Positions 1 through 64,000 of a stretch of 64,000 bases of DNA are shown piece after piece; position 1 is the first letter of the stretch; the number at the start of each line of letters is the position of its first letter. The stretch covers positions 103,457-167,456 of the forward strand of contig NW_026252143.1 of assembly GCF_025399195.1 (NCBI RefSeq), read 5' to 3'. The position numbers and the translations under genes were made by a program. The stretch comes from Umbelopsis ramanniana AG. Its lineage: Eukaryota; Mucoromycota; Umbelopsidomycetes; Umbelopsidales; Umbelopsidaceae. The notes below the pieces were generated by a model. It saw only the letters and a program-made list of their open reading frames with translations. It ran no database searches and had not been told where the DNA came from.

Positions 1-2423
1 TGAATCCGACCGAAACGCAATATTGCAACTGCAAGGCGAAGCTTATCGGACAGCGACGGTGGAGGCTGTGGAGGCAGAATTTCAATCTATTATGGATAAC
101 GGCGAAATGAATCTAAGCGAACATGAGGATGTCACTGATGGAGACGACGATAATCATAACTTATCCCAAAGAACGAATCGCAGTGCACCAGTTTCTCCAA
201 GCTCGCCAAGAGCAACACCACCTCTTCCACATGGACGGATGTCTCCTCCAGTCACACGACCTAGAAAACTGTCTACAGACTCTATGACGCCTCCATCCAA
301 TCGATCTTCTCTACTGATTCGGCCATCCAAATATGCAAAATCATCTATGGCTTTGCCTGTCAGCAATACATCTGCTTCCCCCGCGTGGACTTCTGCTAAC
401 AATTCTAAGATGACCTCCGAAGTGGCTCATGATGAGATGGATCTTATGAGTCCCGTTAGCGTTTCCTCCAACTTGGACAAAGTACATGACGCTCTTGACA
501 AAACAGCAGACGGCGAATTATCAGACGTTCACTTAGCGCCACCAGGTGATTTAATGCTGGCTGTAAAAATCGAAAAGCTATCCGACGACATCGAAAAATT
601 GACGCAACAGGAATCGATCGTGGATGCCTTGATTCGAAAAGCAGAAGCCGCACAAAAACTTGAAGAACTTCGAATACTTCAAAAGAGCAAAAATGCGTTG
701 ATCCGAGAGCTGCACCAAATTCAATACCAAAAGAGCCAATACGAATCCCAGGAGTTCGAAAACGTGCTCGTCCCTGTAAGTAAATGATGGACATATTAGC
801 GTCTAGTTGTAGCCATCACGAAATTAACCTCATTCATTTTCATTATAGGGTCGCACAAATGTTAGCATCACCAACTCTACTATTGGTACAGACAACCATG
901 GTGATTATGCACTCTATGTCATTGAAATTCATCAAGTTGGATATGATGGCAACTACGATTCAGGTTGGGTAGTAGGGCGGCGTTATAGCGAATTTTATGC
1001 ACTTCACCGCCAATTGTATGCAAAATACCCTATGGTTAGAATGTTTGACTTCCCACGAAAGCGAGCCATTCTAAAGTTACAAAAAACGTTTGTGGAAAGC
1101 CGTAGAATTGCTTTGGAGAAATACCTTCAGCAATTGATCAAGAGTCCAGACATTTGCAAAAGCGCTACCCTACGAGCCTTCTTATCACAGCAGAATATAT
1201 ATGCACCCACCAATGCCGATCCTACAGATAGCCATTCTGCATCATCCAGTAGAGGATTTACTTCATCGCCGTTACAGCGGACTGGAAGCGGTGGAAGCAC
1301 CCACTCTACTAGAGGTCGTCCACGATCGCGACCTAGCTCAGTTTCATCTGAGATTATTGATGACATAAACTTCAGATCCTTTGGAGCCAACACCGGCGAC
1401 TTTGTTCCTGGTAACCTTCCCATGGATACAGACTATTTGGAACAAATGAAAGGCCGACCCGGTTTAAAGCACCAAGGATCGACGGGATTTATGAGACATA
1501 TATACAAAACGGTGGCACAAGGAATCGACGATATGTTAGTGGGGCCGTCCATGTTGGATTTGATCACTCAACAACTCGGTCAACAGGTCATGGAATTTTC
1601 TGCGGATCCATCGACTGCCCCTCTTGTTCCTGGCCAAACACCCGAATATTCATCTGAGTCTGATAATGTTACTGCTGCCGTTGTATCCGCTGCAGCTTCT
1701 CTAGGTTTGAATCTTTCCCAGACCACTCCAACTCAGCCGCAAAATGAAGCTATCGATGGGTTTGGAAAATCGGCCGAAGCAGAAGGTACCACAAGGTTTA
1801 CTGACTCTCTTTGCGATTTATTTATCGAGATGTTCGAACTTCGTGAGAAAAATAATTGGCTTCGGCGTCAAGCTGTCATCATTGTACTGCAGCAACTTTT
1901 TGGCGGTACTGTGGAAAGGTAAAAAGGAGGGAACTCTGAATGCGCACTCCAGCTGTGTATAAATGTCCTTTACCTGATCTAATTTTATTCTTCCTTCTAG
2001 AAAACTTCGGGAGACATCCAAATCGCTCCAAAGTGAGGACATGATTCTACTTGCTTTGCAAAAGATCACCGATTCGCTGTGGCCAAATGGCGAACGGGCA
2101 CCGCCAAAAGAAGCCAGAAAACACGAGCAACAGATGAAAGAAAGGGAAGAAGCTAATCGTAAATTGTCAACGTGGTTACCAGGTAAGGAAGAAGTTAGAA
2201 TGACGAATGGGCAACCACGCTGTAACCAGCATACTCAACATCTTGCACTTCAGACACAATTGGCAATATGGTCGGGCGGCAGAATGCACGAAAAGGTGCT
2301 AGGCGACTCTTTACTGTCTTACAAAACAAAAGACTCAACCAACAACTCGTATATACCATGTTAGATGAAATTTTCATAGCCCTATTCCCAGAGTTGGAAG
2401 GTTTGGACCAAAAACGCATATAG
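1..2423 (+). CDS. Sorting nexin of the Mdm1/SNX13 type, 5'-truncated by the window edge
   Basis: Members of this family tether ER to vacuole/lysosome or lipid droplets; the PX domain binds phosphoinositides. The reading frame is already open at base 2, so the N-terminal part, where membrane anchors, PXA and RGS domains would lie, is outside the window. Exons read 2-775, 849-1918, 2001-2182 and 2254-2423, and these sum to 731 whole codons. The visible order is a Ser/Pro-rich linker, a coiled coil near residues 180-245, then a PX domain across the first junction (VVGRRYSEFYALHRQL, followed by YPMVRMFDFPRK). A low-complexity Ser stretch and a C-terminal Nexin_C region follow (LCDLFIEMFELREKNNWLRR; LVYTMLDEIFIALFPELEG). 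SNX14/SNX25 relatives are the alternative. No regulatory sequence is visible because the 5' end is missing. Confidence 0.86.
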
Positions 2424-3514
2424 AGGTCATTTTGATCTGGATGATTGACAGACTACCTATTACTATTATTATTATTTATTGCATACCTTGTCATTATACA
2501 ATTTTCGTTTAATACTTATTTTAAAAATCCTCTTCAGTGTGTGCATAATAATATCTTTAGGCTAATCGATTTAGGTAAAACTTACTAGAGGGGGCCATGG
2601 TCCGAGTGGGAGATGTCACGTTGTTTTTAGACACAATAATGAGCCGAATGTATCAGAAGAGGTAGAGTCTTGACATTAGTTACACGAGGTGACATTGCGA
2701 TTTTATATTTTGTGGCGGCTTCAGCAGAGCCTGGCAGCGCACGGCTCGCCTAGTAAAATGTGAGAGCGATTTTACGAGGTACCTTGGATGTCAAGCAAAG
2801 AGAGATGCTGTTGGCATCAAAGATCATAATCACGACGATCGTATCTCTAGCTTGTCGGTTCTTAGATCGCTCGCCAAAAAAAAAAAAAAGGAAAGGCTTA
2901 GGCCAATCTACTCGAATTTTTTAAGTTCACATCGCTAGTGTCGTACTCCCAATTCTGGGGTAAAGAGGTCCTGGGAGCAAAAGTTGTTACACATAATGAT
3001 TTATTGAAAAAGATCGGTCAATCTGAAAACGAGAATAGTGTGCTTTCAACCGCTTCTCATTTCTTTGAGCATGACCCATTTGAGCGACTTCAGTTTTTTA
3101 CGTATGTAGACCTACCGAACACCTACATATAAAAATCGTGCTCAGCAAATCACCAACGTTAACCTTCTTTCATAAAAAGAACGCGCTGTTTCCTTGGTTT
3201 TTCTATACGTATGGGCTTGTTATCGCATTGCCAAGGTATTGTAAAATCGCATTGCAACGACCAGCATTCAATCTGTTCCTATTTCTCACATCGTCCATTA
3301 GCTCGATAGACTCCAATGCCTGAGACCGTCTCGGCTTAGGCAAGGCGAGTTAAAAAGCATATTCACATACTTAGTATTAATTGGGTGTCCGGCACAACTA
3401 TATTATGGTAAATGTCAACCATTTCTTGAACGATGTACATCCTAAAAAAAGCAGACTTTAACAACGATGTGAACAGATTTTACATCCATTAAAATTAAAT
3501 ACGACGAGGGATTT
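2424..3514. other. Intergenic, no supported gene
   Basis: This holds the 3' flank of the sorting nexin and the 5' flank of the next gene. I see a short ATT microsatellite near 2458-2480 and A/T-rich sequence with a poly-A run near 2877-2889. The open frames at 2938-3132 and 3138-3323 have no recognisable domain and no convincing coding character. Confidence 0.6.
2458..2480. repeat. Short ATT microsatellite
   Basis: An imperfect run of ATT/ACT trinucleotides directly downstream of the sorting nexin stop codon. It is probably neutral 3' flank sequence. Confidence 0.6.
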
Positions 3515-5239
3515 ATGATGATGCAAGGAGCCGATAACACCACTTCCATAGTCACCGTATGTTTATACGTATTCACACTAACCCATGTGATGGAACCCAT
3601 CCACAGCTTGGTTAGCTAACCTTCCATATCCTCAATTCCCTTTAGACCCCTGAACAATACTGGACCGCAGCCGACGAACAACTAGTCATTCCTACAGACT
3701 ACAGTCTCTGTGTGGGGTTTGCTATCCAAACGTAAGTAACAGACTATGCCAACATTAGAAAGACATTCCCAAAAAGAGTTCTTAAGGCTGATGCGTCTTC
3801 TACGCTTTGGGAATAGCGGAACATTGTTCCTCCTGCAGTGCTTCTGGCAATATCTGGTAAGGCAATTCAGATTGGAAAGAAAAATTAATTGGCTGGTTGC
3901 ATGCATACTAATGTATGCAAAATTTAGGTCAACTCGGTTGTCAAAGCTTCGTTCTTGTATAGCTGGGAGTTCAAGCTCTACATTACTTGGTTTTTTGTCA
4001 GTTTGGCACTATTTCCTGTCCTACAGTAAGCATTTTTTGCTGTGCCGCGCCGGCGCCATCATGATTGGGGCACAGACAGGTTGACCGTTTTATTTTGTCT
4101 CTAGATGGAATTTCAGTCGGCCACAATATGATATCACTTACAAAGAAGTTATTCCCGAGCTAGTTTATGGCATTGAGCTCTTTGCTATTGGTACTATTGG
4201 GATCTTCACACATAGTCGATTCAAAAGACTTATCAAGCAAACCCGAGACTCCTCAAACGCTCAATCAGTTCTGGAAAAAATCACCTACTTTTCAGAGTTA
4301 AATCAGCTACTGACAGTGATGCTTTTGATCAGCGGAAGTGCTTTTATTATTTTGAGCACAGAGTAAGTGGATCCAAAAATATCTTATTTGGTGCACCTAA
4401 TTTAACATGCTTAACTCTGACTTTGAAATCTTCATAGCCATCTAACGGAAAGTCGTTACCTCAATGTCCACAAGTGAGTAAACCGTAATGTATGCTAATA
4501 CTTCTTTGACTACAATGTTGGCTAAATACATTGGTGCTACCGTTCGCAATCCATAATTTTTAGGTTTAGTGCTGATCTGTTGATTTGCATAGCGAACTTT
4601 ACCGTTGTCAACGCCTGGTTTGTGATGGTGCTCATTTTTCATCCCAATCAGGATTATGGTGAACGAAACACCACTCATGATCCACACAGCTCCTACCTCT
4701 TCAGCCATAATCGAACTGGTCCGTCTGCAGTCAATGCGAATAGTGCCAACATGTTGCGGTCACAGGATGCTTCCATTCAAGAGGCTACCATTGGCACAGT
4801 TCTCCCCGACAAAATGGAAGGTGCTAAGCCTATGAGACCTATAACACCACACAGCGTAAGCACAGCGCCATCCACCAAACACACCCGAGACACAGATAGT
4901 CCTTATCATATGCACCGCAAAAACTCTGAGCAAGTCAGTATGTCATCGACATCCACTCCTGGACTAACATACTACTCGGATACTCAACCTTTTGTGAAGG
5001 ATGCAAGTATTGACATCCCAGTCAGCAAAGACCTCCGTCCCACGCTCTCACAAGCAGCTGGAGTCCGGTTTGACGGTGCAAAGAAATACCGCAATGGAGA
5101 AATGATTGAAATGTCTGATAGTGTAGTCTATCGCCAAGCTCAAGAATGGGAACACGAAGCCGCTGCGCGGCTAGGAAGAAATGAATCACCTAACACTTGG
5201 CTACGCCAGGCTCCAAAGGCACCAGCAGAGAACTTTTAG
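3515..5239 (+). CDS. Orphan multipass membrane protein with long Ser/Thr-rich cytosolic tail
   Basis: I do not recognise a named family. Seven exons are inferred: 3515-3556, 3646-3731, 3787-3856, 3928-4025, 4105-4362, 4438-4473 and 4564-5239. Together they close a 421-residue frame. After a short N-terminus carrying an NTT glycosylation sequon there are five or six hydrophobic segments, for example around LFLLQCFWQYLVNSVV, LYITWFFVSLALFPVL, IELFAIGTIGIF, LLTVMLLISGSAFIIL and LLICIANFTVVNAWFVMVL. The last ~200 residues are hydrophilic and Ser/Thr/Pro-rich, as in receptor or transporter tails. The layout resembles the membrane part of fungal 7TM-RGS proteins, but I see no RGS domain. The 55-bp intron at 3732-3786 was chosen because the earlier AG would run into a stop. 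Confidence 0.62.
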
Positions 5240-5811
5240 ACACAGCTGTGCTGTAGTAGTATCTCCTTTGTTCCTTCAATGTAATGCGTAATGTACACTT
5301 TAACCACTTTCTATTCCCTCGTCTACGCCATCTATAATACTAGGTATTGGTAAAATAAATCCGTCATCGCTTTAGAGTCTACAATTGACTTGTATCTATT
5401 GTTTATTATTTGTATGTTCCTATCCTCGTGTTTATATTTTCATGATCGATGTCACGTAAAGAAGGCGAATAGTTTTTCTATGAGTCAAAGCGAAGTACAG
5501 GTCTTTGACTCACCTTGTTATGACTTTGCGGCGCCGAAGACAAAAACGTGAAAAAGTCCACCAGGTTGAATGGTAGTTGCTATTGAGTTCTTCGCAATCT
5601 AAGTCAAGAAGAATAGCTGGAGTTTGAAAGAGATGTAAGTTATCATTTAATATGACATTATTCAAATCATCTTGCATTGCTCAAGAGTGTAAATCGACGC
5701 CTATTGTGACGTCCAGTTCAGCTTCGCGTGCCAACGCGTCGCGCTGAGGCTCAAAAAGCAAAAAAACTCAAACTCAAGAAAAATTTACCCCTAGACGCGG
5801 CTTCCTTCACC
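5240..5811. other. Intergenic region and 5' leader of the Tof1 gene
   Basis: A/T-rich 3' flank of the membrane-protein gene and promoter/leader of the Timeless homologue. The frame is open upstream of 5812 back to about 5728, but no ATG occurs in that part. No other gene is seen. Confidence 0.55.
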
Positions 5812-8800
5812 ATGCCAGACGTGCCAGAGCTTACCCCCGAGGAACAGCTACGGGCAGACGTATTGTCAATATGCTCGGCGCTTGGTGCTATGGAAGAGTA
5901 CCAGGAAGAAAATGGCGAAATCTTAACAAAATATGCCATGGGCGATGAATGTCTGGGTAAGTAAGAGATCAAGTGCGCTACTGAAGCACGGTAGAACGAA
6001 TCAAGCCTAAAACTCATCCGCTTCAAACAGCTTGTATGAAGGATATTCGAAAGCTCATCCGAAACGACTCAGAGAACCCGGATAATTACGTATTGCATCT
6101 CTTGGGCGAATTCAACATCATGAGCACCGACCTAATCCCTATTGTTTTGGTCAACAATGAACTGACCTCTGATGTGTCAGAACGTCTTGTATTGGCTTGC
6201 CGTAAGTTATTTTAGTATTGGTAGACGTATAAATGCTTGAAGATGAATATCCCTTGTTTAACATGTGCTTTCAGTTGAGCTGTTCGTTCCTATGACATGG
6301 CCGCTTGCAGAAAATCACGACGAAGGTGACGAATCAGGAGACAGTAATATGATAGACCTGCACCGAAGATATAAGGTGTCGTTGATACAACCTGGAATCT
6401 TGGAGGCAGCACTGGATGTGATTCTGAAACCGCTGAGCATACCGTTCAGGTACGCATTTTTTGGGACGACTTCCGTTTCTACAAGTGGAATCCTAACTTG
6501 ATCAATGTAGAGAACGTGCTCAACGCGATCATGTTGTCATTCGTCTGGTCCTCACCTTGCTTCGAAACATTGCAGCCATTCCGGATTTGAATGCTTCCCA
6601 ATCATCAAGCGAAAGCGCGGTGGAGATGTCAACTATGCAGGTGCGTAATCGATATATGAAACTCTGGTTTGCCACAGAGGAAATTGACGTGCGATCATGC
6701 TCCAACAGGAAAAATATCTTACGCGACTACATGATTCGAAAATGTTGGAGTTACTGGTCACCATCGCCTCCAGTAGCAATCATCCAGATTTCGCAGAGTG
6801 GAATGTCATTGTAATGCAGATTATATTCTATTTATTGAAAGGAAGTGATCCAACTATTATAGCCTCGTCAGATAGCAAAGATGTAAGTACTAGAAGAGAA
6901 TTTGATTACCATTTTTCAAATTATACCAACAACGAAATGAATGGCCATAGGAACAAACGCAGAACACAGTGGTATCCGTTAAGCTGGCTGAATTGTTGCA
7001 GCAAGAAAATCGAAAGCGGTCATCAAGTCGACAAATAGGACCAAGTAGACATAATCGCTTTGGCGGTAGCTATTCAGTTGAAGTGCTGGTAAGTGATAAA
7101 GTAGACGTTGTGCTGATGTTGATTACTGGTTACGGACTAGCTCTGATACATTATTGTCTTATGAATAGGATGGTGAAAAATACAATATACATCGACAAAC
7201 TGGAGGTGTGATTGACTTGTCTGACTTAATGAACAGTAATAAGCGAGAGTATCGAGTAGGCAAGAAAAAGAAACTTCAGGTATGACAATCTGGCGATGTC
7301 TGTTATCAGTGTGAGCTTCGTTCATAACATTTGCCATAGGACAAAATTGGTACTCGCTCACCATATCAAACACAAGCTGCGCGAAGCATCCTGTATGATT
7401 TTGGAAGCGTCATCTTGGATTCAGCATTCAATGGTACTCTATAATGATAAATTCTTGTAGAGATTCTCGTCATTGGCTTACGGAACGTTTACTAATGCTC
7501 AAATTTTCTATTAGCTTTACATAGCTCTCTCCTAAAAGACGTGGAGCGTGAAAGCAAACAGATTCTTGAACCGGATCACTTTAAATTTTACTATGTTATC
7601 GGTTGGCTACTTCAATTTCGATTTTGCATCCATTCGAAATGGAAAGCCGATATCAAAAAGCAGCAAGAAAAGGATGCCGAAAAGCTGCATATACCAAACC
7701 GGGATGGCAACGAAGCAAAAACTACATTACCTGAAAATCCGGCTAATTTTGACTTGGTTGCATCCGCAATGGATATTCGCTTCTTCCTTCTCTGTGTTCG
7801 TAGAATGCGGCAAGCAGTTGATGAAAAGCAATGGTTGGACGTACAAACATGCGCAGAATGCTTCAAGCAAATGGTAAGTAGCCAATGATTGTAAACTGCC
7901 TCCGATACACAACATCTTATTAATCTTATAACCCAGCTTCAAACCCTTGCTGGGATGGCTGAATCAGACGAGGAAGAATTCGCTGAAATTGCTGAATATG
8001 TTCAAAGTAATATATACTATGAGCAGTCAACTCTAGATCTTTTCATTGAAATGGTGCGCGGGTATAGGTTCCAATCTACAGAGTAAGTAGCTGAACGTGC
8101 AGCGTAGCTATAGCCAATGACAAAGCCATATTAACTAACGTGAACTTCCAGATACCTGAAAGCTGTTGTAGAACTCAACCATCATATGCTGAGGATGCTA
8201 GAGCGATATGCCTCAGGGAAGAAGTACATGTTTGTTCGTAAAAATAGGAAAAGCCGTAAGGAAAAGGATAAAAAAGGTAAAATATAGTGACATCTGTGAA
8301 TAACAGAAACCTTAGTTGCACCTTTACTAATGGACATATGAATCTAGTTCAACCTGAAGGTGAAGAGCACCAAACTGATGATGAAAAGAGCGAGGATGAA
8401 GAAACTTACGAGGAAGAAAGAGATCGTAAGCAAGCTTATCGAGAGCATCAATTCAAGTTTGACTCGTTCGAATTGGTAAGGATCTTTTAATGATGACTGA
8501 CCGGCCTTATTGGACGTGTGCGGGTTCTAAGCAAACCATTTTCTAGCGGTTTGCAAATGATGAAGTTGTCAGAATATATAGCATTCTGCTCGAGGATTTC
8601 CAGACGTTGCCTAATAGCACACTCAATGCTATCACCAATTTCTTTCATCGACTGATGGTGAAAAGAAAAATGGAGCATCTCTTTTTCAAAGTAAGTACTT
8701 CGGTACTGCGTACTGCGATCACAATAGATCCATTAATTTGGGAACAATTGCAGCTACCTACTTTGGAACTTTTTAATCGTATACTTCCAGTCATCAAGAC

Positions 8801-10454
8801 TCAACCGAACAAGTCGTCGTTCCAACAATTAGCGATGTTTATTCGATATTGTATCAAGCAATACGTCAAGCACGCCCAAGAGAATCCGCTCTTTTTGGTT
8901 GAATCACTTTTCAAAGGTGTTCGGCAGTCTGCCTTGGAGTCAAACGGAGAACCAATAAGCGATGACGACGAGCCCGTTACTCGACTTCGTGATCATCAGG
9001 ATAGCGATGATAGTAATGGAGAAGATGATCAGATCACGGTTAGTACAGAGGATATATAACATGGCCGCATAAGAGAAATATTAACGCAATACATATCATT
9101 TCAGAGCTATCCTACTACGGTGGAACTTGAAATCAAACCTGGCCTCACTTGGAGCCAGCAAGTTGGAGTAGCTATAGCAGTATTAGTAGAGGACAAGAAA
9201 GCCTTTTTGGTCGAATGGGCTAACGAGGTTAGTAGATAATAGGGTAATTGAAAGACGATGACAACTTGATTAGCAAAAACTAACTTGTTGTTAGCAAATC
9301 ATGTTTGCCATAGCAAAGAGAGCATCTGAAGACACTGTTCGCATTTCGGATAATGGAAATGCGGAGAGTCAGAGCGTAAAAGCTTACGAAAATTATGGTT
9401 AGTTCGTGAAAAAATCATATCAGACCACTGAGGAAATGACATATATTGATTAATTGATGCAGATATGGAAGCGACAATGATTGCAGTGAAATCAGCCATC
9501 AGAAAAAATGCCAAGCTCAGACTGCTGCTCAGCTTGCTACAATTCGAAAAGACTGAGGGTGGGTTGACTTATGAGATAACTACGAAATTATCATTTCCTT
9601 GACTAATTTTGAACTCTATGGTGAATAGACGATTATATGGAAACCACTTGGACAATACCTGCATCTATGACATCAGAAACGTTGCAGTCATATATAGACA
9701 TGATGACAGAGTTCATTGCCAACCCTTTGGCACCAAATGGTATGCCGGCCAAGGATATGATAAAGAAAAAGGCTAAGAAGAAGAGAGCTAGAAAGGATGT
9801 TGACGACGAAGACTCTTCTCAACGAAAGCGAGCGAAGAAGGTGAACGCTGGGCCAGTGTATCACACCCAACAATTCATCATTGATTCTGATGGCGATGAT
9901 GACGAGGCGTTCTTTGCCAATGAACGAAAGCTACGAGAGAAGAACGTAAGTAGTGCTTACAGTCTTGATATCATATCGTCATGTTTGATACTAATGTGTA
10001 TCTTTTGCTACAGATGGCAGCATTTATATCAAATAACCATGGTTTATTAGACAGAACTTCACCCGATAGTCAGCCTGTTAGCTCACAAACCACTCCCCAT
10101 CATGCTATAACAGACACAACAGCAATGCCTGGTATGACGACTCCGTTAGACGATAGTGCATCCGATGACTCCATGGACGATGAAGCACCTCTATTTACAT
10201 CTGGACGACAAGCCTTCCAATCCAAACAGCAAGGTCATGCTTCACCAAAATACATCAGTCAAAATGACAAAGATGATCTTGTCTCTACGAATGCTATGGA
10301 ATCCTTAAAAACTCGTGCTGTACCCAGAAACGTGATCTTCTCGGATGATGAGGATGATATCGATGAAGACATAGATAATACTGTCACAAAACTAAACCTT
10401 CAGCGCCGAAACAATCGAGCTATTCTGAGCGACAGTGACGAGGACGATATTTAA
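5812..10454 (+). CDS. tof1: Timeless/Tof1/Swi1 replication fork protection protein
   Basis: Tof1 (Swi1, Timeless) forms the fork protection complex with Csm3/Tipin; it pauses forks at barriers, couples helicase to polymerase and supports S-phase checkpoint signalling in the nucleus. The N-terminus matches the family: DVLSICSALGAMEEY, then GDECL joined across the first intron to ACMKDIRKLIRND. Helical repeats follow (LVLTLLRNIAAIPDLN; LTRLHDSKMLELLVTIAS), then the conserved FDLVASAMDIRFFLLCVRRM block and ELNHHMLRMLERYASGKKYM. The C-terminus has several acidic SDDEDD-like patches and basic KKKAKKKRARKD stretches typical of fungal Tof1. Early joins are 5812-5956, 6031-6201, 6275-6449, 6511-6640, 6709-6882 and 6951-7088, with many more to the stop at 10454. 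I chose ATG 5812 (cacc before it) because no in-frame ATG lies upstream. Later small exon boundaries were not all checked. Confidence 0.9.
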
Positions 10455-10669
10455 TACCACCAATGTACACCTTTTTGTAAATAAAACCTGCAATTCTGCC
10501 ATAAACTTTGTCAAAGTCACACTTCGTTGACATCAAACAACACGGCGATAAACCAAAAAAATTGCACTGTGCTGTTGAGTTGAGTCTTTAAGTCTTTGTA
10601 TATTGTTGATTGAGAAATCTCTTTTTGTTGTGTAATTTTTACAAAAATCTATGGCAGTTGTAACTGTAT

Positions 10670-11105
10670 TTAGTGAGCATAGGGCAAGGCCTTTCGAAGC
10701 ATTCGATTGTCGGATTTGTTTTGGACAACGAGTGAGCCCTTGAGTCGGTTGGAGCGCTCTGGCGTGAAACCGACGTTGATGTGACGCTTTCCAACCTGCC
10801 AACGCTTGAACTGGCCGTTACCTACTGGAAAGAAGCTGCAAAAGAAAACTCATTAGTCTCTTTGATCTTCATTCTGCTGATTCCGCTGTTTGGCGTATCT
10901 TACCGCTTCTTGGCGCCGGAATGTGACTTGAGCTTGTTGGACATGAATCGAGCTTGCATGGTGGTTTGGTACATGCTGATGCCGACGGGTCGAGCTACAG
11001 AAGCTATTGGTGATGCTTCATCGCATAATTAGTAACAATCATTTGAGTATGGTAGCTGAATTGTGTTTATGGCATACCTATCGCTTTCAATATGTTTGCA
11101 ATCAT
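10670..11105 (-). CDS. Mitochondrial large-subunit ribosomal protein bL35m
   Basis: This is a bacterial-type L35 protein of the mitochondrial ribosome, binding 23S-like rRNA in the matrix. Three exons read on the minus strand: 11105-11078 (28 nt), 11003-10904 and 10835-10670. Phases match. The protein starts MIANILKAIASVARPVG, a plausible mitochondrial presequence. The mature core begins SNKLKSHSGAKKRFFPVGNG and continues with FKRWQVGKRHINVGF and a terminal LRKALPYAH. HSGAKKRF and GKRH are the L35 signature. The presequence is only recovered by including the 28-nt first exon, whose donor is gtatgc and whose intron has an ACTAAT branch site. It sits head to head with the coiled-coil gene starting at 11154. 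Confidence 0.88.
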
Positions 11106-11153
11106 AGTGTACGAAATCAATTGCTTCAAAGCGCTTCACCTTCGAAAAAAAAA
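11106..11153. promoter_or_regulatory. Very compact bidirectional promoter/leader between bL35m and the ZC4H2-like gene
   Basis: Only 48 bp separate the two inferred start codons. The stretch contains a palindromic AAGCGCTT core near 11129-11136 and an A-run just before the plus-strand ATG. Such a short gap implies overlapping 5' UTRs or promoter elements inside the opposite gene. Confidence 0.45.
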
Positions 11154-12175
11154 ATGCCAGGGCAAAATGAAAAATCACGTGGAAACACCTCACGTGCTTT
11201 CGCTGTCAAAAACTTGGACTGTCAAGCTCTGTTCTCTCATTCAACACCCATTTCCTTTAAGGCGTTACCGATCGAACAAAAGATCGGACAAATCGATTCC
11301 ATGGCACTTCAGTATGTTTATGTCTATCTAACTCTGTGAATTATCTTACATTTCTAATGTTTGTTTGAAGAGCGGAGAGTGGCACGGACGAGCAATTCAT
11401 AGCAAAGTTGCAAAGTCTTAAAGGCTTGAGGTGAGCATATATAACTAGCTATCGAAATCACTGCATGTACTGATATTTCTTCTCAATAGGCGGCAGACTC
11501 AGAGCCTTTTCGACCTCAAGTCGCAAATACTGGTGACCAACGAGACATTAGAAGTCAAGCAAAATTTATTAGAAGAAATGACCTCAGAGCGAAGACGGCT
11601 TGTGAAGGAGAAAAGAATGATGATGGATATGATTCAGGCAATTCAACGGGATATTGAAACGGTAAGACGACTCATTAGAACTGCGCGCTCAATGTCAACC
11701 AATCCCAATACCTTTATCTTGTGATTCAGATGACAGAAGGCGAAAACTCATTGCAAACCGAGTGTAGAAACTTAGAGCAATCATTACGAAACTTACGAGA
11801 TAACGAATATGAGCCATTACAAGGTATAAATGCTATGCGATGCCAGGTGTTCTTTGATGATCGGTTTCTCATGTCGCCCTCTCCATTGTATCATTAGAGA
11901 AAGTTAACGCAGCACGAGCATCGAATGGATTAGAGCGCCTGCCGAATATGCAGCAAGAACTTGATGCACAAATGGCAAGGTAAAGTATCCTGTTCTCTTA
12001 CCAGTCTAGGGAGAACGATAACCAAACTCAAACCCAATTGAATAGAGCACTTGAAGAACGCCGGCAAACATGGCAAGAAAGCTCAAAAGCAAACGGCCAC
12101 GATCCAATAGACGATGAATCAAGGTCCAGGCGGCGGCCAACTAATTCCAGCCAACGACGAAGAACTAATAGATGA
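11154..12175 (+). CDS. ZC4H2-like coiled-coil protein lacking the C-terminal zinc finger
   Basis: Six exons: 11154-11311, 11371-11430, 11490-11661, 11730-11823, 11898-11979 and 12046-12175. From about residue 55 the product is a long coiled coil: DEQFIAKLQSLKGLRRQ, then LVKEKRMMMDMIQAIQRDIE, then NEYEPLQEKVNAARASNGLE and RLPNM. This aligns by eye with the coiled coil of animal ZC4H2 (DEQ start, EYKPL, LQRLPDL). Animal ZC4H2 ends in a C4H2 zinc finger and acts in neural development and ubiquitin ligase stabilisation. Here the protein stops after a basic SRRRPTNSSQRRR tail without any paired cysteines. The N-terminal ~50 residues are not conserved. Function in fungi is unknown; a scaffold or partner role is only a guess. 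Confidence 0.72.
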
Positions 12176-12379
12176 TGTGAAAAAAAAATTGACGCTTTTT
12201 TATTTGTAGCTTTTGGAGGTTCTTCTTGTTCCAGACGACTCCTACCCTGATATCAATGTTACCCACTGTACAGTAATTCCAAAAAAAAAAAAAAAAACTA
12301 CAAGATAAAACATGTCTGCAGAGTATGAATATGCAAAGTGTGTAGAAAGCAATGGAATGATAAAAAGGTATGATACTCT

Positions 12380-14707
12380 TTAGTGGCCGGCAGCAACAAC
12401 CACAACTGCCTGTTGACCAGGTCTTCTTGGTACTTCAATGATACGGCGACTCAGAATGGCGGCAAAAAGACCCATAATGCCACCAAATCTGAGTACCCAC
12501 GCGACACCACTATCTTGAGCCGGGGCAGGATTAGTTGGTTGAGTGGGATCTTCAACCGCTGAGACAATCTTGAAAATAACAGCAGCTATAATAGCGACCG
12601 CAAACTGTGGGAAGACGATGTACATGTTGTGAACACCAAGCAGCAAACCAGCATCGAGATCGTCATCGTCGTCGTCTTCATTGGCTTCAAGCGACACTGG
12701 TCCATCCACAGCTTCGCCTTGTGTTGCGCCGTATTTACTTTGTCCATTTTTAAGTTGTTTAGCCGTTTCCTTGGCTTCTTCAAGTTTGTCGGACTCATAG
12801 CTGATGTATTCTCCAACAAGGGCAAATGGAACCCACAATACTACAGCCCAGGGAATACCAATGATGGCAACAATGATAGTAGCTTGGAGAACCGTTTCGA
12901 CGAAAAAGGTTAATAGCAAAGAAACAGAAAATAGAACAATGGAACCAGTGTAGACGTTTTTGACTGTTATGCCTTTGAAGTGTTCGCTTTCAGTCATCCA
13001 TGGGAGAATAATACCAGCTACGACAGAAACGATGGCGTAGCACAACAAAGCAAAGGAGCCAGCGCGAGTACCTTTTGCCCATGAGTCTGGGTCCTCCATA
13101 GGGTTGCTCACAAAATAGATATCGGACACCCAAGTTGTGCTGTATTGAATACGTGTCATCAGAATTATGTTGAATTGCAATTTAAGGATACACGAATTGC
13201 AAAGCCTACCTATAGAACAAGAAAGGAAACCACCCTAACCAAGCAAAGAATTGAACATTGCAAAGACGTTGAACGGAGTTAGGCAAATTGGTGAATGCTC
13301 GCCAAATGTAGCCAAGGGCATGGTACCATGGCCTGCAATAATTATGAAAAACCGTAAGCAAGTAGGAGATGATGGAGTGCCCGCATTCACTAAACGTACT
13401 CATCCTGATCGCGTTCTGGGACATAGACCTTTTCTTTTGTCGTTAAGCAAGTGATACCAAGCGTTGCAATGAATACAAAGATGGCGATAAGACAAAACAC
13501 TTTGACCTGAGAGTCACCAAGGAAAGGCAGAAATTTGATCAGATCGACAAATCCAGTGAAGTAACCTATCACCATAGCGATATTAGACATGCGCGCCGCC
13601 CAAGCATTCGCTATTTGCTGCTGCCAGAGAGGGGGTACATCGAGAATGAGTGCGCGACACGAGGCTTGCACAGCATTCAAACTGAAATCAAGGATATAAA
13701 ATGCAAGCACTGCAGTGAAGATGGCCCCCAATTTTTCCTAAGACGAACGTCAGTCAACCTTACCATGAGGAGCTACATATGGTAAGAAATCTTACTTGTT
13801 TGAGAATTTCTTCCGGCGTTTGGGGTTGGCTAAACCAACGTACACCCAATACCCCGAGTTCCTTTGCGTATGCAACCCCTAGCATAGAAAAACAAACCAA
13901 AACGCCACCAGAGATGATGTAGGGTCGGCGTTTACCAAGTGATGATGTGCATCTGTCGCTATATGCTCCGATTAGCTAAACGAAGGGCGAGGCGAAAGTA
14001 ATTTCATTAATTTGTATGCTTGACGGAGAGGCAAAAAAGTATTGTTCTGGTGGCTTACCGGTTGGATGATGAGCCCTGTTGATAAAGGAAGGTTAGAACA
14101 ACGATAGGTAAGAACGCTACGACGATCTGTAAATAATGTACCTGATAAAGGGCCAGCGAGCCAAACCAAGGCTGTCAACTCCTTTGGAAGCTCTAATGAT
14201 AATAAATATGGAGTACCATATCTATTTTGTCAAGTATATCAGTATAACATTGACTTTCTTGATCTACATTAATGACGATATACTCACGATAACTCGACTG
14301 ACCCTTTGAGTTCCGACATACAATGAACAGTGTGTGTGAGCTGAGTTACGTTTTAGGCCATGACGACTCCGAAATAATAGAACTGAGGACTTACATGTAA
14401 ACTGGACGCCAGCCATACAAATGGTTAGAAGTAGCAGCTTTAGCCCAGTAAGAGCATCCTTATCATCGCCCGAATGTTCAGCTGGTTGCTGGACAATGTC
14501 GCCACTAGTAGTTCCAGCTTGTAAGCTTGCCTGAGACTGAGACCGCTTCAACGGAGCTTCTATGACTTTGTAGGCACTAGCCGAATAGAGACCTTGGTCG
14601 AAACCACTACTCCTGCGTCGAAGAGGTCGTGGACGACGGCTACTACGATTACGTACTAGAGGCGTACGCTGATTCGCTGCGGACGAATCACCAGGCGTTG
14701 CTTGCAT
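12380..14707 (-). CDS. SLC45/Sut1-like proton-coupled disaccharide transporter (MFS)
   Basis: This GPH/SLC45-family carrier is expected to import alpha-glucosides such as maltose or sucrose with protons at the plasma membrane, as described for fission yeast Sut1. The first exon (from 14707) encodes a Ser/Arg-rich cytosolic N-terminus and the start of TM1, GLKLLLLTICMAGVQFT. Two tiny exons follow, 14303-14288 (16 nt, completing TWSVELS) and 14075-14059 (17 nt, GLIIQP). Family motifs are YGTPYLLSLELPKELTALVW, LIGAYSDRCTSSLGKRRPYI after TM3, and GVHNMYIVFPQ near the end. An acidic Asp-rich loop precedes the final two or three membrane segments. The last exon ends at 12380. Substrate is inferred from family only. 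Confidence 0.85.
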
Positions 14708-16055
14708 GGGAGAAGTGAAATGTACAGGTGAACAAAAAAGGAAGGACTTCCAATCGAAATATCGTCATAAGGGCAAGAGAAGATGCACGTGACTCGCCCA
14801 TTGAACGTTTGCTCTCTTGTCGGAAAGAAGATAATGACGATGTAGCTCGGGCAGCTAAGTTTACACTGTGCCCTGCCCCTTGCCTGCAATAACACAGTGC
14901 TTTGAAATAATCACAAATATCAACATAAGATCGGCTACACAATCTATTTCAGTAGCTGTGAGTGAGAAACGCATTGTCAGTACACACTTCTCCCTTGTTG
15001 ATCATGATTATTTCTCTTTAGATAGAAGCCTTTGTGTAATGAGGGTTGAACAACCTTCAGAATTTTTGGCTCAACTGGTCACTTGGAAAACTGTATCTTC
15101 TGAAGTAAATTTGGCCTAGACTTACAGTGAAATGTCCTTGTCATAAATAAATCGAATGGATTCGCTGCATCTAGTTAAAAGGGTGTAATATTTGGTTATG
15201 CACAGAACGCAATCTGTTACGTACAATATACTCATTTATACAATGTGTTACGACAAAGTTATGTGAGAGTATTTGATGAACGCTAACTACAACGCGGATT
15301 AAAAAATGTCATAGCTCCATTGGTGGAGCTAGTGCTGCTGACAGATTGGTGGTCAGTCCAAGAACATTACTGCATTAGAAAGATATAAAAAATATATCAT
15401 ATAAAAAGCTCGTCCTGAAGGGCGACCTGGAAGGTTTTCTTAAAAGGTTTTTGGAAGGTTTTGAAAAGCGTTGTGGCGGGGACTAACACATTTTGAGTGA
15501 AGCTCAGGATATGTTGAGAAATGCTCAGATATGCAAAGAACGAGCTATCTATTTAATTTATAGTAGCTATTCATGTCACTCGCTGCATCCGAACGGACTG
15601 TCCCGCTCGTACGTGTGTTAAATATCGATGCACCCTTTCGGAGAAGCGAGATGCGGATCTGATATGGTGGCGGGGGAGTAAGCCCGCTAACATGCGGAAA
15701 GCAGAACGTTTTCGTTTTAAGAGTATGCTGAGTGGAAACGTTATATCACAATTCTTAAAAACCTCATATTTTCTGGCAAAGCAGAATATATTTTGTTCCA
15801 GCCCAAAGTTGTAAAAATTAGACATACATCAGTTTCCTCTAGCTTTCTACAGCTTTCAATGGAATAATTAAACCTACAAATTTTTCTTGCATAAGCTTTT
15901 GAAGTTGTTGCGTCACCTAAACAATTTTTGTTTGCCCACCTTGACCGTTTCGCTTTTGCACTTGGCCTTTTTCTCCGACACAATTTTTGGAATATCACTT
16001 TCCTCCTTCGTTTCTATCACTTTTGCTGTAACTGTGCGGTAAACCATCGCCAGCG
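14708..16055. other. Intergenic, divergent promoters of the transporter and methyltransferase genes
   Basis: About 1.3 kb without a supported gene. It contains a degenerate AAGGTTTT repeat near 15429-15468 and several short open frames with no domain or consistent splice structure. Confidence 0.6.
15429..15468. repeat. Degenerate tandem GGAAGGTTTT-like repeat
   Basis: Four closely spaced copies of an AAGGTTTT-type unit occur in about 40 bp. No function is evident. Confidence 0.5.
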
Positions 16056-17873
16056 ATGGGCAACAGCCACGGCAAAGAAAACAGTACAAAGCATGGGTCA
16101 AAGAGAAGCACAAGTCGTTCCACTAAATCCATCGGTTCCGTTTCTCAATCCAATACGTTGCTGTCTTCTCAATCATTGTCGCATACCGAACAAGATACAA
16201 AGGCGAAGCGAGAAAATAGCAAACCACGAAGGCTGTCAACACTATTTGATAACCCTTCTACTACAGAAGGAGATCAGCGCCGAAAGACAAAACGGATCCT
16301 TTCACCTTTACTACCAAAAAAGTCAAAAGAGATACAAGAAGAAGGCGATTCGGTTGTGTCCACCATTGATTCCCCATCCATGCATGAAACACCTATCAAC
16401 CACGAGAATAAATCTTTTTTCACATCAAGCGAAATACAAGATGATGTAATTCTGCGTGCTATTCAAGCAGCAGCAGAAGCTACAGGGAGCGTGGGAGACG
16501 ACGATCCTTGGCTTGCACCATCGGTTTTACCAGTCAACAGACCAAGGCAGAGCCAGCTTGTCGTCAATTATGGCAGCACATCAGCGTCAGACGATAGCGT
16601 TGCAAAGCAAATGTATTACCTGTCAGAAAATGCTGGAGAGCGTAGAAAGGAAGTTGATCGGTAAGCCGAGACTAGCCTAATTTCGGAATACTTGCACCTT
16701 CTGAAACCCCATCTAACACTGCTTCTCTCGCTAAACCCTCTTCAGGCATACGCGCCAGGTAAGCACCAATGCCACGCCTTCTAACCACACGATCTGTGGT
16801 ACAATGTCAGACAGGGCCACTGACCTCTTCTTTTCCTTAGCATTATTTACTCAAACAGATATTTGGAAGTATTCATAAGTCTCCACTTGAGTCTCCTAAA
16901 AAGATAATTGATTTAGGTTGTGGAACTGGTAAGTTTTGAAACCATATAATTATTAATGTTATTATTTATTTTTGGTGCAACGGGACGGCCGCTAATGTTA
17001 AAAAATTATTGTTTATCCACCTGCAAGGCGTCTGGTGCGTGGAGATGGCCCTAAAATATCCTACAGCCCACATCGTCGGATGGGCATTAGATCCTCCTAC
17101 TGTCTCTGTGCCTGAATCACTAAAGAACTTAAGCTTTGCTAAGGTTGACTTATTCCAGCCTGATGCGGGTATTCACTTGCTTGATTCGGATACCGTGGAT
17201 TTCATATATATTCGAGATTTGGCTTTCATCATGGCAACTAATGAAAGATGGTTATCCGTCATTAAAGAAGCCTATCGTGTCCTACGCCCTGGTGGTTGGA
17301 TTGAAATTATTGAACCAGGTAAAAAAATCGTCAAGTCTTTCCATCCAGTGTGCTGTAGCGCCAGTGGAAGTAACACATTCATACTCTCACGACAGATTAC
17401 CGAGCAATCAAACGCAGCTCTAATTTCAAAAAGCTCGTTGATGTTCTTGAGATAGCATTGGTAAAAGCAGATATAGATCCTGAGTACGCTCAGCACTTCA
17501 AATCTCACCTGGAGGAGAGTAACTTTGTCACCTGCGAAGAGGATATATACAAGGTACCTATTGGAGAATGGCCATTGGATGCAAGTAAGTTTTTCCAAAA
17601 GCGCCATGACTGGTCTTGTTTATCCAGCATTTTTATGTGTGCTAATGCATTCCTTGCAAAGACGAAAGGGAAAATGGCTACTTATTCAGAGACCTGGCCA
17701 TCCGTCGGTTCCAGGCTATGAAGCGATGGTTTGTTAACCTGGGCGGTTTATCGGAAGAGACATTTGACAGTCTGTGGCAAATGGCTTTGGAGGAGAATGA
17801 AGAGGAGACGGTTGTACTGTGGAGGATTAATCGTGGTATGAAACCCTACAACCATGAAGCAGGTTCTTCGTGA
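16056..17873 (+). CDS. SAM-dependent methyltransferase with Ser-rich N-terminus and possible N-myristoylation site
   Basis: Class I methyltransferase fold: motif I is KKIIDLGCGTGVWCVEMA, the acidic strand-2 region GWALDP, motif II VDFIYIRDLAF, and motif III EAYRVLRPGGWIEIIEPDYR. Exons are 16056-16660, 16746-16758 (13 nt), 16841-16928, 17028-17318, 17396-17584 and 17662-17873, giving 465 residues in a closed frame. The first ~150 residues are Ser/Lys-rich and disordered and begin MGNSHGKENS, which fits a loose glycine-2 myristoylation pattern. The domain resembles the fungal family that includes LaeA-like and UMTA-like methyltransferases, whose substrates are mostly unknown. Substrate cannot be assigned here. 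Confidence 0.8.
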
Positions 17874-19524
17874 ATGGATGTTAAAAAGTAAATAGGACAT
17901 GTCAACATAGCCCCACTACTACTCCTAATTTTATCACTCACTATTGTATCACTCACTATTGTATTTTCCGTAAAACTTTGCGTTGTCTGTCGCATGAGCT
18001 ATTTTGCTTTGTCTGTCCGAGGTTTTCGTGTGTTTATTTTGTTTTCTGCGCTTTGTACTGAGATGCGAATCCCGATTGTGTTCGAGAGTAATTACATGTG
18101 AAAGCATGGGTGCTAAAGACTTTCCTTACATCATGCGGACCATTGGTATTTGAAGTCACACAATAAGCTAAACTTTGAAAACCTGTGGCCTGGAAGGCAC
18201 TTCGATGGCATTCGATATGGGAAGCGTAGTTTTGCAACTCTAGACGAAAAAAATCTCGTAAAAACTTCAGCGTCTATGCACAAATCAATTTATAAAGTGT
18301 ATTTGCTTCAGTTCAGGCGACGCTGACAGCCTTGTCATTTTTTTATTTTATTTTTCGACAAAGAGACTTCGATGCTGCCCTGTACCATTGCGCAAAGATG
18401 ACACCAAGGGACGCCGAAGATATAGAACGAGATCCAAAGCATATGGATTTTTGATTTTGTCGTCTCGCCAGTACATGTTTGGAGTTGACCCGGACCTGAT
18501 ATTATCTTCCTTGCAGCTGCTGGTCAGGTTGCTGCTGTCCTTCCATGCGTGACGACAATCATTGCAAGTACAATCTAGAGTACCTGGTTTATATTTTACC
18601 ACGAATGTGCATACAAATCGGACTAACAACTTGTCAAACGTAAGAAAAACAAGCCTTCAAGGACGTCCATTAAAATGCAATCGAAATCGGTCATGGAAAG
18701 GGTTGGCTTAAGACAAGCTCATAACTATATAAATGGGTTCATATCACGCTACTGATACTTTTCTAATATCATCATAAAAACAACTGTGTGTCTGTTTACC
18801 AAGCCCAAAGCAAATAAGTGGCATTTTCCTCAAGACTTGCTAATCCAACCGAGGGCTCCAAATAGTCATACTTACGGTCGTTTCGTAATTCAGGTAGGTG
18901 TTACAGAATAACATTCAATTATCTCTTTGCAAACCAATTTTGGGAATCATGCTACCCATTTTTTTGCAAACCAGCGAGCACGACTTTTTTTTCAAGGGGG
19001 TCATGGGGGTCATGGGGGGGGGTATTTGCAACTTAATATTATTTGAATTGCTTTTATTTTGTCATGGGCGCGCATGGTAGCGAAATAAAAAGCACTGCAA
19101 CATTGATGAATGAGTTGCAAAATATTTGCTGCTGTGTTCCCAGTGATCATTTTTTATCTGTCAACCAGACATATGAGTAACTCATGGTTGTCATCAAGGA
19201 TTGGTCTGGCAGCACGGTGCCGGGTCTGTTTCATTCCAAAGTTGGCGATCCCATCACTGTATACTTTTCGAGTTATTGCTGCGAACAGAAATATATTGCT
19301 TTCTTGAAAAAACAAAAAAATGCTACTGCTACATAAGTTGCATGCGATTCTCAAAAATACATGAGTGGCTTGTGTCATTTGAATGAGGATGTTTAGGTTA
19401 TTTGATCAGGTATGTGATATGCGAGGGGGAATGGAAATATGATATAAATTTGAGAAGAAAAACAAAATGGAAGTATTTACAAAAGTACGATTTCTGTACA
19501 AATAGAACGCTCCGACTTATAGCA
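17874..19524. other. Long intergenic stretch, no supported gene
   Basis: About 1.6 kb between convergent genes. It contains a G-rich repeat (18996-19022). A minus-strand frame at 18348-18629 has a CTCNDC pair of cysteines but no completed zinc-ribbon partner and no splice context, so I do not call it a gene. Confidence 0.55.
18996..19022 (+). repeat. G-tract repeat with G-quadruplex potential
   Basis: Two GGGGGTCAT units are followed by a run of nine G. Three or four G-tracts of at least four bases separated by short loops fit an intramolecular quadruplex pattern. It lies in otherwise A/T-rich intergenic DNA. Confidence 0.6.
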
Positions 19525-20061
19525 TTATTCATCATCGTTGTCGTCCATATGGCGATCTATCCTTGGTAGACAAGCAAACACATCAATTAACGCCTTGATA
19601 TCCATTTCTAAGCTTTGAGCCTCATCATCTACGCGCCAAGTGTCGCGATCAACCAGGTCCATCAGCAGTGACCAAGCTTCGGTCATTTCTCTAATGGCAT
19701 CCTCGCAAGTGATGTAGTCTTCGTGATAATATACAGAGCCCTGTGAGACGGTGGCAAAATTTGTTTCTGTTCTGGCTGATTCAAATTTCTCTTGAAGTTT
19801 TTGCAGTTCTGTAGGAAAGTCTATTTCGTGCTCCTGAACAACCTCTTGCTTCTTTGGAAAGTGTTTTGCGATAATATGTGACAGACGGTGCGAGTTGTGT
19901 GATGATGAGTCCTCTAAACTGTCATTTTCATTTGACCCGTTAGTCCTTCTTGATGATTGACTGCTGGACCGTCGTCTGCCATGTTGAAACATATCTTGAA
20001 GTTTTGCAGCGGGTGGAGAATTTCTCAATACACGAGAAGATAGAAAGGGCATGTGAGGCAT
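19525..20061 (-). CDS. Hypothetical small protein with Ser-rich N-terminus and acidic C-terminus
   Basis: I do not recognise this. The frame is open from 20103. I place the start at 20061 (MPHMPFLSS) or 20052, because the residues before it read like leader sequence. It is intronless, about 178 residues. The N-terminal third is Ser/Arg-rich (GRRRSSSQSSRR). A probable helical domain follows with LQKLQEKFESARTETNFATV, YYHEDYITCEDAIREMTEAW and SLEMDIKALIDVFACLPRID, ending in an acidic DDNDDE tail. The regular spacing of hydrophobic residues supports a real folded domain. Confidence 0.6.
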   Translation of the reverse strand: MPHMPFLSSRVLRNSPPAAKLQDMFQHGRRRSSSQSSRRTNGSNENDSLEDSSSHNSHRLSHIIAKHFPKKQEVVQEHEIDFPTELQKLQEKFESARTETNFATVSQGSVYYHEDYITCEDAIREMTEAWSLLMDLVDRDTWRVDDEAQSLEMDIKALIDVFACLPRIDRHMDDNDDE

Positions 20062-21637
20062 GGAGGAAATATAATAATGGTGGAGGTAAAGAAGAAACAG
20101 CATGCAATATATAGTTGACGACTCTAAATTTATGGCTTGCTTACAATGCTGCTGTGGTAGTCAGTCGTCTCCCTGAAAAAACAAGGGTAGGGGGCCCGCT
20201 CATTGATTCATCCCCCCCGGCCTTCTCCCGTTGGTTCATTTCGTGATAGGGGTTTACCCTACCATCAAGTTCCTCCGTGTTTCAGTGAAGCGAGATCAGA
20301 GTGAGTGATGCTATGATACGACACCGCAGTCTGTTTACTGTGCTTGGCAATCAATCGCATCATGGTAAAATCACCTGCGGACGATCCAGTTATGTCAGGG
20401 ACACATTGTACCTGTTGGTGCAGCAATGGGCTAAGATTTTTTTTTTTTTTCCTTTCTCTTCAATCCCCCCTTCCCCCTTGTCAAAATAGTAGTCCAATGC
20501 CCAATTTTTTTTTCATTTCCACTCGTTGTCAACACGGTTTATTATGCACTCGGCATGACGTTATATGTATCCATCATGACCTGTTTGCTTGTTTTTAATT
20601 ATTGTTGCTCTAGTTTACGTCCGGAGCTATGGGATATTTTGAGGCTAGGCATTTTTGTGAGGAGATCGATGTCAACCATGGAGCCTCAATTCCCGAAATA
20701 GAAACGTAATAACAACCAACATTGTTAACCAACTATTGTGTTTTTTGCTTGATGATAACCACCTGACCTCAGATGGAGAATTTGCCATAGTATGGGAGAA
20801 TGAAAAAGCCATGGTGCGGCTGACTCATTTGGATGCAGTAGGACGAGTTCATCAATATGGTAGGAAACGCAGGAACCAGATGAATGTAGCAAATGGTTGG
20901 CTAGCTGATTGACCACTTGACGTTACTGTGATGCCCCTTACCGCAACCTGCGTGACCGTCACCCTAGATAATTGCGTTGTTCTTACCGTTCATTCATTCG
21001 TCATTTGCTCGGTGAATTGATTTAAATTAAAAAATGATCGTAATAGAAATCAATGAGCAAAAATACACGCTTGCTATCTATAATGAGAGTAGCTTTTTTA
21101 ATGCCAATTCCTTCCAGACACTTTTAGAGCCTTGGCTAGCATTTTGCTAGACGCCTTGCATTTGCTGCTGCTGCGAATGTAACACGTGAACATCCGCCTA
21201 CTGGTTATATGATGAGTACTGGTGGCCGTTCAGTATGCACACTAAAATTAAAATAGTGCAAAACCCCTTATTTCCACTGCAAAGTCTGTTACGCCGAATG
21301 ATGAGGAATGCTGGGGTTGAGACATATGATGGTCATGGCCGCGACGAGAACGAATAGGATGCGACGGCCATTGTGAAATGTATTCTTACAAATGATGATA
21401 TATATTTTATTTTTTGAATTGGGTAAACAAAGAATGGAAACCACACATCAAATCTTTGAAAACGTTTTCTTTGGACAAGTGGTATATGTGGCAGAAGGCA
21501 AAGTATGAGAAGCAGTAAAAAAAGAAACACAGTTTTTTTCTGAAGAAAGGATAATTTTTAAAAAAGGAAGAGTAACAATCTAACACGCTTATTCTTCAAT
21601 GTAATATCTTTTAGAAAAAAAAACACACTCTTGACAT
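20062..21637. other. Intergenic, no supported gene
   Basis: About 1.6 kb between the small unknown gene and the 3' end of the bZIP gene, with C-runs and a T-run near 20429-20450. Short frames on both strands lack domains. The A/T-rich part just below 21637 is probably the bZIP 3' UTR. Confidence 0.55.
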
Positions 21638-23309
21638 CTAAGCAAGAACCTTTGCACGCTTTGATGAGCTTCGCACGTTGCGCCTGCGCTTATTTTTACG
21701 TGCTGTATCATCAGTGTCGTTTAGGTTGTAGCCACCTAGTGAAGATGAGGAAGGTGGAGTGACAAGTTGATCTTTCATGCTAACTGGTATGAAAGCAGAG
21801 TCCTTTAAGCCAACCATCTGGGCGCCTACAATCTTTGAACCAAGGACTTGCATATCAACTTGCAAGTACTGTTGTGGTTCACAAGACTCGTGACTAGGTA
21901 CTAAAGGTGACAAGAGTGAAACACGTGGCGATACTGAATTGGCCTGCTTGTTGTGCTCATCCGATAATCGAACAACTTGTGAGAGGTGGTTGGCATAAAG
22001 GTATAGAGAAGGTGTATCAGCCATGATGACGGGTTGGCCTGTTTGGTATTGAACAAGCCCAGTGCTAGAAGCAGTGTCACTCGTACGCTTATCGGCCTCT
22101 GCCTCCGTTTTCAAACTTTCTTGGATCCACAACTGCAAATCATAAGGCTTGATGGATTCTACCACCATGAGCTCGGTTGACTGGGCTGGTGATGATGCAG
22201 TGGGTGATCCACCATCCAACAGCTTGTGTTGCTTCGGTTCGAAAGAGTAAAAGCTGGATGGACCAATGAGGTGTTGTTTCGCTGCGCCTCCTACTGTCAG
22301 CCGGTTCACGCTGCCGTTCGGTAGACTAAATAAAGCAAATGAAAAGAGCATAATCTATTTGGGCAGTAATATTTAGCAAGCAGTGTATTTGCACCATTCA
22401 ATTATTTCTCTTAGCACTCACCATGAACACCATGCCAGTTGCCTTTGAGCCTTTTGGAGTAGCTTTCGATGAACCATACGTTGCCTTTAGTTCTTCGTTT
22501 TCGCTCTTGACCATTTGAAGCTCACCAGTGAGTTTTGCAACTTGGTCCTTTAGTGTATCATTTTCCTCTTTGAGAATGATATTTTCCTCTTCAAGTGAAA
22601 CTAAATGTTCACGCTTTCTCTTGCGAGACAAAAGAGCAGCAGCTCTGTTTTTGATCAAACGCTCTTGTCGCTTTGCCGCAACAGTGGCTTGTTGATTTGA
22701 GACTTGCGGGGGTTGAGGGGATGTAAGGGGCTTTTTGGATAGTAAGGGGATATGTTCTAATGGCTCCGATTTCACCTGCACAACATGTGAGGCGGAGGAG
22801 GGAGGGTTGGGTGAAGGCGCAATATTTGGCCTGACCGCGATTTCCGAAGGTCTTCGGTTCGTTGAGGGTAATAACGGTTTGAGTGTGGTATTCGCTATAG
22901 GTGGAGACGTGGATGTCTTTGCCTTCCTGCCTCGCTTTCGCTTGTTTTGCTCGCTATCTGAGGTTTGAGGTGACGAGTGTGGTGATTCTAAATCGAAAGG
23001 CATGGCATGTGGAAACACGACAGGTGGGAATGGCATATTTGCCATATTTTCATCGCCAGCTATGGGCGACATAAATTGCCAAAGGCAATCCGGTGAAAGC
23101 ATATCCATAGTAGTGGATGCGTCATACTCACTTGGCGGTGAACCCAAGTGAGCTACTGAATCAGTTGAGCTGGTTGAATATGGCGGAGACGGGGGATCGA
23201 TGAAGTCAATATTACTCCAATTCATGTTATTGCTGTTATCAACACAGTCGTTGTTAAGAAAGGAGAACAACAATTCGTCCTGATCTTGTGGTTCTGGCTT
23301 GGGCTCCAT
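21638..23309 (-). CDS. bZIP transcription factor with predicted membrane segment after the zipper (ATF6/CREB3-like layout)
   Basis: Exon 1 is 23309-22422 (296 codons) and exon 2 is 22354-21638, joined by a 67-bp GTGAGT..TAG intron, giving 534 residues. The N-terminus is acidic and Ser/Pro-rich, like an activation domain. The basic region at about 213-235 contains IKNRAAALLSRKRKREH, closest by eye to the ATF6 pattern IKNR..A..SRKKKKE. A leucine zipper follows to about residue 276. Directly across the splice junction the protein reads TGMVFMIMLFSFALFSLPNG, an uninterrupted hydrophobic stretch long enough to span a membrane. The ~225-residue C-terminal region ends in a strongly basic tail (RKNKRRRNVRSS), which fits poorly with an ER-luminal location. 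Reading through the intron adds only seven residues before a stop. Stress or UPR roles are inference. Confidence 0.85.
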
Positions 23310-23908
23310 TGCGAAAAGGGCGGGTTGAAGAAAGTGATTGGCAGATGGAAGAGAGAAATATAAGAAGTAGAAATTGCCAGAAAATTAACAGGTCAGGGCA
23401 AGGCTGCGCTACACAGAAATAGGTCATTCAAAATCCAAGTCAGCCGTTTCTACTCTATTTTTTCTCGTCGCACAATAAAGCTCCGAACCTCGCTGATGCA
23501 GCCGTACAGCAAGGGGATTCATGAACGTTTTCCTTTATTCCAAAGTCCTCCACATCTTTTACTTCTTTTTTCGAGGCTTTACGACGTCCAAACACTGTTG
23601 ACCGTTGCTAATTAACGGGTAAGATGAAAAATAAAAGATTAGATCATATATGGAACCTTAGCACACACCCATGCAGGTTTATTAAATGTGGTCCCGCTGA
23701 GATGTGTGGGACCAAAGATTGCCCATGAGGTAGTACACAGTCGGTTCATCTTAAAGAATGTAGGGCCTGTAAGATGATCTTAACTTTCATCCTCCACTTT
23801 AGGTTATATTACATTGACCACTCGCTTGGTTTAAAACACCTTGAAAGTGAAGCATCGTATAAAAAGCATGCCAGAGCAAGCTCATTTTTCAGAGGTTCTT
23901 TCTCAATT
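23310..23908. other. Divergent promoter region between bZIP and tetraspanin-like genes
   Basis: About 600 bp between two outward-facing start codons. It includes pyrimidine-rich stretches upstream of the bZIP ATG. No gene or clear TATA box is seen. Confidence 0.5.
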
Positions 23909-25005
23909 ATGCAACTGCAAAGACCCTCTCACTGGTTTATTTCATACTCTTTCATTGTCACCATGGTGAGTACATCCGTCCAGTTTTCTCACACCGAATG
24001 AGAAAACGGGGAAATATTCCCCTGCCCCCAAATTAAGATAGAATGGGCGATTGTGGCCCTAAGCTGGGCAGCCTCATGGTCATCCCACTAAAAAATTGCC
24101 TTTTGACTCACATCACAGATTACAGCGACTATTATCATATTACATCTATTAGAAAAGTACATCGTTCACGCATCCGACACAGAATCAACTTCTAGAGTGT
24201 CGCTAGTCCCATCTATCACTATTCAAGTGGATTGGTTGGATGTTATCATACTTTTGGCTTCATCCATTGGAATTTGGGGAATAACGCGAGCCAACCGAAA
24301 TATCATAGGAGTTGTATCCTTTTTGCTTGTTTAAGATGCAACATGTCACTTGTGTTTATTTCATGACAACGATTGATTCTTGATATTTTACATCAGTATT
24401 TTTACTTTTTACTTTCTTTTGTTGGAATACAGCTTATTTTAGCAACAGCGGTCCTCGAAAACAAGAACAAATACATTGAGGATAACCTTCGTCAGTCTTG
24501 GGAACGTGCCTATTCTATTGACCGCCACGTTATATTCGACATCCAGCGCGAATTTCACTGCCAAGGATTTGACGATACTGCTGAGTTTATGGTTGAAATG
24601 TCGGAATTCTTCGGTGTCTTACCCGCTTGCAAATACGCACTTATCGATAAGTTTGGCTCGAAAATGTTTTCTATCGGTATCATGACTATGCTGATTCGGC
24701 TATTTCAGGTACGGATGAGAATCACCGACTTTCATCATGATTAACCGTCTATAATACTGATGGCAAATGCTGAATTGAAACAGTTTGGAGGCATTTTCCT
24801 ATTATCTATAGTATTGCGCCACGTGGACACTACAGAGGATGATGAAGAAGATTTGATCAAGTCACCAGAAATAGTACTGCTAAATGAAACTCTGGTTCCT
24901 CTGTCTAACGAAAAGTATGACAAAGACAGCGTACATCTGATTAGTTTCAATGACGAAGAGAAGTTCAAGGGAAATGATGGCCTACAGTCAATCGTGCCCA
25001 CTTAA
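23909..25005 (+). CDS. Tetraspanin-like four-TM protein
   Basis: Exons 23909-23965, 24119-24313, 24397-24708 and 24784-25005 give a closed 261-residue frame. Four hydrophobic segments appear in tetraspanin order: WFISYSFIVTM joined to ITATIIILHLL, then WLDVIILLASSIGIWGI, YFYFLLSFVGIQLILATAV, and finally IGIMTMLIRLFQFGGIFLL. Between TM3 and TM4 is a loop of about 80 residues with two cysteines (REFHCQGFDD and LPACKYALID), where tetraspanins carry the large extracellular loop. The classic CCG triplet is absent. The C-terminal tail is acidic and cytosolic. Fungal tetraspanins such as Pls1 act in membrane organisation and hyphal development. Assignment rests on topology rather than sequence. Confidence 0.62.
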
Positions 25006-25316
25006 GTCCAGTCTACCCAACATTGGCTCTTATGCCACCACACTGGTCAAATACCCTTTACCTTATTTGTAACATAATACCTTTTCCGTTTGCATAGAGA
25101 CTACTCACTTCAAAGTTTACCTCTACCTACTCTATTTTAATTCTTACATTACATGACCTTTTTTATTTTTTGAATTATACCACTATAAAGCCGAAACAGA
25201 CGATTTATAAATATCTATCCCACATTGAATGAATTGGTAGTATTTGAAAATTTCATTGGTGGTCTTCCGTTCCGCCAGTATAGCTGCCATTCCTACATAC
25301 TTGATTCATGCGGGTT
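25006..25316. other. Convergent intergenic region
   Basis: The 3' flanks of the tetraspanin-like gene (plus) and the CFIm25 gene (minus). It is A/T-rich and nothing else is seen. Confidence 0.6.
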
Positions 25317-26264
<948 letters not shown>

Positions 26265-26516
26265 TGCACAGATTATACTCCCCTCACAATTGCAATGGGT
26301 TCAAGTTAAAGGCACACCACTAGAGTCCGACTTTTCACTAACCAAAGCTTTTGCTGAAACTCAAAATTTCGGCCGTTGCTGAGACCAACGTAAATTGATC
26401 TATGGATCAGACACAACAATATATTCACTCTAACATCCCATTTTACGGTTTATAAAAACTCTTTTATATGGACTTTATTGGCCGTATCATCTAGAAAACG
26501 GCAATAATTAACTGCT

Positions 26517-29500
26517 TTATGCGATGGTCCAGGTGGTGCTAGAATCAACGATATTGCTGTTGGCAATCAATGTATTGTCTGCTTGCACAGCAACGTTGAG
26601 ACCATTGGCCAAATCAATGATAACAAAATTTCCGTTATATGAGAGAATTTGGAATGACTCCCAAGTAGAAGCAACATCGCGAGCGGCGGTCAAAGGATCA
26701 GCACCAGAAGTGGTTCCAGTGACAATTTCGTTAGTAGTTTGGCTACGGATGTCATAGTAAGTGGTAGTGCTGGTGCTGGTAGACAACTTCTCAAAAGTCC
26801 ACTTGGTTGCACTTGCTGCAGAAGTGGCAGTAGCAAGCAAGGTCACGTTAGCAGCAGTAGCCACAACATATTTTCCAGTCTTGACATTCTTGAGAGTGCC
26901 AGATGCGGGAACAGCAGCGCCAGTGCTGCTAGTAATCGGTACTAACTTGTACTTTCCGGCGGTGATTCCGTTAGTGGAATTAGCGTTATTTACCAAGTTG
27001 GATGAGGTAGTAGAAACGTAGTCATGATTGACAAGAGCCAGAAGTTGGTAAGATCCATCAGATTGCGTAACCCAACGGAAGGTCTCATAGGTAGAAGGAG
27101 TGGCACGAGCTGCAGCAAGAGCAGTCTGTCCATTGGGATCAGCTGTCACATATTGGTTGTTTGACTGGGCAAGAATAGATCCACCACCAGGCATAAAGGC
27201 AAGAGTGAAAGGAGCCGCAGTCAAACTAGCAGAGGCAGTAGCTGCTAGACTTCCACTTCCAGAGACTGTCACGTATTTGCCAGAGGCTACATCTTGGATG
27301 TAGTAAGAGCCCTGTGGTGTTTGGAGGTTGGTGTTGCAGATATTTGATGAAGATGAACGAGTAGCTACGAAGTAAAGCTGATTGGTTGCAGAGTTTCCAG
27401 ATCCCCAATCTGACAACTGCTGAGAGTAGTTGAATGCTTGTTGAGGGTTCACAGTTGCGTAGGCGGCGTAAATAACTGTAGTATTACGAAAATAATGGTC
27501 AACATATAGAATCGATCATTCAGTCAACGTAAACGAAACTTACCTGACTTGAAAGCGTCTCCAATAGTAGGATCGTTGAGCTCAGCTTGGCAGTAAGGAA
27601 TGACATTTTGAAGCCAGGCTTTATCATAAGTGACTTCACCGATTGGCGTGAGAGGCAACATTTGAATAGCAGCAATTTCTGTTCTTTGAGCACCCCAGAA
27701 CAGCCATGCACCAGCTTGCCAGTCCTCGACGTTACCAACGGTAATAAGGTTTCGGAATCCAGCTTCGGGATAAGGGGTATCGGTAGTGACGCTGGGATAC
27801 AAGTGCCAGTAAGTCTGAGCTCCCATTTCTTCGATAGCAAGAAGCATTCTAGCATAATCGATGAGTGCATTGTTACCAGTAACTTCAGCAAACATCAATA
27901 AACCATAGTATCCGTTAATAGCTTCTCCAGTACTCTCTTGATCACGCGATCCTGCTCCGTTGGCAATACCACTAGCCCAAGAGTGACCAGCAAACCAATC
28001 CATGTGGCGGGTGACAGTGTAATAGGGATCATTAGGTGACGGATTGCCAATATCACGAGCAATACTGAATAGAAAGTTAACATTTTTTAAGCAAATAATC
28101 GACAGGAAATATAATATTTTATCCATCACACTTACTGTGTCAAGAAATCCTTATTTTGACTTAACCAAGTGGCGTCGTACTTTCCAATGACGGAGGCACC
28201 GTAGAGGAAATATCCATAATGGAAATGATGATCGTTATAGTAAGCCTGTAGTATGCAAGTTAGAAAGATTAATTACTGCTGGCCTAGTGATTAAAAGCCA
28301 AGCGATGGCCTTCAGCTCTGATACTTACATTACCAAAGTCTACCCAGGTATTGTTCCATCCATCTTTGTTAATGACACCACCCCAGCCAGTTTCATAAGC
28401 AGCAGCGGGAGAATGAGTAGCATCCAACCAATAAGCAAAGCTTTGCTTCAAGATACCGACAACTGTGTTGACAAGGTCAGTACGACCAGTTTGCTCAGCA
28501 ATCAGGGCCAAACGAGCAGCTCTGGCGAAGGATCCTCCCCAATAGTAGAAATCTCCAGGAACCATGACTGACAGAGCTGAGACATCATATTGCAATGTTT
28601 GATTCAGCTGGGACAAGCAAGAGCTTTGAGGAGCATTTGGAGCGAACCAATAAATAGAGGGAAGTGTGTGGGTCAAAGTCCAGGTATTACCAACAACACC
28701 CTTCATATATCCTTTGGTCGTCAAGTATTGAATGCTAGCAGAGGTTGGGTTGGACAGTACTTTTCTATAATCCGCAGCAGTTAGTTCATTTCTATGTCCA
28801 TGTCCACAACCTGCATTAGGAAACATTACCTGTGATGTGGCCAGCTCAATGTAAGAAGGGAAGAAGAATTTCCAGCTGTGCTCCATTTCCAAGTCTGCGT
28901 GCTAGTGTTGCCACTAACGGCATACGACATGGTAAGACCAGTTGGGTAGGCGCCAACATATTTATCTAAAATGGCTTCTTGCGATGTTTCATTGAGGAGA
29001 GCCATTCTGATAGTTCCAGTATAGCCAGACTGGGATTGGAGAGTGTTTGCATTTGTAGTCAAGGTAAGAGAAGTATCCAGAGCGTAAAGAAGATAAGTGC
29101 CAGCACTGTTGGTGATTTTTGCCTTTTTGCCTATGATAAATTGATGATGTTAAGACCGTGGGCAAAAATTACATTATCCACTCATTACCATTTCATCGTA
29201 ATTGTATCTTACCAGCAGTTACCCATGTAAGAGTTCCTAAATTTCCATTCATAGAATTGATGTTGACAACTGCATTCTTGAATGTAAATGTCATGTAAGG
29301 AGATCCAGGAACCATACAGGACGACATAGTGGAGCCACTATCGGTGAAGTATTGAAGACACACAGTCTGTGTATCCCATGAGGTAGCTTTACGATGCTGA
29401 AGGTCATTGGGGAGACCAGACATTCCTACACTCCAATCAGTCTGTGTAGGTTGATGAATGGAAGTTCCATCAAAATCTCTCTTGTTTGAGATACCAAAAA

Positions 29501-30024
29501 CAATGGAGGTATTGGTGGTGGCAGACTCAAAAGGAAAGGGACCGGATACGGTACTGGATATAGAACGAGGGTAAGTCGGTTGCTCAATGCCTAGCCTCGC
29601 ATTACTTCTGCATTACTTACGAATCCTGTGTGCCAACACTATATCCTGACCACCCTATAAACCAAAGTTGTTGAATATAAGCACGTCTGCCGAGAAAACC
29701 CTGATTTTGTTGAATACTTACAGGCATCTGTAGGATACGGTGGCTTGAATCCTTGAAAGAATGGACCGGGAGGAGCTGTATTAGCGATCTTGCCTCCAGT
29801 TAGGTTAGGAGCAGTAGTAGCAATAGGGTTATCGCTTGGACCTGAGGTCGCAGATACAAAAGCGCTTCCTGACGCTGGAGAAAGAAAGGGAATGGTACAG
29901 TGAGAAATTGAGATAAATAAAATATAACCGAAATGGCAACCAGTAACAATATGTTACTTGGTCAGTTACCTAGGCACAAGAAAGCCACAGCCTTGAGGGA
30001 CCAAAACTTTTCGATTAGAACCAT
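26517..30024 (-). CDS. Secreted GH81 endo-beta-1,3-glucanase with C-terminal trefoil-like modules
   Basis: Family GH81 cuts beta-1,3-glucan internally. The short first exon (from 30024) encodes VLIEKFWSLKAVAFLCL, a likely signal peptide. The next exon carries the family's mature start PPGPFFQGFKPPYPTDA. The catalytic region shows HMDWFAGHSWASG and, about 15 residues on, RDQESTGEAINGYYGLLMFA, holding the conserved Asp and Glu residues. The GH81 domain ends near SATNQLYFVATR. About 270 further residues follow, with repeated GKYVTV/GKYVVA/YVTADPN/YETFRW units that look like two fascin- or ricin-like beta-trefoils, probably carbohydrate binding. Several introns interrupt the catalytic part. Context is a GH81 relic and GH55 upstream on the same segment. 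Roles could be self wall remodelling, spore germination or attack on other fungi. Confidence 0.92.
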
Positions 30025-31389
30025 GAGTGACCAATGCGCTGATATACCAAAAGAACATCTGAAGTTGGGCAATATTTATACACATTGCTTGGTACCTTCT
30101 GATTTGGATAACAAAAGGGGAATACGTCTTCATCGGTCATGTCATACCGGGATGTAGCTGGAATATGTATCATTTTAGGTATTGTCCTTAGAATTCCTTG
30201 AGTGCCGAAGTACCAGCGGAAACCCTTCTTTACTAAAGATATGGATGAATGCGTCCATGAGCTCACAAGTAGAGAAACTAACAAAGTCTATTTTCATTTT
30301 GTTTACCCCCCATTTCGTTTAATGAAGACATTCATTTAGACTTATTGACATAGTGAATTCAGTCATCCTCCCAGAGAAAGGAAGTTGATGGGAGCTTCTT
30401 GTACGAGGACCCACAGGAACGGGAAGGAACATTGTATGAAAATTTATATTACTACCAGGTACAGCCAACCCCACGATTACTCCCACAAAGTTAATTTACT
30501 TTACTGCACACAAGTTTCATCTTCAGAGCAAAAAAGCATGACCGCTTCCCCATACATTCTGATAAATGCGGGGATACCAATGGAAATTATTTGTAACCTT
30601 GTACAAGCTGTATGTTGTGGTACTATCGCTCGCGCACGTTACAATAAATTAAACGGCGACTTCATTAATCTATGCCGGTGTTGGCCGGCTAAGCGAAGCG
30701 TAGCAACTTATTTCATTAAACCTGTCTACGAACGGATGCAGAACAGTCAAATGGTGTAAAATATAGCGAGTGGTGCATTTGGTAAAAAACGTGTAAACAA
30801 ATAATAGGCTATCTTCAGCTATTGTTTAATTGATCAGCAACAAAACTTGATCGGCTTAATGTTTAGCGAGTGCGCGACATGTCGAACGTGGTAGGTCATA
30901 CGGGATGGTGTGCGCTAAATCGTCTAGCGTCAGTCTACCTGGAAGCTGACGAAGTATGCTTGAAATGGACTGATTGTTATCTACCACTGAGCTGGTGATC
31001 ATTGTACATCCACCACGCACTGCTTGGACAAGGGAATGGCGCGTTTGCACATTTTCCCAACCCATTCAAGTTTAGTCACCCATGCTATTCAGAATTTCCC
31101 ATGTTAAATTGAAATTTTCTCATTTCGGCTTTCTGAAGCCATCGTTGATCGGTCGGCATTCTACATTGATTCATCGGCCCTGTGGGCACTTTAACTTCGC
31201 TGATTTTCTTGATTTGCACTATTCCATTTACAATTTTGTCTTTCTATGCATTCGAATACATTACAGTGTCTCCCATCGTAAAGAAAGCATTTTATTTCAT
31301 ATTGGATTATCGCGCTATCTAAAGAAGGACAGGTGGAGAGGCGTCATCTATGAGGAATAGAGCTGGCAGCCACTGTAAAAGATGTCTTA
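30025..31389. other. Intergenic between intact GH81 and its decayed copy
   Basis: About 1.4 kb holding the promoter of the intact GH81 gene. Open frames such as 30385-30759 and 31082-31360 have no domains. No other gene is supported. Confidence 0.55.
30073..30080 (-). promoter_or_regulatory. TATA box of the GH81 gene
   Basis: TATAAATA on the minus strand. Its first base is 56 nt upstream of the inferred ATG at 30024. Confidence 0.55.
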
Positions 31390-33310
31390 ATCAGTGCTTT
31401 TGACAGAAGAAGTCTGCCTGAAATTAAGTAGTCGGAAGAGAGGAAGCCGATAGCTTGGCTGTAGCCATGTGTGCCGGAATAGTCGACAGCTTTTCAATGT
31501 AGCTGTCTTGATAGAGGATAACGCAGAGCTAAGTAATTCAGATCCCATCAAAGTATTCACGCCGGCCTTAAACAGTTTGTACTCAGCAGCATAGCCGTTG
31601 GTAGGGTTAGCATTGTTCAACGCTCCAATGAGGCACTGGTAATTGAACCAGTATCAAACAATGTATCATGTTCGTACAATTCGTCATGTTGTGAGGTCCG
31701 ACTGAATGTTTTTTATGAGGAGGTAACGGTTCTTGCAGATGGTAAGGGATATTGTCCGTTTGCATGATCGGTCATTTACTTTTTGGGTTTGGCAAAGCCA
31801 TGATCGACCCACTACTGGAAATAAAGGCAAGATCAAAAGCAATTGCATACGACGTACCAGTAGCAATTCTGGAAAAAGCTCCACCGCATCAACATATCCT
31901 ACAGTGAAAGTTCGCGGAAAAATTTGTTTGGGTATCGTCAGTCATATAGGGGATATGAACACCAGAGGTTTAAGTTCTCATTTCTTCAACTGGAAGAAGT
32001 ATCCTAGCATAACCAACGAAGGCATTGTTACCAGTAACTTAAGCAGAATCCGATTGACCATGGTATATGTTGTTAAAATCTTATCCAGTACTCTCTTGAT
32101 TATGAGACCCTGCTCCGTCGGCAATGTCACTTGCTTGAGAATGACGAGCTAGTCAACCCATATGAGCGAGCGACTGTGTATTACACATCATCAGGTGACG
32201 GATTACCGCCGATATCGCGAGCAGCACTGAGGGAACTGTTACCATCAGCAACATCATCAGTCATGTCGGGTCTTGTAGCGTAGCTTCAATATCTTTTTCA
32301 AGAATAGTCTCGGCAAGTCTCGTTCAGCAACGGCCATTCGCCATTTTAAATAATGCGGTTCTAGCCAGACTGAGATTAAAGCTTACTGGCCCATTGTGTT
32401 GAATGTAGAGAGCCCTTAAAATAGGCATGTTTCAGAATCATTGGTGACGTTTTCTTTAGTAGCTTACTACTATGAGAAGACCCTAGTCAGTACGAATGAT
32501 AATTGAATAAAGCAAATGGCTAGCCACTTGATGTATCTCTCTTACCACTGTTAACCGTCTTCATACCGCCAAAATCACCAATTGAGCGATGCGATGGTAA
32601 AAGCCGCAACCTTCAAAGTAGAAGTCATATGCGGAGACCAGGAAATATAAAAAGAAAAAGTAGGCCACTGTCGGTGAAGTAAAACAGGCACACCGTTTGA
32701 GTGCCGAATGAAGTAGCTATGCAGTGTTTCAGGTCAATCGGGATGACTAATAATGCCTAGACGGCAATCAATATGAATGGGTTGGTGAATGGAAGTCGCA
32801 TCGAAGTCAAAATTTGTTAGAGATTCCAAAAGCGATAGCAAATGCTTTTAGTAGCAGACTCGAACGGACACGGACCAGTTACAGTTTTGTCAGCGGATCT
32901 TTTGAAGAGCATCAATGAGGACTGCTTTTTGGTTGTCCGGCGCGTCTTGTTCCAACAGAGTAACAAGGCGACCTTATGAGGGCAAAGTCTAAATTAAAAG
33001 ACTGTGAAGCACGCATATTTGAGAACTTTAAAAGACATCCTTGGCGATGGAGGCTTGCAATCCGGAATAACGGATGCAGTGGAGTAATACTAGCCGTTTT
33101 TCCTACGGGCTAATGACCGGCCGCAGTGGATGTAAGAGTATCATTTGGACTTGTAACAGCAGAAGCTCGTTGTGCATACTACAAATTTAGACACGCCACC
33201 AAGCCAACGAGCTACGAAGAAACTCAATTGCGTGAATATCGTTTCAAGCAAGAAAATTACCCAAGTATAGAGCTTCCTTGGTCTTGATATGCAAATGTCT
33301 TGCAAAGGAG
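31390..33310 (-). pseudogene. Decayed tandem copy of the GH81 glucanase
   Basis: Segments of this stretch align in order with the intact GH81 gene downstream. Examples are 31980-32045 with 27825-27890, 32085-32225 with 27927-28066, 32670-32840 with 29340-29500, 33060-33160 with about 29745-29870, and trefoil-coding pieces near 31586-31622 and 31796-31830. The copy spans about 1.9 kb against 3.5 kb, so large parts are deleted. No reading frame longer than about 140 codons survives and stops interrupt all frames. Orientation is the same as the intact gene, so this looks like an old tandem duplication followed by loss. No product is expected. Confidence 0.85.
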
Positions 33311-33968
33311 ATCATTGTGGTATCTCAAACCTATATTCAAAGCGCGTCTTAGAAGCTTCTGAGTGGTATTTCTTTAAAAGGGGTATTCTAAGAAGACACT
33401 GTGTGCAACGGTATTGAAGGAAATTGGGAAAACATGATGGGACGGTACATATCCACGGGTAGGGAAGTATTGTCGGCTGGTAATCCGACGAAGAAATTAA
33501 GGCGGACTTCCATTTTTGGAATACCTCAGTTTAATTACCTTGAATCTCTGCTCATTTGGCATTATTTTTTTCTACGAGTTTATACAGAGTCATAATTGGT
33601 CTATTTTAGCTCTAGATTAAGAAGGGATTTAATATATGATGACATCCTTGCATTTAGGGCGAACACTACCTATATTACAAACGAAATTAGCTGCTGGCAT
33701 ATATATCCAAGAAGCGGATTGAACAATATGGCTGTATGCAACTGTTGCAACAAGTTTCAGTGACCGGCAGTTTAGTCAGTGGGGGAATCGCTTTTGTGCA
33801 AGGTGCAACATAAGCAGCTGGAAAATGAAGTGGGACCAGCGGCACCAATTCCCAGACACAGTGGATCCTCAAATTTTTATTTACCGCTTAATAGCCACAG
33901 CGAATGTCGAGTTATAAAAAGATGGCTGATCGGCCGTACCTGAAACAAAGTAAAAGTTTCTTTTCATT
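33311..33968. other. Intergenic, promoter side of the GH55 gene
   Basis: About 650 bp between the GH81 relic and the GH55 start. The frame 33401-33595 has no recognisable domain. A TATA box lies at 33913-33920. Confidence 0.55.
33913..33920 (+). promoter_or_regulatory. TATA box of the GH55 gene
   Basis: TATAAAAA begins 56 nt upstream of the ATG at 33969. This is exactly the spacing seen at the GH81 gene. Confidence 0.6.
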
Positions 33969-36488
33969 ATGGTTGGAACATATTGGTTGAGTGCTCTCGT
34001 CCCAATTCTGTTGGCTCCCTGTATTGCAGCTGCACCAGCACCCGACGCGGCATCCAAAAAGAGTCCAGGAAAATGTACAAAGCTTACTCCCACCGTCCAC
34101 TCTGGGGATATGTGGATTGGCAGCATTGCTCATAATGGAACGTCCCCCTTCAATACCGATTCCTCATATACCGTCTATCGCAATGTTATGGACTTTGGTT
34201 GCAAAGGTGATGGCGTAACGGATGACACTGCTTGTATCAACAAAGCCATTTCAACCGGCAGCCGGTGTGGGTCCAGCTGTGGTACCTCTACCACTGCTCC
34301 TGCTCTCGTCTACTTTCCTTCGGGAAAGTATCTTGTTTCAACACCCATCGTGATGTACTACTACACACAGTTGGTGGGAAATGCATTGAATCCCCCCACG
34401 CTCTTGATGGCTCCCTCCTTCCAAGGCATTGGACTCATTGACTCAGATCCTTACGGGGCTGGAGGCGTACAATGGTATCAGAACCAGAACAACTTTTTCC
34501 GACAAGTCAGAAACTTTGTCTTCGATCTTACCCAGACTCCTGCAACCTCATCATCTACCGGTATTCACTGGCAGGTGGCTCAAGCTACTTCTTTGACCAA
34601 CTTGGTCTTCAAGATGTCCAAAGCCACAAACACCAATCATCAAGGTGTCTGGATGGAGAATGGTTCAGGTGGTTTCATGTCTGACCTTGTGTTTGATGGT
34701 GGAAAGTTCGGTCTTTGGGTTGGTAACCAGCAGTTCACGTCGAGAAATCTTACCATTAGCAATGCTCAAACCGCCATTTATATGAACTGGAACTGGGCTT
34801 GGACCTTTAAGACTTTGAACATCAACAACTGCAATGTCGGTATTGACATGACTGCAGGTGGTCCCACTTCTCAAGGTGTTGGCAGTATCACTGTCGTGGA
34901 TGCTAAAATCAGCAATACCCCAACAGGTGTTCTTTCTGATACCTCTTCCACTTCTCAGACCAAGGCATCTGGATCTTTGATTTTGGATAATGTTGTTTTG
35001 GATAATGTACACACTGCTGTTGGAAATGGTACTATGACCAGCTTGGCCGGAACTTCAGGCACCATGACCATTACTTCATGGGGTCAAGGCTCTCTCTACA
35101 CAAACACTAGCGGCTCCGGAACCTTCAACCAAAAGACCCTCCCAGTTCTCCCCAAGAAAAGTGCTAGTCTCTTGGCTTCAGATGGAAGATTCTTTGAACG
35201 CCCTAGGCCACAATATGAACAATATGCTGCTAGCGACTTCGTTTCTGTTAAGGGTAAGAAATGTGAAACCTTGGATTCATGACTTAGCCAATGTATCTCA
35301 ACTAACCAAATTTTCGATTGTTGCAGCTTCTGGTGCCCGGGGTGATGGTAAAACCGATGATACTGCCGTTATTCAAAAAGTTTTAACAGAATCCGCTGGC
35401 TGCAAGATCGTCTATTTCCCTGCCGGTGTGTACATTATCAGCAAGACTGTTAATGTTCCCGCAGGAACAAGAATTGTTGGTGAAGCCTGGTCGGTCTTGA
35501 TGGCCAATGGAGCTGCTTTCTCCTCAGAAATGAAGCCCACACCTATGCTCAAGGTTGGAAATACTGGTGATAAAGGAGTTGCTGAAATCTCCGACATTAT
35601 CTTTGCCACCAAAGGTGCTCAACCTGGTGCTATTCTTGTTCAATGGAATATCCGCGATCCTGCCGGTCAACCTGGTTCAACTGGAATGTGGGATACACAT
35701 TTCCGCATTGGAGGTACTGCTGGAACAGAGCTTCAAGCTGCACAATGCCCAGCCGGAGAAAGTGAAAAGGACGCTTGCAAGGCTGCCTACATGTTACTTC
35801 AATTGACAAAGTCATCCTCCGCTTATCTTGAGAATGTTTGGGCCTGGACCGCTGATCATGACCTTGATGGTGGCCCTCAAGTGAGTATCTACACTGGACG
35901 TGGTATCTCTGTAGAGTCTACTAAAGGCCCCGTTTGGATGTATGGTACCGCTTCAGAACACAACGTAAGATCTATTGAATAAGCTATATCTATGAAATTG
36001 ATGTGAACTGTGAGCTAACTTCCTTACTACAGGTGCTATACCAATACCAAATCGCTAATGCAAAGAATGTGTTGATGGCCATGATCCAAACTGAGACTCC
36101 TTACTATCAACCTGGACCTAAGGCACCTCAACCTTACACTCCATCTAAGTCATACAATGATCCTACATTCTCCAACTGTGCTGCTGGTTCAGACAATTGT
36201 GCCTTGGCCTGGGGTCTCCGAATAATCAAATCGTCCGATGTGTATGTGTATGGAACTGGTTTGTACAACTTTTACAGCAACTACAGTCAAACTTGCCTTG
36301 ATACCGAGGACTGCCAAGATGCTATGGTTGACTTGGAATCCAATAAGAATGTCTATCTCTACAACTTGAACACCAAGGCAGCAACCAATATGGTAACTAG
36401 CGGTGGAAAATCCTTGGCTAAGCAAGCCGACAATACCAACAATTTCTGCCAAACTGTCAACGCTTTCCTGGTCGAGGCTAAGGCGTAA
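33969..36488 (+). CDS. Secreted GH55 exo-beta-1,3-glucanase
   Basis: GH55 enzymes release glucose or short oligomers from beta-1,3-glucan ends using a double right-handed beta-helix. Exons 33969-35253, 35327-35964 and 36033-36488 give 792 residues, close to the family's usual 750-800. The signal peptide is YWLSALVPILLAPCIAAAPA. Each half starts with the pectate-lyase-like signature: VMDFGCKGDGVTDDTACINK near residue 75 and GARGDGKTDDTAVIQKVL near residue 432. Other family blocks are HQGVWMENGSGGFMSDLVF, YLENVWAWTADHDLDGG and TGRGISVESTKGPVWMYGT. It lies next to GH81, so endo- and exo-acting glucanases are neighbours. Several N-glycosylation sequons fit secretion. Confidence 0.95.
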
Positions 36489-36724
36489 ATAGCAATGCCC
36501 AATACTAGGGTCATAGTGCATACTTATTTAATTACATATAATGCTTTATAGCATAGAATAAACCGCATCGTTTTGGAACAATACTTTTGATAAACCCAGC
36601 GAGTCCTTTTTGCTTAATTTATCTGAACGCGACAAGGCGCACTGGTAGGCGTTCAAGCTATTTTGAAAGTCCACAATTAACCTAAGTTATATCCTTTGCT
36701 CTGAAATTTCGACACATTACTTAT

Positions 36725-39041
36725 ATGAGTAAGTGAACCATTGCATTAGTTGAACGTCATGCAACGACATTAAAGTATTGGCTTTCAAGCTTCTTTGATA
36801 AGGGTTGGAATTCTTACTGTAAGCGACACATCGTCAAATAAGCCGAAAGCTGATCGAAGTGGCCCTCTTTTACGCGATACCCTTACTGCGGTGGGCTGGA
36901 ATGTCGTTGACACGGCAATAACTTCAGACGATCCGAAAGAAATATCCAAAGCTCTTCTGAAGTGGACAGATATAGAAGAGTTAGATGTAATTGTTACTAC
37001 GGGTGGAACTGGTTTTGGTGTTCGGGACAATACACCTGAGGTATGCAGATCTTTCAGAACGCTGTTACCTTAATGATCTGACTGACAGTTTGCGTGAAGG
37101 TGGTGAAATCGTTGTTAGATAAAGATGCGCCTGGAATCACTCATCTTCTGATGTCAACGTCGCTGAAATACACCCCTTTTGCAGCACTGAGCCGCCCTGT
37201 GTGTGGAGTTAGAGGAAAATCAATCATTTTGACGTTGCCCGGCAGTCCAAAGGCATGCAAAGAGAACATTGAATGTGTGCTTGATATTCTTCCTCATGCT
37301 GTGGAATTGACGAGAGGAGGATCCGGTTCCGGCCTTCACAATAAGATGCTGCAATCTCCGGAAGACGATAGCAAGTCGCACCACCACCATCACCACCATC
37401 ATCATCCTAAACCACACACATGTACTCATAAGAGCGACGAAGTGGCGAGAGATAACACTACTGGAAACCTTTCCAATCCACTAAATGCTCCAGGTACGTA
37501 TTTTTCAATTGTCACTTATTTTGAAAAATTGTCTTCTAATATTTTTTACAGTGACACGAAGACATCGTCAATCCCCATACCCAATGATAACGGTGGAAGA
37601 AGGAAACGCGTTGATCCAAAAATATACGCAGCCACTAGAAACGGAGATAAAGGAAGTGGACGATAAATTGATAGGATATGTGATCGCGGAAAAAGTGACT
37701 GCTCGTGAACCTGTGCCTGGCTATAGAGCATCTATTGTCGACGGATATGCGGTCAAAGGTACTAGAGGCCAATGGTGAAGAGTTTCGCTGTCCGCAAGCA
37801 TGCTAAATTGTACTAACTGATCTCTAGCGCAAGACGGACCTGGCTCCTATCCTGTGGTGACATCCTCTGTTGCTGGTAGCAGCGATGTATTCACACTCCA
37901 AAGTGGACAGATATCAAGAATTACAACTGGAGGAATGATACCTGACGGTGCCGATGCTATTGTCATGGTAGAGGATACGGAGTTACAGGAAACATCAGAT
38001 GACGGAAAACAAGAAAAGGTGGTGAAAATTTTGGCCCAAGTACAAGTAGGCGAAAATGTTCGAGAAATCGGGTGCGATACACCTATTGGGCATACAATAG
38101 CCCAAGAAGGCGACATTATCACTTCAGTGGGAGGCGAAATTGGTGTTCTATCTTCTGTAGGAATACGCTCCATTTCGGTGTATCGCAAGCCAAGAGTCGG
38201 TGTTTTGTCAACAGGTAACGAGGTCGTCGACCACACAAACACTGTGAATCTAAGACCGGGCCAAATACGTGACAGCAATCGACCAACTTTACTGGCGGCG
38301 ATTAGCGCCGCAGGGTTCGAAGCCATTGACCTCGGCATAGTGGGCGATCACATTGATGATCTAGAACAGAAATTAAAGTTGAGCTTAGATGAAGTTGATG
38401 TACTGATCACCACAGGCGGCGTTTCCATGGGCGAAATGGATCTTCTTAAGCCGATTTTGGAGCAAAAAATGGGAGCCACTATACACTTCGGTCGCGTGCG
38501 CATGAAGCCTGGGTAAGTTGCTGACTGATCTCATTACCACTACCCACGATAGAAATTCACACAACGCATTTGAGACTAGGAAGCCTACTACATTTGCCAC
38601 GGTTAATTCCAAATTGGTTTTCGCGCTGCCCGGTAACCCTGTGTCTGCCAATGTAACTTTTTACCTATTTGTCATGCCTGCTCTACGTAAGATGGCGGGT
38701 ATGCCGAATTTTCAGCTTCCAGTGATGCAAGTCAAGGTAAATAATGAGCATACGTTGACGTACACTGATACACCCCATTCTCACACCATCTTCAAAAGTT
38801 GTCACATTCTATCAAATTGGACTCAAGACCAGAATACCACCGTGCCATTGGAAAAGTGCAACCAAACCAGAGTCACATCACTGTGACTTCAACCGGCGTT
38901 CAACAAAGCTCAAGGATTTTAAGTATGGTTGGGGCCAACTGTCTCTTGAAACTACCAGCAAGCACTACCGAACAGAGGCAATTGGAGGCGGGAACATTTT
39001 TAAATGCTATTATAATTGGACCTCCCGTATTCAACGTGTAA
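36725..39041 (+). CDS. Gephyrin-like bifunctional molybdenum cofactor enzyme (MogA-MoeA fusion)
   Basis: The MogA-like domain adenylylates molybdopterin and the MoeA-like domain inserts molybdate, giving Moco for nitrate reductase and sulfite oxidase type enzymes. Exons 36725-36728, 36790-37040, 37100-37493, 37552-37758, 37828-38512, 38580-38736 and 38799-39041 total 1941 nt, 646 residues. MogA motifs: [33 protein letters not shown], and [21 protein letters not shown] linker with nine consecutive histidines follows, then the MoeA domain: [62 protein letters not shown] and [20 protein letters not shown]. No ATG opens the long second exon. An upstream ATG-A with a perfect gtaagt donor gives an MTSLIRVG start in frame. 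Domain order is gephyrin-like (G then E). Confidence 0.94.
37379..37405 (+). repeat. CAC/CAT tract coding nine histidines in the gephyrin-like linker
   Basis: Nine consecutive His codons (a CAC/CAT mixture), followed by PKPHTCTHK. The mixed codon use indicates the tract is not a fresh slippage product of one codon. Confidence 0.9.
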
Positions 39042-39670
39042 CGCGGTACCCTCGGATTGTGTGTCAGCAAACCATTCATCTCTATTATCAGAAAAAAAAA
39101 ATAAGAATAAACAAGGTTCAATCCATTTGGGAATCGGGTAATCTCAGAAAGGCATTTTGTATGGTTCGGATGTTTGACATTTTCTACTGAGGAAGTCAGA
39201 TTGGACAGTATCGGTTACGTCGGACCTGCAAATATGATCCTACCATGGCGAAAGTAGAGTAGAACCCCATATAAAAAAAGAAAACTCTAATCTATGGATC
39301 ACTCAACCAGGTTCTGGATCTGTTCTCCATTGACAGAGTTTAGTGTTTACCACAAGAGACTGTGAGAGAGCATTCAGTAACAGAAGCACCATGCAAATCA
39401 AATTGATGGAGAATTCACCGTTGGAGGCAATAGCTGCTGGCAAATTCGTGTTTCGCAGTGATTGTTGCTCGTTTATATTATTTGAAAATTTTTGCAGACT
39501 GGCGAACACGCAAACTTTATTTCATAATCGCCATGTTGTCCCATGAACACCGCCAGAATAGGTGAACAAAAAAAAAAAAAAGATTCATCAGCCGCAGCTC
39601 TCCAATATAAAAAGGACGCTGATCCACGATGGTCCTTCAATAAAATAACTCTTTTCACCCATCATACAAC
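39042..39670. other. Intergenic, promoter of the MFS transporter gene
   Basis: About 630 bp with A-runs. A TATA box is present near 39606. Short frames on either strand show no domain. Confidence 0.6.
39606..39613 (+). promoter_or_regulatory. TATA box of the MFS transporter gene
   Basis: TATAAAAA, 65 nt upstream of the ATG at 39671. Confidence 0.55.
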
Positions 39671-41339
39671 ATGGAACACAGCGAAGCACCGGTATTCGTG
39701 CGCTCACAATCAGATACATCCGATGCACAAACAATCGTTGTGCATTGCAGCAAAGAGAAACCACAAGAACCGATATCTGACGATCAATCGGCTTCTACGA
39801 TATGTAATAGCTCACCAACGGAAGCGACAGGAGAAACTGAAACAGATAGACAGCGGCTTCGAAAGACGATTTTTCAGATTCTTCAATGTTTTTACACCGT
39901 CTCTCTGATGGGACTGCAGGACGGCAATTTCGGTGTTATCTTACCTCGCCTGAAGGAGTATTATTCGGTTAGCGACAGTCTGGTGTCCATCCTATTTCTA
40001 CTCCAAGCAGGAGGATATTTCGTAATGGCTTTTTCCAATGGTTATGTTGTCTCCAAAATTACACAAAAGGGGTCTCTTTATCTCGGATGCACCATGCTTG
40101 TGATTGGATATGTTGTTATCCTCTTTGGATTGCCGTTCCCAGTAATATGTGTTATGATGATTATAGTGGGTGGAGGCCTATCATTATTGAATGCCGGCTG
40201 CAACGTTTATATCATTACTGCTCCATATACCACTACGGTTTTGAATTTGCTTCATGGTGAGATATCTAAAAAAAAAAATGTTGTTATTACATGAATGGTA
40301 TCGTGTATATTGATTTCTTTCAGCTTGTTATGGTACTGGCGCAATGATTGGCCCTCTTATGGCTTCTTCATTGTTGGAACACAACCTTTCATGGAGAGTT
40401 TCTTATATGATTTTAGCTGGTCTTTCTGGTCTTAGTCTCTTGGGAATGTATATCAATTTCCGCAACACAGAAATTGAAATTCATACTGAGCCCGCACCCG
40501 AGAGCACAGCTGAAGATGGAGAGCTCACGGTTAAGAGAGACAGTATCTTTAAACAAGTCATCAAGCAGCGGGTCACTCCTGTCTGTTCTGTCTTCTTGTT
40601 GTTCTACGTTGGCACTGAAGTTACTTTCGGCTCATGGAGTTTCTCCTTCTTGACTGAAGTTAGAGGCGGAAATCCCGTACAACTTGCTCAAGTCACATCC
40701 GGTTATTGGGCTGGCCTTACCTTTGGCCGCATCTTTTTGGGAGCCATCACTGCTAGGTTTGGTGAAAAACGCATGGTCACATTGTATTTGATCGTCACTT
40801 GCGCTATGGTAAGTCTCCTTCCGATTGTTCCACTAAAAAAGTTACATTTATCTAAACTTTACGAAATAGATTATTCTTATTTGGCAAGCAACCCCAATAC
40901 CAGTTGATCTTGCTGGTTTAGTCATCCTAGGAATGGCTCTTGGTCCTATTTTTCCTACTACTGTCTCTATGGTGTCCCAAATTCTACCCAGATACCTTCA
41001 TACAACAACTATCGGCTTTTTGGTCGGGTAAGTCTTCTTCGTTAATTGTTTTCATTGTTATCTATCATTGGTCTCATACAAAGAAATTATTTTAGTCTTG
41101 GGCAAGGTGGTGCTGCGTTGTTTCCATTTGTAAACGGCCAGATTGCCAGTAAGGCTGGTGTTATTGGCATGATGCCATTTACTCTAGCGTTATCTATCGC
41201 GATGCTTGCAACATGGATTTTCATGCCATCAATTGGTCCATCAATGAACTTCATTGAAATCTACAAGCAGAGAAAGCTCAAATCCAAGAATCCCACAGCT
41301 GATCTTGAAGCCAATACAGTTGCCTCTGATAAAGTTTAA
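39671..41339 (+). CDS. Major facilitator superfamily transporter (Bsc6/FHS-like)
   Basis: Exons 39671-40256, 40324-40808, 40870-41027 and 41096-41339 give 490 residues. A hydrophilic Ser/Thr-rich N-terminus of about 65 residues precedes twelve expected membrane segments. TM1 carries CFYTVSLMGLQDGNFGVILP and TM5-6 have GTGAMIGPLMASSLL and the WRVSYMILAGLSGL block. The central loop is charged. The second half has FGSWSFSFLTEVRGG, YWAGLTFGRIFLGAITARFG and LGMALGPIFPTTVSM. The Gly-rich GRIFLGAITARFGEKR matches the MFS loop motif. This fits the fungal Bsc6 / fucose-permease-like family. Substrate unknown, perhaps a sugar. Plasma membrane is likely. Confidence 0.85.
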
Positions 41340-41502
41340 AAGCAGAGCTTAGATGTATGTGTTAAATATTCACGTTGTGTTGACTTTTCTTAAGTCATCT
41401 AAACGTAATTAAGCATTTTATCATGTTTATTGTATATAACGTCGCATAAAGGTATCCTCCATATAAATAAAGTATTTGCACATTTTAAGAAACTAATAGC
41501 AT

Positions 41503-43063
41503 TTAACGGCCTGATCTTCGACTAGTTCGCTTCTTTGGTAGATCATCTTCTATTTTCAATGTAGTGGCGACAGACTTTCGTTTCTTAGCTGCTTTGGATA
41601 CTTCCACATTCTTCTCTTCTACAACTTGTTCTTCAACCTTGACTTTCTTTCGACCGCTTCTTCGAACATTCGTATTTTTCTGGTCTTCAGTATCATCCTC
41701 GTCTTTGACCACCTTCTTTACAGCGACCGTCTTCTTTTTCACGAACTTCACCTTCTGGTTTTCAGTATCATCATCGTCCTTGACTACCTTCTTTACAGCG
41801 ACTGTCTTCTTTTTCACAGCCTTCACCTTTTCTGAAGCCGATTTTTTAGGTAGTTTTTGGATCGCCGCAATAAAAGCACTGGTCCTTCCGCCAAACTATC
41901 GAGAAATGTCAGGAACTATATAGTAATAATCAAAATGTCTTCAAAAATTTACCATCTCAAAGGATATAGTGTTGCCGTCTGGGAGCTGGCTCTTACCCTT
42001 GCCTTTACCCCATCTGTGAAGGAACAACCAGTTGTCGGGAAACTTGCTGGAGTCAGCATCAACTTCAGCTGCAACGCGACAAACATAGCTTAGTTTTTCA
42101 TGAATTGCCTCGCATTCTTCATCCGTCAAAACGTTGGTATAGTGTCCAGGATGTATTTTTGCGTGCCAAAGAACTTCATCAGCAACCCAGTTTCCCACAC
42201 CAGCCGAGAAACTTTGATCAAGTAAGAGCGCCTTGATAGGAACAGCCCGCCGCTGAACCATTTGTGTGAACTCTGGCAATTCTGGAAGGTTGTGTAAAGG
42301 GTCAAATCCTAATTTCGATATAGGAAGTTCCTTCATTGGGTCGCCGTCAACAAGTCGAATACGACCAAGACGCCTAGCATCGTCGTACGCCAGTGTGATA
42401 TGACTATCGGGCGTTTCAAACGTAAGTTGCAACTTCCAAAATCTTGGTGGCCAAACGTGCTTTGGATCCTTTCTAAGACACATACGGCATTCGCATGCCA
42501 TTTCTTTTTCTTTGCCATCAATAGGCTTCTTGTGGGTTATCTCAATCTGGATGGATGTTTAGTAATTTATCAGGAACAGCCGCAGTATGCCAACTTGCTT
42601 ACATATACCCAGCCAGTCATTCCCAGGTGACCAACTATGTTGGGACCTTTGTCCATTACTATGAAGGCACTAAAGTTACAAACCCCTTCTATGAGGAAAG
42701 CTGAAATGACATTCCAAGCAGTATACTTACTCAACACGTAATACTTTCCCCATCGTTTGGTGTCAACAATGCTACGTCCAGTGAGTTTGCTTTCGATTTC
42801 GCCGCCCTCAACTCCTGGAAAAACAATAGAGTCTTCTTTCTAGAGTTAGAGATGATGATTATTACTTTTCCGGCGTCTTGTCTTCGCTCTATGGATGTAA
42901 ACGCCAGTTACTTACTGCGCTAACACTTGCTATTTTTATCCCCAAAAGTGTCTTGTGGACTATTCTGCGGACGTGTTCCACCTAGCAAGCCAATAGAGCA
43001 TAAACAACTTTTTCAAAAGAGAGATCAATTTCATTAACAAATTACTTCTGTAAGTTCGGGCAT
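41503..43063 (-). CDS. Fpg/Nei-family DNA glycosylase with basic C-terminal extension
   Basis: Bifunctional glycosylase/AP lyase removing oxidised bases in base-excision repair. Exon 1 (from 43063) encodes MPELTE, joining to VEHVRRIVHKTLLGIKIASV; Pro2 and Glu3 are the catalytic residues once Met is removed. A GHLGMTGWV block follows. The helix-two-turn-helix reads LLLDQSFSAGVGNWVADEVL followed by WHAKIHP. The plant/fungal type lacks the bacterial zinc finger, and none is seen here. After the core comes a Lys-rich tail with a tandem duplication: two copies of KKKTVAVKKVVKD, each followed by an acidic DDDDTENQK-like segment. It ends in RSGR-type basic motifs, probably for DNA binding or nuclear targeting. 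Plant FPG proteins have comparable basic tails. Confidence 0.9.
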
Positions 43064-43215
43064 GGTTGCACTTTTGGAGATGGAATGTAACGATTAAAGG
43101 TCAATACCTTGCAGCACCGTTGAGGCGTCAAGTTGACTGACGCACATTTTCAGATACCGCTGACAGTCCAACAAATTGACGCTGAGCTGCTTCGACAGTG
43201 AATTTCAGAAGCGAC

Positions 43216-44331
43216 ATGCAAAAGGACACATTATCTCAAGAGTTTAGCAAGCTCTCCACAAAGGAGGATTCAAAATCAGACGAACGCAGTGATGAAGTAG
43301 ACAAAAAGAAGATCAAGCCAAAAACTGGATCGACGGATAAAACTGTCATTCTAGAAAGGCTGAGACGCTTAACCAAGGACCCAGAGCAGAGCAAGTATAC
43401 TTTGCCTCATTTCGCCATGATCGGTAACCAGATTACTAATCTACCTCGTCTTGGACCCATTTAGACGTACTATTTGTCATAGAAGAAGGTTGTAGGGAGA
43501 CATTCGCTCGAAATGATTTCAATATGGCTTTACAATCCATCAAGCAAGCGTTTTACATACGAGATTATGTGAGTATATTCACAACCCCGAGCAACTTGCC
43601 TGTCTACACAGCTGCCTATATACCTGGACGAGCGCTTTGCTATTATGAGATATTCCGATCACATACACAACTATTGCGCTTGCTTGCTAAAAGCTCTAGG
43701 ATTTATCTACCCGGTTCTGGAAGTGGATCCGAACTGATTGGCATGTCGGCAGCTATGTTACACGTGCCACCTGCCAGGCAGCATGTACAGCTATACATGC
43801 AAGATATAGGAGATTGGAGTGAAGTGCTTGATCGTTTGGAAGAATCCGTTCGTCGTCAGTGGAAATTAGACTCGAAACAACTGCATTGCTCATATGAGCA
43901 AGGTGATGTGCTGGAACCCTCTCCGCGCAGAGATCAATTGATCCAGGAGGCAGATTTGATTACTTTTATGTTTGTTATGAACGAGCTGTTTGTGAACAAG
44001 GCAAAATCGATGGCCCTGATTCAGTCTTTGGTTAGCAATATGAAGAAAGGCGCCTATCTTTTGGTGGTAGATTCAGCTGGCTCATTCTCACACCTCAAAA
44101 TCGGTGACCAAACTTATATGATTTATACACTCTTGGATGCTATCAAGTCTCTCGAGAAAGTCATAAGTGAAGACTCGAAATGGTACCGGTATGTTAGGTC
44201 ATATTTCAGAACAAGTTTTGACGTATAATTATTAAACCTCAGCTTTCCAATGTAGGTATCCAGGACACCTTCAATACCCATTAGACATACAGAATATGCG
44301 TTACTTCCTTCGCCTGTACAGAAAATTGTGA
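43216..44331 (+). CDS. Bmt6-like 25S rRNA uridine-N3 methyltransferase family protein
   Basis: Exons 43216-43423, 43483-44188 and 44256-44331 close a 329-residue frame. The start is ATG 43216; the frame is open a few codons further but without ATG. A Lys/Ser-rich N-terminus precedes QSIKQAFYIRDYVSIF, YTAAYIPGRALCYYEIF, IYLPGSGSGSELIGMSAAML (a SAM-site-like GxGxGSE) and ADLITFMFVMNELF (an NEL-type motif). The C-terminus is DIQNMRYFLRLYRKL. This pattern matches the DUF3115 family containing yeast Bmt6, which methylates uridine 2843 of 25S rRNA. Family assignment is by eye. The first intron (59 bp) was chosen to keep the EEGCRETF frame. Confidence 0.78.
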
Positions 44332-44631
44332 AGTCGCTTAGCATCCCTAGAAGATCTTTTTGTAATTTTCAAATATTGATTATATAAAAAATATAGAATA
44401 ATATAATCTCGATTCACGACGTTGAACGCGACTTTAAGCACACGGGCAGTCTCGTGTCGTCAAACTGGTTTTGTGCAGTTGGTGCCAAAAAAAAAAAAAA
44501 GGAAAAAAAAAAAGTGACTTGCTTTCCCGCGAAGAAACGGTGGCTTAGATGTCATCGTCCTACAGAGCTTACCAGTTCCTAAGAAATTTTTTTTTTTTGG
44601 TTCCGTTCGACTTTCACTTCTTCAAATCTCA
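44332..44631. other. Intergenic, promoter of NOP58
   Basis: About 300 bp with long A-runs near 44488-44513 and a T-run near 44586-44598. No gene is seen. Confidence 0.6.
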
Positions 44632-46431
44632 ATGCTCGTTCTGTACGAAACTGCCGCGGGCTTCGCGCTCTTCAAGCTTGTTGACGATGGCAAGATGGAA
44701 AAGCCTGAAAATATCTGGAAGGACTTCCAGACTGCTGAGCAAGCCAACAAGACGTATGTTGACAGACCCGATCTGAATAACTTTTTTTAGCAATGCGAAT
44801 GAATTTATCCTGATTTAAACTTTCCCCCACTATGCTTATTACAGTGTCAAGCTCAAGGCTTTCCAAAAGTTTGAAAACACCACCGATGCCTTGTCTGCCG
44901 TCACTGGTATCGTTGAAGGAAAGCTTCCTAAGAACTTGAAAAAGTTTTTGGAAACTGAGATCTCCGACAAAGAAATGAAGAAGGAGAGCCTCATTATCTG
45001 CGATCCCAAGCTCGGTAAGTTCATGAACGATGCTCTGCGTATATCAGTCTTGAAAACGGCATTCTGATGTTCCAATCTGGTTTATAGGTAGCGCTGTCAA
45101 CAAGAAACTTGGTATCAACGTTGTTTCTGACTCCACCGTCATGGACTTGTACCGTGGTATTCGCGAACAGCTCGAGTCTTTGATCACTGGTCTTTCCCAC
45201 TCTGACATTAATGCCATGTCTCTTGGTCTTTCTCACTCTCTCTCTCGCTATAAGCTCAAGTTCAGCCCTGATAAGGTTGACACTATGATTGTTCAAGCTA
45301 TTGCCCTTCTTGATGATCTTGACAAGGAATTGAACATCTACGCTATGCGTGTCAAGGAATGGTATGGTTGGCATTTCCCCGAAATGGGCAGAATCATTGT
45401 CGACAACTTGGCCTATGCCAAGGTTGTAAAGCTTATGGGATTCAGAACCAATGCCCAAGACATGGATTTGTCTGCTGTTCTTCCCGAAGAACTTGAGAAG
45501 GAGCTCAAGGATGCCGCTGAAATTTCTATGGGTACTGAGATTTCGCAAGAGGATATTGAAAACATCCACGAGTTGTGTGACCAAGTTATCTCCATCACTG
45601 AATACCGAACACAACTCTATGAATACCTCAAGAACCGTATGAATGGTAAGTCTTTTTATAAATGTACATTTTGGCCAAGTTAAAAAAAATTCATTGTTCC
45701 TAACTCTTGACTATCTAGCTATCGCACCCAACTTGACCATGCTTGTTGGTGAACTTGTTGGTGCTCGTTTGATTGCCCACGCCGGTTCCCTCATGAACCT
45801 TGCCAAGCAGCCTGCTTCCACTATTCAAATTCTTGGTGCTGAAAAGGCTCTCTTCCGCGCTCTCAAGACCAAGCACGACACACCCAAGTATGGTTTGATC
45901 TATCACGCATCATTGATCGGTCAAGCTGGTCCTAAGCTTAAGGGAAAGATCGCTCGTATGGTTGCTACCAAGGCTTCCATTTCTGTCCGTGTTGACGCTT
46001 TGGGCGACACTGATACTCCAGATATCGGTCTTGCTGGCCGAACCAAGGTTGAGAGCAGACTTCGCCAACTTGAAGGACGAGCAGGCGCTCAGATCAACAA
46101 GGACAAGAGCGGAGGCAAGAAGCAAGAAGCCTTCCAGTTCAACAAGAGCACAGCATACAGCAGCAAGTCAGATACTGTCATGACTGAGGCATCCCCCGAG
46201 AAGAAGGAGAAGAAGGAAAAGAAGGACAAGAAGCGTAAGGCTGATGATGACGAAGAGGAAGAAGAAGAAACCGTCGTTGAAGCTAAGAAGGAGAAGAAGG
46301 AGAAGAAGCGCAAGACTGAGGATGATGAAGAGAAGAAGGAAAAGAAGAAGAGCAAGAAGGATAAGAAGGATGCTGATGAGGAATCATCATCCAAGAAGGA
46401 CAAGAAGAAGAAGAAGTCCAAGTCTGACTAA
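44632..46431 (+). CDS. NOP58: NOP58, box C/D snoRNP core protein
   Basis: NOP58 is a nucleolar core component of box C/D snoRNPs with Nop56, fibrillarin and Snu13, needed for rRNA 2'-O-methylation and pre-rRNA processing. Exons 44632-44753, 44845-45014, 45088-45645 and 45719-46431 give 520 residues. The N-terminal domain starts [21 protein letters not shown]/coiled-coil segments contain [20 protein letters not shown] and [15 protein letters not shown]. The Nop domain has [20 protein letters not shown] and [13 protein letters not shown]. The C-terminus is an alternating Lys/Glu-Asp KKE/D tail, typical of Nop58. Codon use is noticeably C-rich at third positions compared with neighbours, consistent with high expression. 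Introns are short (about 70-90 bp) with no evident snoRNA. Confidence 0.97.
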
Positions 46432-46698
46432 ACACTCATTCAATCCAAACCATTTTCACATTTTGCCACTGTCTAGATCCATTTCCTTGCTCTCAATTGT
46501 AGTTATTTCTTTTTGTTTTTCTCCATATTAAAAAATACAACAGAATGCAACCTTTTTTACATACTTTGTTCTTTATGTGTGGAGGCATTAATGTGGGTAA
46601 ATCCATAGTCTATATGATGCGACCCTACTTGTATGATGGTGCGAGAGTACAGAACGCTACATGACATATTGTACTCATGTCATTCGATTAAGTCTAAT

Positions 46699-47078
46699 TT
46701 ATCTTGTGTGTAAAGTGAACGGTTTACACCTCGTTTGTATATTAAAGAGGTAACTTGTTTCAACCATATAGTAGTCAAGCAAGCAGAGCCTCTCCAGTGC
46801 CTTGTCTGATACTCTCGACGCTTTAGCATACGAACTGACCTTCTTCCTATACACATTCAAGTTCTCGGTAACAGACACCAAAATCTGGCCGTCTATCTCT
46901 TTTTCTCTGCATGTGGCCAAGCTCAAATTTTCACTGGCTATACTTTGAAGAAGATTGTGAATCTTTTCTGCATTTACGTTGTATCACATTCGTTTATGCC
47001 CCCAGCGTCCGATTCAGGAAATTGTATCTTTTCGGTCCGTGGGACCACTTCCATTTTTACGGATGATGGTGTATTCAT
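46699..47078 (-). CDS. Small hypothetical protein, 102 residues
   Basis: Not recognised. Exon 1 is 47078-46978 and exon 2 is 46906-46699, joined over a 71-bp gtaaat..cag intron; the lengths sum to 103 codons including stop. The protein begins MNTPSSVKMEVVPRTEK. It continues with a probable helical part, EIDGQILVSVTENLNVYRKK followed by VSSYAKASRVSDKALERL and CLLDYYMVETSYLF. The size and helical periodicity suggest a small complex subunit, but no family can be named. A shorter 35-bp intron is also in frame but unlikely on length. Confidence 0.5.
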
Positions 47079-47346
47079 CGGCTAAATATTCTTCGACAAC
47101 AGTGCGTTTTGAAATTTATTGAATGTAGCAACTTATGACAATAGGATACTAGGGAACACGGTGGTTATCACTAACAATACGCTCTTAAAGATGTTAGCGC
47201 GGCTAAATGTGAGTGGCCACCCCGCCCAGTAGGATTCAATTAGAGTTTCGTGAGAGCCAAAAAAGATTGGGGGAGTGGAATTTCAATGACAAACCGATAT
47301 CCGTTACTGAGAACTTCTTCTTTGTTCACTTTCCCCGCACTCAATA

Positions 47347-48168
47347 ATGGCTGCCGCACCTGCAAACCCCTCCCTACTCACCATGTACTTGACTGAATTG
47401 GCTGCTCATCCATTGAGAACCAAGGCTCTTACCAGCGCCGTCTTGTCTGGTGTTCAGGAGTTCACAGCCCAGAAGCTTTCCGGCACAAAGCCTACCAGCG
47501 CTGGACCAGTTGACAAGCGAGTTGTACAAATGACTCTCTACGGTGAGATCTCGCTCTGATTGTGCAATGCATCGAACTCCATTCATTGACTGATCGCCAC
47601 CCATTTCTAGGTTTGTTGGTGTCTGGACCTTTGAATCATGTACTTTACGACATTTTGAACAAAGTCTTTGCTGGCAAGACTGGTCCCAAAGCAAAGTTAT
47701 TGCAATTGTTGGCTTCCAACTTGATCATTTCTCCCATTTTCAACTGTGGTAAGTGGATCGTCACCGAGGGGAACTGTGGTATGACTATCGCCTGATGCTT
47801 ACTTTTGTGTAAACTCGTCATGCAGTCTACATTTCCGCCATGACCATTATTGCTGGAGCAAGATCTCCTTCCCAGGTCATCGCTTCCGTCAAGAATGGCT
47901 GGTTCCAGATGCAAAAGGTGTCTTGGGTCATCTCTCCCATCACCATGACCTTTGCTCAAAACTTCTTGCCCCCTCACACCTGGGTTCCCTTCTTCAACTT
48001 GGTTGCCTTCGGTAAGTCATCACCATTTTAATTTTTTTTTTTTAATATCAACGCAATATACCGACTAACAAACATTCATTTTGTGCAGTCTTTGGTACCT
48101 ACATGAACACCAAGATCAAGCGCAGACGCATTCAGGCTGAAAAGGAGGCTCAAGGAAAGAAGCAATAA
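47347..48168 (+). CDS. Mpv17/PXMP2/Sym1 family membrane protein
   Basis: This family of four-TM proteins forms pores or stress-responsive channels in peroxisomal or inner mitochondrial membranes. Exons 47347-47542, 47611-47748, 47826-48011 and 48089-48168 give 199 residues. Family blocks are YLTELAAHPLRTKALTSAVL, LLVSGPLNHVLYDIL, and the C-terminal signature WVPFFNLVAFVFGTYMNTKI with a KRRR tail. The absence of a mitochondrial presequence and the PLNHxxY pattern favour a PXMP2-like peroxisomal member over Sym1, though this is not certain. Confidence 0.9.
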
Positions 48169-48354
48169 TTCATACCCTTCCTGCTCCATTGTGTTTTTGT
48201 TCCCCGTAACATCTGTACTTTTCAATATTTTCTCTCTTCGTTTCAAAAGCGCTATATTTAATGCCCATGGGAAACAAAATATAAATAACAAAGTGATTCT
48301 AATTGAGAGAGAGAGAATAGTAATATGTACATTGAGGAAGACTTTGAGACAAAT

Positions 48355-49277
48355 TTAATGAATGGCGAGGAACCGTGCGTTATCCAACACACTATCAAGA
48401 TTGCCTTCTTGCCACTGGTGCTGTACGAGTTCCAGTTGATGCTCAGCCTTGTCAACCTCCCAGGCTGCAAGCATAAGGTCTTGATTCTTTTTTCGCATGG
48501 TTGAAATGATCGATAATTCTTCAACTTGAAGTTTGCGGCCTTCTTCTTCCTGCCTTCGAATCTATAACAAATAGTCGCAAAGTAGAATATGTGAGATCAT
48601 CAAGATAATTGATATTATCCACAAAGACATTAATCACTAACCTCTTTTTCTTGTAGTGGAGCAATTAAGATTCTTGTCCGGGGATGAGGAGAAGCAATTG
48701 GTGGTGGTGCGGGATAAGGTCCAGGCGAATTAGGGCGACTGTGGTGGTGATGAGAAAGCGGTGGTGGAGGTGGAGGTGGGCCCGATGGTCCTCGTAGAGA
48801 AGGCGGTAATTCATTGATAGGAGAAGACACCATAGGAGGTCCACTGGGAGCTACATACTGCCGATGTGAGGACATGGGTGGAATCGAACTGCTAGGTGGT
48901 GGTCTTCGAGTATATGGTGAGCCGCTGCTGGAACGATAGGGTGAGTGGTAGGGTGGTGGAGGATAGTGAGATCGCTCTCGGTACGGCGGCGGTGATCGAT
49001 AAGAAGGATGCGGTGGAGGAGACCGAGATCTGTATCTGCTACGCATATGGGGTGGTGGGGGTGGAGAGTGATCACGGAAGGGTCGGCCAGACTCACTTGG
49101 TCGTCGTGGCGGTGATCGCATGTACGGTGGATAATGTCGGCCGCCATCTCGATCTCTGTAGTCTGGCTCTCGGTAGCCATCGTGTGATCGATGTAAATCG
49201 TCTCTAGGTCGACTATGGTAACCTTTGTATCGGTCGTCATAGCTGTCTCTTCCAGAATAAGGGGGATATCGATCCAT
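48355..49277 (-). CDS. Pro/Arg/Tyr-rich low-complexity protein with C-terminal coiled coil
   Basis: The first exon (49277-48632 approximately) encodes a 215-residue disordered region rich in RD/RS, YPPP and PPPP, e.g. YRSRSPPPHPSYRSPPPYRE and a PPPPPPP run, resembling nuclear RNA-processing proteins. It ends in LIAPLQEKE. The second exon adds IRRQEEEGRKLQVEELSIIS and DKAEHQLELVQHQWQEGNLD, a coiled coil, and stops at 48355. I do not recognise a specific family. A role in RNA metabolism or condensates is inference from composition. Confidence 0.68.
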
Positions 49278-49515
49278 GATTTTTGACTGGGTACGATTCG
49301 AACTTGGATAAGTCTGCTACTGTGGAAAGCTCGGCCATCTTTTTCCAAGGCTCAAGTGGTCACATGATATGTAAGAAATTTGATTTCTTTCCTGTAAAAT
49401 CGACAAGTGTTACAATTGAGTACAATCGATGGATGGAGTTGCGCTACGTTCGACAACCGCTTATTTTTTTGCTCTCAATGGTCCCTCTTTTATTTAACCT
49501 CTCTTTCACTTTGGT

Positions 49516-50680
49516 ATGTCTGTTCAACGCAGACAGTCGGCCTTGGATAAACCGGCTTCTCGTCGCCACAGTGATAAACCATCGGCTAAGAAAAAGAGCT
49601 CACCTAGTCTGATTGCGTTGGTGGTTCTATTTTATTTTGTCATCTCGTTATCAGTCGTATTCTTGAACAAGATTATTCTTAGTTCAGCAAAGTATAATTT
49701 TCCTTACCCTTTGTTCGTCACTTGGTTTCAACTGTTGGTAGCCTTGGTCCTTTTGATTGTATTTTCCGAACTTGGAAAATGGTAAGTTCCCCAAAAAATA
49801 AATAAGCTACAATACACTGAAAACATCCTTGTAGTAGTAACAAACGTTGTCCTTACAGGAACCCATCCATCAGCCTTATACCACCTTACGAATTTGACCC
49901 AGCTATAGCTATCAAAATTGCCCCACTCACAGTGATTTATGTGCTTATGTTGGTATTCAACAATCTGTGTCTGAAATACGTGGAGGTTACTTTTTACCAA
50001 GTGGCTCGGTCCCTATCCATCAATTTCACTATACTTTTTACATATGTCATCTTGGGACAAAAAACATCCCACTCAGCTCTGCTGGCTTGCCTGATAGTCT
50101 TTTTGGGCTTTGCCATTGGTTCGCTAGGCGAGATCAACTTTTCCTGGAGTGGTATCATCTACGGTGTCGGATCATCCGCTTTTGTTGCTTTATACGGCAT
50201 CTACGTGAAGAAAAGTCTACCCATTGTCGTACATAACGAGTACAAGTTATTGCATTATAATACCACGATGGCCATTTTATTGTTGGGGTCCATCTTGTTG
50301 TGTTCAAACGAAGTGGGTGCGATTTGGCAGAATTTGGCAGCATACAATAGTACCAAGTTTTGGACTCTCATGGTGTTGACGGGAATCACTGGCTTTGGCA
50401 TTAATATCAGTGTTTTCCTTCAAGTCAAGTTTACTTCTCCCTTGACGAATACTATATCAGGAACAGCGAAGAGCTGTCTTCAGACCTTGCTGGCCACATT
50501 AATCTTTCAAAACACAATCACCACCACCGTAAGGATATAATGCATGTTTACACAACCTCAACACACAGGGTTACTCATGATAATTTGATTGCCTACTAGA
50601 ACGCTATTGGGATCTTCTTGGCCATATTTGGATCCAGTTACTACAGCTACATTCGATATCGTGAAATGATATCGAAATGA
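49516..50680 (+). CDS. GDP-fucose transporter of the SLC35C1 type
   Basis: This Golgi antiporter exchanges GDP-fucose for GMP to feed fucosylation. Exons 49516-49781, 49859-50528 and 50600-50680 give 338 residues, about the family size. TM1 reads LIALVVLFYFVISLSVVFLN and is followed by YPLFVTWFQLLVALVLL. Diagnostic blocks are LVFNNLCLKYVEVTFYQVAR, the SLSINFTILFTY segment, LGEINFSWSGIIYGVGSSAF, and SPLTNTISGTAKSCLQTLLA. The C-terminus ends in a basic IRYREMISK tail. Zygomycete walls contain fucose, which fits. The gene is divergent to the Pro/Arg-rich gene with a gap of about 240 bp. Confidence 0.92.
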
Positions 50681-50942
50681 TCAAACGCACCAGATTTTGT
50701 GCCATTACAAAATGCAATTTGAATAACGAACATTTGTGTTGTTCACTAAAGAGCAACAACACCAACCACTCATCGTCAAAGTCAACTTCAGTATTAAAGC
50801 TTAATTTTGACATACCGGAACATGCTTTTTTAATGATTTACTGGTTCAATGGTATGAAGACTATGCCGGCAGACGCAAAAAGGACTGATTTTGATCACAA
50901 TATCGATAGCTTGTCTTGCATGTACATCAAAGAATGATGTGC

Positions 50943-53900
50943 TCAAGACAGGTCCATAAGGTCACCGCGATTTTCCTTAGCATCGTTATCGTTCCATATG
51001 TTATTATACTCTTCAGCATAAGGACCATTCTTGATCTCGTTTTCAAATTGTACGAATCTGGCTGATGGTGCTGCCAAAAAAAAAAAAAAACTCATTATTT
51101 GATGACTTATAGAGAGCTAGGTATACTTAAGAAAGCAGCTTACCGGCATCAGCCAATTTAGAAAGGGCAGCGACAGCTCGCAAAGCCGATCGGACAAGTT
51201 CTTGATTCTTTTCAACTTCTTGCTTAACAGCGTTGCCTTTGACTTTGAAATCTATGGTTGCCTTCAAGGGACCAATCATGTCATCTATTTCTGGATGCCA
51301 AAGCGTTGGATTAGCATCTTTTGTTCAAGTGTCTTTCAAGGAGGAAAGAAAAGAAGCACTTACTTTGATCTACGGCAGTTGGTGCTACATGCGCCAGGCG
51401 AATGATCATCAAGTGAGCAAGGACCTTGATCTCATGTTGGTCTTCAAGACCTGCTCTCACTCGGTCCAAGAAAGCATAGACGTCTACTTTGTCGAGACAT
51501 GTTTCTAACAAGGTGTACATGCATTCAAAGGCAGACTATACAACATCATGAGCAAAATTTCTTAACCTCAATAGTTTAACACTGGCAATGTAACTCACTT
51601 TTCGTATTTCCAAACCATCGTCGACCTTGTGCTTAAACGGACCCATCTCTACCAAATGAATTAGCTCGTTCTGAATGCGGGAGTAATGTGATGGTCAGTT
51701 GTATGTACAGTTGATCGAATCAACTCAATGCAACGCTTACCTTCACCATGGTTTCTTGATACAAGAGCGGCAACAGAGTGTTTAGAACGTTTCTGATCAA
51801 ATAGGGTTTGTTATGAGCAGCTGAGTTAAGCGTGGATAGAGAGAGTCTGCGAACATTCTGCAAGTGAAAAAAGTCAGTATTTCTCATTGTACGGTGAAAA
51901 TATATTCACTAAATCACATACTAGATCTTCATCCTTGATGAGTGATAAGAACTCGACAATGATAGGATTCAACAGTTCATCGTAGTGCTGAGCCTGATCA
52001 ATAAAAGTGTACTTGATAGCTGTCACTACAGTTCCACGAATATGTGCAGATGGGGAATTGAGTCGATTCTATGTCATGCCATGTTTAGTGTCGAGTAGAA
52101 GGTAAAATGTAGACGAATCATTAAGTTTTACCTTCAGATCGGGTAAAAACTTGTAAGGATCTGTCAAGGTCAGTTTTCCAAGGCATTCGGCGACAACATT
52201 GCGCGTTCCTTCCTCGCCTTCACTCTCACAGTTTTCAAAGAGGAGTATCCAGATCTTCTCTGATTCATTGGCGAGACCAGCCCCACCCTCTTGATGAGTG
52301 TACCGAGTGATGATCTCTTTGAGGGCGTGCAACAAAAGATATTTCTTCTTTGGTTGCTCAGTGATCTCCGCTACAATTCTAGGAATGTACTGTGCAACAT
52401 TACCGATACTTATGTTACCTGTAAAGAAGCATGAGCGACAGCCTCTTGCTACAATAAAGCATATTTAAGAATTACATACCCAATGCAAATGCTGCTGCAG
52501 ATTTGACTTCCTCCGATTGTGCTCCAAAAAGATCTAACACAGTGTTGTATATATCTGGTCGTGAACTCAAGTCACTAAAGACAGAGTTACTATCTTGCGG
52601 TCGCAAATCAGGTCTCTCGAAAACCATACTTACGCTTTACGGCCAATTTCACCCAGAGTCAACAGTGACAAATATTTGACAGAGTCATTTGTAGAGGGGT
52701 CCTGCATATGAAGAAGTAAATAAAATTATCGGTAAAATTTCACTGTTTATCAGATAACTCATCTCACCTTAACAAAGTTTTCAAATTCATTGATAGTCTT
52801 CTCTCTGTTCTGCTCGTCTGTATTTGTGGCCAGTACGGCGACACATTGTGAGATAGTTGAGCTTGCATGTTTGTTGGAAACAGCTGCAACTCCACCGGCA
52901 GCAACACCTTGCATATTGACTGTAAGAACTGGGTTGATAAGTCGTTGGATCAAACTATCGTAGTCACTTGGGCTCGCTTTGCCGATAGCAGCAAAGAGCT
53001 TTAGTAAACTTGTCAAGGCCGATCCTTGGATTAAAGGCGACTGGACTAGCTGGAATACTGCAGGTAGTATTTCTGCTTTGATGCTCTCTACTGACTGTGG
53101 GTTCGTTTCTAAAATCACAACGGCGTTGGACAAAGCCAACGGCAACAAGTGCAAATCGGCATCGCTGATCAAGGGTTTGAGTTCGGCAAGTATGGTCTGC
53201 ACACTCTGCTGAGAGTATGATTGACCAAATCTATATAAAAAAAAAACAGTTAATTTGAATAAGTAAAAATACATATGGTTCCAGTCTGCTTTCCATACCT
53301 TCTTGTGAGAGTTTCCAAGCAGTAAAGACTTGCAACACGGAGAACACGATTGCTCTTTCGAAGCAGTACTGCCACCTGATCTATGGATGTTAAAGCGGCA
53401 TTTTGCAGCTCCTCTTCGTCTACTACAGGACTTCTTGCCACAATGGTCAAAGTTCGAACACTGATCAAACGCGTGATTTCGTTGCGAAGTCGATCCAACA
53501 ACATTTGGAGAGCAGCCTTTTGATCTTGAAGTTGGTCACCGGCATGAGATAAGAGAACACCTAGACACATGATAGCTCGCTCTTTCACTTCTTGGTCAGC
53601 ATCACTGGTAGATAGCACGCGTGTCGTAATGTTGTAAATCTCGTCTATGTATTGTTGGAACTCTGCTTTGACAGGTGACAATTTGTAGCCAGAGGCAGAT
53701 GTAGGGTCACTGTGAACGGGTCGTAAAACGCCAACAAGCTCGATGCAAACTAAGAAAGCCTCGGAAACAATCTTATAGAATTTGTCAGATACAGCTTGAA
53801 TCACTGCAGGACATAAGCGATCGAGATAGGGGTGAACGCTTTCAGCCGAATGGGTTCGGAAGTAATTGCGCAAGAAGGACAAGGTTTCAATCTTGAGGTT

Positions 53901-56068
53901 AGAGTTGGTTCCAATATGATGACTATCAGGTGAGACCGTCGCTGTCAACGAAGACCTAATAGCAGGTACAAGTGGCTCAAAGTAGTCATCAAGGCCACCT
54001 CGGAGCACAGTTACAAGCTCCTTCAACAATAAGAATCCGGTTTGCCTCGTTTGGGTTGATTTTGAACCAAGTTGACGAGCAAGTGCCTTACTCAAGCTTG
54101 GTACCAAGATACGCAAAAGTTGCTTTGGTCTAAGGAAATAAAAGATGAAAAAACCGTTTCCAAGTGCTCACAATAAAACACAGTGCAAATCATTATATGA
54201 AACTCACCCTTCTTCGGTCTCCATCATCGCAATGTTGGGGTTTGCGCTTGCCGCTCGTGCTGAGAATACATCTATACGCTCGCTTGCAATGTCGAAATCG
54301 AAGATATCCTTCTCCTTGGGAATACCAACATTATCACCACCATACAAAGATGTCTGTCGAAGAAGAACAATGAAAGTTTGAAGGATATCCACTCTAACAG
54401 ATTCCTCTCTTTCCTTGAATCGGCTAATCAATGCAGGCGCAACTGTTTGATATAACTGTGAAAGCAAGTCGTGGCGTGTCTCGATCAAAGCGGCTAAGAC
54501 TTTGGATGCAGATCGGCGCACCTTCCATGAAACGTCATCGTCATCGTCAGAATAATCCCTAAATCCACGCATTTGGTCAAAATACATGATCATTAAGACT
54601 TTCATTCGTGAACTGAGTTCTTACTCAATCTCGTCATCTTCCTCCTCGTCCTCCTCGTCCTCATCGTCTTTCATCTCCTCATCTTCAGACTTTACTATGT
54701 GTGAGACGAATATAATCCAAACATACTCCTACAGGCTGACCAGTTAAACGTACCTCGTCTTCATCAGCTGCATAATTGGGGTCGTACTTAAGATAAGTCA
54801 GAGCCAATTCGATTATTTGATCAACAAAGGGGGTGATCTCGGTAGGACATCTAATGACAAACGACTCTAAAGACTGGAAGCAAATTTCTCGCAATTCATC
54901 ATCAGCGTCTTCGGAAGAAGCATGGGTTATGATGATTGGCAAAAATTGCGGTATATGGGCACCAAGTCTACTTGCGCTGTATCGGCTATAATAAGATTCC
55001 TGTTAGATAGGAAGATTCAAGGTACATAATCCATAAATCATCAAATTACCTTAGAACACCAGTCGTTTGAACAAGCGTCCTCAATCTATCGCTCGAATCC
55101 TGATTCTGGTTGAACTTTTCCAGCAAGAACTCCACAAGTGACTCAAATTGCTGCTCAGAAATATGCGCGACTAGATGACCAATGGTCACTGTGGCTCTCT
55201 TACGTACTGCCGGACGAGGATGACTGAGCAAAGGTAGAAGGACTTTTTGAATTTGCAATTGTTGTTCAGAGGGAATCAGAGTTCCGAAACGACTCAGCAA
55301 CTCTGATAGCGTATCCAAGGAATCCATGTAAACTTCATATGAACCGCCAGGCTATAAACAATGTTAATTTCAGTCAGTACAAAGCACAATGGCATGTATG
55401 GCAAACTTACATTTTCCAGCTGTTGAAGTAGCCTTGGAATGATCCTCTTGCAAACATTACTGGCTCGGTTTGGAGTGATTTCCACAATGACTGTCTTTAA
55501 TCCTATGTAATGCTTTGATGTAAGAACCTGCATTATGATGATTTGTTACTGAACAAAGCCAATGCTCTTACCTATGCTAGCAATACCGCGGAGCTCGTCG
55601 TTCTTCTGCTGCGCGGCGAAATTACTAAGCTGATCAATGACCTCCAACACTTGGGCTTCCTTAATACGTCTGACGAGAGGTCCAAGACTGGATTTGAATG
55701 AAAAAATAACATGAGTACAATGGTTGGTTATAAGATAAATATCATAATGTTCCCATTTGTGGGGACTTTTGCTTAACAAAGATATGCCTTACCATTTGAC
55801 AGCGAGATTCTGGACTTCGCCGTTCTTATCTTCTAGTAGCTTAAGAACAGCTCGAAGGACTTTTTGTTCTGTAGAATCCTCCAAAGAGAAGTTTTCCTTT
55901 TGCAGTTCGTTGGTAAGATCATTCAGCGCCATATACCGAAAATCGGTATCGCTGTTTGACATCTATGTGAAGCAGAGGTTAGTTTTCAGTTCAGACTGAA
56001 TTGATCTACTCTGAGACCCTTACCTTTTCTAACAGACTCGCAACCATATAAGCGCTTGTAGTCGACAT
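50943..56068 (-). CDS. CAND1: CAND1, cullin-associated NEDD8-dissociated protein (HEAT repeat)
   Basis: CAND1 wraps around unneddylated cullin-Rbx1 and exchanges F-box or other substrate receptors of SCF ligases. The N-terminus from 56068 is [20 protein letters not shown] followed by [13 protein letters not shown], the family start. Then come [36 protein letters not shown] and many more HEAT repeats. An acidic insertion (about 54640-54690, [12 protein letters not shown]-type) precedes the [20 protein letters not shown] repeat, as in other CAND1 proteins. The C-terminal half includes [20 protein letters not shown] and [17 protein letters not shown]. It ends GDLMDLS at 50943. More than a dozen short introns interrupt the gene. 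A span of about 5.1 kb fits a product near 1,200 residues. Confidence 0.95.
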
Positions 56069-56528
56069 GGTTGATCGCTGGATGTTTGCAACTCCACTTG
56101 GACGAAACGCGACGACGTCGGCAAAAGCGTTGGCTCGCCCGTGACTGGACTTGCCAATTCTGGCATGATGGTAAGAATCACTACGCTGTTAAACTTGTGC
56201 TTGCTATTTTGCAAGGATCTTTCGCTTCGATACAATGTTCTGCAAGAGAGATGCAAAACTTTGTCATACTTTATCATAATGAGCATCGAACTAAATAACA
56301 TGTCTCTCTAATGACGCTGTCAGAGCTATTCCGCACAAAACCCTCATCCCACCAATCCATAACGTCACACTTTTCCAATGCTACGATAGCACTGATCACC
56401 ATTATTTGAAGGTACAATCAGCCGATAACAGCGGCAGGAATCATCACCATTCCAAGTTGCCCTGTTCTTCAGGCACTACCACGTATGTCGGAGGATTTGT
56501 TTGAACGACCTTGGGACAACCATCCATT
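56069..56528. other. Intergenic, CAND1 promoter side
   Basis: About 460 bp upstream of CAND1 and downstream of a possible microprotein gene. A minus-strand open stretch near 56440-56530 (reading LPKMDGCPKVVQTNPPTYVV) looks protein-like but could not be joined in frame to anything. Confidence 0.4.
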
Positions 56529-56867
56529 TTAGGCAATCTGCCAAATAACATTCAAATAAAGGAAATGCCGCGCTTGAAAGTTCAGCATAACATACCATTC
56601 GGCTGGCGTATTTGCTTGTAAAGTTCCTTTTTTCCCTCTTTTCCAAAGGCACCGTTTTGTCAACCTCGAAATAGCTGCTCAATTCTGGGGAATGGTAAGT
56701 GAATGTTGGAAGAATGCCAGCTGCTGCTGAGGGTGGTGACCTGGAGAAGATAAAACATGCAAAAATAGGCAACGGCTTTCCTATTGCGCGTTGGGCGCAC
56801 GGCCAAGTTGTAAAAAGACCTTCAAAGTAGTTTTCCACTTACTGACATTTCTTTGCTTCCTTGTCAT
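56529..56867 (-). CDS. Possible 54-residue microprotein, tentative exon model
   Basis: Three exons close a frame: 56867-56843, 56726-56596 and 56537-56529. They give MTRKQRNVTAAGILPTFTYH at the start, then SPELSSYFEVDKTVPLEKRE and KRNFTSKYASRMIA. I recognise no family. The middle exon is the most convincing part, a continuous charged and aromatic segment. The acceptor lies in a CAGCAGCAG run and offers in-frame alternatives, and the 9-nt last exon is uncertain. Its start codon is only 15 bp from the divergent RhoGEF start, so the 5' UTRs or coding parts would overlap. Treat as a hypothesis. Confidence 0.27.
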
Positions 56868-56882
56868 TCCGTTTTTGTCAGA

Positions 56883-59579
56883 ATGGGCAAATTCCATTTA
56901 CCCATAAGTCCAGCAACTGTTTCCTCCATACCGAATAAGTCCACTGGTAAATCCACCCGTCAAAAAGAACCCCTTCACTTTCGCGCGGCGACAAATCGAA
57001 TTGCAAAGAAAGCCGGAAATTTTCTAAGCAAATCGCATACCGCCGTAATTTCTTCAGATCCCTCAGACTCGCTATCTAAAAGACTATCAGAGCAGTTTAC
57101 AGCAAACAATTCACCATTGAAACGCGCTTTCTCCTTCAAAAACCGGCCCTTGCTGAGTAAAACTCCGAGTCAAATATCTTTAGTGGATCAAAACCAAATG
57201 CATCGAACGGATGTGGCAACCGCGTCTTCCACTTGGCGTCAGTTACTTGGAGAGGACCACTTGCGTTATTTGAACCTTGATCCTGCTGAGATTCGGTATC
57301 AAGAAGCAGTTCACGAGATTATTGCAACCGAGGCAGATTATGTAAACGATTTGAAGCTAGTGTACAAAGTAAGTCGTTGGTCGCGAAGAAAGTCGATCAC
57401 GTCAGTCAGGCACTAATCGTTCTATTTCCATTCGAAGATATTTATTAAGGAAGCTTTAGAATGGGACGGGCTACCAAAGTCAGTAAGACTTATCTTTTCA
57501 AACGTCTACCAAATCGTAAAGCTGCATCAAGGTCTACTTGAGGTATGGAAAGACGCTGACCATTTGTGTGCTTGGCTGCAGGAATGACTAACACTTGGGT
57601 TGATACAGGAATTAAGAAAGAGACAGAGTGCTCAATATCCAGTTGTGAGGACTATCACTGATAAATATAGACAAGTTGTAAGTGGCAGTCTATCCTTTGC
57701 GGTCAGTGAGATTATTTCTAAATTGCTTTTATTAGATACCCATGTTCCACATCTACGCAGCATATTTGGTAAATTTCGAAAGTGCCATTGAGATCATTAG
57801 AAAAGCACTAGAATCTCGATCCGATATCTTTGGTATATACCTTCGAGTAAGTTACCGTGCTATACATGCGATGATAGATAAGCGAGTTACGTTGACTTAT
57901 TACTGGTACTACAGGAACGCAATGCCCTTCCCGAATGTCGTAGCCTACCTTTGCAAGCTTTCCTGTTAAAGCCGGTCCAAAGAATTACAAAGTACCCGTT
58001 GTTTTTCAGAGTAAGTTTGTTGCGGAGAATGTTTGGGTTGCTGGAATTAATTGTCCTAATGTTTTTCAAAACATGGTCGCCTATAGAGCTTATTGGAATG
58101 TAGACAAACTGGAAGTCCCGATCATCAAGACATTGTTCAGCTACTTCATGAAATTGAAGTGGCTATAACCAGCATTCAAAATGAGCAAGCCAAACATGAA
58201 GAATATCAAAAACTTGAGGATCTAGAGAAGAGAATCATGGGCTTAGAGGTAGGTTCAATACTGAAAGGATTTTGCGTATAATTGAGTGTGGTCTAATGCA
58301 TCCAAACATGGATTAGAAAATACCATCGTTCAAGTTGGCAGAATATGGACGTCGATTGATTGTCGAAGGTTATCTGACTCTTGTAAATGATTCCAGCAGC
58401 GAAGGCGTTTCACCAACGTCAGTCCTATCATTTGGATTCAATGGCAGTGTTGAAAGTTTGAGTACAGTCAGCAGCTTTCGGACATCAACTGCAACAGCCT
58501 CTGATAACTTCCAAAGGCCATTGTTGAAAAGACGAGATAGCTCGTTCAGTATCAGTGGCTCACCAGCAACAAAGGAAGTGTATGCGTTTTTATTCAATGA
58601 TCTCATTCTTTGGACTAAAGTGAAAAGCAAAGTGGTCAAGAGCATCAATGGAGATGCACCCATTCTTGCTGAAAGCTCAACCAAGGCATACTATGGACCA
58701 CATGCCAGTGCTCGACTAAAGCTATGTTCCATGCCCGCCAAAGTGACAAACGTTGTCGAGCACATATCCTCCTATAGTCAAGAAGAAATACATCCATTTT
58801 ATTCCAATAAGGAATCATCCCAAAGCACGTTTTTCGGAGGGTCTTTGAAGTCGCCGGATTTTCAAAAACAACATTCGCAATCAGCAAGTCGACACTCTTT
58901 AAGGCTCGACATGGGATCAAGCCAACCGAAGCTAGAATGCCAGCCACTACAATTCTCCTGCTCGGTTGTTCACAGGAATAATGAGACGCTTACATTCCAG
59001 GCCGCCACAGAGGAAGCGAAGAACTTGTGGTGTATTTCTTTGAACGATGTATTGCGATCTCATGTTCATCGTATCAACGAAACAGCAGATTGGTGGAAAG
59101 AGAGACAGCAGCAGCGAAGTACCGCAATCTTCAATGAAGCAACACTGATGGCGCCTCCTTCTTATCGCCGCTGCGCAAACCAAGAAGGTGTCGAAGTTCA
59201 GGATATCGTCGGCCTTGTAGGCATGCTTTGTCCGACTGGCGAAAGAATGATTCCGATAGCCGACGTCAAAAGGCATGACAACAACCACAGCACAACGCCG
59301 TCACCTATTTCTGGCGGGAGCCGCGATTCATCGGATGAATCTTCCTTGATGGATATGGATACCGACAATGACGCTCACGATGCGCCATCCTCCTTATTCA
59401 GTGATATAGGATCCGATCATGTAGCCCCTTCACCGTTTATGCCTCGAAGTCGTGCGCAAAAGGAATGGCAAAACCGTGCTAATAAATTAGCTATGGGTCT
59501 TCAAGAAGCTGGTTGCGAAGCACCCGGCAAGGTGATACGCATGAAGTTTGGCCAAACCGTGCGACAACGCCTACATTAA
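56883..59579 (+). CDS. Rho guanine nucleotide exchange factor, DH-PH type
   Basis: DH domains catalyse GDP release from Rho GTPases; fungal relatives act in wall-integrity and polarity signalling. I use ATG 56883 (MGKFHLPISPATV); the frame is open further upstream but only from TTG. A Ser/Lys-rich N-terminus of about 135 residues precedes the DH domain: RYQEAVHEIIATEADYVNDL, FIKEALEWDGLPKSVRLIFS, then LPLQAFLLKPVQRITKYPLF, the most conserved DH helix. The PH domain carries KEVYAFLFNDLILWTKVK and, after a Ser-rich insertion, ETLTFQAATEEAKNLWCISL. A C-terminal Asp/Ser-rich region ends at 59579. Several introns lie between 57369 and 58320. Specific GTPase not assignable; no CNH or DEP domain seen. 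Confidence 0.86.
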
Positions 59580-59744
59580 GCAAGGAAACCGATTCTTCAA
59601 CACTGTACAACAACCAAGCGTTTCAATCAGCTTTCTCTCTGTTAAAAATTCCATGTTGCTTTTTGAATTGCTTCTACTGCCATCGCATTTCTTTTTTTTT
59701 TCTTTCGAAATCTTTATTGATACAATCGCTTGGCATCGCTCTAC

Positions 59745-60611
59745 TTAATTTTCGGGTTCTTTTGACATCCTCTCGAACATATTCTTGTAAATTTTCTTCT
59801 CTTTTACTGTCGCAATTTTATCTTTTTCCTTTAGTAGAGCCAACTCGCGCTTAACAGCAGCATCTGCATGTTCGTTAAAAAAAAAAAAAAAAAACAGATG
59901 ATAAATAAATTATATATTTATTCGGAGAACTAGTTCTTCCGCATAACCAACGTACCTCCTGGGTCCGACTTTGCCAATTCCTGCAACTTCTCTTGTGCCA
60001 GTTCAATCTTACCCGTCCTCAGATATGCCTGTGCAATTCTGAAGTTTGCCTTTTTGTTTTGTGGCTCCAATGCGAGTGCCTATAAGAGAAGAACTTAAGC
60101 AAGTGTCTTTTAAAGGATCATATGGTGCTTCCATTTCTCTCACTCTACCTTTTTGCAGTAGTCGATCACCTTTGGCCACTTTTCATCCTTAATCAGACAT
60201 GCTTCAAAATACCTTTCAGTTTTACACCCCATAAGCGTCTCGGATGGTGAGCAACTTACCAGCCAAGTTGCTGTAGCAAGCTGCGGTCTGTTGCTTTATT
60301 TCCAGTTTGACGGGGTCCTCCTTGATAGTTTGTGATCCCATTGCCTCCTGGATGTTATCTGTTCCTAACAAGTACAACAAGGCCTTTTGAAAGTGTGAGC
60401 TAGCATAGGTATAAAGGTATGGCAACAGTAACCGACACGTACCTGGTGGTAATTCGTAAGAGCTGCAGACCGAAAGGGTTACTTGAATGCTAACATTCAA
60501 ACCAAGAAAAAAAGATAGAGCCTTACCTCCTTTTATATCATTACTACTGAATGCCTTATTTCCAGCAGTCTTTAGCTCTATGCCCTTCTTCAGTTTTGCT
60601 TCTAAATCCAT
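59745..60611 (-). CDS. TTC9-like TPR protein
   Basis: The first exon (60611-60527) encodes MDLEAKLKKGIELKTAGNKA. A 20-nt exon (60462-60443) completes KGALTNYHQ and joins to ALLYLLGTDNIQEAMGS. Then come EIKQQTAACYSNLA, a TPR helix pair with KVIDYCKKALALEPQNKKA, and NFRIAQAYLRTGKIELAQEK. The obvious stop after VMRKN (about 59930) is bypassed if a 92-bp intron (59955-59864) is removed. The result, DPGDAAVKRELALLKEKDKI and a KNMFERMSKEPEN end at 59745, matches the C-terminal helix of TTC9 and FKBP-type TPR proteins. No PPIase domain is present. Likely a chaperone-associated adaptor; partner unknown. Confidence 0.8.
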
Positions 60612-61393
60612 TTAATCGTTGCGGGAATGTAAGCTCAAGCCTGAAAGTGTTCAATGGGTTTAATCCCCGCCACAACGCGCAAACGACTGCGATTTGGAAC
60701 TTTCTATTTGCGCTGCAATATGAGCAGCAGTTCCATACACACAACAAACACTAATGAATGTGTACATTTAGTAAAGAAGATTGATTGATACTGCCACTTA
60801 TAATTGCGCCGATGTTGGTTATGGCGCAAAAGAAACAGTGTTCAAATGTATGGCCCGGTTTGCCGCGTTGGTTAATGCTTCATTGGCTATAATAGCAACA
60901 ATATCGTTCACAGACAGATATGACTGTTACAGTTAGTTTCTAACAGTAGAGCGTTCTGCCTGTGAAAATTGCATGAATTCTTTCGGATTCTACTGCTTAA
61001 ACAGCGCGGTCCGACCAATTTATGAGCCGTTTTTTCGACACTACATTTCCCAGCTTGAGCATCGCAACGGATCCACCAATGAGGAAAGGGTAATTTAGGG
61101 TGCCTGAAACCAACAACAGATCATCTAAAACATTTCTTGTCGCCAAGCCGTTACAATGTTATGTTTTCATCTCACTTTCATCGTATTTAATTATGAGCAA
61201 AGCACGGACACGAAACGGTGTGACCTAGGAAAAGTGGGGTGAGTTCGTAGCTTATTCTGCCGATGCCACCGCAAGTATTACGCTCAAACGTTTAAAACAA
61301 AAAAATAATCTAAAGGCCGCTCGTCCGTTAAAAGGACCGCTAACCCTTGAAAACTTTGTATAGTGCCAAGCCCTTTTGCTACAACTTGATTCA
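60612..61393. other. Intergenic, divergent promoters of TTC9-like and desaturase genes
   Basis: About 780 bp between outward-facing start codons. Small frames (60551-60754 and its complement) have no domain. No clear TATA box is seen. Confidence 0.55.
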
Positions 61394-62583
61394 ATGCCGC
61401 CTTTTGTTGAAAGCCAAACATCCGGAGAGGCGCCTATAGACCATCGCCATCCTCTATATCGGGGTACCTGGAAGCGGTCCATTCCGGGGATAGACGATGA
61501 TTTCGCCAAGGATGACATGGATGAACCCCATTTGAAGCGAAAATTCGCCATCTTGAGCTCCCATCCTGAAGTCGAAAAACTTTACGGAACCGATATTCGA
61601 ACATTATATGTGGCCATTGCAAACGCAGCAGCACAAGTGGGCCTCGCCTATTATTTCGGCCGGATCAATGTCTCACTCTGGCAAATGCTGGTCGTTGCCT
61701 ACTTTGTGGGAGGAACTCTTACAGCCCTCAGTGGAGTGTTGATCCATGAAGCATGTCATAGTCTTGTTCTCTCCAGTAGATTCTGGAACCGTATTGTTGG
61801 GCTGATTGCAAATATCAATCTCCCTGTACCAATTGCACAATCGTTCCGCCGGTATCACTTGGAACATCACACATGGCAAGGAGTTGAAGGCATGGACCCA
61901 GATCTTCCTTTGGATTGGGAAAGAACCTTGATTCGTGGTAACGCACTCAAGAAGACTCTGTGGATTCTCATTTATCCTTTCATGTATGTCATTCGTGGTG
62001 CCGTACAACAGCATCGCCAAAACAAGTCCCCGTCCAAGTGGGAACTTATCAATGTAGCATTCACCATTTGCTCCGACGCACTTATTGTTAAATTGGCAGG
62101 CTGGAGAGGCCTTGGCTACTTGTTCCTTTCCTTGTGGTTCGGCTATTCTCTCCATCCTGGAGCTGCTCATTTTGTTCAAGAACATTACACATTTGATGAC
62201 GGTCAAGAAACCTACAGCTATTATGGAGTGTTGAATATTCCGTTTATGAACATTGGATACCATAACGAGCATCATGATTTCCAAAAGGTAATTTGAATCA
62301 AATATTTATCCTGCCAAACAGGATTGACTGTGTTAAATATTCCCCATCTCCATTTCAGATCCCGTGGTCTGGTCTTCCAGCTCTTCGATCCATTGCACGC
62401 GAATACTATGACACACTCTCCTATCATACATCATGGTTGTACGTGCATTGGAAGTTCATCACTGAGCCTACCATTGGCCCACAATCTCGTGTATACCGCA
62501 CAGAGAAAGATCACAAGGAGGGAAGACATATGCTTAAAGATATGCGTAAGCAGTTCATGTCTGGAAGACTGAAGCAGGCCTAG
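61394..62583 (+). CDS. Sphingolipid delta-4 desaturase (DEGS1/Dsd1 type)
   Basis: An ER-membrane enzyme that introduces the 4,5-trans double bond into dihydroceramide on the way to glucosylceramide. Exons 61394-62287 and 62359-62583 give 372 residues. The ATG at 61394 is the first in frame. The three di-iron histidine boxes are HEACH (in SGVLIHEACHSLVL), HLEHH (in FRRYHLEHHTWQGVEGMD) and NEHHD (in NIGYHNEHHDFQK). The block preceding the last box, EHYTFDDGQETYSYYGVLN, is diagnostic of DEGS. The N-terminal region contains HPLYRGTWKRSIPGID and HPEVEKLYG, comparable to the lipid desaturase N-domain. Four or more membrane segments are visible. Confidence 0.95.
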
Positions 62584-63081
62584 ATTATTCTTTTCGATCG
62601 GAGAAAACGGTTTCGCCGATGCGGCCGTTCATCTATCTGCGATGTCAAAGTCGCGTTTTCCATTCAACCGGATAGTATAGCCGGATAGTATCGCGTAAAG
62701 CGAAAAAAAAAAGTCCCCATTAAGACACAGAACTATGTAGATTTATCATTGCTCTCCTCCCTTTGCACTGCCCCACTCACCAAGCCAAACACTTGCTTCT
62801 CAATATACCTTGTTAATCTGCGTTGTGTTTCTTGACCGTTCTAGTCATTTAAACCTATATCATCTCTGGTTGGATCACTTACATCGTCACAAAGAAACCC
62901 GACACCAAATTGAAAATGATCGAATGATTGGTCTATTGAAGTACAGCGTATGAGTTTGAGTTGATTGGGGGATTGGGCATTTCATAACTACTTAAAGTCT
63001 ATATGGAAAAAAAGGGGCATGGTAACGTTGGACGCTGACAAGGAAATATATAACAAGCTACTACAAGCCGTATGAGGGGAA
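62584..63081. other. Convergent intergenic region
   Basis: The 3' flanks of the desaturase and heme lyase genes. An 11-bp direct repeat CCGGATAGTAT occurs at 62668 and 62681. No gene is seen. Confidence 0.6.
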
Positions 63082-63964
63082 TCATGAAGAAGGATTGGCA
63101 GCAGAAGACGATGACTCATCAGAAGGGAACCACTGCTCCCACTTTTCCTTGGCAGCAACCTTGAATCGGGTCATGACGGAATCAAGATCGTCCATAGCGG
63201 GTCTAACATCCAGATGGAAGACAGGAACACCAGGGCTTTCCTCTGGAGCTTCATAATAATCAATGACATACCGAGTTTCCTTTCCACAGCGAGATACAAA
63301 CCAGTCATGACGATCAAATGGCTGAGGAGCACTACACAAACAGAACATGTTAACTACCAAAGATACAGCCCAACCAAACCCAGTCTAAGCAAACCCTTAC
63401 CCCATCCAAGTATGAAATCTAGCCTTTGGACTAATCTGCTGAGGCTTTCCTTGGAAACGAGCCAAATAGGGATCCTCATTGCAATCGCTGAGATAGAAAA
63501 ACGAAGTCATGAGTAATGAATGATAAACCAGGTACAAAAGTGCCTGCATGTAGTCAAACCTACCAAGATTTAAGTGATTCCCACTTGAGAACTTCATTCC
63601 ACGCCTCCTCGTTCAAGAAGTTGTGAATATCGACCATAGTCTCAACGTGCTCCTCTGGAGTTTCCCAGCCCTTACGTCTGAGTGCATTATAGAACTGTTG
63701 AGGGGAAGGGTACTCCCATCTTTCGCTTTGGCCAGCAATCTTTGGAATGGAAGATATGGTACGTTCTGTAGGCAATTCAATAGTTTGGTCGGCCTGACGG
63801 TCCTGAGTGAGGTTAGGCATCATGTTGAGTTCATTGAGTTTGTCGCTGACAGGGGTGTTGCTGTTGTGCATGGGACAACCTGGTGGCGGGGATGGCTTTT
63901 CCTCTGGCTTTTTTCCTTCGTGCATAGGACAGCCTGGAGGTGGAGTCATGGGTGATGGCGACAT
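63082..63964 (-). CDS. CYC3: Holocytochrome c synthase (cytochrome c heme lyase)
   Basis: HCCS attaches heme to the CXXCH cysteines of apocytochrome c in the mitochondrial intermembrane space. The first exon (from 63964) begins [18 protein letters not shown] and repeats [10 protein letters not shown] about 20 residues later: two CP heme-binding motifs. The core follows with [20 protein letters not shown] and [18 protein letters not shown]. Later exons carry [20 protein letters not shown] then [17 protein letters not shown], the heme-handling region with the conserved His and Asp. The final block is [19 protein letters not shown]. It stops at 63082. Three exons are separated by short introns. 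It could be a cytochrome c or c1 lyase; a single enzyme usually does both outside yeast. Confidence 0.94.
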
Positions 63965-64000
63965 GTTTGGAATAGCAAAGGATTCTTCGTTGAATGAGTT

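Follow-up and report, generated by a model that had tools for sequence, protein, structure and literature searches.

Animal ATF6 has a bZIP domain followed by a linker, a hydrophobic segment and, on the lumenal side, the motif P.(M/L)S..P...Q(I/V)D.QV, and elements resembling these are seen in the gene of the soil fungus Umbelopsis described here. Members of the animal CREB3/OASIS family also carry a membrane segment after the bZIP domain, and are likened to the Umbelopsis protein by this layout and not by sequence. The ATF6 and PERK branches of stress signaling have been described for Metazoa (PMC10512342), and Ire1 is the only branch in S. cerevisiae (PMC10781871). A survey of bZIP factors inferred an ATF6-type family in the animal-fungus (opisthokont) ancestor and grouped ATF6/OASIS with fungal HAC1, and its available passages make no mention of a fungal factor with such an anchor (PMC4736632). 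A candidate fungal family does appear in a 2026 survey of membrane-bound regulators, but with a MYRF-type DNA-binding domain (PMC13294678). In a literature search covering few subscription journals, no description was found of a fungal factor with both an anchor and an ATF6-like lumenal motif. Two further groups of systems are relevant for comparison. In the first, the output of a stress bZIP factor is set by RNA splicing via IRE1, as in bZIP60 of plants, HAC1 of fungi and XBP1 of animals (PMC9237531). Splicing is able to remove an anchor in plant bZIP60 and also in the Arabidopsis NAC factor NTL5, of which one accession, through a single-nucleotide difference, retains an intron before the anchor and makes a protein that is permanently nuclear (PMC9237531). 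The second is represented by Sre1 (SREBP), a fungal membrane-bound factor processed in Cryptococcus and Phaffia by the S2P homolog Stp1, the loss of which in one Phaffia mutant background leads to higher DTT sensitivity (PMC12732919).

The Umbelopsis gene lies on the minus strand of the window, the whole 64,000-nt stretch of DNA that was analysed (Table 1). Its two exons join into a 534-aa bZIP protein. Exon 1 contains a conserved N-terminal motif, the bZIP domain and the first part of a hydrophobic segment, ending in GGCATGGTGTTCATG, while exon 2, which is the second match in a protein search of the fungus's own genome, codes for the rest of the segment and the presumed lumenal part. The only Pfam matches over the curated cut-offs are bZIP models (PF00170, 40 bits; PF07716, 32 bits), and in the AlphaFold model of P0001, a 94%-identical relative, the bZIP helix has a pLDDT of about 97. 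An earlier, sequence-only reading of this DNA had placed the exons, the ends of the intron and the product of its retention, and all of these were confirmed on retranslation. Retention of the intron adds VSAKRNN and stops the protein at 303 residues with loss of the hydrophobic segment. The intron indeed cuts this segment, which is formed only by splicing: averaged over 19 residues, Kyte-Doolittle hydropathy beyond the zipper peaks at 1.91 for the spliced product, 0.13 for the retained one and 0.62 for the product of the next AG.

Table 1. Features of the ATF6-like gene in the window
Feature	Position	Strand	Details
Exon 1 (CDS)	23309-22422	-	888 nt, 296 codons, residues 1-296 (translation)
bZIP domain	22679-22494	-	residues 211-272 (Pfam)
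Hydrophobic segment, exon-1 part	22442-22422	-	ATGMVFM (hydropathy)
Intron	22421-22355	-	67 bp, phase 0, GT-AG, GTGAGT...AAATAG
TGA stop with intron retained	22400-22398	-	303-aa product (translation)
Exon 2 (CDS with stop)	22354-21638	-	residues 297-534; opens ATTATGCTCTTTTCA
Hydrophobic segment, exon-2 part	22354-22319	-	IMLFSFALFSLP; hydropathy 1.91 only when joined
Next AG acceptor	22327-22326	-	29 nt downstream; tract 72% pyrimidine vs 50% for called acceptor
Lumenal motif	21934-21818	-	PRVSLLSP...YLQVDMQVLGSKIV; resembles ATF6 PKMSIVLPAIN...MMQIDCQVMDTRIL

The splice is supported by the full-length protein P0001 of Umbelopsis sp. AD052, which has the same joined segment, and by a U. isabellina protein, 65% identical, in which the segment is joined too. 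Among the matches listed, the nearest proteins are those of Umbelopsis (Mucoromycota, Umbelopsidales); the listings cover the best 120 of 197 and the best 120 of 247 matches, and counts below are given over 137 listed relatives. Three of them offer a further view of the spliced form. In P0005, from an Umbelopsis-like source, the frame runs unbroken through the junction (362 aa in a contig of 1,822 bases), while the spliced form of P0026, a frame of 557 aa, occupies almost all of a 1,791-base contig, as does that of P0045, with 604 aa, in a contig of 1,942 bases. These short contigs look like cDNA, and the jgi, ena and lgn entries in general are taken to be genomic or cDNA contigs.

Similarity to ATF6 is found on both sides of the hydrophobic segment. 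In BLASTP, P0001 matches gorilla ATF6 (E 3e-13, 33% over 151 aa) along the bZIP, the linker and most of the segment, and the family profile matches the bZIP of ATF6 with a P of 1.9e-14. When bZIP scores were compared over 25 targets (one ATF6 and 24 own-genome loci, the last few without a true bZIP, with one further locus unscored and CREB3 absent), ATF6 came first with 64.6 and the own-genome HAC1-like protein second with 59.8, all others scoring at most 47.6. On the lumenal side, a profile-profile comparison of 83 fungal with 46 mammalian ATF6 sequences gave a score of 27.8 (P 0.0034), which none of 200 column shuffles reached (maximum 18.4) and to which the reversed alignment, at 13.4, did not come close; however, because the match covers only 45 columns and has an hhalign probability of 9.5, this likeness is suggestive and not final. 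In both predicted models the shared motif forms a helix and then two strands, with a mean pLDDT of only 56 in the fungal protein and 35 in ATF6, and the ATF6 model has, at very low confidence, further elements besides the two strands. A search of the PDB for the predicted fold gave 0 matches at E <= 0.001. Two sources name relatives, P0063 and P0125, after ATF6. The ATF6-like layout that had been proposed from the sequence is thus borne out, with a suggestive similarity that extends into the lumenal part, and the gene is best read as coding for an ATF6-type membrane bZIP factor. It differs from ATF6 in being fungal, in its shorter lumenal part and in the RxxL of a site-1 protease site, which is not conserved close to the segment: 32 of 86 proteins of the family fit a loose pattern, and the sole RxxL in the C part of the window protein is RVSL, within the lumenal motif.

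The joined segment, ATGMVFM followed by IMLFSFALFSLP, is the sole strongly hydrophobic stretch of the protein and has its highest hydropathy. It is kept as protein in 88 of the 137 listed relatives under a strict pattern, and the named relatives that have it, among the matches listed, belong to Mucoromycota, Mortierellomycota, Basidiobolus (Basidiobolomycota) and Coemansia (Kickxellomycota). Its conservation goes beyond chance, since F298, S299, F300 and F303 (P0001 numbering) are invariant in an alignment of 52 proteins that were picked by hand without use of the FSFA pattern. A set of 86 'canonical' proteins was chosen by a pattern demanding FSFA, and per-position counts in it are partly by construction. 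Within 15 residues of the segment, 66 of these 86 proteins have more K+R on the N side than on the C side, and 18 have the same number on both, a charge bias that would fit a cytosolic N side. N-glycosylation sequons are slightly enriched in the C-terminal part (223 vs 193 expected) and number 226 vs 272 expected on the N side. In the AlphaFold model of P0001 the segment is a separate helix, with a pLDDT of 79 for residues 291-300 and 56 for residues 301-310. A rough estimate of insertion energy is favourable for a 16-residue core (-1.6) and unfavourable for the 19-mer (+3.2), the ATF6 segment being at +1.5. Because this estimate favours the one and disfavours the other, a membrane anchor is put forward as likely rather than as shown. 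The presumed lumenal C-terminus (21638-21730, minus strand) is strongly basic, with K+R averaging 6.5 over the final 30 residues in the 86 proteins, which is odd for a lumenal end. A group of paralogs in Mucor and its kin (P0059, P0063, P0067, P0080, P0114, P0116 and P0124-P0128) has a bZIP with a hydrophobic segment of altered sequence and a shorter C-terminal part.

The intron occupies the same codon in relatives from Umbelopsidales and Mucorales. In 30 of the 137 listed relatives the frame enters the intron immediately behind the Met that closes the first half of the segment, giving V and then unrelated residues; by exon 1, their nearest relatives are Umbelopsis, Backusella, Phycomyces, Absidia, Thamnidium, Mucor and others. 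These 30 were found by patterns demanding V after M, so that the V is by construction, and the residue that follows is compatible with A in 29 of them (S, R, N, I, M or K), with one D. Gene models and frames that enter the intron, rather than the DNA itself, give its position in relatives, as no relative's DNA was found in a search of genome and viral contig collections. Exon 1 is unbroken from Met, N-terminal motif included, in 27 of the 30 (23 of 25 once annotated NCBI models are set aside), and therefore this is the first coding intron in those relatives. The tails added by the intron are 2 to 106 aa long in 29 of the 30, with at most 25 residues in 26 of these; the remaining one, the NCBI model P0030 of Absidia glauca, reads seven residues and then continues with family sequence from the usual acceptor. 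The diverged Mucor paralog is seen both ways, spliced in P0125 and unspliced in P0132, with exons 1 that are 99.7% identical, and the two look like one gene. Unspliced relatives of this paralog group (P0120, P0132 and P0133) have the intron at the same place. The Mortierella model P0123 lacks three residues before the junction and resumes at the same acceptor, which suggests that Mortierella shares the intron position. NCBI models that end at the stop of the retained intron are those of Phycomyces nitens (P0064), Chlamydoabsidia padenii (P0091) and Lichtheimia (P0103 and P0109). In animals, a comparison of 119 mammalian ATF6 proteins with a reference found recurrent gaps or inserts at residue 395 (15 sequences), that is, after the segment and not inside it as in the fungi; another four models each have a different gap nearby, and one of these gaps deletes residues 375-385, the start of the segment. 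An intron position common with animals was rejected, as none of the 119 proteins has a gap at the fungal site. The best explanation, and on the whole a probable one, is that the intron is an old, ordinary, spliceosomal intron that lies in the codons of the anchor by happenstance.

Whether the hydrophobic segment is an anchor at all has to be weighed first. It might be conserved because it forms a buried helix or serves as a degron or binding motif in a factor that is soluble and nuclear, and this would fit the short core, whose residues F, S, F and F do not vary across 52 proteins, which is stricter than an anchor requires, as well as the unfavourable estimate for the 19-mer and the basic C-terminal tail. 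However, a mean hydropathy that is the top of the whole protein, the same position as the ATF6 segment, the prediction of a separate helix (pLDDT 79 and 56) and the hydrophobic stretch that diverged Mucor paralogs retain despite other sequence make such a role rather improbable. A far slighter chance, close to negligible, is given to the idea that the called acceptor is wrong and that the hydrophobic stretch is merely the pyrimidine tract of an intron ending at the next AG, whose tract is richer in pyrimidines (Table 1). The product of this AG would be a 357-aa protein in another frame and devoid of the segment, whereas the segment is present as protein in 88 of the 137 listed relatives and the downstream frame is conserved; moreover, the AG derives from a Ser codon at a place where 64 of 86 relatives have T or N. 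The called acceptor thus stands against the downstream one, which the sequence-only reading had itself raised as the case that would undo it, since the family keeps both segment and frame.

With the segment read as a likely anchor and the acceptor as called, the question is whether splicing controls anchoring. As in bZIP60, which loses its anchor by IRE1 cutting (PMC9237531), the gene could be a target of IRE1, of the HAC1/XBP1/bZIP60 type, and exons for the IRE1 RNase are present in its genome. Yet the intron has ordinary GT-AG sites and no IRE1-type hairpin, as had been noted from the sequence: 0 were found in the spliced and unspliced sequence of the ATF6-like gene (mean 0.175 per mononucleotide shuffle), and it is retention, not removal, that would cost this protein its anchor. 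A HAC1/XBP1-like bZIP gene, L032 (RNRAAAQDSRDRKR; own genome C13:280000-282800, minus strand), has a CTGCAGC loop on a 5-bp stem downstream. The hairpin pattern matches twice in this control, one match being the classic CTGCAGC downstream of the bZIP, and the two do not form a pair. L032 is probably the usual IRE1 target of the fungus, which leaves the earlier comparison of the ATF6-like gene with HAC1/XBP1 only loosely valid, and direct IRE1 cutting of this gene is hardly credible. The other possibility, put forward in the sequence-only reading, is regulated intron retention, by which a 303-aa nuclear bZIP near to the proteolytic fragment would be made and splicing would switch between anchored and free forms. 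In SREBP, the S2P cut lies a few residues inside the membrane segment. The intron is located at about this depth, and therefore the retained-intron protein would resemble a released fragment, which makes the switch attractive. The intron is also read into at the same codon in 30 of 137 listed relatives and is the first coding intron in 27 of these, four NCBI models (P0064, P0091, P0103 and P0109) stop inside it, a site-1 protease was not found in genome searches, and plants offer a precedent in NTL5 (PMC9237531), which is alike in the retention of an intron before the anchor, a form that in the Umbelopsis gene is only predicted. These points are met by others. The retained tails share no sequence in 29 of the 30 relatives (P0030 reads through), 3 of the 30 have a hydrophobic stretch of their own (19-residue mean >=1.6), and an in-frame stop in the intron is no more than chance, because the probability of a stop within 22 codons is 0.84 at this base composition. 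In addition, the donor is the consensus, the RNA structure around the intron is ordinary (z 0.41), the common intron position is explicable by plain inheritance, and the four truncated NCBI models may be annotation errors, P0091 looking like a paralog of P0024 from the same species. The sequences give no hint that selection maintains the retained product, though it may still be used, and the literature search found no mention of intron retention in Umbelopsis or related genera. The switch is therefore unsupported and seems rather improbable, despite its likeness to release by proteolysis. A wider version, with slightly slimmer prospects still, would give zygomycete-type fungi an ATF6-type sensor with two routes to a near-identical nuclear fragment, a cut in the membrane and stress-regulated retention of an old intron lying roughly at the place of that cut, in which splicing could replace a missing site-1 protease. 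With its intron inside the anchor, the gene allows the splicing idea to be put to the test within a single species.

Routine splicing, ER anchoring via the segment and proteolytic activation of an ATF6-type bZIP factor form the reading that we favour with reasonable confidence. The 67-bp intron would normally be removed, so that a single hydrophobic segment just behind the zipper would hold the main product in the ER membrane, its bZIP side facing the cytosol and a small conserved domain projecting into the lumen. Upon ER (or other lumenal) stress, a cut in the membrane would free the N-terminal part, which would then act in the nucleus. The cutting protease would probably be the S2P-like protease of the own genome. 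The gene for an S2P-like M50 protease, L055 (C40:34500-39500), has its HEAGH and LDG motifs on separate exons; the first exon is over the Pfam cut-off and the second below, and L055 is the sole M50 match found in the genome. The first exon gave no match by sequence to PDB chains. In a difference from ATF6, a site-1 protease was not found in the Umbelopsis genome: a search without positive control gave no match to the S1P-specific Pfam domain, and an intron-blind query with an S1P sequence brought up nothing beyond weak subtilase-like matches (best E 8e-5). A route free of S1P is nevertheless not far-fetched, because Stp1 processes fungal Sre1 (PMC12732919) and processing in fungi takes other routes than the S1P/S2P pair of mammals (PMC13026331). 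Like the factor proposed here, Sre1 is bound to a membrane and is processed in fungi by a site-2 protease (PMC12732919), but it is a bHLH factor and has sterols as its input. If true, a fungal factor in which the anchor and an ATF6-like lumenal motif are both kept would be new; the anchored form would then predate the animal-fungus split and fungal S2P would gain a second substrate to test. This fungal ATF6-like factor is a more interesting result than the splicing switch.

Elsewhere, Rfam and tRNA scans of the 64,000-nt window were empty, and so was a scan for bacterial promoters and terminators, the models of which are not meaningful for a fungus. The protein encoded at 33954-35279 (plus strand) has a pectate-lyase-like domain of the rhamnogalacturonase/epimerase type (PF12708, E 1.9e-88), molybdopterin biosynthesis domains (MoeA_N and MoCF_biosynth) are found at 37821-38513 (plus strand), and a frame at 26520-27515 (minus strand) matches fascin-like and ricin-B-like beta-trefoil domains.
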